From: Owenia fusiformis
Taxonomy: Eukaryota; Annelida; Polychaeta; Sabellida; Oweniidae
Length of the DNA stretch: 64,000 nt
Direction: 5' to 3'
Assembly (NCBI GenBank): GCA_903813345.2
Contig: CAIIXF020000011.1
Location: forward strand, 33,780,166 to 33,844,165
Positions 1-64,000 of the stretch are shown piece by piece. Within the stretch, counting starts at the first letter, position 1; every line of letters begins with the position of its first letter. A program made the translations under genes and the position numbers. Below the pieces are notes generated by a model. That model was not told the DNA's origin. It saw nothing but the letters and a program-made list of their open reading frames with translations, and searched no databases.

Positions 1-2029
1 TAACACCCTCTCGCCGATTTATATATAGCCATTTCCCAGAACCCGGGAGTCAGAATCGCTGATGTTTGCCATATTCATTCTGATACTCATAGCCTCTTTC
101 TGTTTCACTTGAAACATGCTCTGATATTATGAGGCATATTCTGTGATCTGAGCACATCAGATGGGAAGAGTTATAACTGTCAATAAGTGTGATAGTTATC
201 ATGTAATCATTTACCTAATGTCAATACATTACATAATAGGCATTGTATTGAACAGCAGATATTAGCACAGGTACGTGTACACAAGTTTAATGACCCCAAT
301 TAAATGAAATATGAGCTGGGATGAAAGATCTCAAAAATCCTCAATTTTGGGCTCTCCTGGATCGCCAAATCAAGCTCATTATATCATGGCATCTCAGGGC
401 TGAGAAAAAATGAGATGACATGGTATATCATGATGGCCATATTGAACCAAGGGAAAGATCAATACCCGGTGATTTCAGCGGGAAGTGGCGTTTCGTTCAT
501 TGGATGAGCTGCGCGCGCACGCATAAATGTGATTATCCAATATAATTAGGGGAGGGCTATTTGAAGTAGTTTTTGGTCTCAGGCGCGACCCAGGGCTGTT
601 GTCTTAAGGACATTTCGTTAAAAATGAGCCATTTGGCTGATAATTGGTAAGAGTTTGCGATCTTATAATGTATAACTGTTACTCAGACACATATTTTGAC
701 ACGATTCTGTTGGAAATAAGCTTTGAACCGAGAGATATTCACGATTGATATGCACATTTTTGATTGTGCCATTGCTTTTCTATTGCACAACCCATGTATT
801 GATAGAAGAAACATTAATAATACAGATTGGTTTACCTTCAATACATGGCAGACACTACATATCGGTCTATTAATACCAGTTTGTGCCTTAAATAGTTTTA
901 TATTTCCATCCACGGCCTGGAGCCTGGGTGTGTTTGTCTCTTATGTGTATGCTTGTGCATGGACTTTTAATCACTAGCAGAATTTAACATGATGCAAACT
1001 CGACATTATAACTCATGCTGTAACATTTTGACTTCGCTGGAAAACAATAGGAATTATTTTTCTTGCCAATCAATCATGAATCACAATCAAAATTTCAGAA
1101 TGATCAATCAGGCAATGATCCAAATCAAGTTATAACATTATATGATATTCAGCAAGAAGTCCGGTAGAAATACAGAATATTTAAACATCAAAGCTGAAAG
1201 TTAAAAGCTAATCTGTCAATTTTCTGTCTGCAAAATAGCGTCCCAAGAGCGTTTACATTTGACACAATAACAGACTGAGGCCTTGAAATCTAGGATTCCC
1301 CAGGAAAATATGACGTCATACTAATTAGCATAAGGATTTCCCTATTGGGGTGGGTCGAGCCTTGTTCGAAAACACAATCCATAAATACATGCTAATTTCT
1401 AAGTAGATAGGAAGTGTATAACGTGTTTATCGATTTTGTTTAAAGATTTAATCCATTATCAAATTGTTTAAGTGGATAAAGTGGTCACACTTGCTTCAAT
1501 TCATAGCGAAATCGACGGATAGAAACTGACCGAATTCCCGATATCCTACCCCGTATTACTGTAGGCTATAAGCACAGTGACCTACAGAGGGCGCTATCAC
1601 AAACAAGTACTGGACGAACCGATAAATTCCCGGGTATTGTAACGCCCTTGATTGAACATGTTGAAATATGTACTGTAATATCTGTAATACTAGGCATTGC
1701 CTGCTACGCGTAACGGTCACGTGACTAGCGCGATACAGGAAAAATGGGGAATTTCGAAACAACAATTTTTGGGCACTTTTATTGCAAATTTCAGGTATTT
1801 ATAAGTGTTTGTGGTATAAAATATAATCCACAGACATAAATGAACATCCAAACTACATATTTTATTACGTTTTGGAGCCTTTTTTGCTTTTAAAATGACA
1901 TCTTTAAGTCTAAGCTCAGATGAATGAGTGGAGCGTTTTTCAAGAAGTACCCTGACTTCTTCTAAGAAAGAGAAGAATTTTATATAATTTTAATGATGTT
2001 ATCGAAAGGCGATTTGGTTATTGTTGTTA
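1..2029. other. Gene-free stretch, nothing recognised
   Basis: AT-rich anonymous DNA. Short open frames here (for example 723-977 plus and 1556-1765 minus) overlap on opposite strands, show no family motif, and are of lengths expected by chance. I see no repeat with a partner elsewhere in the window. Confidence 0.5.
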
Positions 2030-2185
2030 GGTTGTTATAAATGAGGAAAACTGTTTACATTGTCAGTTATTAAATTAGATGGTCATAACTGATCTATCCG
2101 TATTGTTGCAGTGTAATTAATCATGCCGAACAAACCAGAGATCGTAGCGCGTTAGCAACTTCGTTTTCACATGGATCAACTGTTA
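2030..2185 (+). repeat. Left terminal inverted repeat of the 2030-5301 element
   Basis: Pairs with 5145-5301 in inverted orientation over about 156 bp, with mismatches spread along its length. Confidence 0.8.
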
Positions 2186-4098
2186 TGAATCGTTATCACT
2201 TCAATTTAACCTTTAAAAGTCATCAATTGTCAATAACAGAAAATTCTATTAGTTATTTGAATAAAGTTTTCCTTTAGACGGATTACAAATGATGAGGATA
2301 TGATTTAATGAAAACGGATATAAAGTATGGCATTGTCCTGCCTTATCCCCTTGTTCGAATTAAAGAAATTTCCAATATGATATAAAAGGTTCTTCAATAA
2401 TAGATCGTCTATGCTCGACACATTAATACAAGATGCAGTTTTTAAAAGAGGTTGAGAGTCGATCATCCAGTGTTCTTCTGATATAATGAGGATTTCAACA
2501 AAGGTATATTTTGAGTGGTATTCTTTTGTTTAGGGTGTGTTTAACAGGTATCTGTCTATTTTGGGAAAACCCCAAATACTCATTCTCTGATTGTTTTTAT
2601 ACCCTCGGGAAATATTTTCATTTCTTCAAAATGGCCACCGCTGACATTTCTTATTTCGAAACAAAGTAGTGAGTATTATTGAATAAAGTCTTATCCAAAT
2701 GGGCATGTGCATAGTAAAGAAAATATGACCTTCCGGATCCCTTAATTTTAAGATCTCGCTGACGTATATTATATCAACTCATTATATTTTTTAAAGATTG
2801 TGGCTCAGAAAATCTATACCAGTATACTGGCTACTTACAATGCGGGAAGATTTTAATGGAAATACTCGATAATTCAAGGAATTAGTGATCTTTTGCAAGT
2901 TGTCTATGTAGTTGTCAATATAGCAAATCGTCCATTAGTAAGAAATGAGGTTCTTAACAGGAGATTTCACTTGGTTTTCAAAGGTTTTGGTTGCCTTTTT
3001 TATTCATAGAATTTATTTTACAAATACATAAAGTACATTAACATTATACACTTGTGGTGGCTTTGCTGAAGGCATTATCAGCCACTTGATGAATAATTGC
3101 AGGGTGAAGAAAAAATTAAAAATTAGATATGGACTCAAGAGTGAAGTGAGTGGTGGCAGGGAAACCTACACACTTGCACAAATGATACAGTGAGCTTGAG
3201 AATTTTCAAATTAGTGGATTTAGTTAAGTTTGAATCCCCAAAAAGAAATAATTCTACTTTGTCCCTTTTGTGTTTAAATTGAGAATAACCAAATGCCTAT
3301 GATATTGCCATTATATTTTTGGAGTCTTCAGTCAAGAAAGGGGCATAGTTTTTAGATTTTAAAAAATTGTCCATGGTGTTCCACGAGGAGGTTAAACAGT
3401 GATGTCCAAAATTGATTAATTACACCCGACGAAAAGTGTTAAAGACAAATTAGAACGAAAACTACTCCTATTAATTCAAGCCAAAAACCTAATAGGATTC
3501 TAAGCGGCATACTAAAACAATGGTTTATATTCTTCGAAATTCCTGAGAAATAATCAAGCTTAGACATTTCTCTTTATTTCATCATTTCTGGTTCAAAAGA
3601 CTTGCGTTTAATGACAAATTATTCCTTTGTAACATTGTTTTTAATGCCGCAGTTTGAGAACGTCTAGCCATTAAATCTTGGCATGTTGGTTCACGAGTAC
3701 ACAGTTCATTAGTAAGACAAAAGTAAATGCGCTTAAAAATTGTTCAACATGTCGGATATTGCGATGAAACGGTCTTGGAAGCCCTCATTAAAACGCACAG
3801 GTGACATAAATCATTCTAATAGTCGTATTACTTTTGAGTTAAGGAAACAATATACTCCTTCCCTATAGTCAATGCAACTAAAGGTTGCACAAGTCATATA
3901 AACAATATTAATTGCGTATTGAACATTGTATATGAACTAATATGAAGGTCTGGTTATAATAATTAAATTCGATTTAAAGGATCTCTTTTTGAACTATAGC
4001 TAGCACCTTTTAAATCTATTTTATAACCAGTGCAGGCATAGTAATTATTAGTATTCAGCGAAGAAACTTGTCCTAGAAACCCTTACAAGAAGTAGGTA

Positions 4099-4842
4099 CA
4101 GGGTGTTCAAAAAAACGCAACCCAAGGAAATCGCTATATATTGGAAAATACTCATCCAATTATGTTCATATTTTCAGGAAAGAAAGAAGAGACTGTGTAT
4201 GTATAGCTCCTGTTGTCAATAAGTTGTAAAACATGATGCCTTGGACACCTGCTCAAATGACAGTTGTTCTAGGAAAATATGAAAATGCAGTCAGAGGTGA
4301 CTGCCACAGCAATAAAACCAAATATCTTTCTAACCATGGTGTTTTGGCACTTCAGATTTGGCACAAATTATCCTCACTCAATGTGTGGTGAATTTGTGGA
4401 GTTTCATCAAAATCACTCCAGGGACTTTACAGTCATGTTCAAAATGCCTTCTTAAGTCTCCCTGAACCAGGGCGTTTGACTGCGATTTGAAAGCATTTCA
4501 ACCATAACTGTAAAGTCCCTGAAGTGATTTTGATTTCACTCTACAGATTTACCATACAGTGAATGAAGATGGTGTGTGCCAAATTTGAAGAGCCAAAACA
4601 CTATGGTTAGAAAGTTATTTAATTTTTTTGAGGTTGCAGTCACGCCTGACTGTGTTTTTCGTATTTTCCTAGTACAACTGTCTTTTGAGCAGGTGTCCAA
4701 GGCATCATGTTTTACAACTAACCATCTACAGGGGCTAAACGTACACAATCTCTTCTTTATTTCCTGAAAATATGAATATAATTGAACCAGTATTTTTCAA
4801 GATATAGCGATTTCTTTGGGTTGCGTTTTTTTTAACACCCTG
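4099..4842. mobile_element. TA-flanked 744-bp foldback MITE (CAGGGTG ends), Tc1/mariner-like target site
   Basis: Near-complete palindrome: arms of about 335-340 bp (4099-4435 and 4506-4842) around a ~70-bp spacer. Ends are CAGGGTGTTC...CACCCTG, followed inward by runs of A/T and a shared CGCAACCCAA block. The dinucleotide TA stands directly outside both ends (4097-4098 and 4843-4844), the target-site signature of the Tc1/mariner group. The small open frames on both strands here are simply arm sequence and are not genes. Inserted inside the 2030-5301 element, so younger than it. Confidence 0.85.
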
Positions 4843-5144
4843 TACTTTTTCAATTTGGGACCTTTAATACAGCTGACATCAGGAGTACCTACAGTACACA
4901 AACTGTAACATATTGTACAAATCTAAATCGCAATGCATATACCCTGATACCTAATGTAGAGCCAATAATGCATTGCCTCGGCCCTAGCTGTGTAGTTAAT
5001 AGGAATTGTCTTATATGATAATAAAAACCTTTAAACCTCAAATACCTGATGTGCGTTGTGTATGATGGTATTCATTAGGGCGAGTGACATCACTGCAGAT
5101 CTCTAAAGATTATTTGGTAAAACTAAACTTTGATCCAGTAACAG

Positions 5145-5301
5145 TAACAGTTGATCCATGTGAAACCGAAGTTGCTAACGCGCTACGATCTCCGGTTAGT
5201 TCGCTATTATCAATTACACTGCAACAATGCGAATAGATTAGTTATAATCATTCAATTGTACTAACTGACAATGTAAACAGTTTTTCTCATTTATAACAAC
5301 C
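5145..5301 (-). repeat. Right terminal inverted repeat of the 2030-5301 element
   Basis: Reverse-complement partner of 2030-2185. It ends AACAACC, the complement of the GGTTGTT start at 2030. Confidence 0.8.
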
Positions 5302-6656
5302 GTAGTCTGCCTTTATTATGTTTATTTATATTCTTTGGGATCGAAGAGGAGATTCCTCATAATTTGGTATTTTCACATTGAATATTCACCATGGACAGAG
5401 GTAACGAGTTCCAGCCAAGCATATCTATCCAAAACGAGGCTGCAACGCGGTTAAGACACAAAATGGCGACTTCGAGTAGGTTCGAAATGGCGGTTATAGT
5501 GAGGCGGCTTAGGTCAAATAAGCCAAGGAATTCTGCACTTCCGGATAAAAGCAAAATTGTAATTGATTTTACATAATTGGACAACCTCGAAACTGACCTG
5601 CGATCATTTCGTGTTCCAAAATTCAAGATGGCTGCCACACGCATCTCAATGTTATAACGACAAACACATACATGTAGTCTGGCAGAGATATGACTGAAAT
5701 ATTTTGCACACATGATTAATAGGTCATTTTTGATTGTTCTTGTTAATTTGACAACAAACCATGCAGTAATTGTTGAGATAATTGCGTTTGATATTCTACG
5801 GCGTATTTCAATAAACAGTAGTGAATTACCAAGGTATATGCTTACATAATTAAGATGCAATCTCTCCTTGCAGGTTTCTAAATGATGCATAGAAACCAAA
5901 ACAATTACTTCTTTACATGTATTGTTTAGCTCACACAGTGAGCTATTGTTATTTTGGATATTGGTGACACAATGACTGGATTGTGCCGGCACAACCACTT
6001 CAATGCAACCGGGAGTCTTTTACATTTGTATGCTGTATTAATTGGTCTGAAGATGAGAAATAATACATGTACTAGTGAAAGGAAAGAAAGAAAGAAAATA
6101 TATTTCTCCATGAAAAGAAAAATGTTTGCTGGTTGTGTTGCAATGATTGTGCTTGCACGATTGTGCTAGCACAACCCAGTCTATTGTTTCAGCACAATGC
6201 AAAAATACATCCAATATTCCAATAGCCCAAATGACCTTATACACCCTCCAGTGGGATCTTCCCATGGGGAAAAAATAATTCATCTGATTTTTCAAAATGA
6301 GTATTCTGCTTCAATTATTACATTTATATGCACACTAGTATCTTGTTGACCTATATTCAGCACTGTATTGATGTATAGGCCACTTATTAGGGTCATAATT
6401 CAATCATGAAATGTAGAGGCATATGATTCCAAACCAGGAAGTATTTTTGTGTCTGTCAAAATCCATTAATTTTACATCCTACGCATCCCTGCATCTTATC
6501 CAAATATGTTACTACATAATGAAATATAATAGTATAATCTTTGGTTTTACAAACTTGTATGATATTTGATAAGTGTAAAAGTTGTTTTTGGAGCATTTTT
6601 CTATAGCCATTTTGTAGGGAAAAAATGATGAAAAAATGTACAATCTTAATTTTAAG
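5302..6656. other. Anonymous stretch with a locally GC-richer patch (5390-5640) and overlapping opposite-strand open frames
   Basis: A 61-codon frame on the plus strand (5391-5576) begins at a good Kozak context (CACCATGG). A 213-codon frame runs antisense to it on the minus strand (5357-5998). Neither shows a motif I recognise. The patch carries three ATGGC(G/T)G-type sites resembling YY1 motifs (near 5463, 5485 and 5630). There is a short (GAAA)n run at about 6078-6093, and repeated inverted GTGC...GCAC tracts around 5975-6200. It could be a promoter/first-exon region of an unrecognised gene or part of a transposon. Confidence 0.25.
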
Positions 6657-6759
6657 TATGACCTGAATCGATTGCAAACTTCATATTTGCACATTTGATG
6701 AGGTAAACCATTTGTGTCGTATTGTGAAATTATTAAGTTTGCAATCGATTCAGGTCATA
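6657..6759. repeat. Perfect 25-bp inverted repeat with 53-bp spacer
   Basis: Arms 6657-6681 and 6735-6759 are exact reverse complements over 25 bp (TATGACCTGAATCG...; core GATTGCAAACTT). They would fold into a stable hairpin or mark the ends of a tiny 103-bp inverted-repeat element. No coding content. Confidence 0.8.
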
Positions 6760-6876
6760 GTGTATTTTTGGTATTTCTGTGATAATCAATGGAAACTAAT
6801 GGCCTCTTTTGGGATCTGCTGATATCCTCATGTTAAGTCAATGGTGCACAGCCCCATGTAAGTCAATACAACCTTA

Positions 6877-8024
6877 CTGAACGAAATGATCCCTATCTCA
6901 GCTTATGTGTGTCCGAGCACTTTAATATTTTCCAAAAGTATTATATGACATTTTATTCTTCATGTTACACCTACGAATGATTCATTTTGACCATAGGGAT
7001 ATTTGCCAATAATTGCACCTTGTCCTTTGGTTGTCTGATATTCATTGATAATTTCGTAGTGTTCCATGGAGCTGCTTTATTACCCCAAATTGGTTCCTAA
7101 TAATACCCCTTAGTATGCTTGGTGGTGCTATTTGTTCCTAAATAGATTTACTGATAACCTACATGTATTATGCCCTGGTTGTGATTATACAACCCCACAT
7201 TGGTTCCTTTATAGGTATTTTTTACTTTTTATGTTGCATCAGTTGGTTTATAGGAGCATTAATATTTCTCCATAAAAAGAGAGATATTTACTGGTTGTGT
7301 TGCAATTATTGTGCTAGCACAATCTAGTCTCTTGTTTCGGCACAATGTGAAATTTCATACAACAGCCCAAATTTGTTGTCGGATATTCATTGGTTATTCC
7401 CTGGTATGCCATGAATGTGCTTTAAAGCCAAAGCTGGTTCCTAATAATACCCCTCAGTATACTTGGTGGTGCTTTAATAAGCCCTGTTGGTTCCTTCTAT
7501 AGATTTACTGATAACATAGTGTGCCCTGGTTGTGATTATAAACCCCAAATTGGTTCCTCTATAGCTCTTTTACTTTGTATGCTGTATTTATACTAATTGT
7601 AGACAATTGGTCCCTATTTTTCTTCCGTTTCGTTCGGTTCAGGGACAGATTGTCATTGCTTGATCTTCTCTTTCTGAAAAATCGTTAGATGCCTGATTAA
7701 ATCTAATCTTGCCATACAATCTAATCTATGCTGTGGACGCGTTGCCATATTACTGAAAATGTGTTTCCGGCGAGTTCAATTTTGTAAGCAGATTGCGAGA
7801 AAAACAAACAAAAGTTTCAATCTTAATTTTTATTGCACATTCTATATGTATCAGGCCATTGAATGCCAAGGTTAAAGGAAGGTGTGCGATTATTGGCAAA
7901 TACCCCCATGGTCAAAATGAATAATTCTTAAGTGCAACATGAAGAATATAATGTCATATAACTCTTTGGAAAATATTAAAGTGCTCGGGCACACATAGGC
8001 TGAAATAGGGGCCATTTAGTTCAG
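6877..8024. mobile_element. TA-flanked 1.15-kb foldback element with internal direct duplication
   Basis: Inverted arms of about 145-150 bp (6877-7020 and 7875-8024) begin CTGAAC and share the GTGTGTCCGAGCACTTTAAT region and a block around CCATAGGGATATTTGCC. The dinucleotide TA is present at both outer edges (6875-6876, 8025-8026), consistent with a mariner-type target site. Between the arms lies a diverged ~360-bp direct duplication: 7050-7245 resembles 7395-7570, both containing GGTTCCTAATAATACCCC and a TTTACTGATAAC block. No transposase-like frame. Confidence 0.65.
7050..7570 (+). repeat. Diverged ~360-bp tandem duplication inside the 6877-8024 element
   Basis: The first copy (about 7050-7245) and second copy (about 7395-7570) share TGGTTCCTAATAATACCCC, CTTGGTGGTGCT, GATTTACTGATAAC and GCCCTGGTTGTGATTATA in the same order. 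The segment before the second copy (about 7261-7350) also resembles 6100-6205 outside the element: both contain TGGTTGTGTTGCAAT followed by GTGCTAGCACAA. Confidence 0.65.
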
Positions 8025-8844
8025 TAGAAGAAGATAAGAAGAAGATAGCTCAAGAAACATAGAATCGGGAAATCATATTTGTGTTGACTATTTCTTTACT
8101 CTGATCAATGCCTTCATAGAAATGCCAATGGTTTTACATACCTTGAACAAAGGACAATGGAGCTCTTATCAATAAGACATTTTCAAAGATGGTCGCTATT
8201 TATCAAAATATGTTTTATTCGGTGGGAATCGCTACTCAGTGGAGTTGCTGTTATTCGAGGTTCAGGTGTGAATTTAGCTTAATAACACATGACATCTCAA
8301 ATATAAGTATCACTTCTCTGTAGGTTGACACATACAAACTCATTTCCGATGTTACTCGTCGCAAGATCCTGGGGAAATCGCTTACTTTACGTCATTTTTA
8401 ATATTCATCCTTTTACCATTTCGCTGTACATTAGAGTTACATAACCTATTATATATCATTTTGAAGGGTAACCCCTAATCTTTTTGACTATAGCATTAAG
8501 ATGTATTAGAAATCTAGCATAACGCAGCGTTCTACGGTTTTCTATGCGAGGAAACTGCAAATTAACGTTGTAATAATGTAACGTAATTCCTTGTAAAAAT
8601 ACCTTAAATCATGAATATTTCGGTAAAACATTGATCAAAATGCTCCAAAGTTTGCTCCTACATTCACTGGACCATGTAAAATTATGGCGTCTTAACAGAT
8701 TGACGGTTACAATTCAAATATTTTGTATAAAACGCATTAGATTTCTTCGGGGAAAGTGTAAGATTTTTTGGCGTAAAACACATAGGGTAAGTTAACTGCT
8801 TCTAACTTTTTTATTACTAGACAAAAGAAAAAGATTTTTGATAT

Positions 8845-11800
8845 GGACAATATTTACTGACGAGCGTGGTGTAAAAGCGGTTTTGAAAAATAGCAAATTT
8901 CTCTTTATGTAGGTAATTTGTGGTTTATGATTCTACATTGATTCTGAAAATACTGGTGTCTAGTTTTTCAGCGTTTTGGAAATATTCAGATTTATACCCC
9001 CCTTGTTTGATTTTGAGGGGGGTACTAGGAAGGCCATGTAAAATTCCTAGAATTTACAGCCAATCATTTTGATATTTACAGGTAATCATGTACTTATCAT
9101 GTCCTACAAAAGTAATGAGTTTCATCAAAGTTAGTCAACTGGTTGCTATGGAAACGGAGATCATATGTCAAAAAGTACACAATTTCGTCAAAATGTAAGA
9201 CACCCCATGAGACAAAACACATATTATTTTAATGAAATTGGAAAGAAACACCATAAAAACATTTTAGAAAACTTATTCAGAGTATGTTTGATAATATTAA
9301 ATCAAGTGCTGTTTTATCTTATCCACACAGTGAAATCTATTCCTCATGATTGTATGGCAATGCAAATTAATTTAGAAAGGGGACGTGGCACTTTTCCAAA
9401 GAATTCTTAACTTGTGTCCAATTTTTTGAAGAAAATAAATAACCAATTGTCCTGTTATTTACAGATATTATTCACATCATTATATTTGACTATCATGGAA
9501 AGTTTCATCAGTGTTGGTTTACTGGTTACTATAGTATGCAGATTTATACCCCTTGGTATGATTATTAATAGGGGTACAATGAAAGCCATCTATAATTCCT
9601 AGAATATACAGCCAATCATCTTGATATTTACAGGTAATCGTCTACATATCATGTCTTACAACCATGCCAATTTTCATCAATGTGTATCAATTGGTTGCTT
9701 TGGAAACATAAATCATTTTTTCAAAAGTACACATAAAGGGAGGTACTATGAAAGCCATATATAATTCCTAGAATATCTAACCAATCATCTTGTTATTGAC
9801 AGGTAGTTTTCTACTCACCATGTTCTTCCACTATGACAAAGTTCATAAATGCGGGGCAAATGGTTGCTATGGTAACAGAAATCATTTGTTAAAAAGTACA
9901 CATTATGGCGTACTATGAAAGCCATTTATAATTCCTTAAATATTATGATATTTACAGACAATATACTACTTATCATGTCCTACCATGATGACAAGTTTCA
10001 TCAATGTGGGTCAAATGTAGGTAGAAAGCTATTTGTTAAAAAAGTACACATTTCGTAAAATTTTAAGACACACCCTAAGACATTGAAAATCTTCATCAAA
10101 TTGGGAGGAATTAGCATGAAAACATTTTAAAAAACCTATTTTGAGTATGTCTGATAATATTTAATCAATGCATACTTCATCTGGGCCATTTGATGTATTG
10201 TATTTGCTTATGATAATAAAACTATGCAGAATGCGGTTGTCACATTATGCGTAGGGACATAGTAAATTATGAGCTGATCTCACTTAGTCATCTTTTATAT
10301 CATTTGCATCAAAATCCTCATTCATAGATCTTTCAATGTCTACTTCTGTCAAAGCATCTTTATGTGACTATATGTCTATGAGATCATCAGGTGAAATGGG
10401 TTGGTCTGGCCAATTTGGCTCTATTTTCTCATCAACAAGTTACCACGTCACTTGTAATAAACAAACTAAGAGATATATACAACTATTACACCCAATTAAA
10501 AATACTGGAAATGCTTCTTGATGAATTCTAAAAACAATGAACAGTTGAAAAAACCAGATGTCATAAAAAAGTTGTGAACAACAGCATGTATTACTCTGAG
10601 TGTAAAACATGTCCGTTGATGACCAGTGATGGCAATAAAGCGTCCACTGTTGTGATTGATGAGATGTGATAAGTTTTATGAAATTTTTCCACGCTTATTT
10701 CTCCCAAAATGATGAACATATTATGTGCTTAATGTCAAAAGTTGCATGAGTCTTAGATTTTTACGAAAATGTGTACTCTTTTAACAAATGATTTCTGTTA
10801 CCATAGCAACCAAATAACCAACATTGAAGGCACTTGTTATACTGGTAGGACATGTAAACAGATGATTACCCGTAAATATCAAAATGATTGATTGAATATT
10901 CTAGGAATTATACATGGCTTTCATAGTACCCCCTTAATGTGCACTTTTTAACAAATTATTTCTGTTACCAGAGCAACCAATTGACCAACATTGATGGCAC
11001 TTGTCATACTGGTAGGACATGATAAGCAGATGATTACCTGTAAATATCAAGATGATTGATTAAATATTCTGGGAATTATACATAGTACCCCCTTGATGTG
11101 CAATTTTTAAGAAATGATTTCTGTTACCATACCAACCAATTGACCAACATTGATGGCACTTGTCATACTGGTAAGACATGATAAGCAGATGATTACCCAT
11201 AAATATCAAGATGATTAATTGAATATTCTAGGAATTATACATAGTATCTCCTTAATGTGTATTTTTTAATAAATTATTTCTGTTACGATAGCTACCAAGT
11301 GTTAAACATTAATGAAACTTGTCATAGTGGTAGTGCATTATAAGTAGATGATTACCTGTAAATATCAAGATGAATGGCTGTATATTCTAGGAATTATAGA
11401 TGGCTTTCATTGTACCCCCCCCCCCTTAAATCATACCAATGGGGTATAAATCTTTTTACCATTGTAACCAGTAATCCAACGCTGATGAAATTTTTCATGA
11501 TAGTCAAACATAATGATGTGAATAATATCTGTTAATTTCAGGACAAATGGTTACTTATTTTCTTCAAAAAGTTGAACACAAATAAAGAATTCTTTGGAAA
11601 AGTGCCACATTCCCTTTCTAAATTTACTTGCATTGCCATATAATCATCAGCAATAGATTCCACTATGTGGATAAGATAAAACAGCAGTTGATTTAATATT
11701 ATCAAATATACTTTGAATAAGTTTTCTAAAATGGTTTCATGGTGATTCCTTCCAATTTCATGAAAATAATATGTGTTTTGTCTCATGGGGTATCTTACAT

Positions 11801-12147
11801 TTTGACGAAAATGTGTACTTTTAAACATATGATCACCATTTCCATATAGCAACCAGTTGATCAACTTTAACGAAACTTGTCATAATTGTAGGACATGATA
11901 AGTACATGATTACCTGGAAAAATCAAGATGATTGGCTCTTTATTCTAGGAATGATATATGGCTTTCCAAGTACCCCCCTTAAAATTACACCAGGGGGTAT
12001 AAATCTGAATATTTCCAAAACGCTGAAAAACTATACACCAATGATTTCAGAATCAATGTATAATAATAAACCACAAATAACCTATATGAAGAGAAATTTG
12101 CTACTTTTCAAAACCACTTTTACACCACGCTCATCCAGTAATTGTCC
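8845..12147. repeat. 3.3-kb palindrome with arms built from ~165-bp subrepeats
   Basis: Left arm about 8845-10100, right arm about 10740-12147, unpaired centre about 10100-10740. The outer 250 bp of each arm match well (GAGCGTGGTGTAAAAG and TTTTCAGCGTTTTGGAAATA in both). Inward, each arm is a series of related units. Each unit has a GGTACTATG-type block, ATTCCTAGAATAT, GATATTTACAGGTAATC, TATCATGTC, TTGGTTGCTATGG and AAAAAGTACACA. I count about four units on the left (9016, 9553, 9741, 9905) and five on the right (10745, 10935, 11095, 11245, 11830). The matching short open frames at 9165-9410 and 11538-11864 are the two arms read in opposite directions and are not genes. Confidence 0.8.
11415..11425 (+). 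repeat. Poly(C) run inside the right palindrome arm
   Basis: An 11-C homopolymer expanded from the GTACCCCC motif that recurs in the subrepeats of this palindrome. Confidence 0.8.
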
Positions 12148-12508
12148 TGGCGAAATTAAAGAATATCTCCTCAAAATATATACTTATGGGCTTTTACCCT
12201 GCGTAAAGCCAGATACAAAAAGAATGTACAAGAGCACATTTTTACATTAATTTTTGCGCATAGTCTATTTTGAGGGGTATTTTAATGGATTTAGATATAA
12301 TATTTTTAAAATTTGACTTGATTTTCAAAATATTGTCCTTGCCAAATTGATGCCTGTGAATTTTCAATAAGATTAATATTTAGTAAAGCACCATACTTTA
12401 AAAATAAAAAAGTGGTACAAAAATGTACGTTCCCTATTTTACGACGTAAAGGAGATTCTTAGTCACGCGTCATAAATGATATCCAAAACACTTAATGTTT
12501 ATATCTTA

Positions 12509-13605
12509 GTACCCCACACACAATTTTGTCACCTACTTTGATGTATTGTAGAAAAATATCCAAAGAGAGTTTGCTTATAAAATTTGGCACACTTAAACTT
12601 GAAACATTTTGTGACACTCAAATATTTTTATTTGGAAATTTAAGTAATATTGACGAAAAACAAGCAATTTTAAAATATTCATGTTTTAACAAAATTCAAC
12701 GAAAATTTCCAGTTTCGCAGTTTTAAAGAGAGTTTAAATCATTTTGATAACATTTTGATTACAAACTTATTGCATTACATATGGTTTGTCTGTTCTCTTA
12801 AGATATTGTTACTATGTGTTGGAGATGTTTAACTCCTAAACAGAAATATTATAAGTGTGGTTTTATCATTGTTTAAGAGTGAAGACCCCTTTTAATACTT
12901 TCAATACATGGACAGGTGCATGTTTCATATGATTTGTTGGCTTTAAGTCTAAAAAGGTTTATCAGGGCACCAAAACACATCCCTGCTTGGATTTCTATCC
13001 CATCCTACCACTACAGCATTTCCTACTGTCTCACTCGATTAAAGAGTAGCTCGCATCTCATAAAATCTCAGGAAAATTGTTGTATTTTGTTTAAGACAAT
13101 TAAGGCATTATTAACGGTGAGCTTGCACTCAATTTTTCATTGGCCTACGATTGGGAGGCCTTATTCACCCAATACCTCATATGTGGCCACCGACGGCTTA
13201 CCTTTTGTTGGAAATGATTCACTTGGATTTAACATGTGAACTTTCAGGGGTAACATCATAACATTGTAACATTATAACAGTCACTCCTGCTTGGTTCAGT
13301 TTTGCTTTTACCAGTGGATTATAATGGTGTTTAATAGGATAGGATTGACCAGAATATTCAAATTGTTTTGTAATCAATTTGTTACAAATTGTTTCAAAAT
13401 TTACCTTAATTTAGGTCAAATCTGTAAATGCGTAGCAATTTAGAAACCGAGGTCAAATTGTGGTGAAGTCATATTACCCCAAATAAAAAAATTTGAGTGT
13501 CACAAATTGTTTCAATTTAGTGTATGCCAAATTTCATGAGAAAACTCTTATTGGATATTTTTCTACAACACATCAAAGTAGGCGACAAAATTATGTGTGG
13601 GGTAC
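12509..13605. mobile_element. TA-flanked 1.1-kb foldback element
   Basis: Arms 12509-~12640 and ~13475-13605 are inverted copies (ends GTACCCCACACA; shared CTACTTTGATGT and GTAGAAAAATATCCAA) with about 15% differences by eye. TA lies outside both ends (12507-12508 and 13606-13607). A 107-codon open frame in the middle (12916-13239) has no recognisable motif and could be chance or a remnant of captured sequence. Confidence 0.65.
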
Positions 13606-13986
13606 TATGTTCAACAATATACTATTTTGGCTATATATTCACTTTACTACTTATTAAAGACGGAGTGACAATGAAATATTCTGTTATCCTATACTGGTAA
13701 TGCTTTATACGATTACAAAACAAAAATGCGTTAATTCGTCGTCAAGATATTCATCATGTTCAAGCGTTCCATATAAGGAATACACGACGCGGAACACATA
13801 ATCATAGAGTTCCTGTAAAGCTTGTATTCCAAGGTTTCTAACGGTATATAGAATCCTAATACTTCAACACACTTACAATATCTTAAAAGCACAATTTGTT
13901 TTTACGTGTTGTTACTTTTGTAATTTTTTGATAGTTCCCTGGTGTTACAAGGAGTTCCCCAGGATCTTGCGACGAGTATGTACATT

Positions 13987-15688
13987 CACGAGGGGAAAGA
14001 GTACCCGTGTATATACAACCTACCGCCGAGCAAGACACGCACATACCGCCGAGCAAATGTTTGATAATGTCATCTCGTAGGAAAATGGACAATAAAGGTA
14101 AGATAATGTCACTAACAATTCCTTTGGATGGTTCGAGTTGTTACTAAGATGTTCTAGCAGGCGCAATTGGCCTAGAATTATAGTTGAAATATATTTTTAT
14201 GTCCAAAATAAGAGATAAGGTAAACGTATAATGGTTTTCGATTTGTTTTTCTCATTCATACTCGCTTTAATTGATAATGAGCCATACATAAGACATACTT
14301 GGGTCGGTAAATGGATCTGCATATGCATAATATATTAAGTGTCAAAATATTAGGTCAAAATAGCACTTTTGAACAGCAAAATCTTCACTTAAACTTTGTC
14401 CTAAAAGATCCGAGGTTATCGGACATCGGACCCGATGTGATCGACGAGTAATGTTATAAAGATCCGAAAATATCTTGAGTAAAGGATCTCAGAATCCGAA
14501 CATTACTTGAGTAAAATCTGTTGAGATCCGATTATATCGTCGAGTTTATGACGTGCTGATGAAAAAATAATAAACATACAATCTGCATCATCCATGTGAA
14601 TCATTTTGTTGTGAACAATAAATGAAACTGAAAAAATATGGCTATCACCAGTTACCACTGCACATCGAAACATTGTATTTCAGGTCCTCGGTACAAATGC
14701 TTCCACTGTAGTTATAAATCACACGAGATGGATGACTTTGTGGTCCACTTCAGTCAGCACCATCCATTACTAAGTATTAAAGTTAATGTGCCTGAGTTAA
14801 ATGGCAAAAAAATGGATTTACAATGTTTTTGACTATGGTATTGTATTATCAAAGAAAGATCACGGTAATTTTCGTTTCGAGGATATGAAGCTTGTGAAGC
14901 TTGGGATTCTTCAAGTTGTGTTCTTTGAGTAGAATGGCGCTTGCAATGCAGAATTAAATGTTTTTGGGTTGCACTCTTACCATAGACACATAGGAAATTA
15001 TGGTGATTCAAGTGTAAGCATGAATTTAATGTTTTAAAGAACTTTGCCGGAAACAGACGTTGACGTATAGTGCTGCGGGAATTATATCATATTATATTAT
15101 ATCCCGGTGCCAGGAGTATATGATAAATAAAAAGGGGTCCATAAAAAGGAATATTTGTGATATCGTCATGATATTATATGCTCATTCGAAAGCTTACTCA
15201 CTACCTCATCGGGTTCTACTCACGGTATAGTCGGAATAGCTCGGTGGTAGCTTCGGGTCCTATATAATCGTACTCGTGACATAATCGGGTCTTTCATTTT
15301 CAACTTTCACCGGTGATTTCAATGATATGCAATGTATGGCAGTGAAATAAATATGATACATTTACACCTATTGTATCTTTGAATCGAATGAAGTAAAGAC
15401 AGCCATGGTTGTTACTTATTCAAGATGTAAATCATCATTCAAATATTTAAAAGTTGAATTTAGCGATTGGATAGTAAACATTGCGCTAAGTACTCATTAT
15501 TTTGCAAACATGAGTGCCTGGAACAATAACTTTATCAGTTACACACAATTCTGTGTTTTATCTGTTTCTCATATTGAGAAATTCAAGATATAAACAAAAG
15601 TTTATAACTCACTCCCTACATTTTCAGACATCTTCGGGTCTTTGCTCGGCGGTAGGTTGTCTATACACGGGTACTCTTTCCCCTCGTG
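13987..15688 (+). mobile_element. DNA transposon copy 1 (CACGAGGGG ends) with C2H2 zinc-finger frame
   Basis: Terminal inverted repeats of about 47-50 bp: CACGAGGGGAAAGAGTACCC at the left and its complement at the right, followed inward by TACCGCCGAGCAA, which occurs twice at the left end. A 6-bp direct repeat TACATT flanks the element exactly (13981-13986 and 15689-15694), so this is a well-preserved insertion. An inverted relative lies at 54247-56628. Compared with it, copy 1 lacks a 695-bp segment. The ends start with CAC, but I could not place the family; 5-6-bp duplications and these ends do not decide between known superfamilies. Confidence 0.85.
14638..14926 (+). pseudogene. Transposon-encoded C2H2 zinc-finger protein fragment, frameshifted (copy 1)
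   Basis: The frame opening at 14638 has a leading Cys pair (YHCTSKHC) and then a textbook C2H2 finger, C-x2-C-x12-H-x3-H, with the usual aromatic residue two before the first Cys (YKCFHC...FVVHFSQHH, about residues 19-41). The peptide matches the other copy through this region. The frame then meets an A-run (seven A here) and ends after a few codons. In the adjacent frame a coherent sequence continues (KWIYNVFDYGIVLSKKDHG and onward) to a TAG near 14926, and beyond that TAG the same frame stays open a further ~35 codons. Probably a DNA-binding exon or N-terminal part of a degraded transposase. An antisense open frame over the same bases (14754-15011) is judged a shadow. Confidence 0.6.
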
Positions 15689-16422
15689 TACATTTATCTT
15701 TAAGACCCATATATTCTGGCTCATTCTGGTGTGAATTTAGCTTATTGTCATACAAGTACATGAATTCTGGTTGTAAAAGCGATCGACATACACGAGCTCA
15801 AGTTCGTAAATTAACATTCACGAGAAGTCGTTTGTTAAAACGAAAGGAGATTTCTTACAAGTTAACAGACACCTGAAATGAATTATTACAAAATGAGACA
15901 CTTGCAATTGACATGCGGATAAAGCGTTTGGCTTCTAGGATTTCAAGTCACGTATGTTTTACGTCCAAATAATAGGAATTGTATGAATGTAATTTCTGTT
16001 TATTTATCTAGTTGTAATTGAGAATATTGATGCAACGGGATAATATTACGCTTGGGAAATCACAGCATTGTGTCACTTAAATCGACATCACTGTACAGAA
16101 TCTCGAGGCATGAGAAGCTTTACCAGAACATCCTGACAACGCATGAATAGATCTGTTGTCGAATAATCACTGGTGAGTTTTCGGAGAGACTAACGGTCGT
16201 TACCTTCTCTTTCAAAATGTCGGACGGTACATGTACATCAATTTAGATACTTTTTATTTTCATCGAAGTAAACCAGAAAACGAAGATCCTCCTTTAGTAA
16301 ATAGGTTCAACATTTTGAAAAAATGTTGACATGGGGTCCTTATTCATAATGTTTCTGTTATTGATGTTTTTATTATCCTTGAGAATTTCGTTTAAAGATA
16401 TAACAGATTTTCTCTGGCTATA
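15689..16422. other. Gene-free stretch, nothing recognised
   Basis: Anonymous DNA right of the transposon. The only oddity is an 18-bp sequence GGTGTGAATTTAGCTTA(T) near 15729 that also occurs near 8264, about 7.5 kb to the left on the same strand. Confidence 0.4.
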
Positions 16423-16545
16423 GGGGTTGAGTTTTACTGGGGTTGAGTTTTACAGGGTTGAGTTGACTTGGGGTTGAGTTTTACTGGGGTTGACTTGACT
16501 TGGGGTTGAGTTGACTTGGGGTTGAGTTGGACTGGGTTGAGATGA
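16423..16545 (+). repeat. G-rich minisatellite, GGGGTTGAGTT(GACTT) units
   Basis: Seven or eight tandem variants of a 15-20-bp unit, each with a run of three or four G followed by TTGAGTT and then TTACT or GACTT. Evenly spaced G-runs make it a candidate G-quadruplex-forming tract. No coding reading is proposed. Confidence 0.85.
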
Positions 16546-16959
16546 CCTGTCACCCCTTGAAATATATGAACGGCATGCTATCCTTATACTTGTAGAACTT
16601 AATGTGACTGTCATTCACCATTTATTAAAACAGTAAAAAAATGTGCAGCAATGGTGACAAAATGTTTCTAGTTTCCCGTTGAATATCGAGTCTATCATTT
16701 GTTTTAATGCATAATCATATATTATTTGTTGTACTTTTATGAATTTATGTTTTTCTTTTGATCTTTCTATGCCCCTGTCAGAAACAGATACACCATTCCT
16801 TTTAGCGTTGGCCATTGTCTACAATCGCATTAGCTCATGTTACTTTGAGTGCAGAGAGAAAGGTTATATAACACGCAAACCAGTCATTAATAGATGACTA
16901 CTTCTCCCTTATAACCTCAGACCTAAAAGGGGATAAGCCCCCAGCGTTCTGTCTTCGTG

Positions 16960-17153
16960 TAAGAATGGAGCTCTATTTTATTGGCTTATCACTGAAATAC
17001 GTCACACCATATCAACATCGCTGATTGGTCGAAATACAATTACTGATCACGCAGAAAACAGAAACAAAATGGCGGTTCAAAAATGTGTAGTATTCAAATA
17101 ATAGATCGTGAAAACATTGCAACAAATTAATATGGTGGACAGAATAGGTAAGT
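16960..17153 (+). promoter_or_regulatory. Possible promoter and first splice donor of an unrecognised gene
   Basis: A compact cluster of promoter-type motifs: two inverted CCAAT boxes (ATTGG at 16978 and 17022), a CRE-like TACGTCAC (16996-17003) and a YY1-like AAAATGGCGG (17067-17076). An ATG at 17132 is followed by a consensus splice donor AG|GTAAGT (break at 17147/17148). The first 13 bp around the ATG recur inverted at 17682-17694. No downstream coding exon could be identified, so this may be a chance cluster. Confidence 0.25.
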
Positions 17154-18300
17154 ATTTGTGTTCAACTATGAACTATGGCTAATACCCTCCTTCTCTCAGA
17201 ACTATTATGTTTAACAGTTTGATTAATCTAAGGTCTCCATAAAGCTTTTTATAAGCAAGATGACATCGGGATACACCAGTTCTAAGTGTATAAATGTGTG
17301 TTTGATTTAAGGAACGATAACATTTTGTTCGCTGCTTCAAGATGATAGCTTTGGAGAAAGAAGTTGGAATACCAATGAGAGCCGATTGTCCTCCTCCTTT
17401 GAAAACAAGACGACCGTACGGCATTTAAGTGTTTGTTTCATGTTAACACTCATCAATAATCATATCTGCACAGATGAAGGCAAGATTGTTTTGTAGTAAG
17501 ATCAGTAGCTCATTAAGTATATGACTGTATTGAGCTTCTGATCCTACAATACAAAAGTATTTTACCAGCATATATGAATATCTAGGCCAGAACGGCCACA
17601 GATCTAGAGCACGGTTGAGAACAAATGAGACAAAGGTTTTCACGATAAAAGTGTTAAAGGTTTATCCTTTTCGAACGGATTTGTCCACCATATTGGATGA
17701 CACTAACTCAAGTTACATATCGTGTCATCCTGCTATGGACCACAGATAAACGATGTGATATTTCAACGGAAATTTTGCCACCAAGTCCACCAATCGAATT
17801 GAAAATAAAATAAACGTTTTTGGTTCAGTTTTCTAAAAGATTCTTATCCAACCCTTTATATACGATAGATGATGTTTGTGACTGATTCCCATTATTCTTC
17901 AGTGTCCTTGGTGGAACCACCCATTGTTACTGAGCCAATGCACGAATTACACTGGTGAAATCAAGACTCGCGATCGACTCAGAATATATTTGTCATCTGA
18001 CCTGATATTGTGAAAAACAAAAGACTTGAACTCAAATGAAGCTTGTTTTCTTATGTAGACTTAAGGTAATGAGAGGACAAATCTGAACAAATTGACATGA
18101 TCTGCAACCAGGACGACACTGATTGTCTCATTATTTTGATCACTTCTACAACAAAAACAGACATTTTGTCATGTTCAACTTTATTAAGGTTATTCAGACT
18201 GTTCAATAATTACATTGTTTCCACCGCTTGTTATACGGTGTATGAAAAAAAACATCCTTCTTCAAAGGACTTTATTTATGCTTAAATATACTTGTTAAAT
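17154..18300. other. Gene-free stretch, nothing recognised
   Basis: Short open frames on both strands (17179-17424 minus, 17443-17643 minus, 18097-18285 plus) have no family motif. The only structure is the inverted 13-bp match (17129-17141 against 17682-17694). Confidence 0.4.
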
Positions 18301-18439
18301 ACCCTTGCAGCAAGGATGGGAAAGGATCCGATAACATCGTCACAATTGATTCGATGCCGTCTGGATTTTTGAAAAAAAAATTGTAAAAAAAATTTGAAAA
18401 AATTGAAAACTCTCCTGGATATAGGACGAAGTCAGTGAA

Positions 18440-19150
18440 GAACAGTCGGTTTTGAAATGGGGCTTATCCCTCGGGAGATATGCATATCTACCTCTGGATT
18501 AATCCCATATCCAAATCCTCCCAGTGCATAACCCTTATCTATCCCATACTTGGTTGAAGTACAAAAAGCAGGTTTGTATTATTTTCATCAGGGGACAGGA
18601 TATGAGTGTTATGTTATTGAAGGTTTTGGATATTGGGTATATATCCTGAGGGTAATATAGATATCTTATGGAGTGTCCGAGGTGAGATGTCATATTTATC
18701 TAGGGATATACCCCATATCCAACACCGAGCATCGCATAATGATAAATTTAAGCATCTCATTGATTATCACTGAGACCTTTCTCCTTCAGAGATATCTGTT
18801 TATTTTGCTAATGCAACCTATCTTCGTTTCGTGAACTTTATACCAGTGGGAATGCCATAGTTTTTCTTCCTGGGGGACCTAAATGCAGTTTCGCTATAGC
18901 GAACTATCCTGACGGATTTGACTGTTTCGTCTACACTGAACAAAAACGTCTCCATGGGAATGTTTAACGGGAGATAATGTACACTTCGGGACATATGTCC
19001 CGTTTCGCCAATATATCGATTCTACATGTATATACCGTTGTTATGTACCCTAAACCTCACTTGTCATAGGATAAATATAGATTATCATATATGAGGTTCA
19101 GGATATGGAACTATCCCGATACTAATATGACATCTGCCCCGAGTGGCTTG
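18440..19150. repeat. Dispersed repeat, copy A (imperfect foldback)
   Basis: The block 18461-18555 (TCCCTCGGGAGATATGCATA..., then CCTCCCAGTGCATAACCC) is inverted, imperfectly, at 18590-18670. The same block occurs in recognisable form at 21525-21610 (CCTCCCAGTTCATAACCC). A related CTCGAGGGATC/CCCGAGGGAAATA segment and a CCTCACT..CATAG.A segment occur at 30060-30375, matching the one near 19045 here. Ends and class are unclear. Confidence 0.45.
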
Positions 19151-19610
19151 GGGCTATAGAAATTGAGAACTAGTTTTGACAAAAATAACGTTGCGCACTT
19201 GTAATGTTGTCAAGGGATATATACAGATTGGAGAATGGAGGATGGGAATGTATGCTGTTAATATGTCAAGTAGGTAAATAATACAATTGAGCAACTATTC
19301 CCCAGAAGTCACAACTCTATATGTTCAAGTTCTCTTAAAACGTGAAGCTTGACCCCCTATTCATTCCATATCAACACTTAATTTTTAGCAATCAATACTG
19401 AATAGAATACTGTTATCAAAAAGTAGTTCTGGGTCCAAAAGTGGATTATTTGTTATATAGCCGTGAGTATAACAAATTTAACTTGACATGACCTTCAGTC
19501 AACCTGAAAAATAACCGAATAGCCATACCCCAAATAGGCTCAGTATTTATGAGAATGGTATATTACTAGTAAACAATCAAATAATGCTCTCCGGAACAAC
19601 GCTGTTTTAA

Positions 19611-20362
19611 GGTGCTATGGAAGTTAACAGGAAATGACGAAACAGGAAGTGACAATTTTTTTGCATTTTTAGACATTTTTTGAACAAAGATAACAGAGTT
19701 CTGGTTTGACCTCCAGTCGATTTAACTATTTCCACATATCATTTACATGACCAGGATCACAATGTGCATGGTCAGAATGACCATAAACATGATGAAATAA
19801 CCTTTTTAGCCCTTTGAAAGTGTGACTGAAAAAAAGCTAAAAGAAGGAGCGAGGGAAGGTCACTGAACAGAATCTTTTGAATTTTTCAGAAAATGTGCCC
19901 AATATAATGCTCTAACTGATACAATCATTGAAATTTTAGAAAATTGACTTAAACAGAAATGGCGGTCATAAAAAGGAAAATAGATCGCTTTTTAAATGTT
20001 TTTTCATTTTTTTTCTTTTTCTATAAATGATATCAAATTTTCAAAGATTGTATTATTTAGAGCAATATATTGGGCACATTTTCTGAAAAACTCAAAAGAT
20101 TCTGTTCAGTGACCTTTCCTACCTCCTACTTTTAGCTATTTTTCAGTCACATTTTCAGAGGGCTGAAAAGGTTATTTCATCATGTTTAGGGTCATTTTGA
20201 CCATGGACATTGTGATCCTGGACCTGTAAATGGTATTTGGAACTAGTTGAATTGACTGGAGGTCAAAACAGAACTCTGTTATCTTTATTCAAAAAATGTC
20301 TAAAAATGCAAAAAAAATTGTCACTTCCTGTTTTGCCATTTCCTGTTAACTTCCATAGCACC
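19611..20362. mobile_element. TTAA-flanked 752-bp foldback MITE (piggyBac/Kolobok-type target site)
   Basis: An almost full-length palindrome: ends GGTGCTATGGAAGTTAACAG and its complement, arms of about 350 bp, short AT-rich loop near 19960-20010. TTAA stands immediately outside both ends (19607-19610 and 20363-20366), the duplication typical of piggyBac and Kolobok elements. No transposase frame, so non-autonomous. Confidence 0.88.
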
Positions 20363-20472
20363 TTAACCCATCACCGGTGAATTCTGAAGCAATAAACATT
20401 AGCTGAATTGCCCAATCAGGCAAACAGCATTTTTTGGGCAAACGGCATTTTTTCTGGTTATGGTGACATTAA

Positions 20473-21021
20473 AGGCGCAATACCGGAAATCGGGAATAAT
20501 TTCTTAGAAAAACTTCAAAATAAATCGTTGGTGCCTCAAACCTGCCCCTAAGAATGGCTACGACGTGAACTTACTTTTGTCAAAATACCGGAGCCTGAAA
20601 AAAATCACTCACCTAGATATCAACGAAAGAAGTTACAGTTTCGTTCGACTGCGAGAGCAAAATTGAAGCTGAGCTAAACGGTTTTCGTTTGTCGTAAAAT
20701 TGACCTCATTTAACCGCGCCATCTCGTGAATGAATCATTGTTTCATGTCATATGATTCGTTGTTTTGTGTCACGTGACTTACCTTTAGACCTTTTGCCGC
20801 CTATCGTAAGTTAATCGAATTAAAATGAAATTTTTCGATCCAAGAAGAAAATTTGCACAAAAATTATTAACTCCGCTTGACATAATCTTTGTCACTCTAT
20901 CGTCTTCTTGATGAGGCACATCGGAACTTGGGATTAATAGCCATTCAACCAAGCCACAAAAAGTATGTATATTAGTTGTTCAACATGTTCAATTGTGTTA
21001 ATATTTCCCGGAACTCGGCCT
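20473..21021. mobile_element. TTAA-flanked 549-bp element with short imperfect inverted ends
   Basis: The left end AGGCGCAATACCGGAAAT and right end ATTTCCCGGAACTCGGCCT are imperfect complements over ~19 bp. TTAA occurs at both edges (20469-20472 and 21022-21025). The interior is somewhat richer in CpG than its surroundings and has a CACGTGAC E-box-like site (about 20780) but no open frame of note. It sits 110 bp from the previous TTAA element. Confidence 0.6.
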
Positions 21022-21025
21022 TTAA

Positions 21026-22794
21026 TCATAGAAATAACAAGATCACATCAGCTTGATTTGGTGATGTATTTTGGTTATCAGTTGATCTAACCATTCACAA
21101 TTTCCGTATTTTATCCGAACACTTTTTATTGCCATTACGTGTAGAAGGCATAGGTTCGATGCAATAAATAATTCTTCAAAAGCATCAAGGCACGTGTTTG
21201 TCTAATCATCAAACATACAGTACATAATAACATTTCATTGAAATGAGAAGCAACGTAAATATCTCAAGTTGTCATAGTCTTTTGATACGAGAAACTCCTA
21301 TTCAGCATTTCCTTGAGTCAATGATGTAGTAAAATTATAGCGTTCAGGTGTTTGGAACTTACTGGAAATTGGAATAATGAGCTTCAAAGGTGCAGAAGCA
21401 TATACGATAAATCTATTGGAGCCCAGGAGCATGCTAACACGTTTTCAATACATGCGTATTATTTCAAACGTCATCAGGTATGGAATACAACCGTTATGCA
21501 CGGTCGGATTGGATACAGGGAATATCCTCGGGAAGATATATTGTATATCCTTCAGGATATTCCCTGTAACCAAAACCTCCCAGTTCATAACCCCTATATA
21601 TCCGGCATGTTTACCAACACAATATACGCTTGTTATTTCACATCAAGATAAAGAAATGTGTAAGGAACATGTTTTCATCGATTAAAACATACAACGACGT
21701 GTGGAATTTGGAAACTAGCCGGTAACAATTCGAAAAATTAGAGTCTTGGGTTTTCCTTACCTCCATCCAAGGTCACTATATCGTCGCCTTCATCCAAAGA
21801 TGTAAAGATTACTGCTGTATACAGGTCATGTCGTAATCACAAAATTTGAAATCAAATGTTCGCCATTTTTCCATATCACCATTTCAATTGCGAGTTTTGG
21901 TCTAATTACCTCACCAAAAATTCCAAAACACACATGAAGTGATCAATGTATTAGTTCACATCTTCTGGATCGCTAACTTAGAATTTACAGCCACTTACTA
22001 TTGACGTTAACGACATTTCGTCCAGTTTTCGAATATCGCCATTTTTCTTGGAGCCGTTTGTTTTAATTTTAGACAAAAACCTGACGAAATCATGCAATAT
22101 CTCATTAAGGAGCCTAGCCAGTTCCATTTCAATTAATGAAATATTAACATGACGGTTTTTAGAATATCATTTAGATTTATTGAACCCCGACTAGAAATTT
22201 TACAATACTTCACGGTGTTCCAGATGGAATTACTTCTAGCCAAGAATTGGCTAGAGACTCGAGTAAGGTTTCCTCCTCTTCTCTAACCAAGAGGAAGTGA
22301 AGCCCCAGATCTTTAGAGACAGCAGCCATAATTACGCACCTTGATGTGAAATTTAGAAATGAAAATAATATTATTCGAAACGTATTTCTAAAATTTTAAA
22401 GCCGCCATTGATGGCGTCATTCATTTGTCGATTTTTGACCAATAGCAGATCTATGTCAACTCAATACTGCCTCTACATCTCTTCCGTTTTCCAGGTAAAA
22501 GGCGAATATTCTTCAAGAATTGTGAGTCTTATTGACCTTACACAAACACAGGGTTTATTTTAGATGTTTTTATTTACCCAGTGATTGAACCGGTTAATCA
22601 ATTCATAGAGAAACGATTCCAAATAAATGCTGGTGTTCTATTGGAAGCACATAGCCTTGAGGAATTTATTTCTGGATACAGAGTCTCTCATCATTCACTT
22701 AGCAATGGGCATTTTGCAATAATGGAGTTAATGGCTAACATGTTACTCTTTCCCACATGAATTTGCAAATTTTTGCTTTCTGTAAAAGGTTATA
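21026..22794. other. Gene-free stretch with one copy of a dispersed repeat
   Basis: 21480-21660 holds dispersed-repeat copy B (see 18440-19150). Two overlapping open frames there (21352-21651 and 21377-21685) are in different frames of the same repeat DNA and carry no motif. Nothing else recognised. Confidence 0.4.
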
Positions 22795-25700
22795 GACAGG
22801 TTCCAATTCTAATAATTCAAGTTTTTGAGGCATTTTTTAGAAAAAGCAACAGACCTGTTTTTACTCGATCAGTTTTTCATGCTGATAAAGATATTAAAAG
22901 ATGACAGCTCAACGGGGTGGTCACGACACTGAATTTTGGCATGTTTACCCCCCTAGGAAAATATTCCAGGGGGTACTATGAAACTAGTTCATAACTCAAA
23001 GGATATATGAGCTATTGTTCTGAGTTGTACACCATACATTGCTAGTACAAATATGAATACTATCCTAAAGTAATAGGTTGATACCCTTATTGGTCTCAGA
23101 AAAAATACAATAAACAGGAAAAAGATACGCAATTTTTGTCTTGCCAATTTTATATTTGTAGCTTCAAGCAAAATATGACAGCTTTAACAGCTCATAGTAG
23201 TATTCTAAAATCATTTCCAAGCTATATGGGGTATTGTAATACATCTATTTTAGTTATGAAGTACTATTTTGTAATTTTAATATGACTTTATAGTCCCCTA
23301 CCCCTGGAAATTGAAGAAAGTGGATGTGGTGAATTTAATCATTTTGCAGCATTAAGTTAGAAACATGTATTGATAGACACCAAATCAATAAATCTATACC
23401 ATCATCAAATGTTAGGTGACATTCTAATTCATTTATTACTAGAATATAGGACTTAAGATATTTTATATGTAAGTTTTCAATTTAGTACATGTATCATAAT
23501 GAAATCTAGTGTTATCACATACTAGAGAGGACATTGACATAAAGTCTAAACATTATAATCATCAATTGATCTCATTTGAGCAACTAGACTATGGTGGTCA
23601 CCATGCACAAGTAATGTACTACAGTGCCCTATGTACTAGGGCACGAGTCATTTGAGCCATATATACCTCCTGGTATATACCTTTACAACCCATTCAGAAG
23701 GGTCATTTACAATGTGCAAAACATGGCAAAAGTTCCGTAAAACTGTTAGTTCTCATCATCTGACCATATAGCAGAGTCCTCATTAAGCCATGATGCATCA
23801 CAGCCAGATGTTAGAAAAGTAGCTAAGAATCTTTTTTATTTTTCCATATAGCTTTGAGATCTCGTCAAGGTCTTGTTTTTAATGAGATTTTAGGAGATCT
23901 GCATTTTTAACCATTAAAAACTAATGTTTTCTTCCATCTGATGGCATATTTGAATTATGTGAGTAATTCTCTATCAAAACAACTTTGATTTGCACTGTAA
24001 TTTACCATTATTCAAATTCTAATGATTTACTGGTTGTCTAAAAAAGGTCGGGCTAAATCCCCATTGACACAATGCTGAAAAACCTTAAAAAGTTCATTTA
24101 CTCTTCCAAGGATCACAATTTTAATGCGAAATCACAATCCACATGTCAATAAGATCATAAAGTAACATTCCAATGATGTTTTAAGTTGATCCAAATGGAA
24201 TTACTTCTTAAATCAAGAAATTAAGTGACTCTGGCAATACATTTACATGTATTCTAGCCCTACCCAAGCTCTACCAATACCCATGATGCCATCTATTTTT
24301 CATTTATATGGAAAAAGGTCAATTCTAACTTGAATTATGAATATTTTCTGACCATGAACATAGGTATGTCTTTTAGATCTATTCATTATCTTCAAGAAAA
24401 GTAAATATAATGAATAATCAGACCTAAGTGATATTAAAGGGAATGGCCCAATCAACATACTTTTTACTAAAAATGATGACCTAGTTTTTACCAAAGATGC
24501 AACCTTTAATTATATTGTTGAATGCATAATTAGAATATGCTTTGAGACATGTTCTATTTCCTAAGAGGAAAAGTGGATTGCTCCAGGGACTTTAAAGACA
24601 CTGAATTTGGATGACCAAAATGAACTGAAACCAATGGATAGCATGACTTTTTTCAAAGGGGAAATAACATGGGGAACACTAATCTTAGGGGAATTCAGTT
24701 TTCGTTTCAAGAGATATTTGATATATTAAAATAAAGAATAGTAATGCATGAAACATTGTTAAAATGATTGCATTTTTGGTGAAAATGAGGTCAACAACTT
24801 TGAAAAAATATATTGATGGGTTGATTGCTAGTGAAATATCTCCGAGTCCGATTAATTCTATTATCCCTGTATACCTGTCTTCATGGTCAGGAAATAATCA
24901 TAATCAAAGATATAACTGTCTGAAATTGTTTGTGATAACTTACCTGAACATTTGCAGGTCAAATCAGGAGTGACACAATTTATTTCCACCAAATTTTTGA
25001 CATGTCTTCAAATATATGATAGTATTTTCTTCATAAGATAGAGTGTCACTTGTGAAATTGATTGATTGACCTGAGATCGTATCATATCTTTATGAAATAG
25101 AAGCGAAATAGCCATATTGAACTTTAATGAATGCTGTTTGCCACTTTTCGACAATTTCGTCAAAATTTGGGGGTTTGGGGGGAGGGGTACAATTAGGTTA
25201 AAAAATTCACCTGATTCAGACTATCCTTAAATGAGCACTGATTCACCCGAGAGCATAACTTTTCCAAAACATGTTAGTGTTATTTTTGGAACACTCACAT
25301 TAATGTTTCCTCTAATTTTCCCTAAGAGTTTCCTCATCATTGTCTTAGGCCATATTTGTTGAGATATATGAATGTTCATTATTAAAATCTTGCCTTCCTT
25401 TGCAGTTGGAGAAGACTCGGCATTAGGTGTTATAAGTCCCAGACCACGATAAATAAAAAATAACAACACAATGACATAGAACTGATAAACGTTTTCTCTT
25501 GTGCGTGTCAGCCATCGGTCTACCAAATTAATTGCTATTTAGTGGGAAGAAACTCATTTTTCAGTTTCCATTTTAATTTCCTGACAAATAGAGCGATCAT
25601 CCCAGCATTTTTTCTATGATCTATATATCTATGTGCCTTAGCAACTTCTGTTTTAGAGAACAATATAACAATAGAAAAGATTACTTTACCATAATTCTAA

Positions 25701-26689
25701 TCATCCCACATTGTAGACATATTTAGAATTAAAAATATGAAGAGAATGACAAAACCTCTTAAAACACATTTCTTAGGAAACAAATAGTGTGGTATTCTTG
25801 TTACTATGGCAACAGAGTTTTTTCTTTTTGTCATTTTTGTCATACAGATTACCTATCATACCAGGACCAAATCCTGAAAATTTGAATTCAGTATCTTCAT
25901 TAGTATTCTAAGATATATAGGTTTCTTATAGTATCCCCTGCAGATTTCATCGGAGTATAAGGAAAATGCTCTGAAGAGGGATGCCCAAGGATGCCACTTA
26001 ACAGTTCTGGTATTTTTGAGGTCCCAACCCTCTATTCATGGGAATAGTTAACCATTGTAAAGGTTCTCATGGTTAACTGACAGAATTGATTGTATCTTCA
26101 ACTAAGAAGTCAATAAAATGTTAAAACCAGAAGAAAACCACACCAACTCCCTTCTATTTACCAGGGGTAGGGCATTATGAAGTCATATTAAAATTACAAA
26201 ATAGTACTTCATCACTATAATAGATGTATTACAATATCAAACATAGCTTGGGAATGTTGTTAGAATACTACTTTGAGCTGTTAAAGTTATCATATTTTGC
26301 TTGAAGCTACAAATATAAAATAAACAAGAAAAAATGACAATAATTGCATATTTTTTCTAATTAATTGTATTTTTCCGATACCAACAAAGATATCAACCTA
26401 TAACTTTAGGATAGTATTCATCTCTGTACTAACAATGTATGTTGTAGAACTCAGAACAATAGTTTATATATCCTTCGAGTTATGAACTAATATTATAGTA
26501 CCCCCTAAGATAATTTCCTAGGGGGGTAAAAACGCTAAAATGCAGTGTCGTGACCACCCCGTTGAGCTGTCATCTTTTAATATCTTTATCAGCATGAAAA
26601 ACTGATCCAGAAAAAATAGGTCTGTTGCTTTTTCTAAAAAATGCCTCAAAAAGTCTTTCCCTTGAGATATCCTGAAATTGGAACCTGTC
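22795..26689. mobile_element. 3.9-kb giant foldback element, TA-flanked
   Basis: Ends GACAGGTTCCAAT and its complement, with TA outside both (22793-22794 and 26690-26691). Arms of roughly 520-540 bp (22795-~23320 and ~26150-26689) share GTTGAGCTGTCATC, CAGGGGGTACTATG-type and CTACCCCTGG blocks. The ~2.8-kb centre has no convincing gene: open frames at 24300-24494, 24764-24973 and 25227-25526 show no family motif. Its left arm is homologous to the left arm of the 59344-63720 palindrome over about 550 bp, so the two belong to one family. Confidence 0.75.
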
Positions 26690-26691
26690 TA

Positions 26692-27834
26692 GTATAATTT
26701 GTATATACTCATAACTTAATTGATAGCAAAAATCGCAATCTCTAATTGAATGACAGAGCCATTCGTCATATAAAAGTGTAACTCATTACATCCCTATACT
26801 AGATCATTAGTGAACTCAATTGAATGTTTCACCTGCGTGAACCATACTATTTTTATTGTTGATTCGATAACCTGATTTAGCATACTATTGCTTATTTATT
26901 TATTAAACCCAGGAGTTCACCAACCTTTACAGTATTTGACCTTAGCATGTATGGTGCTTCACTTAATTACTTCTTAACGCCTGCAAAATCATCAGATGCA
27001 AATACGCCTTCCAAGTGGTGTTAATATGACAATTGATTTCGTCATATTTTATATCCCCCCTCAATCTTTGAACGATGCTACGTCCCCTCGACCTTTCAAT
27101 GGCAGTACGCCCTACAAAAATAAAGCGTACGTAAACATCTCGTAACTTCATATTTATAAGTGCTGTCGGACAGACGGACGGACGGACATACAGCCAAGTG
27201 GATAATTGCAGTAATTCATCGCATGAGCTAAAATAATGAATTTACTTACAATCTAGCATCTGTGATATAGACATGAGTATATTAAGCTGTTTTAATTCAG
27301 TTTAGTTATGTATATATTCATACAGTTTGCATACTGGAATGAGATGGGGGACATGATTAGCATGCCATATACGGGACTCAAGTTGTCATTTGAATTTCCC
27401 TTAGTAGATAAAATACTTTATTGTATCACTGTCATGCTTTCGACATCGAGAAGTGGCATAAAACAAATCCAAATAAGAAACTATAGATTCCAAATAATAC
27501 TTAACTTAATTAATGTGTATTAGCCTATATACTAGAAAGCATTTCAACTAAGGGGAACAAACTTACTATACCATTGTGTCATTTATTTAGATTACACACT
27601 TTACCATTGCTTGATATATTTCACGATTAACATAACTTGTACAATTAAGCATGTGTTTCTTTAGAAAGCAAAATTACATTTGATAATATCAGTGGTAGCT
27701 TCAGGGAATAGAACACTAACATGAAGCCTAATTATCCTTTCCCTTGAAGTTCATTTTGTCATCCTAAAAATACCATACATGTTTTGACATGAGAGTAAGA
27801 TATTCTATGGATTGAAGTGCTTTAGATAACAGTT
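26692..27834. other. Gene-free stretch with a short (GGAC)n microsatellite
   Basis: A GACGGACGGACGGACA run lies at about 27172-27190. The surrounding 27040-27150 bases are slightly GC-richer, but I see no coding motif on either strand. Confidence 0.45.
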
Positions 27835-28680
27835 AGAGATATTGGGGATTTTCCCTTATGATTGGTTATCCATTTCTGTTTTTTGCATACAGTGTATTTT
27901 TTAGATATTGGGGATTTTTCCTTATGACTGGTTATCCATTTCTGTTCCTTTTGCATACAGTATATTTTGAGATATTGGGGATTTTTCCTATAATATGACT
28001 GGTTATCCATTTCTGTTTCTTTTGCATACAGTATATTTTGAGATATTGGGGATTTTTCCTATAATATGACTTGTTATCCATTTCTGTTTCTTTTGCATAC
28101 AGTATATTTTGAGATATTGGGGATTTTTCCTATAATATGACTGGTTATCCATTTCTGTTTCTTTTGCATACAGTATATTTTGAGATAATGGGGATTTTTC
28201 CTATAATATGACTGATTATCCATTTCTGTTTCTTTTGCATACAGTATATTTTGAGATATTGGGGATTTTTCCTATAATATGACTGGTTATCCATTTCTGT
28301 TTCTTTTGCATACAGTATATTTTGCATTGAGATAATGGGAATTTTTCCTATAATATGACTGATTATCCATTTTTGTTTCTTTTTCATGCAGTATATTTTG
28401 AGATATTGGGGATTTTTCCTTATGACTGGTTATCCATTTCTGTTTCTTTTGCATACAGTATATTTTGGGATAATGGGTATTTTTCCTATAATATGACTGG
28501 TTATCCATTTCTGTTTCTTTTGCATACAGAATATTTTGAGATAATGGGGATTTTTCCTATAATATGACTGGTTATCCATTTCTGTTTCTTTTGCATACAA
28601 TATATTTGAAATATTGGGGATTTTTCCTTATGACTGTTTATCCCTTTTTGTTTCTTATACATACAGTATATTTTAGGGAG
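27835..28680 (+). repeat. Minisatellite of 65-71-bp units, about 12 copies
   Basis: Each unit runs GATATTGGGGATTTTTCCTA(TAATATGACTGG), TTATCCATTTCTGTTTCTTT, TGCATACAGTATATTTTGA. Length changes mostly come from presence or absence of a short TAATATGA-type block; one unit near 28320 has an extra TGCATT. Central copies are nearly identical and edge copies more diverged. Several open frames on both strands across it are produced by the repeat and are not genes. Confidence 0.92.
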
Positions 28681-28805
28681 AAATCGGTCTTATTCCTATT
28701 TAGATAAACCCTACTTTGTTACAATTATAATCGTAGCTTATAATAAGGTGTCAAAAAAGAAGAATCTTATATACACTGTTCCATAGCTGGATGACTCTAC
28801 TGCAG

Positions 28806-29232
28806 TTAGCTTCATTCAAGATGGTTGCCCAGATTCTTTCGTTTTCGATAAACCTCCGATTTCAGCTAAATTAAGTTGAATCTTGATTCCAAAAGTTTCG
28901 TCATGCAAATTAATAAAACTAAGATTGTATTCAACCACAAATGAATGCCCCAAACACCCGCAATATTAGAGAATTTTAAAGAAAATGGCTTCACTTAGAA
29001 TGACTCTAACTGAAGTTGATGATCTACGTCATCATTACGTCATCATCAACTTAAGTGAAACAATTTTCTTTAATATCGCGGCTGTTTGAGTATTTATTTG
29101 TGGTTATTTACCATCGTAGCTTTATTAATTTGCGTGGCGAAACATTTGGAATTCAGATTCAACTAAGTTTAGCTGAAACGGAGGTTTATCGAAAATGACA
29201 GAATTTCGGCAACCATCTTGAATGAAACTAAG
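28806..29232. mobile_element. ~430-bp foldback (MITE-like) palindrome
   Basis: Arms of about 200 bp (28806-~29012 and ~29040-29232). The outer ends are TTAGCTTCATTCAAGATGGT and its near-complement, the arms also share CGATAAACCTCCG, and the centre is GATGATCTACGTCATCATTA. Arm identity is moderate by eye. No target-site duplication recognised. Confidence 0.75.
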
Positions 29233-31836
29233 CCTTCCTTATACACACAGCTAAGTTGACCCCCTCGTACGGTTCCTGACTAGTGAAAGCGGAGCCTCAT
29301 GTCTCACCTATGTCTGTATAGCATGCTGAATTATGAAGGGGAAACGGAACATTTTCTTGACTCTCATCGTCGCCTTAACTTGTGCTGCTTTGTGGACGGG
29401 AGGTTAGGCTTTTTTTATTTGCATATCTTTTATAGCAAAATGAACATACTAGCAAGGCCAAGCTGAAAGTTATCCATTCAATTTGAACGTTTGACAATTG
29501 CAAGAACAGACAAGTGCCCACATACATCTTCTTCGGTCTTAGGCATGCTTGGAAATTACGTGGCGGCCATTGCGAATTTTTGGGGTAAATCGGTAGTTTT
29601 GAAATTCCCATAAATCTTGTCGCCTACAGATTCAAGAGCTGACTCGTACCAACATTTGAATAGTTTCAGGGCATGATGGGTATACAACATGGAGGCAATT
29701 ATGAATTGATCGATAGATCTTCAAAATCAAAATTCAAGAATTGCCGAGCCACATGAAATTTTTACATGTTCAAGAGCAGACTGGTGCCAATATCTGATTA
29801 GGTAAATGAGCCTGATTGGTGAATAGCTTTGCCGCCATTTTGATTTTTCCGATAAATCTTACCATCAACATTCTACGATAATCGCTTGTCGGATTTGATT
29901 TTTGCACAGCTTTAAAATGGTGTTAAAGTCTACAGCTACAACAACATCAGGGTCAATATAAACTGGGTGCGATATTTATCATTTTGTATCTTGTTCATCT
30001 TATCGCTGTCCATGGAAGTTATATTTTATTCATTAACACCATCATAATACATAAGGGTTATGTCCCGGGCAGTTTTGGACACCGGTTTTATCCCGAGGGA
30101 AATAAGTGTATATCTCGAGGGATCGCAGGGACGGGAGATATACTTATATTTCCCAATGGATAACACTGGATGCAAAACCGACCCTACATAACATATGTAT
30201 TCTATACCTACTGAGGTTTTTGGAATAATTCCATCTTGTATATGAAAGATTCCAAAATTTAAAAATGGATTGATGTATATAACGGGATAGATACAGAAAA
30301 TATCCACCTGCACTCTTGATACACTCCATATTCCCGCACGTTATGGACCTAGAACCTCACTAGGCATAGAATACGACGATGCACAACATATATTCGTGTC
30401 CATCCATTAACTTTGAAAAGTGGAATGGCAATCATGGACTTCATCTCATCGTACATTCGCAATGGCAATATTTCTACCAGGACGTTAAGACCATACAGAC
30501 AGCCATAACAACTGGTTTGCAGGTATGTGCGCATATGCACGACAACTACTGATATATCATACAATCCAAATTAATTTCACTGAGTTTGCAGCCCGGGGTT
30601 TGCAGCTAACACTTGTGACTTGTTTAATGCAATAACTTACCAGTCCCCCGGGCTCATTTCTTTTACTAATATCATTTTCAGGAAAATGAAAATAAAAAGT
30701 ATGAAATCGAGACCAAGAGTTGATCTACGTCGATAGGTAGTTAAGATGTAGAAATACACGCATCGATTTGCCATAACGAATGGACATCTTTAGAAAGTAC
30801 AAGTAAACCATACCATTATACAAACTCATAAAAATAATTTCTCTTCATCCGACACAAGGATAACTGTAGCTGAATCGTGTTTACGTAATGAATCCTACCA
30901 ATCGAGTCGTAATGAACACATGAGCGTATCCTGTCCTTTTGTTCTAGCTGGAAACTCGAGCCGGGGATTTGGTTCTTAATTATACGGCGTAGCTTCGTCG
31001 AATAATAGCCGTCATATCGCTTCCGTGAGGTATAAAGGCAAGAACCTGAAGAAGCAAAGCGGATGATTACCGAGATGCGATTGTGGATCAAATCAGTTGC
31101 CAGTATCGCCACAAGCTTCCAGTTGGACGCTGCTGCAAGATAGAAGCTGGACGCGACGTAGCCTCTGATGACTATTTCTAATGAATTACAAACAATAGGA
31201 AGGAAATCCTGGAAAATCTTAAGGATATTCACCACATAGTCGTTAAACAAATGTGATAAGGTAATAATAACATTGTTTATTTAACTATACATCAAGTATC
31301 ATCAAGTATATTTTATTTTTAATTTATCATATTAAAAATTATACCGTTGTAACCGTTGGTGGCATTGAAAAAGGTTGATATATTGAAATATATTATAACC
31401 TACTCACTGACATTTACTGACATTATGCTTTTCATTATAAGTTCATTAATTGACGTTTATGTATATTTTAACAGCTATTGTTTTAAGGTATTCCTTCTTA
31501 TCGCCTTATCAGGGATGACATTTATTGGTAATAGCGTCAGATGGAATTATCAGTTAAAGTGTTTGTATGCCAAAACTTAAATTATTTTTATGGTTTGAAA
31601 ACACATCTAATATCCGATGACACTCATCTGCACTAATTCCGCGAAATATGTCATCAAGAATGTATTGATTGATTGATTAGAATAAGTAAAATAGCAGTAA
31701 ACGTACAATGATATATATTGAGTCTGTATCGTATATCAAGAAAAACTGACGAACGTTGAGTCGTCATCTTTTCTGCACTATATTATATATTGTCCATTTA
31801 TGGGAAATACGTATTGAACAGCGTATTATATTAAAT
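29233..31836. other. Gene-free stretch with dispersed-repeat copy C (about 30060-30375)
   Basis: 30060-30375 resembles the 18.4-19.1 kb repeat. A 144-codon minus-strand frame (30816-31250) is hydrophobic in places but shows no motif I know, and a frame of this length is close to what chance allows in this window. A TGATTGATTGATT run at ~31667 resembles LINE 3' tails. Confidence 0.4.
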
Positions 31837-32160
31837 TGTATTACATACCTAGCGAAGCATTTGTATAGAAGTCAATGGGAAAGTTAGCGAGCTATATCCA
31901 CCGATATTGCCCGATTACCCCGATATAGTCCGCTTACCTCGTTTTGATATTAGATTTCTTTAATAACCATGATAATATCATGACGTCACGTCATTGATAC
32001 AAAGTAACCATGGGAACAAAGGCATGTAATACATCAGTTATGTCACTATGACGTGAAATATGCCTTCGTTCTTGCCCAAATATAGAGCCTCCCAAGGTCG
32101 GCCTATATTGGGAGAACTCAGGCATATTTCACGTCATAGTGACATAACCTCTAAATATAT
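31837..32160 (+). repeat. 324-bp recent repeat, copy 1, with 29-bp perfect hairpin
   Basis: Aligns end to end with 60906-61229, with two substitutions that I can find and no gap. Begins TGTATTACATACC; the first 197 bp are bounded by a 10-bp inverted repeat (TGTATTACAT at 31837 and ATGTAATACA at 32024). The remainder is a hairpin with exact 29-bp arms 32037-32065 and 32120-32148 (GTTATGTCACTATGACGTGA...) and a nested CCCAAATATAG/CTATATTGGG stem. Non-coding, recently mobile or recently duplicated. Confidence 0.9.
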
Positions 32161-33903
32161 TTATTCAAAGCTACACTTAATCAAATATTGCCATATGGAT
32201 CCCTTTGCCATCTTTACTCATCCATAATACTTCAATTATTCTCAACGTCCTATTAATGAATATTTTTATATAAAGTGACCATATTTGAAATCATTCTACT
32301 TGAGCGATTACTTTTAGATAAGCTATAGCTATTCCTACTTAATGGGATTAACACGTCTCATGAAATTATCTGTCGACAGTAAGTAATTTATCATTTCAAT
32401 CTCATTCGATGTTATCTAGGAACATAAATATCGTGATTGTCTGGGTCCAATGGAGTTTGATTCATATTAATACAAAGATATTCACTCTTGCATCCATTCC
32501 CCTTTTTTCATTCTCAATCACATGATTAGGAAATATATAGCGGGGAATAGGGCCAAAGACTTGATGTAAGACTTCTTCGTTGTGATTAGCGATAATGTTG
32601 GAGAATTTACCATCGATACAGATTTCAATGTCTCAGAGGCTCTATTTTATTCCATCTCTTATTGAAAAAACCGCACAATATTCATTTCGCTTTCCCAAAA
32701 TTGATTTTGCTTCTTTAAATTTAAAAAAAAAGTGTCAGCTCCATCTTCATTTGTTAATGTGAATTCTGACTCAGGTTGCATTTTTTATCAAAAATATGTT
32801 AGCTACATAATGTTTTTTTTGTTGAAAATCCTTTCTCATTGTCGTAATTTAGAACGATCACATTACCACGGTTTCTGGGTTTGAATAAAAGTATGTTTTT
32901 TTTTTTTTTTTTTTAGTTAGTTAGTTACATACTTTATTGTCAAACTATGATACATAAATTATACATCAACTGACACTTTAACAAGTGTATGAAGTTGTTT
33001 TAGTGACAAGAATGAAAATTCAATAATAACTTTACATATTGATAGCATATGTATGTATCTAACTTATGGCTAGTGGTGGTGGGTTGTGGCTGCCAATGTG
33101 TGTTAACTCTATTTCGGTTTAGGAAAAATGTATGTATGTGTAAAATAACAGAAACATTTGCAAGAATGATGGATGAAAGGCTTTGAGCTAGCTCTTAATC
33201 TCGATTTCTAATTTTTAATCTTGATATTTCTTATGAAATATTAATCTGCGTATGTAAAAGGAAAAATAGAAAATAGCTTGGAACCAGACAATAAAGATTA
33301 TTAGAAGATAAATGAAGAGTTTGACTTCTTGTAACAGCAACAGCGTCAATATTCTGAAAATATGATCTACATAACAGAGTCAATAGACCCTGTACTTGGT
33401 GTTTTTCAACGACTTCATTCTGTTCTATGTCATTTCGTTTTGGTCTCATTGTATCATTGAAAGGAATAGATGATTTTATATGACGTGAATTTTCAGTTAT
33501 CAATAAATTACTTCTTATCAAAACCAAACTCATGTATTTTTCTAAACTATTATTTAGGACGAGTTCGGGGAGCTACTATGAACAAAAGGATAAACTAAAC
33601 GAAAGTGACATTGGATTGATATTGCCATAAGTTGCGTATATGGGAATTATGCACGAGCTTTCTATCACATTAACAGGGCTTCATGACAGTGTCACAGTGC
33701 CTTCATAACCCGTGAAATATGCTGCTTGCATGCTTTGTTATATTTGTTAATAATTGCATTTTTATTCAAAACATGTCCCGGTTGATATATGTGGGATATC
33801 ATATGTTTTTTTATTCATAGACTGTCAAGCGGGTAAGATCTATAAATTGCTGACTTTATCGGAAATACTGGTTGCTCTGTGTTTTTCTATAGCATATATG
33901 AAT
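32161..33903. other. Gene-free stretch with a retro-type poly(T)/poly(A) tract
   Basis: At ~32889-32940 a run of about 21 T is followed by AGTTAGTTAGTTACATACTT and TATTGTC. Read on the minus strand this is ...GACAATAAAGTATGTAACTA..., then poly(A): an AATAAA signal and poly(A) tail, as at the 3' end of a retrocopy or LINE/SINE. The body upstream on the minus strand is not recognisable (the 33231-33533 frame has no motif). Confidence 0.5.
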
Positions 33904-34067
33904 CACGGGCGGATCCAGGGGAAGGGGGAGAAAAATATTTTGGTCCCAAAATAGATATTGGCCTAAACATTTTGTAGTGCCTCAATAAGTGGGCTTTTTA
34001 GGGACCTCAATTTTTTCCTGGTTTGAAATTTTGGCCACACGCTTGTTAGCTTCTAGATCCGCCAGTG
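33904..34067. mobile_element. Small 164-bp MITE with GGCGGATC ends
   Basis: Ends CACGGGCGGATCCAG and CTAGATCCGCCAGTG are inverted complements with two mismatches over 15 bp. Short, AT-rich, non-coding. No exact target duplication seen. A related ATGGATCCGCCAT motif occurs near 42522. Confidence 0.5.
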
Positions 34068-34282
34068 TATATTGTGGATCCTATTCAATAGAAATATCCC
34101 ATAACTTCCAGTTGCATTGTTTCATAATCTCATATTTAACAACATAGCTTCCATGGAAAGTACTTTTTCTTCTTTTCATTTTGAAAACATATACTGTACT
34201 AGGAGTATCGCGTCGATTTAATTATGCCAAATTATGCCAAACAAAGAATCTAAAGTTTCCCGGGATTCCTATTACGTGTATT

Positions 34283-34308
34283 GATTTGATTGATTGATTG
34301 ATTGATTC
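34283..34308 (-). repeat. (GATT)n microsatellite, probable LINE 3' tail
   Basis: GATTGATTGATTGATTGATT on the plus strand is (AATC)n on the minus strand. It lies downstream of a minus-strand LINE reverse transcriptase, where CR1-like elements carry short tandem 3' repeats. Confidence 0.5.
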
Positions 34309-34639
34309 TAATTCTAGACTAATATTTACCCAGTAACCGTATTTGCAAGGCGACTTAATCAATAATGTGATCCATAACCTATCACCGTTTATCATACGAC
34401 ACAGAGGTCTGCTTACATAGAATGTGAGATCTGGAAAATGCGATCCTATGCTAACAATCTTTTCAAGTCATTAGCAACCACGACAGAGTTAAGGCTAAAA
34501 CAATTAACGGGTTTCTAGTATTAAAAACGCTTTTTACTACTGCTTTATGTGGGGCAGTGGGTGCAAAATCAGTACAAAGGATAACCTTAATTCTAACTAA
34601 ACCCAACTCTTTGTCGTATATTAGATCATTAACTTACTG

Positions 34640-36476
34640 TCGAATATGGAACCTTTTCAGTACGACTTAAAATGTTTACAAAATTTAGTAGTAAGATATT
34701 TACATGTCAAGAGGAATATAAAAAATATGTTGATAACATCACGGTTTAATTGTTTAAAAGAACATTTCAAAATCATGAAATTTTGCACAATTTCGAAAGA
34801 CTCGATATTGAAAATAGACATGGTTCTGATATGCTATATGACTGCAAGTATAATTACAGTTGACAAGTTGTGATTTTATAGAAAATGTAAAATGATATTG
34901 GTACATGTAGCCGGAATAATAGCAACATTTATATTAAAGATGAATAATACCCGGCTTAAAATAGATCCCCAGGGAACGCCACATCGCATTTTTATCATAT
35001 GAGTATACTCATAGTCAGAATAGTATATTTTCTGAAAAACTTTTGAACCAAACCAGATTTTTCCCCCTGGTATCCATAAAAGTTAGTTTAGCAAGAAGAA
35101 TATCATGATCTATCGAATCAAAGGCTTTAAATAAATCCATAAACTTTCAAAACTAATACAAGGGGCGATCCATATATTCTGATAAAAATGCTCTCATTTT
35201 GTGACTTTTTCACATATCCCTCTCATTTTTTCAGAAAATGTAGATTATGTAATTACACATACAAGGCTAAAATATTATAGGTATATATTAAATCAATTTT
35301 GAAATAAGGTTGCCATGGTAACCTGTATTCGGGGTAGGCAGGTCAGTTAAATTATAATGTATAAAATAGATAAATTTGTTGATTTAATCATTCCTCGGTG
35401 CCTATTTTAAGCAGATCAAACACATCTTCCGGTCATTGCCAACTATTTGTTGAACTGTTCCATACCCCTGTTTCCCTTGTTTGCTAATTTCTACAGTGGG
35501 ATAGTTCTCTCTTCATAAGTTCCATCTCAATTTGTCGTTGCTTTATTCTCTGTCCACAAGCTCTTCTTGCAACCAGATTGTGGATGATCTTCAACAGTTA
35601 CCACGTCTTCCTCTTTACAATAATACCTATAGATTCTTTAAGCAGATATAACACATTGCCCATACATTTAACAAGTCCATATGTCTCTGACAGTGTCCTC
35701 TTACTTATTCTTGATAGTACATAAAATCTAATGGTACTTTTAATGTATCTGTTATTAATGTCACACTCTGCATCAGCCACAATAACCTCTTTAACATTTT
35801 GATTTTTGGTGTGTCTCATGACATGTAATGTTAACTAGCCAGTTCTGTCATACAATGCTATTTTGAGTTGTTGTGATGTTATAGTGAGCACAAATGAACT
35901 TTTGTTTAGCAACAAACAACGAGCAACAATACCAAACTTTTTTAGAAAAATGTTTGATTTCCGCATGCTTAAAAGTAATTAAAATAACAAGTTATTATGA
36001 TATTTTATATGTTTTAATTTGATTGACCTGCCTACCCTTAATACAGGTTACCATAGCAACCCTATTTTAAGATTAATTTAAGATATAGCTATGATACTTT
36101 AGCATTGTATGTGTAATTACATAATCTACATTTTCTGAAAAAATGAGAGGGATAAGTGAAAAAATCACAAAATGGGAGCATTTTTATCAGAATATATGGA
36201 TCGCCCCTTGTATGTTCGTTTCCCATTGCATCTTCTAACGTCAAAATAGCTAAGTACGATCAATTCTTTTTAAATCCATGGATATGCACTGATTACTTGG
36301 ATGAAGCACTTGTCAACATGTTTTCCCAAATTGTAAATCAAAGTAATTAGTGCACAGTCCTAAAAATCGATTCAGTTTACAAATAATGACAATGCAACTC
36401 TAAGATACATTTACTCTCGCAATTTGGCTAATTACGTACCAAAAATACGTTCTATCAAAGAATGAATTGCAGAAAT
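34640..36476 (-). pseudogene. Decayed LINE reverse transcriptase (CR1/L2-like), split by a foldback insertion
   Basis: Minus-strand translation gives recognisable RT blocks in order. From 36476 downward: SLIERIF, then LAKL, then DCALITLIYNLGKHVDKC with in-frame stops, then a damaged MDLK.RID. After the inserted element (35159-36210): FMDLFKAFDSIDHDILLAKL (catalytic block A of non-LTR RTs), an LVWFKS block, CGVPWGSILSRVLF (usual CGVPQGSILGPLLF), and a weaker downstream block around NFMILKCS...QLNRDVINIF near 34740. The YADD block was not found. Stops and frameshifts make it non-functional. A (GATT)n tract near 34283 could be its 3' tail. The AFD block appears partly duplicated on either side of the insertion. 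Confidence 0.85.
35159..36210. mobile_element. TA-flanked 1.05-kb foldback MITE inserted in the LINE
   Basis: Ends CAAGGGGCGATCCATATATT and the exact complement, with TA outside both (35157-35158 and 36211-36212). Arms of about 185-190 bp share TTTTTCAGAAAATGTAGATT, ATGTGTAATTACAT-type and GGTTGCCATGGTAACCTGTA blocks. The interior (35350-36000) is unrecognised; a 73-codon minus frame at 35598-35819 has no motif. It separates two parts of one reverse transcriptase and so is younger than the LINE. Confidence 0.85.
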
Positions 36477-36989
36477 CCTATATATTTTGCTTGAGGAAAA
36501 TATTTGATAATTAATTCTTTCATGACATGACTTGTCTTGCCTTGAGGAGGGTTTCATTTCCTGGTTCAGATCTTGCAGACATAAAATCACATTAATGGAA
36601 ATCTTGAATCATAATTCCAAATTGGTCACCCGAATTGTCACCTCGATGACGACATTCGTAATCACATAATGGGATTTTTGCAAGAATTGGCCGTGAGAAA
36701 TCATGTCCAATAGGAGTAATGCAAGTGGATAGAAGATTACCTCTGTTTGAAGTATTTGCCTCAATTTGACGGCGCTTTTGCAAATCCGATTTGATTCAAT
36801 CCAATTTATTGATGTCGGATCGTAAAGCTGTGACAACACAATTATGTTTCCAGCACAATGGGAACTCCTAAAGTAAAGTCTGGCGTAAATGTTTCCCATA
36901 TGACAACACTCAACTGAATTCAATGAGAATAATTGTGTCACTAGATGGCAATTAGTTCTCGTAGAATGTCAACTATAGATATTAAATCT

Positions 36990-37292
36990 GATTTAGTGAA
37001 CATCTCTTTTCACGAGTATAGTGAACTTCAGTTGTCTGAGTTTCTGTCATTTCTCGGAACATAGGTTTACTCTTTTAACTTTGATATAAACTATATGAGC
37101 CTATCACCTATCAATCTATAGTGAACACCTTTTTGGCCTATGGGTGTTTACAACACTCTGAAACACCCCTCTACAGTGAACACCAACTCTCTCTCTAACA
37201 TTTCTCGGAACATCTGCTCCATGTTCTGAACACTTATCAATCCACAACGAACACTTTTTGGCACCAAGGGTCTTCTCAGGTTTTACTGTATG
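36990..37292 (-). mobile_element. Probable terminus of a pogo/Tigger-like element with internal GTTCAC repeats
   Basis: Read on the minus strand from 37292, the sequence starts TACAGTAAAACCTGAGAAGA, close to the TA+CAGTAAAACCT ends common in pogo/Tigger-type and related Tc1/mariner MITEs. Several degenerate repeats of a GTTCACTATAGATTG/GTGTTCAC-type unit follow (near 37240, 37160, 37115, 37015). The opposite end was not found, so this is a fragment. Confidence 0.45.
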
Positions 37293-40200
37293 TTGAATTC
37301 AGATGTATATTCGGATTCATCAATTCGGGGTTTTAGTGCATCCTCCGACCACAGGGCTTCAAAATCCAGAATATATTCTTTCTTTTTACCCCCTGCGATA
37401 AGCAGTTAGCATTTCCCCGATTAAGAACTCGCAATCTGATTGGCTGTCGCAACACTGCGACATAATTCATGTATAAGTCATTGCGCATAATTAGATCACG
37501 TGCTTCAGTTTCATCCGGCGCTTCCAAATTGATATATAGCAGGGAGAAGAGGGAAGTACGGATTCTGGATACCTGCTTAGGAGGATGGGGTTTGTGCGCA
37601 TGCCTAACAACCTTAGGTTGGAAATCCTCCTAAAGCAAGGACTTTTTCATTAGATAGAGCATGTTAAACCAAATTCCTCTGAAATTTAAGTGCCGATGAT
37701 CGAAAACAGAATTTGGCAAGTTCAATAGTTTGTAATACATACCATTTACGACCGAGGAAATGCTATATAAATTTAGTCTCCATATGAAATCATGGTATTC
37801 TTTTGGTCCATTTCTAGAGAGCCATGAGTCGCATATTGCTCGATAATTGAATAGCAAAAAGTTGGAACGAATTGCAGAATGATTGCCAATATGTTCGAAT
37901 TCATTTAAACTAACCTGAAATCAGTGAACGATGAAGATCGTGAAGAATTATGGTCCTCTATGGATTAGTTCTCCCCTTTACATGTGTGAGGGAAATAGTT
38001 GGAATTAGGTCCCTGGAAAACTAATTAAGAGTGGACAGTTATTCCCGTTCCCGAGGGTCATAATATTAAATGTTAACGAAAAAACATGTTACTTTACCTT
38101 CCTAATTTAAGCTAGCATTTTTACGGTATTTCCTTCTTGTAGACCAATAAATAATTAATTTGAATAGAATGAAAAGGTCGATTGATTTGGCAGTATCCTG
38201 AATAAACAACGAGGTCAATTTAGCATATGAAAGGTGGACTGTAATTGATTGGAATTGACTAATATCCCGGTTTGTCATTTAATTTGTAATATCATTTCAA
38301 TGATACATCTCGATGACCGCAATTCTTAATAGAAACGTTCATCGATGAAAATATATTTAATATCGTTTTACAGAAATTAAGTGAGCCAGGTTTTATGCCG
38401 CCCTGGATGGTTTTTGGTTGTTCTGCGTAAAATACTACAAATTAAAAAATGGTTCTGAATATCGAATTCATCTGTTTAGACGTCCTACTACTCCTACAAC
38501 TTTCTACTACAGTCCATTTCATTGTTTTAATAAAACCAATAAAAATTAAAATAAGAAATCAAAATATTATTATAATATATATAATATGCAATAATATATG
38601 GAAAAATATATTCCTATTGTACATAAATGACATTTGCTTATCTTGGATTGCTTCTAGTTTGGACAAAAACTAAATAATCTGAAATATACAAATGTCATTC
38701 ATGTACAATATGAATATACTTTTCCATATATTATTGCACAATGGTCTCCTGATTTCTTTTTTGGGGGTTCTACTGACGCAATAAAACAGTGAAAAGGGCT
38801 GTAATCTAGAGAGCAGATAAAGCGAACGGTTGATCCTGATAATAAACATCAAATAGGAAACGATCTATGAGTCGATATTCCGATGTTAGATTGAAGCATT
38901 GCTGAACTAACTTTTAAGTAGAATTAATTATAAAAATGATATCCAGTTAGTCACTGTCAAAAGGCAAAATTACCGTTTTAGTGTATCAGCATTTTAGTTA
39001 ATTAAGTTGATCGCTTGAGTTCACGGATACGCAAAATGTCCTTGAGATGGGATTCCCAGATCGCATCACTGACATTGTCTTCCATCAGCATGTGACAATA
39101 TATGAGATTGCTTTTCGGGAAGATATGATCCAATATCTAAAACTGTCAAACTGTCAGACTGTCAACCCATAATCTGTAATGATCTGGACCAATGTTGAAC
39201 ATGGGAACGTCACTTACAGTGGAAAATGACGGATTTCTTGTAGCGCACTTTTTCAAAGTGCTATAGATTGTCACCGTCCTGCGCTGATAGGGGAACGTTC
39301 GCAATTTCAACTAGCTAGTGCGGGTGTTGAAATATTCAAGCTTGTCATCGAGCTTACAAGATAACCATTCATCTGTGTAACTTGGATTCTTTCGGATTCA
39401 AACAAGATAAGTTTCTGTTTAGGTCTGAAAAGATTTTCAGGCCATGAAAAGAAAGTACCCAGGAAGTCCCAACTACAAGTAGAAAAACAATATGTATTTT
39501 AAACCTTTTTTGCCGAACTGCCCTTTTCTAAAAAAAACGTCAAAACAGGTAAGCAAGACTATAAGTAGATCGATTCTTAAAAATAGAATACGTTTGCAAT
39601 AGCGCTTTGGGCTTCTTTGTAAGACTACCTTCCCATGACAATAGTATATTCTTACAAAACATTAACCATTTATCACATTAGATTGTAATTACTTGTTTTC
39701 AATTGTCAGAGGATCGGGTAATTTACCATGGCCGAAACTGAGCGATCAATGAACGAATGATTAATGCGAACACCTTTTAGAAGTATTTTACTGTCACGGA
39801 TCACTTCTCTCAACACGGAATTACTGCAAAGATTGAGCCAATGTGTCCATAACCAATTAATCAGCACATATTGTGATACTCAGACCATCTCTGCTTTGCA
39901 AAGAAGGAAACTGATAGGAGGATGTGATCGTCCACGATGGTCGATCACTAGGACTTAGAAGAACGAAATACACATGACATGTAGCTGTTTAATAGAGACT
40001 ATTGTACAATAGAGAAGACAACGGTTTGTCAAGGATGAAAGGGTCATTTAATATTTTTTATAAATGAATTATTACGCAATTTATATACTTCGCGTGAGGA
40101 GCACCGTTGAAATTCCCAAATGACGACTACATGTATGCAGCATGAATGCCACACGTTAAGGATTGCAAATTGAACATGTGAAAATGGAACACCTCCAAAC

Positions 40201-41738
40201 TTGGATGTGGAACAAACCATTTTGAAAATGTGTCCTGTGTATGCGAAACTGTCAATTTTCCAAAATCATTGAATCAATATCGTACAGTGATCAAGACGTC
40301 TTAAACGTTTTGCATAAGAGCTCTTATATTGGAAGTGCAGTGAAATTCCAGCTTATGGGTTTTAAAAACGGGAAAGAGTGTTCCACTTGCGAGATGTTCA
40401 GCTGTCAGAGATATTCTACTTTTATCAGGTTTACTGTATTTTAAAAGATTACTTTGAAAGTTTATATAATGTGAATAACTAGAAAAGTATGAACCTTTGT
40501 CTATCCGAAAAACTCTGTCAAAGTAAATGTTAAGTGCTATCGTCTGACATTTTGGGATCGGGAAAAGGTCGTGTGTGTTTGTTCATCAGTCTGGCAAAGG
40601 TAGTTTGATTTGAAATATTGCTACTATTTTCATGACGATAGACTCAACGCGAGCTTTTTGAGGCAGAATCGAAGTTAGAGGTGATAAATTCTACAATTGA
40701 CCTCCCAATGCATATTCGTTACCATATTAAATTAGCATATACTAGATATAGTATCCTTCCTAAAAGATTCTTGAATTACTCTTGAATCTTAATCTTGAAT
40801 TACCAAGGTATAAAGTTTTCATATTAAAAATTAAACTGGTAAACGAGGATGCCTTAGATACCAACAGTAACAATGGGAAAATTGACTAAATTGATATATT
40901 GAATATTTTCAAATGGATTAATATAAAACCCCATTGGCATACTACATGTGATTGAGATATTCTTGGCATTTGGATTTGAAAAGTTAAACAAAACCAAAAT
41001 TGCGAAATTAAATGACTTAATTGTGTAAAGCAAATATCTAATCTAGTAGACAATAACGCAGATGCGAGTATAGGTAGTTACAAGTTTCGCCACCAGGTGG
41101 CTCGTTCGGGTCAGATAGCATGGCGGGTATAGTAGAAAGTTCTCTTTAACTTAAATGACATCTGTTTTAGTGGTTCAATTTTTATATAACCCTTATGTAT
41201 CTAATAGTTATGCAAATTAAAATATGTCCAGTAAAAGAAAATGTTATCTGTTCAATACGAGAAAAGATATTTCACCTTTTGTGATTTTGTAACATGGGGT
41301 CTATGAGGAATCAACCCGAACTAGAAGTCACATTTTCAAAAAAATTCAATTTTCAAAGTTGATAAACAATTTTCGAAACCATGTTTCTAGTTGTACTTTT
41401 AAATGTAGATTTCAAATATGACATTCGTAAATCAAGATTATTTCTATTCGCATCTAGTCTATTGTGCGCAGAACACATATATGTCATAAAAAAGAGCTAA
41501 ACGTGAGTCCACCGTTGTTAATCATACAATTCAAATCTCTTGAAGTGAATTAGTTTTCATGTTTCAACATGATCAAATGTGACCGAGGCATAAATTACCC
41601 CTCCCGCCAGTCCCTCTGTTTCAAGCATATAAGATAAAGAGGGACTCTGATAAATCAGAATGAGCTCAGTTATAGAGAAGGTTTCCTAATTCTGAGCGAT
41701 TCGCAACTTGTACAAAATGTATATATGTGGGTATACAT
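37293..41738. other. Gene-free stretch; a small foldback at 38590-38745
   Basis: 38590-38640 (GCAATAATATATGGAAAAATA, then TTGTACATAAATGACAT) is inverted at 38690-38745, giving a ~155-bp imperfect hairpin. At ~39135-39168 there is a short run of ~10-bp AACTGTCAAACTGTCAGACT units. No gene motif seen in the short frames at 37333, 37630, 38449, 39764 or 40241. Confidence 0.4.
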
Positions 41739-42221
41739 GCCCGTAGCCAGCCAAATTGGGCCTTTTGAAAGTTAGGCACATTTTCATTATTTGGCCCGAA
41801 TTATAAAAAATAAGGCCCAAGATACCAAGAAATGACCAAAAAAGGGCCCACTGATCGAATGAGGTCTTACAAAATTTTTGAGTCCAATTTTTTTTCTGGG
41901 CTCATTCTGGGGAGGAATGGGCGGCGCCTCATGGACCCCTCTTCTGGTACCCCTAGTGAAGGGTATAATATATAACAAAACACAAAATTTAAAAGGTGAT
42001 CCTGAGAATCCAGAGGACAAGGGTCTCAAAAATGTCGACGCTTGCGCGGGGAAAAATTGGGACCAGTTTGAAAAATAATACCCAAATAAAAAAAACGCCC
42101 AGTAATTCCAGTTTTTTTAAATCTAAATTGCTCAGTTTATGTGGGGAATAGCAGGTTTTCCTTCAATAACGCAAAAAAGGGAGGTCCACATTTTTAAGGA
42201 GATATCAAGGGGGCTACGGGC
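41739..42221. mobile_element. Possible MITE bounded by GCCCGTAGCC inverted ends
   Basis: GCCCGTAGCC at 41739 is inverted at 42212-42221. The interval is locally GC-richer (GGGCTCATTCTGGGGAGGAA, CCTCTTCTGGTACCCC) than its surroundings, and related GGATCCGCC sequence follows at 42522. Short open frames on both strands (41787-42029 minus, 41878-42078 plus) overlap and are not supported as genes. Confidence 0.35.
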
Positions 42222-42539
42222 CTGGTTTATGTACTGGCACAACTTTGAAGAAAAACGGTGCAATATGAGACTCACGATCCTTGATTTCCAAACACCTGCT
42301 AGGTTTAAAATTAACGATGTGTGATGTTTCGGAGGCCTCTCTTATAGTAAGAATAGGGGGCAAAAGTAATTCGAATATCCGTTCTTTTTTGAAAAATTAA
42401 ACCCACTCCCTGGCACATTATTTTCCCAAAGAAATCATTTTTGAAAACGAGGCTCGGGAGCCCCGTTTTGTGTCAAATATCACTATGTTTTGATAGGCTC
42501 AAAGTAATCCACTCCTCTTCATGGATCCGCCATTGACCA

Positions 42540-43174
42540 TTGGTGTTCACATTTATATTTACAGCATGAACGTTCTTTCTGTCTAGCAATTACGTTGATT
42601 GTTCCATTTATCTTATCCCGCGTACAAATGCGTGTAAATGTCAATTCATAAGTAATTGTGCAATCACGTTCCAAGAAAAATACTTACTGGCCTTTGATAA
42701 ATTAGTTCCAAATCCTGAGATTAAATCATGATCACATTCAATGCTTTAGTTTTGTCAAGTCCAATATTCACCATTTTAGAAATGAATACTCGTACGTAAA
42801 GATATTTTGAAAGTAATGGCCATTTCTCAAATATGATGCGCATATTGAAAAATGGCCCATTATTAATAAAAATAGTCCCTTTCATAAATCTACCAGAAAT
42901 GCATACAAACATTTTAAATTTGACAGCAAGAGAATTATGTGATGGAAGAATATGACCTCGAAAATATGAATGGTATACGAAGTCTTGTAATTCCCCGCCC
43001 GGGAAATGTCAACAGGGAAATAACTTTCACATAAACACCGAGAACTATGAGGAATTATATTTCATGTGGCGATAATGTCATCAAAGTCAGGCAATACACT
43101 TAAAATAATATTGCGATACTACCCCATGGGCCCTGTGAGTATTCTACATTATTCTATGGTTGGCCTATTAGTAT
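42540..43174. other. Gene-free stretch, nothing recognised
   Basis: Anonymous AT-rich DNA between the possible MITE and the foldback element at 43175. Confidence 0.4.
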
Positions 43175-44500
43175 AAAGAATCCATGCGTTATTTACGGGT
43201 GTGTAAGCGTTAATTACGCTCGTGTAGATGTAAAATAACGCCCGTGCTGATGAAAAATTACGCCTGTGTAGGCGTAAATTACGCCCGTGAAGAAGTAAAT
43301 TCTACGGGCGTTCAGAATACATTTACAGGCGTGAACTTACGGCGTTAAAATTATTAATTACGGGCGTTAAGACTGTTATTTTACACGCGCTGAGAAACAT
43401 CTTCACGCCCGTGGAGTTTATTTTTGGCGCCGTAAATTATGAACCAATCAGAACCTTACTTACATGATGATTTAATGCATCCTTGCTAAAAGAGCAACTC
43501 CGAGATACTTGCGCTAGTAAACAACAATCAGAAGCCTGCTTACATTTTAGTGTGTTGCATTGAGGTCCTTAAATATTCGTTCAAGATTGAACTTGATTTA
43601 ACCAAAGAAGTATTCAATTTTTAGAGCAAATTATATTAAAAGGCAAATTGAAGAGACATGTACTGTGTTGGCAGTTATCAACACCCATTGTAGAAACGAC
43701 AAAATTGCAGAATATTTTGAGAAGGTATACATGTTTGGTTTCTAAATACGATGATTTTTGGATAATTCTCCAATCTAGGCGTCGGCTTTAGAGGTAGGCT
43801 AGGTAGGGACTTATTAAGCTCACACGCATTGCAGCTTACAGTCTCATTATACAGTTAGATCGCTAATGTATCCCTCTAAAGGATGTGTCCAGATACTAGA
43901 ATTATAGTATCTGATCAACTGCAATAGACTATATCCTGCAGATTTGGCATTTTTTGAAAATGTACTGAAAATGTCAAATGAGCCTATACACCTAGTACCT
44001 AGCCAGCATATGTTCAAATTTGGTGTTAGGGAGATGTGTACTTTTTGGAATCTTTATGCAGCCGTCTTTATATGTCACATGTTATTTCCAGGAATACATA
44101 ACTCATTTAATATACGATGTACATCTTTCACATTTGCACAAATAGTGCACCGAGAAACCCAGAAAAGAAATAATATTTCATATGCCTCCAATTGCAACAG
44201 TTGTTCCTGGCACAATCATGAGTATGTTATTAACTTGCACAAGGATCTTGGAGTTGTACTTTTAGCTATAATGCATCGTATCATCATGTAAGCAAGATGC
44301 TGATTGGTTCATAATTCACGGCGCTAAAATGAACTCGACGGGCGTATAGATGTTTTTCAACGGGTGTTAGATACTGTCTTGACGCCCGCTATTGAACATT
44401 TTAACGCCGTTAGTTTACGCCTGTATTTGTTTTAACCCGTATAGAATTCACTTCTTAACTATGGCTGGCCATCTGGACCAATGTATCGTCATACTTTTAA

Positions 44501-44929
44501 CGCCGTAAAATCTACTTTTAACGCCGTAAAAACGATTCTATACGCCGTAAAGAATTACTTTTACGCCGTTAAAAACGATTTTTTACGCCGTTAAAATTCA
44601 TTCTGAACGGCGTCAAAAATAATTTTTAACGCCGTAAAAACGATTGTATACGCCGTAAAGAATTACTTTTTACGCCGTTAAAAACGATTTTGTACGCCGT
44701 CAAAACCGATTTTTACGCCGTTAGAAATTATTTTTTACGCCGTTAGAAATTATTTTTTACGCCGTTAAAAATCTTTTTTACGCCGTTAAAAATTATTTTT
44801 TACGCCGTTAAAAATTATTTTTTACGCCGTTAAAAATTATTTTTTACGCCGTTAAAAATTACTTTTTACGCCGTTAAAAATTATTTTTTACGCCGTCAAA
44901 ACTGATTTTTTACGCCTTTCGAAATTGCG
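44501..44929 (+). repeat. Tandem array of ~20-22-bp units, TTTTTACGCCGTTAAAAATTA type
   Basis: About 19 ACGCCGT-centred units plus one reversed (ACGGCGT near 44605). The last eight or so before 44890 are almost identical, and earlier ones vary in the spacer (AACGATTnTA, TCTAC). The inward side of the array is the more homogeneous. Confidence 0.92.
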
Positions 44930-45191
44930 AACGTACAGAACATTGTTAATCATTTGCGAAAAAATGTTTAAACAATGAAAACTCGATGTATATCAAATTC
45001 CCGAGATTTCCATACAACCAAATGCGTCTGGCAAATAAAAATTCCAATATAAATGATAAATGTGACATGTACAGTGACAGAAAAATAGGGTTTTGGATTT
45101 ATATCAATCAGTCGGTAAGTCGAACATACACGTTCGTTTGTTCAATGAATACCAGATTGTAACGCTGGTTTTAATTGGCTGCCAGCTATAC

Positions 45192-45430
45192 TTTTTAACG
45201 GCGTACAAAATCGTTTTTAACGGCGTAAAAAGTAATTCTTTACGGCGTATAAAATCGTTTTTACGGCGTTAAAAATTATTTTTGACGCCGTTCAAAATGA
45301 CTTTTTACGCGTACATAATTATTTTTGACGCCGTAAAAAAATCAATTTTGACGGCGTACAAAATCGTTTTTAACGGCGTTAAAAGTAATTCTTTACGGCG
45401 TATAAAATCGTTTTTACGGCGTTAAAAGTA
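45192..45430 (-). repeat. Inverted partner array of ~20-bp ACGGCGT units
   Basis: About 11 units, mostly ACGGCGT (the complement of the left array), with two flipped ACGCCGT units near 45288 and 45331. A pair of units (…TATAAAATCGTTTTTACGGC) occurs twice, suggesting block duplication within the array. Confidence 0.9.
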
Positions 45431-45764
45431 TGACGATACATTGGTCCAGATGGCCAGCCATACTTAACGGGCGTAATTAACGCTTTGACGGGCGTAATTA
45501 ACGCCTACACAGGTGCCAGGAACAACTGTTGCAATTGGAGGCATATGAAATATTATTTCTTTTCTGGGTATCTCGGTGCACTATTTGTGCAAATGTGAAA
45601 GATGTACATCGTATATTAAATGATATATTAATTTCACGTCTACACGGGCGTAATTAACGCCTACACACCCGTAAACTACACGTGGATACTTTGGTTAGGT
45701 TGGCTCACCATATTATTCACTTGGTTGTCGAGAAAACATGCAACTAAGATACCGTCCTTTATAT

Positions 45765-46270
45765 CATGATCAGAGCAATATCAGGTATATAATGGCAAGT
45801 GATAAGTCCCATATTTGGGACAGGGATGATATCGGGACTAGAGGGATGATATCAAATATCATCCCGGGTAAATTTTAAAAAATACATTTTCCCCAAAAAA
45901 TCATTTTTTCAACATTCCATTTTTCAAAATTTTTCATTTTTTCAAAAATTTACATTTTTTCTAAAAATTGCTTTTTTCAAATATTTTTATTTTTTGGTTA
46001 AAGATAATTTTTCATTTTTCAATTTATTTATAAGTATTATGTTTTTTAGCCCTTAAGTTCTAATTGTACTTTGGAATGGGATAATATGTATCGTTAATAT
46101 TTCCAAGATTCAATCATTTTTTTCATTAACAGAAGATTTTAGCCAGATATTGCTCTTGATCATGGTATTATGTCGTTATCCACCTGTCGGGATGATATGG
46201 GTAATATCCCATAGATGATATCGGCAATATTGATATCATCCTTGTGATATTCTCCATAATAAGTCCCTCC
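45765..46270. repeat. Imperfect foldback around a T-rich low-complexity core
   Basis: ATGATCAGAGCAATATC(A)GG near 45766 is inverted near 46150-46168, and GGGATGATATC motifs repeat at both sides (45823-45865 and 46190-46245). The core 45875-46025 is a run of CATTTTTTCAAAA-like degenerate units. Possibly a MITE. Confidence 0.5.
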
Positions 46271-49139
46271 TGGTGAATAACTTATTTATATCATACGTTC
46301 AATACGATAACAATTTTAAATACGATAGAAATATGAGCTGCATCACCTCCCCATCAGTAACACGACGGTGTGATTGTTAGAGGAACAACCTCATTTATCC
46401 TTATTTGTTACAATAACAAGGTCTAAAAATGTTTGCTCGGTAAGACTTCTATAGAGCTATTGCTCCCTTAGGTCTATTAATTATCGAGGACAACTCCTAC
46501 TCTGCTTCCAGGAAATCAAAGAAAACCGTATTCCGATTCTCATAACGATCATATCTTTTTTGCAACATGATACATCTGTCATGGCAACAAAACTATATTT
46601 CATAGCTTGTGGAAATTCAAGAGGACAATGCCTTGACTTTATAGTGTCTGTCTCCTATTGGATTGCCTCTTCCTTCAAAAACAAGTCGTTAAGTGAATAA
46701 AGATTAGAATCTACAGTACCTGAAGAAACATGTGGATCAGTGTCTGCAACAGATGGCTTATCTACTGTTAATATGAGGATATGAAGGATTTCAATTTCAG
46801 AGTCGACAGCGACAGTAGTGATAATCATGAACGTAATAAAGTGTTGATTGTGCATATAGAAAGCAAAACATCCTCAACGCAATCCTTACAATGATGACAA
46901 TGGGTTTATTTTCGAATTGTAGGAAGTAGCTTTGGACGAGCTCTATATTGATCAAGCCCAGGAAATAACATTTCTATATCTTTTCATACCACGCACGCGG
47001 TATTGAGGTTTCTATGATTCTGATATTTAACATCTTTGGCGGACTGCGGACGAAGTACTAAAGGTACACGGGGATATTAATTCTTCTTAATTTTGCTAGA
47101 CTAATCGACCAACGGAGCAAATGGGGTATTATGAATTAGGCACTGTGAAACAAAAAATGAAATTAATATTTTTGCCTGGAAATACCACAGGGGACGTTTT
47201 TCAGAAATGGTCATTGGGACCTTGTACAGTCGTCTACCTATTCCATGGGCTTTCAAGAGAAGTGAGAAGATTAAAGCAACCTTGACACGCACCTACACCC
47301 CCTCCAAAAGTTTGACAACTACGGCCACCATTGTATAGCCTGTTTAAGCCATTTCTCTTTGAAAGGATTGGTATCGATATGGAGAACTGAATTCAATAAT
47401 GTTTTTCTCTTAAACCAATCATTGAAAACATAGTTGTAAAAAAGGTATTTTATGTAATGTTCACTGATTGACAACAATTTAATGCGAAAATTATTTAGAA
47501 ATATTTTATATAACTGTTTTTGTTAACATTTTTGTTTTTTAGTGCAATCGTTTTTGCTCCTTTCTACCAATTCTTGAGAATGAAATGAAATGTCTTTCCG
47601 AACCTTGTTGGAACAAAATAGCATATGTTTTTAGACATCTCAATATTATAGATATACAAAGGAATTTTTGGTTGATTATAAAAAAGTGTTCAAAAAACTA
47701 AAACAAAATACCCCCAAAATAGATAAAAATTAAGATAAACCTTTTATTTCATTAACAAGATACTTTTTAAAATCAACCATTATATTGTTACTATTCAAAA
47801 GATGGCCATTAAATTGATGATGTGTTAAATTTTTTAATTCTTTAAACAAATAGATTAATCGGTCACATATCTATGATTCTCTAGTTTAACGACTTTTGAA
47901 ATTGCTGGTACTGGTACCCAGTATACACTGTACATAATATGTCCCTTTAAAAATTGAAGCTATTATAGATGCATTTCCCTATATTCTCATCTCTATCATT
48001 GTGTCTCATTTTTCTCACTTTACATAAATAATCGCATCTCGTATTGTGTTATAGACTAAATTATTAATAACAATAAATGTATTAGAGAGCTTATTATCAC
48101 ATCATGTCATTTGGGTATATATTATCCCCATTTGTGTACAATATTATGTATATTTATTGAGCCCCTTGAGTGGTGTTTTAACCGAGTTATGAAGTTCATC
48201 GTACCATTGTATGACATTGCATGCACGTAGTCGGTAAAAATATATAATCCTAATACTATAAACGTATCTAATCTACGTGCAAATATTCTCGACAATGGAT
48301 GCAAGAGACAATATCGTAATACAGAGGGATCAGCATGATAAATGGAAAATTTGTTATTTTTGTTTTTATTGCTTTTACCATGTTGGGGAATGCTCGAATA
48401 ATGGATTCTTATCGTATTTAAGAAATTCTATGGCTGTGTACTGTTGCTATGTCAACTTCTTCACTTTTATTTTAAGTGGAGTATTCCTACACTACAATTG
48501 TTCAGAGTGGGACGTCTGAGCAAATGTTCGTTACAAAATCTTATCACAATTGTTAGATTTTTTATTTCACCATAGAATGCAATTGGACACATCTTGCCTT
48601 TGTCATTTTGTCAGATACTCTATCTATACTGCCTTTTAAGTCGTAAGGCCGTACTACGCAGTACGCATTATAACCAGTTGTAATTTTCGAAGCAGGGACA
48701 CTGTTTTTCTCATATAGTATAAGTATATGTACAGGGTGACACAAAAATTGGGCCCCAAATATTCTCTTAAAATCTTTTATTAGCCATGATAATACATAAT
48801 TAGCAAAGGACGGAGTGCGATGGAGTTTAGTTCTTTACTTTAGTCATTATTTGGCACTAATGATGATTTTCACATAAAAGTACATTTTGATATGGCAGAC
48901 ACTTTAAAATCTAAAACCTAATGCTGAGCTTGTATTATCTGTTTCAGGTTTGGAAGGTTGTGTATGTGGTCTATTACCAGGGACTTGTGTGGCCTATGTG
49001 GCCTATGGTAGAGACAACATCAACTACGCTGTGATAGACGAAATTCACACCCCTTCTGCTAATTATATGATTGTGTAATAAAAAGACAAAACGTGCGCAT
49101 CGATAGGTGTATGGTAGACAGGGCGTAACACTCTATAAC
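46271..49139. other. Gene-free stretch; one orphan CAGGGTG end at 48733
   Basis: GTACAGGGTGACACAAAAAT at ~48731 resembles the TA+CAGGGTG end of the 4099-4842 element, but no inverted partner was found. Short open frames (46655, 47101, 48122, 48277, 48562) show no motif. Confidence 0.4.
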
Positions 49140-49310
49140 CACCGTAAAAGATAGATTGGTCTGACACCCCAACGTGTTAGAGAAGATATTACTGCGGCAG
49201 ATACTATACACGATAGATGGAGCTGACACCCCTGTAGCAGTGCGTTAGACAATACATCACCGATAGATACTGAAAACGACAGGCGGATATATCACCCCAA
49301 TGGTACACGT
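49140..49310 (+). repeat. Degenerate ~60-bp repeat upstream of the GPCR
   Basis: Three loosely related segments each carry a (C/A)GATAGAT(T/G)G...TGACACCCC pattern (near 49150, 49210, 49265). It lies about 430-590 bp before the GPCR start, in the region that should hold its promoter or 5'UTR. No TATA box or splice acceptor could be fixed. Confidence 0.35.
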
Positions 49311-49732
49311 AATGATACGACAGGTACATTATCAAATGGACAGCGAACACGCCTGAAGACGGCAACGAAACTAGCATCCCTAAGCGTGGTCAACTAAGCA
49401 TCATTATTGTCGATGACAAAGAAATATTCACCCTCATTCTCCAATCATTAGACATTTCATATGTTTTATGAGGGATAACACCCCGGAGACTACATAATCA
49501 GGAATACAGGAAACTTAGTTAATAGAACATGATTTGTAGCTGCAACCTTATTACCTGTTCTTTTAAGACTCGGACTAACACTGAAACATTACCCCGTATG
49601 TTATCCTAATAATTACGTTCGTTACATTGAAAGTGATCTTGGTGATCCGGGATATAAGAGAAACTGTATCATATGACTTTTGTTATGAACTGAAACTGAC
49701 ACAGTAATCGGATTGTTAACGAATTAATAAAC

Positions 49733-50809
49733 ATGGATGATAACAATGGAACTTTCTTTAATGACACTGCTCGTGCGGCGAGCGGTGGCGACAATGGGAC
49801 CGTTCTCCATAACGCAACGGTCGATTTGATAAACGATCCGGGGAACTTAAGGCGACTCATCATAACAGCATTGCTCTGTTTTGTGTCGGTTGTGGTAAAC
49901 GTCATCTCTATGGTTGCTGTGTGCCACATTCCTGGACGACTCAGTGGCAGCCATTACCTTCTGATCAACCTGGCGGTCACAGATACATTAGGTGGAATAG
50001 TGTCACTCTTTGAAATCATTGGTCTTATTTTATCACTTAAGCATACCTTCTTTTATTTGGAAATATACGTTCATGTCATGGCGATAGGATATTCCCTGTT
50101 CGTGCTTTTCTATCTTGAATCCGCTTTCACTCTTCTTGTTTTTGCGATCCAACGATATATCGCTCTCTGTCGACCGGTACAGTTTGTGCGCATGTGCAGC
50201 AAAGAGAGGACTCTACTAGCAATGGTGATCACGTGGATCGTGTCGTTTCTAGTCGCAATTTTTGGATTGCTTAGTCTTTCGTTCGTTCATCTTGGATATT
50301 ATATTTCCAACCCAGATATATGGCAGTACATATGGCCAGTGATTCTCGTCATAACCTTCGCTGTAATAGTTGGATTGTATTTCTGCGTCCTCCGAGGGTT
50401 GCACGAGCGTTCCAGTCGTATTCGCTCCGAACAAGGCGTTGAGCAAAACTACCAAGCGTTGGTAACAACCGTCATCCTTATAACAATTTTAGTTTTCACT
50501 CTTATACCTTATATGATTATAAAACTGATCCGTTACAACCACGGCATGGGCGGAATGGCTACCATCAATATCCTTCATTGGGACTTTGGGATATACCTAC
50601 CCTACACGAACTTCATCAGCGATCCCATTATCTATGCCCTTCGCATGAAAGACGTAAGAGAGGGCTACATGTGTGCGTTCGCAGGAGCCTGCCATAAGAG
50701 CAGCTTGAACCTCCGTGGCCGAGAGAGTATTTCCCTTCAGACTCAGATTACTGAGTCGGATCAAGTTCATACTCAAAAGGAATCGCTGAATAATTCCAAA
50801 CATCTTTAA
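49733..50809 (+). CDS. Class A (rhodopsin-like) G-protein-coupled receptor, single exon, orphan
   Basis: A 358-aa plasma-membrane receptor expected to signal through heterotrimeric G proteins; the ligand cannot be read from sequence. The N-terminus has four N-glycosylation sequons (residues 5, 10, 21, 27) and no obvious cleaved signal peptide. Seven hydrophobic segments follow, near 41-64, 74-99, 110-136, 160-184, 196-220, 243-267 and 283-304. Family landmarks: N56 in TM1, LAVTD with D84 in TM2, QRY (140-142) in place of DRY at the end of TM3, W168 in TM4, P202 in TM5, P259 in TM6 and DPIIY (297-301) in place of NPxxY. The usual Cys at the top of TM3 and a partner in loop 2 are absent, and the TM6 CWxP tryptophan is replaced (T-L-I-P). 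Cysteines 314 and 320 could be palmitoylated. The start is supported by an in-frame TGA 36 nt upstream with no ATG between. DPxIY plus the missing TM3 Cys recalls the melanocortin/S1P/cannabinoid/adenosine group, but assignment is only tentative. Confidence 0.95.
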   Translation: MDDNNGTFFNDTARAASGGDNGTVLHNATVDLINDPGNLRRLIITALLCFVSVVVNVISMVAVCHIPGRLSGSHYLLINLAVTDTLGGIVSLFEIIGLILSLKHTFFYLEIYVHVMAIGYSLFVLFYLESAFTLLVFAIQRYIALCRPVQFVRMCSKERTLLAMVITWIVSFLVAIFGLLSLSFVHLGYYISNPDIWQYIWPVILVITFAVIVGLYFCVLRGLHERSSRIRSEQGVEQNYQALVTTVILITILVFTLIPYMIIKLIRYNHGMGGMATINILHWDFGIYLPYTNFISDPIIYALRMKDVREGYMCAFAGACHKSSLNLRGRESISLQTQITESDQVHTQKESLNNSKHL

Positions 50810-51268
50810 TGCTGCCAAAGTGGCTTGTGGTTTGTTGAAGACTTTGGGGCATAGCCAGGACTAATTGGTGAGAAATATTTATATAGCTAGGTGAGGCAAA
50901 AAGAGCAAAATACGTTATACGTTTCACAACCATTACAATTTATAAAAAACTGCTTATGACTGCGTATGAGATATATTCTCTTTAAGAAGCGGATTCAGTT
51001 CTTTCGTCTCATCTTTGGGAGCAGGATCCGGAAAAGCGGAATTATAACGTCAATACAAGTGCGATAATAACGAGAGTTATTACGGGATCACAGAATATTA
51101 ACGAAAGTCACTAAACCATAATTCTGCTATGAACTAGTGTCGGACATTTTGACATTGACACTAGCTTTGCTTTCCAACAAATTGAATATAAATCTGATGA
51201 GTCTGAAGTTTAAATACTGCGCAGCATTAATGTAATTAGATACTGTCTGCGTTGAGTAATATTTAAGG

Positions 51269-51274
51269 AATAAA
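51269..51274 (+). terminator. Candidate polyadenylation signal AATAAA for the GPCR
   Basis: First clear AATAAA on the coding strand after the GPCR stop codon, about 460 nt downstream. This is a plausible 3'UTR length but the hexamer alone is weak evidence in AT-rich DNA. Confidence 0.3.
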
Positions 51275-53251
51275 TAATGATAGGCCATTCAATATGGTGA
51301 AATTCAGCACAAGTTGGACAGAATGTTGTACAAAGCACGAACCGAAGGTTTATTCCTTAAATATATAACGTGTATTGAATGCATATATTCTAAGATATTT
51401 TCCAAGAGTTGTACCTTTGGTTGACAAGTAGATGACTAGCATTAAACTGGTAAAACTGGTAAGAGAGCTAACTGTGAATTCGTTATTTTGAGATGAATGT
51501 TAGTATCAAAATATAATATATATTGGAGTAGCTCGTAGCTTTGCACACGTTGTGTTTGTGTGCTTTAATTAATTATCTTATTCGAGTTTTTATGATATTA
51601 GCTAAATGATATCAGTTTATGGGCGTGTCAATCCTGCAACATTGTAAAAACCAGTGCATACCAGTGTCCATGGGATACTGTTCTATAAGCACTATAAGGT
51701 ATTTAATAGTTTTAATATTGATCAATTGTGTGACACAGAGCATGTCCTACCTCGTTGAGCACAATGCCCCCCCCCCCCCACCGAGCATTGAATAAAGAGG
51801 GACTTTGATAAATCAAAATTATGCTGATTTTGGGTTGTATATGTTTATGATTTGATAAAGTGTAGTTTAGTCAAATATAACTTAAAATCTTTATTTAAAA
51901 TTTTGTTTTGACAATAGGTAGATTATAAGGAACAGTCATGGTCAAGGTCTTGCGTGCGAAGGGGCACTTGATAACAGAGATGGTAAACACACCCGTAAAC
52001 ACACTAGTGTACTTTAAAACGAACCACTGTAAATTATCACGACATGCAGTTCGGCTTTAGACATAATAAATTTAAAAATATATTTTTAAAATGATTTAGT
52101 AGTGCTACGGGGGTCTACAGCGACTGCTTTAGAGACCTTCACAGACAGAATGTTACATTTAAAGAGGCACTATGCCATAGGATAGCACAATCAAGACCCC
52201 TCTGGACTTTTTGCATATTGAGTTTCACCACATATATACCCATCTACTTACCAAAGAAGAAGTCCCAAATCCCCCTCTTTCAGTGTTAATTTTGCGATTG
52301 TGCTGGCTGATCTAATTATTTTCGAAGAAATTAATTCAATCTGAAGTTTGAATATGCCGGGAAAGTCCTCCTGTTATCTGATTGGTTGTTGAATTTGTTT
52401 ATCATAAACCTGATTGGCTCCCTGGTTCAAGGCACTTGTGGGTGCTTGTGTGACTCAATGGGGATTCCCCTCAATAGCCAAGAATGGATTGTGTTTAATT
52501 CTTGAGTTTGGTTGTTCTGTTGATTATTTCAGATATTTCAGCAATAATATACCCAAAAGTTATTCTCAAGATATATCCATGGTATGTGAGATATTATATG
52601 AGCAATAACAATAGGACATCATTGATTGTCTGGGGGAGACACCTATGGCATAATGCATCTTTAATATCTTAACTATAATTGTCCGTTTGTGGAATTTTCT
52701 CAGAATATATTTGAAAATGTCCAGACGCTTCCTTATTGAGATCAATCTCATTTTATTTACTATTGTAAATAATCTATTCCCAAACAAGAATGTTGGACAA
52801 ATAATTATAACTTTGGCCATTATTATCGTTAAAGTTCTTGTTAACCCAGAGGCCTAGAAATGAATGACATAATCATATTTCATAGACCTAATCAAAAAGA
52901 AAGTTGGTGTCACCGACTTTATTTTTACTTTTCACTTTTACTAGCATTCTCTCCAAAACTTAATGACGGGATTTTTTAATTTTTCCACACTGGGAGGTTT
53001 AATAATTAAAGTTGATTTGAAGGAAATAAAAAACAAAGGTCACCGACTTCGCTTTAAATAATGGCTCTTCGAAAAAGTACATCTTTTCAATTATTTATGT
53101 TATTGTCTAATACGTCGCTTATTATTTACCAAAGGGCAGCAAAAATACATTAAAAGCCACTATGGGATATATTTTATTAAATTCATTGATATTTTCTATC
53201 GATTTGAATATAAAGTAAAAAACTCATTTTTCAAAAATGTAATATCACGAA
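51275..53251. other. Gene-free stretch with poly(C) and a short dispersed repeat
   Basis: A poly(C) run lies at ~51764-51779. The next bases AATAAAGAGGGACTTTGATA(AATCA) (about 51791-51820) match 41633-41663 with a few differences. The upstream C-rich segment at both sites also looks related, so this is a short dispersed repeat. Nothing else recognised. Confidence 0.4.
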
Positions 53252-53542
53252 TTATTATATCACTATCTAGCTAGCGACAGTATGATTGGTCAAAACCGGG
53301 TCACATGTCGTGGGATATCTGGCGATATCCAATGGCAATGCTAATCAGATAAGACAACCGTGAGATATCTAGCGATATCCCACGCTCCCGGGAATTTTCA
53401 AAGAATTTGTTTTCGTTCAGTGTAAATAATTTAGTTCAGTGTTAGTCAAAATGACAGACGAACCGAGTAGATTCAATGTATTTCAATGTTAACCTATGAC
53501 TTAATAATATTAGGGATGTTTAGCTAGACAGTGATATAATAA
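53252..53542. mobile_element. ~290-bp element with 22-bp inverted ends and an internal GATATC palindrome
   Basis: TTATTATATCACTATCTAGC(TA) at 53252-53273 is inverted at 53521-53542 with one mismatch. Inside, CGTGGGATATC(T)GGCGATATCC (about 53310) and GAGATATCTAGCGATATCCC (about 53362) form a second stem. It directly abuts the hairpin at 53543. Confidence 0.6.
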
Positions 53543-53677
53543 AACAAATATTTCACTCTATTTTCGGTGAATACCTGTAGCACTTTCACAAGGTGATATT
53601 CCACTTGCCCTTCGGGCTTCGTGGAATATCTGTGAAAGATGTACAGGTATTCACCTCAATAGAGTGAAATATTTGTT
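53543..53677. repeat. 135-bp hairpin with GC-rich apical palindrome
   Basis: AACAAATATTTCACTCTATT pairs with its complement at the right end. The stem continues through GGTGAATACCTGTA, CTTTCACA and GATATTCCAC, and the loop is TTGCCCTTCGGGCTTCG. Few mismatches by eye. Could be a MITE or a source of a long-hairpin RNA; small-RNA data would be needed to tell. Confidence 0.75.
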
Positions 53678-54246
53678 CAATATCCTATAAAGTTGATCAC
53701 TCGTCAATTCATTGCTCCTATGTTATAGCATGGTGCCACGTATTGCCAATAAACAACTGCCTTAAGATTTTAGTAATAATTTTAGTAAATCCATCTACAT
53801 AGCTTCACTTTATTACAAATTCATCACAATTATCAATACCCAGTTAAATATGTTAAAGTGACCCAGTCGCTTGTCCTCTTATCCTGGAATAGTTCAGAAT
53901 TAATCAGCTCATTTAATTTGATTATCAATATAATTGATAGCAGTGTTTTCTGTACGTATAATTATACGGTGTATAGTTCTAGAAATTGTGCTCACGTACA
54001 GAACCTTGAACTTTCAAAAGGCTACATGTACATACCAGGCATATCTTGCTAATTTGCATATTTTGTAAAGTGATATTTTGTCATGTGTGAAAAGGATTTC
54101 AGTAGTCAAGTAGACTTGATATTAAAAATCAAAAAGTAGCAATGTGTGTCTCTTTCTATGTTACGAAGTGAAACAATTTTCTGAGCTGCTTTTGGGCTTT
54201 GTGGAAGATCACTTATGAAAGACGCACTATTATTCAAAGCCATATA
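53678..54246. other. Short gene-free stretch; possible TTAA MITE end at 53853
   Basis: TTAAAGTGACCCAGTCGCTT at ~53853 resembles TTAAAGTGATACAGTCCGAG at 54485, the left end of the TTAA-flanked insertion in the neighbouring transposon. A right end was not found. Confidence 0.3.
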
Positions 54247-54488
54247 CACGAGGGGAAAGAGTACCCGTGTATATACAACCTACCGCCGAGCAAAGACCCG
54301 AAGATGTCTGAAAATGTAGGGGGTGAGTTATAAACTTTTGTTTATATCTTGAATTTCTCAATATGAAAAACAGATAAAACACAGAATTGTGTGTAACTGA
54401 TAAAGTTATTGTTCCAGGCACTAATGTTTGCAAAATAATGAGTACTTAGCGCAATGTTTACTATCCAATCGCTAAATTCAACTTTTAA

Positions 54489-55183
54489 AGTGATACAGTC
54501 CGAGTTTAAGCCAATTTTAGCAAAAAATATTTAATATCATCTGAAGAACACTGTCTTACCTTGATCCTAGGATATATTCAACCCATATAACTGAAGGATA
54601 TCGGAGATTTCTCAAATTGAAGTGGGTACATTTAATTTGATTTCACATCGTCCACTTCGAATTTTGCACTCAAGTTGATGACGTCACCAAAGTATGTTTG
54701 TTTACACATTTTCTTGCATTTCGTTCAGAGCAATATTGCATATAAAACTTGGGAGAAAATGTGATCTACTTTTGAAAAGAGTAATTTTCGTGTTCTGTAC
54801 ATAGTGATTACATAATGTTTTATTAATTATGTGTTCCTGATATAATAGTTATTCTTTTGCAAGAAAGAGATTCAGTGATTGTTTAGAAAACCGTCAGAAA
54901 TAAGTGGAACCTAGAATATGAAAAAATTCTCCTAACCTCTCAATTGGAATAGCTCACAGGTCATAGCCTCGTTCTGATTATTAGTCACATGACCTTTGAC
55001 TAGGGAATCCCAAACAATGTGCAAGTGTGAGCAAATTTATTTCTGTTGAAAACGCTGAATTGTGAAGTCAAAACACAACCAAGGTCAGTAAAAACGATGT
55101 TTATATGTACCAATGTGCTTTGGGATTCAGTTTTTCTTATCCATATGTAGGTTGAACTAACATTTCATCCATTCCACATTACT
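54489..55183. mobile_element. 695-bp TTAA-flanked insertion inside transposon copy 2
   Basis: Absent from copy 1 at the equivalent point. TTAA stands at both junctions (54485-54488 and 55184-55187), and copy 1 has a single TTTAAA there, as expected for an insertion with a TTAA duplication. Ends AGTGATACAG and complement AGTAATGTGG match only weakly. A precise deletion from copy 1 between TTTAAA repeats is the alternative. Confidence 0.55.
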
Positions 55184-55689
55184 TTAAATATTTGAATGAT
55201 GATTTACATCTTGAATAAGTAACAACCATGGCTGTCTTTACTTCATTCGATTCAAAGATACAATAGGTGTAAATGTATCATATTTATTTCACTGCCATAC
55301 GTTGCATATCATTGAAATAACCGGTGAAAGTTGAAAATGAAAGACCCGACTATGTCACGAGTACTATTATATAGGACCCGAAGCTACCACCGAGCTATTC
55401 CGACTATACCGTGAGTAGAACCCGATGAGGTAGTGAGTAAGCTTTCGAATGAGCATATAATATCATGACGATATCACAAATATTCCTTTTTCTTTATCAT
55501 ATACTCCTGGCACCGGGATATAATATAATATGATATAATTCCCGCAGCACTATACGTCAACGTCTGTTTCCGGCAAAGTTCTTTAAAACTTTGAATTCAT
55601 GCTTACACTTGAATCACCATATCTCCTATGTGTCTATGGTAAGAGTGCAACCCACAAACATTTAATTCTGCATTGCAAGCGCCATTCTA

Positions 55690-55979
55690 CTCAAAGAACA
55701 CAACTTGAAGAATCCCAAGCTTCACAAGCTTCATATCCTCGAAACGAAAATTACCGTGATCTTTCTTTGATAATACAATACCATAGTCAAAAACATTGTA
55801 AATCCATTTTTGCCATTTAACTCAGGCACATTCACTTTAATACTAAGTAATGGATGGTGCTGACTGAAGTGGACCACAAAGTCATCCATCTCGTGTGATT
55901 TATAACTACAGTGGAAGCATTTGTACCGAGGACCTGAAATACAATGTTTCGATGTGCAGTGGTAACTGGTGATAGCCAT
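55690..55979 (-). pseudogene. Transposon-encoded C2H2 zinc-finger protein fragment, frameshifted (copy 2)
   Basis: The minus-strand frame opening at 55979 encodes the same zinc-finger segment as copy 1 (YHCTSKHC, then C-x2-C-x12-H-x3-H), with no amino-acid differences that I can see up to the A-run. Here the run has five A (copy 1 has seven), which throws the frame the other way. The downstream coherent frame (KWIYNVFDYG...) is again present but out of phase with the start. The shared TAG beyond it is also conserved. The plus-strand frame 55599-55820 is the antisense shadow. Role inferred: DNA binding by a transposon protein. Confidence 0.6.
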
Positions 55980-56633
55980 ATTTTTTCAGTTTCATTTATT
56001 GTTCACAACAAAATGATTCACATGGAATGATGCAGATTGTATGTTTATTATTTTTTCATCAGCACGTCATAAACTCGACGATATAATCGGATCTCAACAT
56101 TTTACTCAAGTAATGTTCGGATTCTGAGATCCTTTACTCAAGATGTTTTCGGATCTTTATAATATTACTCGTCGATCACATCGTGTCCGATGTCCGATAA
56201 CCTCGGATCTTTTAGGACAACGTTTAAGTGAAGATTTTGCTGTTCAAAAGTGCTATTTTGACCTAATATTTTGACACTTAATATATTATGCATATGCACA
56301 TCCATTTACCGACCCAAGTATGTCTTATGTATGGCTATTATCAATTAAAGCGAGTATGAATGAGAAAAACAAATCGAAAACCATAATACGTTTACCTTAT
56401 CTCTTAATTTGGACATAAAAATATATTTCAACTATAATTCTAGGCCAATTGCGCCTGCTAGAACATCTTAGTAACAACTCTAACCATCCAAAGGAATTGT
56501 TAGTGACATTATATTACCTTTATTGTCCATTTTCCTACGAGATGACATTATCAAACATTTGCTCGGCGGTATGTGCGTGTCTTGCTCGGCGGTAGGTTGT
56601 ATATACACGGGTACTCTTTCCCCTCGTGATATA

Positions 56634-57676
56634 GAAGATGTAAAATGTTAATTAAAATCACTTAAGCTGAAATACCAACTCCCCTAGCACTAATGTGTAC
56701 AATTACAAAGGTTTAACTGATCCACAATGGCGTATGACTTCACTGGCCTCTAGATATCAACAGAAGAAAAGTATGTTCATTTCTCAAATTTTATTTGGAT
56801 TCACCATTTATACGTTATGGCTTTGACCTCTCGATGTAAAACAGTGCAGGGATTTCTACACACTTTTTGATGATGACATCCAGGCCAGTACACAATCCTC
56901 AAATGGAGGAATTCAAATCAAATCAAAATGAGAAATCTCCGATGTCTCTCAGTAATATGAGTCGAAGTTATCCTAATATTAAGGTAATATAGTAATCTTG
57001 AGATGATATCTCACAGGTTTTGCCAAAACTGCCTTATATTTCTTCCATATGGCTTTAAATATGTATTTACGATACGATGAAAATAAAAATATCTGTTATC
57101 ATTATAATTTATTAAGTGTAAATAAGACCTTAATAAATGTTTCACATTGTATACAGTAAAGGCTTCAAGGATGGACACTTGTGTATGTTCTCACCAATGA
57201 ATCTTTATGTAGAACTGGATTGACCGAAGAAAATTATACATCTGTTACGAATGATAACTTTTTCAAAATGCCTAGCATGGTATATATGGATGAAAATTGA
57301 CTGAATAAATGGAACCTATTCAGAAAGTAAAAATCGGGCCTGTGAAAAGGTATTCACGTTAAATGGTGTCCATCATAGAGATTCGTTCAAGTTAAAATGT
57401 TTATCTTTTTGCTGTAAATAACGTACTTTTACTGTTAAGGTATACACTTTGTATAATCGATTATGTACTTGTTAAGAACGTACAATAAAGTTTGAAAAAT
57501 AGAAATCTCAAAATACACGAATTTCACATCATACATGTACAACAATGTAATAGCCCTGCATATCCTTTTTGGTGTCTTTGGACCAAAACAAATATAGTCG
57601 ATCTGTCATTTTCTGAACCTTTGAATCTGTAAAAACACTATGTTTTATTGTGGAATCACTATCATAAGGGTTTTAT
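56634..57676. other. Gene-free stretch, nothing recognised
   Basis: Anonymous AT-rich DNA between transposon copy 2 and the LINE remnant. TACAGTAAAGGCTTCAAGGA at ~57154 vaguely recalls a mariner-type end but has no partner. Confidence 0.4.
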
Positions 57677-58063
57677 GAACCGATTTGGCTGGGTTGGACA
57701 AAGGGCAACCTTGGGGGAGAAATTATACATGCAAATGAAGGTATCCATTATATAAAGGCGATATTTTGAAAGCCTTTGACTCAATTGACCATACTATTTT
57801 GCTAAATAATAATTTACAAACGATGAAATCAACTGTGGAATAGGGGTAACATGGTATATAGCTAAGAACACCGACACAGTGTCTCATTCAATCATACTTC
57901 ATTATTCACTCATGGTGTGATTCAGGGATCTGTTTCATGTTATATTATTTTCTATACATTAAACACCTGCATGAATCAAGTAGTTTATTGATTTATTTGT
58001 CACTATTGGTGATAACACACATCTAACTTCATCATACAAAACGTTTGGTATCTCTAAATATGC
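57677..58063 (+). pseudogene. Decayed LINE reverse transcriptase fragment (CR1/L2-like), plus strand
   Basis: RT blocks recognisable across frameshifts: NRFGWVGQRATLGE (usual QFGFRKG.ST), then ILKAFDSIDHTILL from about 57763, HGVIQGSVSCYIIFYTLN (usual [20 protein letters not shown]) near 57910, and VTIGDNTHL (the YADDT catalytic block with its aspartates damaged) near 58000. Stops and the changed catalytic block show it is dead. A TAA-flanked element is inserted directly after it at 58067. Confidence 0.8.
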
Positions 58064-58066
58064 TAA

Positions 58067-58977
58067 GACGTGTCGCAAAAAGGTGGCGCATTCGTTTTTT
58101 AAGGGTATCGCGTGAATGTAACTTTGATTTCCCGGATTATAAGATAATATTCTAATTAAAGTTATATATCATTTTAAAGCTGTTTCGATGAAGTTTTTAG
58201 ATCAACTACACTCCGTTCACAATTCTTGCGCGTTCTTTTTTAAAGAAGAGTTTTTTACCAAAACATCTGGCAAATATCCCCTGTTGACACGTTACATTTT
58301 GAATTATTTTTCGTCTTTAAACGCTCATAACTCAAACAATATATGACTATTATACTTATTTTTCGTCTTGATAAAGGTAGATAGAAGTTTTATTTCAAAG
58401 GATGAATTTTAGTAAGCGTCACATATTGTGACGTCATATAGTTTGAAAAATAGAATATGTTGACAGCGACCTTTTTTGCTCATTTTTTGTTACCTTCAAC
58501 TTTTCAGGTGTACATTTAAACAAAAAATACGAGATCAATTTCTAATAAATCATACATGATTATTTTGCTCTTAAACTCTAGTTTATTAATAAATAGTTGA
58601 TTTTGTTCGCAAAAGTATGTGTTTTCTGTTGTATGTTGAAAAGTGGAGGACGAAAGGTTTTCAAAATTTATTAAAATAGGGCTAATTTACGCCATTCGCC
58701 TATTTTCAAGCACAGCAACACGTATATTTATTTCACCTAAAATATCAATTGATTCGTGTTTTATGATGCTCCTAGCCCATTAACAATATATATATGATAT
58801 CAGAGTTATTCGTCTAAAATGTTTTGAGATATAGAGGTAAATGTGGAGGACGAAAGGATTTTCATGTGTGTACATTTTTCTCAAAAACGTCACATTCTAT
58901 CATGTTAAAAGCGAGGATTCTCTGGATTACGCCACAAAATGTGTAACAATGCGTGCGCGACCTTTTTGCGACACGTC
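58067..58977. mobile_element. TAA-flanked 911-bp element, PIF/Harbinger-type target site
   Basis: Ends GACGTGTCGCAAAAAGGT(G/C)GCGCA and its complement (about 23 bp with one mismatch). TAA precedes the left end (58064-58066) and follows the right end (58978-58980), matching the TWA duplication of PIF/Harbinger elements. A GTGGAGGACGAAAGG motif occurs twice inside in direct orientation (58645 and 58843). The 107-codon frame at 58841-59164 crosses the right end of the element and is not a gene. Confidence 0.75.
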
Positions 58978-59024
58978 TAAACATGCATACTGTATAATAA
59001 GTACACGATCTGATAAGTTATTTT

Positions 59025-59343
59025 TGTATATTTTAACATTATCTTATTCATTGACGCTGAAAACGTGGGTCTCCAGGTACCAGGGCTATCATTTTTCCTT
59101 TCTAAGATATGTTAGAAATTCAATAATGTGCAACCCAATTAAATTTAAGGAAACCACCAATTAGTCATTCCTTTGTACTGCAAGCTTGATAAACAAAATA
59201 TTTTGAATAAATGCGAAATACCAATAATAAATATGCTATTTTGCATATATGCACAATATCTAAAAAGTTATCATTGTATCTTTTAACAATACAGTATATC
59301 TGCCTGACCCTGAAACATTTTGGCTAATTTGCATATAATGTAG
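59025..59343 (+). repeat. Direct repeat of ~240 bp flanking the left side of the large palindrome
   Basis: TTATCTTATTCATTGACGCT(GAAAA) near 59037, a related TGCCTGACCCTGAAACATTT near 59293, and TTATCTTATTCATTGACCCT(GAAAG) near 63762 are in the same orientation. They are followed by shared TGCAACCCAATTAAAT/GGCAACCCAATTAAATC and CTGCAAGCTTGAT/TTACAAGCTTGAT blocks. The palindrome therefore sits between direct repeats. Confidence 0.6.
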
Positions 59344-60905
59344 TTGTATCAGATGCTGGCACAGTTTTGCCGGAAGTTTGCAAGAAGTAACTTTTGGCAA
59401 TGCAGTATGTTAGAGTAACCTAGTAGGTGTAAGAAAATATAAGGTGATGGCCTTTAAAGTGGTAAAAACAATTTTCACGGCCGAATTGGACTTCAATTCC
59501 TGCGATTTCAGGGGGTACTATAAGCGTTTCATAACATAAATGATATAGTTGCTATTGTTCTGTTTTCTACAGCACACATTACTAGTCCAAAGATGAATAA
59601 TATCCTAAAGTTATAGGCCGATATCTGTATTAGTCTCAGAAATATTGCAATTAATAGGAAAAAAATATGCAATTTTAGTCATTTTTAAGTCTCACGTATC
59701 TTATATTTGTAGCTTCCAGCAAAAGATGGCAGCTTAAATAGCTCAAAATTGTTTTCTAAAAACTAATTCAAGCTTTGCTTGATATTGTAATACAATTATA
59801 ATAATGATAATGTACTATTTATGATTTTTAATATGACTTTATAGTACCCTACCCCTGGAAAGTGGGCGTGGTCAATGTTATCATTTTGCAGCATACAATT
59901 AAAAACTTGTATTGATAGAAAGCAAATCAATGCATTTTTAACATTTTCACTTGTTACTTGACATTGTAATTCATTTATTACTAAAATATAGGACTCTACA
60001 TATTTTATATATACGTTTTCAATTTTGTACAATGTATCATGATGAAATCTAATAGGCTGTTTCATTTTCAGTGTTTACTAACGCATGAAATGTAAGTCAC
60101 AGTGTTTCCAAATTACCTTTGCAATGAGAAAGTACCACAAAGACTACATAATATGAGCAGTTTCAAGGTCCTAATACTAATACTTACCAATCTATCGGCG
60201 TTCAAAAATAGAGAAAGCTGTCGTGAGTGCAGTTTTAACTAACTTTGAACTGAAACTGCTGCTTTATGAATATTTTTCTCAACATATGTGACTTTTTTAG
60301 ACCCCAAGCATAACCAAAGACAAGACGTAATGCTACCAAGTTCTGATATTGAAAGTTTCAGAGCTCTAGATCAAATATTCACTTCTGCATGTACTTTTAA
60401 AAAGACCCAAAAGGACAAAAAAACTGTCAGATATCGTGAAAAATATGAAAGATGCACTATTCAGAACAATTTATCTCTTAAATGTTACTTTTATTTGACA
60501 TAATTTCTGATTCTGCCTCTAGTTACTACCACCAATAATACATATGAGAAGACTTAACGTCATAGTAAGTGGAAGTACAGATCTATTGGCTTCTGAAAAT
60601 GGGAAAAGCTGTAGCAAGTATGATTTTCACCAGTTTTTCATCTAAGACTGCAACTTTCTGAATTTTCTTTTTACAAACTGCACAGTAAGACCAAAGACAT
60701 TAAAGGAAACCTGGTCATTGTACCACCAATAATAAGTAAAAATAATATTGGTAATATATACCAAGTGTTTACTTTAATTCCAAGGCATCTGAATTGATAA
60801 ATAAATAAAATCAGTACTTTATTGTATCTTGGGACAAAATACACTGTTTGAATGCTTAAGCTTGACATCACAGTATCAAGTGAAAGATACGTTGTTATAT
60901 ACAGC

Positions 60906-61229
60906 TGTATTACATACCTAGCGAAGCATTTGTATGGAAGTCAATGGGAAAGTTAGCGAGCTATATCCACCGATATTGCCCGATTACCCCGATATAGCCC
61001 GCTTACCTCGTTTTGATATTAGATTTCTTTAATAACCATGATAATATCATGACGTCACGTCATTGATACAAAGTAACCATGGGAACAAAGGCATGTAATA
61101 CATCAGTTATGTCACTATGACGTGAAATATGCCTTCGTTCTTGCCCAAATATAGAGCCTCCCAAGGTCGGCCTATATTGGGAGAACTCAGGCATATTTCA
61201 CGTCATAGTGACATAACCTCTAAATATAT
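60906..61229 (+). repeat. 324-bp recent repeat, copy 2
   Basis: Same orientation as 31837-32160 and about 29 kb away, with two differences (A/G near position 31 and T/C near position 93 of the repeat). It lies in the central spacer of the 59344-63720 palindrome. The open frame starting at 61129 begins inside the hairpin and is not a gene. Confidence 0.9.
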
Positions 61230-61659
61230 CACTTTAACTGACTTTACTCTTCAATTTGAAATATGCCTGGCCATCCTAAGAAAAATGCGACGGAGGGTGC
61301 ATGGTATAATTGGTAATAAAGCTCTTCTAGAGTTTAAAGCTCCCACAATTTTTAAAAACGAAATGGAGAATAACATGTGAAAGTATAGGATGGACTTATT
61401 GTTCTAAGAAAGTTTTTGAAAGTAACATTGCATGAAATAATTAAGCAAGAGATATGTTCCAAAATACTTTCAGGTAAAAATAAAGCTCCGTAATGTAAAA
61501 ACAATGTATTCTCAGTATTCAATAATAACATTCTTTATAGGTTTTTTGGTCTTAAGCATATCAGTGATTATCCCATGGTTGCAAGGATATAGATCAAATA
61601 TCACATGAAGATATATTTGATATGTGGATCAAGTTATAATATTTTAGCAAAAAACTCAC

Positions 61660-61925
61660 AAACCATCGAATATCACTTTTAAACTATCGAATATCGCGTC
61701 TTAAAAAGTGATATTCGATGGTTTGAAAAGTGATATTCGATGGTTTCGAATTTTTTCAAAAAAAATTTTCTTTTTACATTTTTAATTATTTTCAAAAATA
61801 TTTTATATATATTATATCCACTCATGGATACAAATATCTTCACTCACTCGCTGCGCTCACTCATGAAAATATCAATATCCACTCATGGATATAAATGATA
61901 TTTTTTCAAAACCATAGGATATTCC
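61660..61925. repeat. Hairpin cluster in the palindrome centre
   Basis: AAACCATCGAATATCACTTT at 61660 is inverted at 61704-61724 and again at 61726-61746 (a 22-bp direct pair). Next come a T/A-rich core and a second palindromic set, TATATCCACTCATGGATA at 61815 and TATCCACTCATGGATATAAA at 61877, around an apex CTCACTCGCTGCGCTCACTC. Confidence 0.7.
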
Positions 61926-62886
61926 TATATTATATCAATTCGGATGCTGAAGTCACTTAATAAATAATAACTAGATGTAACTCCTAGTAAGCACTTCAAG
62001 TTTCAGTTCTAAATAAAATACAGTTTAGTTAAAAAATTGTTAAGAATACATTCATTTTTTCACAATCACAATTTCACCATTTCTGACTGTATTTTGCATA
62101 TTTCTAGGTGTCAATGGTTCAATGATTATTTGATATAACCTCCTGAAACTACTCTCATATATATATTTGGTGGTACAGTGATATGGAATCCTGTCGTTTC
62201 GGGTCTCACGGAATTCTTGTTTTAGAGAAGAAAATCCTGAAAGCTGCAGTTTAATATTATGAATTATAGGTGAAAATTGCACTTGCTACACTGCTTCTCC
62301 CATTTTTAGATGCTAATAAATCTGTAACTACACTTACTATGACCTTAAGTCTACTCATATGTATTATTGGTATTACTAACTAGAGGCAGAATCAGAAATT
62401 ATGGTAAATAAAAGTAAAATTTAAGAGATAAATTGTTCTGAATAGTGCATTTTATCACATTTTTTCCCGATATCTGACTGCATTTTGTGTCTTTTGGGTC
62501 TTTTTAAGAGTCCATGCATTGCAGATATGAATACTTGATCTAGAGCTCTGAAATTTTCAATACCAAAATTTGGTAGCACTATGTCTTGATATCCTGTGTT
62601 TGGACTCTAACCAAATCACAGTTGTTGTGAAAAAATTCATAAGTAGCAGTTTTAATTCAAAATTAGTTGAAACGGCACTCAAGACAGCTTTCCTCATTTT
62701 TGAAAGCCAATAGATCGGCAAGCATTTACACCATGATCTTGAATCTGGGCATACATATTCTTAATGGCACTATCTCATTGCCCAGATATTGTGGAAACAT
62801 TGTGACTTATATTCCATGTGATAGTAAGCACTGAAAATGGACTTGTTGCATTGTGGCGGACCCCATACAAAACAAACATAGGTGTA

Positions 62887-62896
62887 GGGGGGGGGG
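62887..62896 (+). repeat. Poly(G) run in the right arm
   Basis: Ten consecutive G followed by TTTAAA. It lies in the right palindrome arm where the left arm shows no such run, so it is a lineage-specific expansion. Confidence 0.8.
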
Positions 62897-63734
62897 TTTA
62901 AACGTTGATCAGTTCTGCTATTTTTTGTGGCTATTGGTCATATAGTAGATCATTTTGTCAAAAGGTAAGGGTGATCCGAGAAAAAGTTGGTAAATTGAAA
63001 CAGCCTATTAGATTTCATTATGATACATTGTACAAAATTGAAATCGTATATATAAAATATGTAGAGTCCTATATTTTAATAATAAATGAATATTACATTG
63101 TCAAGTAACAAGTGAAGATGTTTTATATGCATTGATTTGCTTTCTATCAATACAAGTTTTTAATTGTATGCTGCAAAATGATAACATTGACCACACCCAC
63201 TTTCCAGGGGTAGGGTACTATAAAGTCATATTAAAAATCATAAACAGTACATTATCATTATTATAATTTTATTACAATATCAAACAAAGCTTGAATTAGT
63301 TTTTAGAAAACAATTTTGAGCTATTTAAGCTGCCATCTTTTGCTGGAAGCTACAAATATAAGATACGTGAGACTTAAAAATGACTAAAATTGCATATTTT
63401 TTTCCTATTAATTGCAATATTTCTGAGACTAATACAGATATCGGCCTATAACTTTAGGATATTATTCATCTTTGGACTAGTAATATGTGCTGTAGAAAGC
63501 AGAACAATAGCAACTATATCCTTTATGTTATGAAATAGTCTTATAGTACCCCCTGAAATCGCAGGAATTGAAGTCCAATTTGGCCGTGAAAATTGTTTTT
63601 ACCACTTTAAAGGCCATCACCTTATATTTTCTTACACCTACGAGGTTACTCTAACATACCGCATTGCCAAAAGTTACTTCTTGCAAACTTCCGGCAAAAC
63701 TGTGCCAGCATCTGATACAAGTCCATTAAAATAT

Positions 63735-64000
63735 TTAAATAATTTTTGTATCTTTTTATATTATCTTATTCATTGACCCTGAAAGCATGGGTAAGGGCAC
63801 AACAATTGTGATGCTGTCATTATTACTTTTTAAATTATGTAAGATATTTCAATAATGACTGCCCTTATTTGCATATTATATAATTTTCCCCGAAATAAGT
63901 TATTTTTGGCAACCCAATTAAATCAATAAAGCAACCCTTAATTTTTTAATTTGTCAGTAATTTTCATTGTATTACAAGCTTGATATAGAAAATATCCGAA
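63735..64000 (+). repeat. Direct repeat flanking the right side of the large palindrome, truncated by the window end
   Basis: Counterpart of 59025-59205 in the same orientation (ATCTTATTCATTGACCCTGA, then GGCAACCCAATTAAATCAAT and ATTACAAGCTTGATA). Continues to the edge of the window. Confidence 0.6.

Follow-up and report, generated by a model that had tools for sequence, protein, structure and literature searches.

A stretch of 64,000 nucleotides of Owenia fusiformis DNA (the window) contains a region crowded with short repeats. On both strands together, the 7-mer ACGCCGT has 33 matches in the window against 1.29 expected, a number reached by none of 100 shuffles, and 31 of the 33 matches lie within positions 43175-45692. 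A sequence-only reading had taken this region for one element of the Foldback/TU family with two zones of sites. The questions raised by the locus are whether it is indeed a single element, to which group of mobile DNA it belongs, and what role the repeated units may have.

Two nested transposons

The supposed single foldback element is two related small transposons, one of which has inserted into an end array of the other. What stands of the original description is the foldback-type character, in that short tandem units build up long inverted ends; what does not stand is that there is only one element.

The outer element spans 43155-45712, in two parts separated by the nested insertion, and its limits are defined by the element ends and the target duplication. 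The true ends, TATGGTTGGCC at 43155 and GGCTCACCATA at 45712, have the sequence TTATTC on both sides (43149-43154 and 45713-45718, recognized by flank match). Outer inverted ends had been noticed before, with limits (43175-45692) that fall about 20 bp short on each side. The left part (43155-44459, forward strand), which extends up to the nested insertion, begins with TATGGTTGGCCTATTAG, can be aligned to the loci L008 and L065, and comprises the left end and the centre of family A. The right part (45469-45712, forward strand) terminates with GGCTCACCATA. It contains an inverted local copy of the outer-centre segment 44093-44213 (45513-45633, reverse strand, 96% complementary), which is missing at that place in L065. 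The complete A copy L008 is 1450 bp long; its inverted ends extend over 372 bp (94%), with units in about the outer 290 bp. An open frame of 115 codons in the A centre (43944-44291, forward strand) is not a gene: a Pfam search at E <= 1 gave no match, and the frame is open without indels in none of the 19 copies aligned over its full length, so that it was rejected as a coding frame.

The terminal array of the outer element (43195-43440, forward strand) is built from ACG-NN-CGT-type units (ACGGGTGT, ACGCTCGT, ACGCCCGT, ACGGGCGT) about 21 bp apart. The looser class of units that had been seen near the ends is represented by the ACGGGCGT and ACGCCCGT units, which stand outside the ACGCCGT and ACGGCGT arrays and are part of the outer element. 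What had been described as two site classes kept in ordered zones mainly reflects the nesting of two families that have different units; a few ACGCCGT-type units occur in the outer family too (43339, 44404).

The inner element, from family B, has 1003 bp (44460-45462, forward strand, TATGGCTGGCCATCTGG..CCAGATGGCCAGCCATA). The sequence CTTAAC (44454-44459 and 45463-45468, again by flank match) borders its two ends, TATGGCTGGCC at 44460 and GGCCAGCCATA at 45462. The left array (44495-44916, forward strand) has 19 units 21-22 bp apart, 18 with ACGCCGT and one inverted with ACGGCGT, and in addition a degenerate one; the 7-mer units span 44500-44896. The right array (45192-45427, reverse strand) has 10 units (8 ACGGCGT, 2 ACGCCGT) and a degenerate one, and its units span 45198-45422. 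The earlier counts of about 19 and about 11 units are confirmed, as is the period, given as about 20 bp and measured as 21-22 bp. These arrays build arms of about 455 and about 270 bp, which match each other as an inverted repeat over 76 bp at 92%. Between them lies a non-repeated centre (44916-45191, forward strand) for which 45 matches were found in the genome; those that cover the whole centre are 86-100% identical, the others being of partial cover.

In silico removal of the inner element yields a joined sequence of the outer flanks (with one extra T at the junction in the query) that matches L065 through the junction for 105 bp at 96%, and this empty site contains a single CTTAAC. The joined flanks also align to L058 and L064 at lower identity. 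The single-element model was rejected because of the inner duplication and this empty site.

Such nesting is not restricted to the window. For five of the 43 elements with an exact duplication (see below), the flanks, once joined, match an A-type relative across the junction; none of 860 shuffled flanks does so. These are L003, L021, L022, L051 and the inner element of the window, and in all five cases the host is an A-type element. Placed on L065 (1484 bp) as the reference, the sites are at about 37, 1196, 1252, 1277 and 1311, and all of them lie within the arrays or at their edge; these arrays make up about 40% of the A-type element. The fairer count is 4 of 42, because the choice of the window was guided by its structure and the set is not random. 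According to an arithmetic estimate from end counts, A-type targets represent about 0.05% of the genome, a share to which distant relatives may add, since a single A-type unit has 374 matches in the genome. By self-nesting such loci become composites that are difficult to read, the present one being an example.

Dispersed copies and their target duplications

In the 498-Mb host genome we found 98 outer-type (A) ends and 45 ends of a third family, C, each with up to 3 mismatches, 128 inner-type (B) ends with up to 2 mismatches, and 12 ends (up to 3 mismatches) of the type that terminates the right part of the outer copy. Reversed-pattern controls gave none in all four cases, and all four types begin with TATGG.

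Target duplications were examined for 59 loci (L003-L013, L015-L033, L049-L056, L058, L063-L082) and the two elements of the window, 61 in total, with L001, L002, L014, L034-L048, L057, L059-L062 and L083-L089 outside this count. Automatic matching found an exact duplication of at least 6 bp in 43 of the 61. Among paired B loci the proportion is 23 of 27 and among A-ended loci 17 of 27, and L058 from family C and both window elements complete the number. Full copies with defined ends and a target duplication of fixed length, which had been proposed as a check, are thus present. Six of the 43 duplications read as 7 bp, with no excess over a chance extra base.

An exact duplication of at least 6 bp was not found for the B loci L075 (5 bp), L076 (one mismatch), L080 and L082, nor for 10 of the 27 A-ended loci (L004, L007, L010, L012, L013, L049, L052, L056, L071 and L072); among the latter, the duplication of L007 is displaced by 4 bases, L010 and L052 have one mismatch, and L072 has 5 bp. 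The four right-type loci L063-L066 are likewise without one, with 5 bp in L065; L066 turned out to be a truncated right-type end adjoining unrelated DNA and was discarded as an element. L012, L063, L064 and L066, where an end was not recognised, are counted as failures. Among candidates for family C, L057 and the C3 pair L059/L060 were found to have no duplication. The A element of L071 is flanked by mutual inverted repeats (CTGTTTTA..TAAAACAG) rather than by a direct duplication. L051 and L052 represent a related family with a GT-rich centre, and L051 has no frame longer than 95 codons.

The first base of the duplication may show a weak, symmetric preference for G (25 of 84, a value reached in 6 of 2000 random draws), a feature that was chosen post hoc. 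L026 and L027 have their flanks in common and are one event, and L027 was left out of this count.

Copies of B vary between 668 and 1424 bp in length (19 copies). Activity of family B looks recent, since the centres of 14 of the 24 loci compared match that of the window over the full length at 96.7-100%.

The repeat units and what may bind them

The unit alignment comprises 265 units, 60 of them distinct, from 20 B copies. The spacing between B units is 21 bp in 116, 22 bp in 211 and 23 bp in 12 of 380 intervals, and the remainder are mainly doubled steps. In the core, ACG-S-CGT, the six outer bases are conserved at 93-100% among the 60 distinct units, and the centre, which is the most variable position of the core, is C in 80%, the exceptions being mostly G. 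As A, C, G, C, G and T are nearly fixed and the centre is mostly C or G, the B site is an odd palindrome whose orientation is set by its centre base. The gap between the half-sites is one base in the inner family and mostly two in the outer one.

It is plausible, as had been suggested, that the 7-mer is a repeated protein-binding site. We slightly favour the view that the units, which recur every 21-22 bp and hence every two helical turns, are putative transposase-binding sites (ACGSCGT / ACGNNCGT) on one face of the DNA. A dimeric transposase would read the two half-sites ACG and CGT, for which the variability of the centre base is as expected. Some spacer positions of the unit (3 and 17) are conserved as strongly as the core; therefore common descent explains part of the pattern, and conservation alone is no proof of binding. 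Tn7 and Mu, which have several 22-bp transposase-binding sites per end, offer a mechanistic analogue; they are of bacterial and phage origin, with few sites per end, and we claim no family relation. Many sites might raise affinity and aid the synapsis of ends, as reported for Galileo of Drosophila and proposed in that work also for other elements with long ends. Excerpts of PMC3688188 and PMC3573991 describe multiple binding sites in the long repetitive ends of Galileo. With its long, internally repetitive inverted ends, multiple binding sites and dynamic array length, Galileo resembles the elements described here, but belongs to the P superfamily (PMC3573991, in part). An enzyme bound to the arrays could further direct insertion to the arrays of related elements and so lead to nesting, and the length of arrays may shift by tandem expansion, contraction and exchange between arms. 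The copies form a natural series in which the number of units, their spacing and the half-site gap vary, and which can be used for testing multi-site binding by a transposase.

An alternative that we consider rather improbable is that the units bind a host protein, e.g. a CpG-reading or repressor factor, and act in the expression or silencing of the element. The ratio of observed to expected CpG is 3.03 in the inner element and 2.03 in an A end, compared with 0.47 in the A centre and 0.78 in the window. As the unit itself holds two CpGs, this enrichment follows from the motif, whatever binds to it. Among 17 aligned copies, changes of CpG to TpG or CpA are as frequent in the A ends (10 of 862) as transitions at non-CpG C/G (27 of 2412), whereas in the A centre the corresponding numbers are 5 of 220 and 27 of 4770; the counts are small and come from related copies. 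The A ends are not simply better kept, because other substitutions are commoner there, with 144 of 8041 compared with 97 of 14180 in the centre.

The search for the mobilising enzyme

The elements are foldback-style and non-autonomous and, by their ends and duplications, probably driven by an IS3EU enzyme. Excerpts of the literature give 6-bp duplications, inverted ends of over 30 bp and TAYGG..CCRTA termini for fungal IS3EU elements (PMC12730594), and TA..TA ends with a duplication of usually 6 bp for IS3EU generally (PMC10045372). The same traits of IS3EU/GingerRoot, which occurs in animals, fungi and plants, are encountered here: duplications of 6 bp (in the 43 of 61 elements), TATGG..CCATA ends which fit the TAYGG..CCRTA pattern, and inverted ends longer than 30 bp, both in L008 and in the inner arms. 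The difference is that no transposase was recognised in the copies examined and that the long arms are built of 21-22 bp arrays.

As no transposase was recognised and no autonomous partner was found in the loci examined, where a transposase split by introns could escape, the assignment rests on ends and duplications, by which membership of the families in IS3EU appears likely. That a DDE transposase of the IS3EU/GingerRoot type, encoded elsewhere in the genome, moves both elements in trans is the reading that we hold with reasonable, though not high, confidence.

A description of IS3EU elements with foldback-like arrays was not found in the open-access literature searched. The nearest hint comes from oyster, where two scattered satellites have been annotated as IS3EU-related in a paper that also cites work on foldback elements (PMC8268682, in part). 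Long, internally repetitive ends are known in several transposon groups and have been read as convergent (PMC3573991, in part). Such ends with IS3EU-type termini would extend this convergence to an integrase-like lineage. It is conceivable, but we doubt it, that the elements form a foldback-type lineage within or beside IS3EU, with arrays that both recruit the transposase, as multi-site loading platforms, and attract the insertion of relatives, as preferred landing sites, and with the mover being even an undescribed transposase lineage.

The sequence-only reading had suggested looking for a longer relative whose arrays enclose a transposase, and none was recognised. The 8-kb A-ended loci L049 and L050 were rejected as autonomous copies: both are A copies broken up by other DNA, and their frames of at least 110 codons have no Pfam match at E <= 0.01. 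L014 was rejected as a long B element and dropped from the counts, with no right end recognised and its frames lying in a tandem repeat.

The integrase domain rva_4 (Pfam PF24764), which we take to be a marker of IS3EU, has 34 matches in the genome. From these, nine stretches of about 10 kb were inspected (six loci and three copies of one repeated family), and the four unit types are absent from them. Their only TATGGNNNGCC string (L044:7623) is without units. Inverted ends flanked by 6-bp duplications were not found around six of the rva_4 loci, and 30 shuffles gave one hit; the inverted ends of L047, 49 bp long, are of a different type, with no duplication recognised. The rva_4 loci that were inspected were rejected as partners, being without these ends with arrays. 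One observation made here is a repeat of more than 13 kb (L041-L043, L061, L062) with copies that are 99.5-99.9% identical and carry an rva_4 integrase frame of 309 aa; its left end is (T)TTACGAAGC and its right end is beyond the stretch covered.

The remaining loci with only one related end (L083-L089) yielded no complete autonomous element, and among the tested frames of L085, L086 and L088 the only Pfam match was to a reverse transcriptase, in L088. A lead is provided by L084, where a Mutator-type frame of 576 aa (PF20700, E 4e-47) begins at 1346, 1.3 kb from the related end TATGGTAAGCC with its array at 42. A Mutator-like transposase may thus move the elements, which would then be foldback derivatives of MULEs with unusually short duplications, and Mutator-type elements of foldback shape have been described (PMC3169594, in part). 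On the other hand, no right end was found in 6 kb of L084, and a second copy of the protein (C5:31471755-31473278), 99% identical over residues 20-525, has no A, C or right-type end nearby (complete lists with up to 3 mismatches; for B, a part of the 128 ends was listed). Duplications of 6 bp are, moreover, short for MULEs, and we regard the involvement of this enzyme as unlikely. The segment L084:3392-3675, just downstream of the transposon end and the Mutator-type frame, weakly resembles the end of a tyrosine kinase domain, with a match to PF07714 that stays below the cut-off (E 0.0018). The small contigs C313, C513, C418 and C443 contain Mutator-type frames of 711 aa every 3.3-4.3 kb, most rows without internal stops, and represent a tandem array of apparently intact transposase genes.

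The target duplication has 9 bp for Foldback (FB) and 8 bp for TU, with a range of 8-11 bp for FB and MULEs, and that of Galileo has 7 bp. For Tetris, a foldback element from D. virilis, 8-10 bp are given in an excerpt of its description. FB from Drosophila, TU from sea urchin and Tetris are similar to the present elements in their inverted ends of tandem repeats and non-coding copies, but have longer duplications than the 6 bp found here, and other ends. By duplication length, the elements fall outside the Foldback, TU and MULE types, and thereby outside the family that had originally been proposed. A single Foldback/TU-type element with two zones of sites would agree with the long inverted ends of short tandem units and with the lack of recognised coding capacity; against it stand not only these duplication lengths but also the inner ends with their own duplication, the dispersal of 128 inner ends and the empty site in L065, and it is hardly tenable. 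According to part of PMC3706591, Dada inserts in small RNA genes and has no terminal inverted repeats; it was excluded by the long inverted ends and the differing 6-bp target sites found here. The unit number varies among copies and the oyster satellites indicate that such repeats can become satellites. The objection named at the outset, that the arrays are an ordinary satellite or another expanded tandem repeat with no link to transposition, can practically be dismissed for the places listed: 29 of 30 array places are less than 1 kb from a listed B end and the 30th is at 2.2 kb, the 30 places representing the 100 matches listed of 237.

The window contains further repeats. The segment adjoining the right end of the outer element (45820-46230) is AT-rich and contains 18-bp repeats of the TTTTTCAAAA type (45901-45995). 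They are bracketed by GGGATGATAT-type copies at 45823 and 46189, and this may be another small element. The 19-bp unit CCGATATAGCCCGATTACC occurs as a tandem pair at 31901-31938 and again, 29 kb apart, at 60970-61007. Tandem arrays are found at 27836-28674 (period 71, 12 copies), 10779-11398 (period 159, 3.8 copies) and 9571-9943 (period 169, 2.2 copies).
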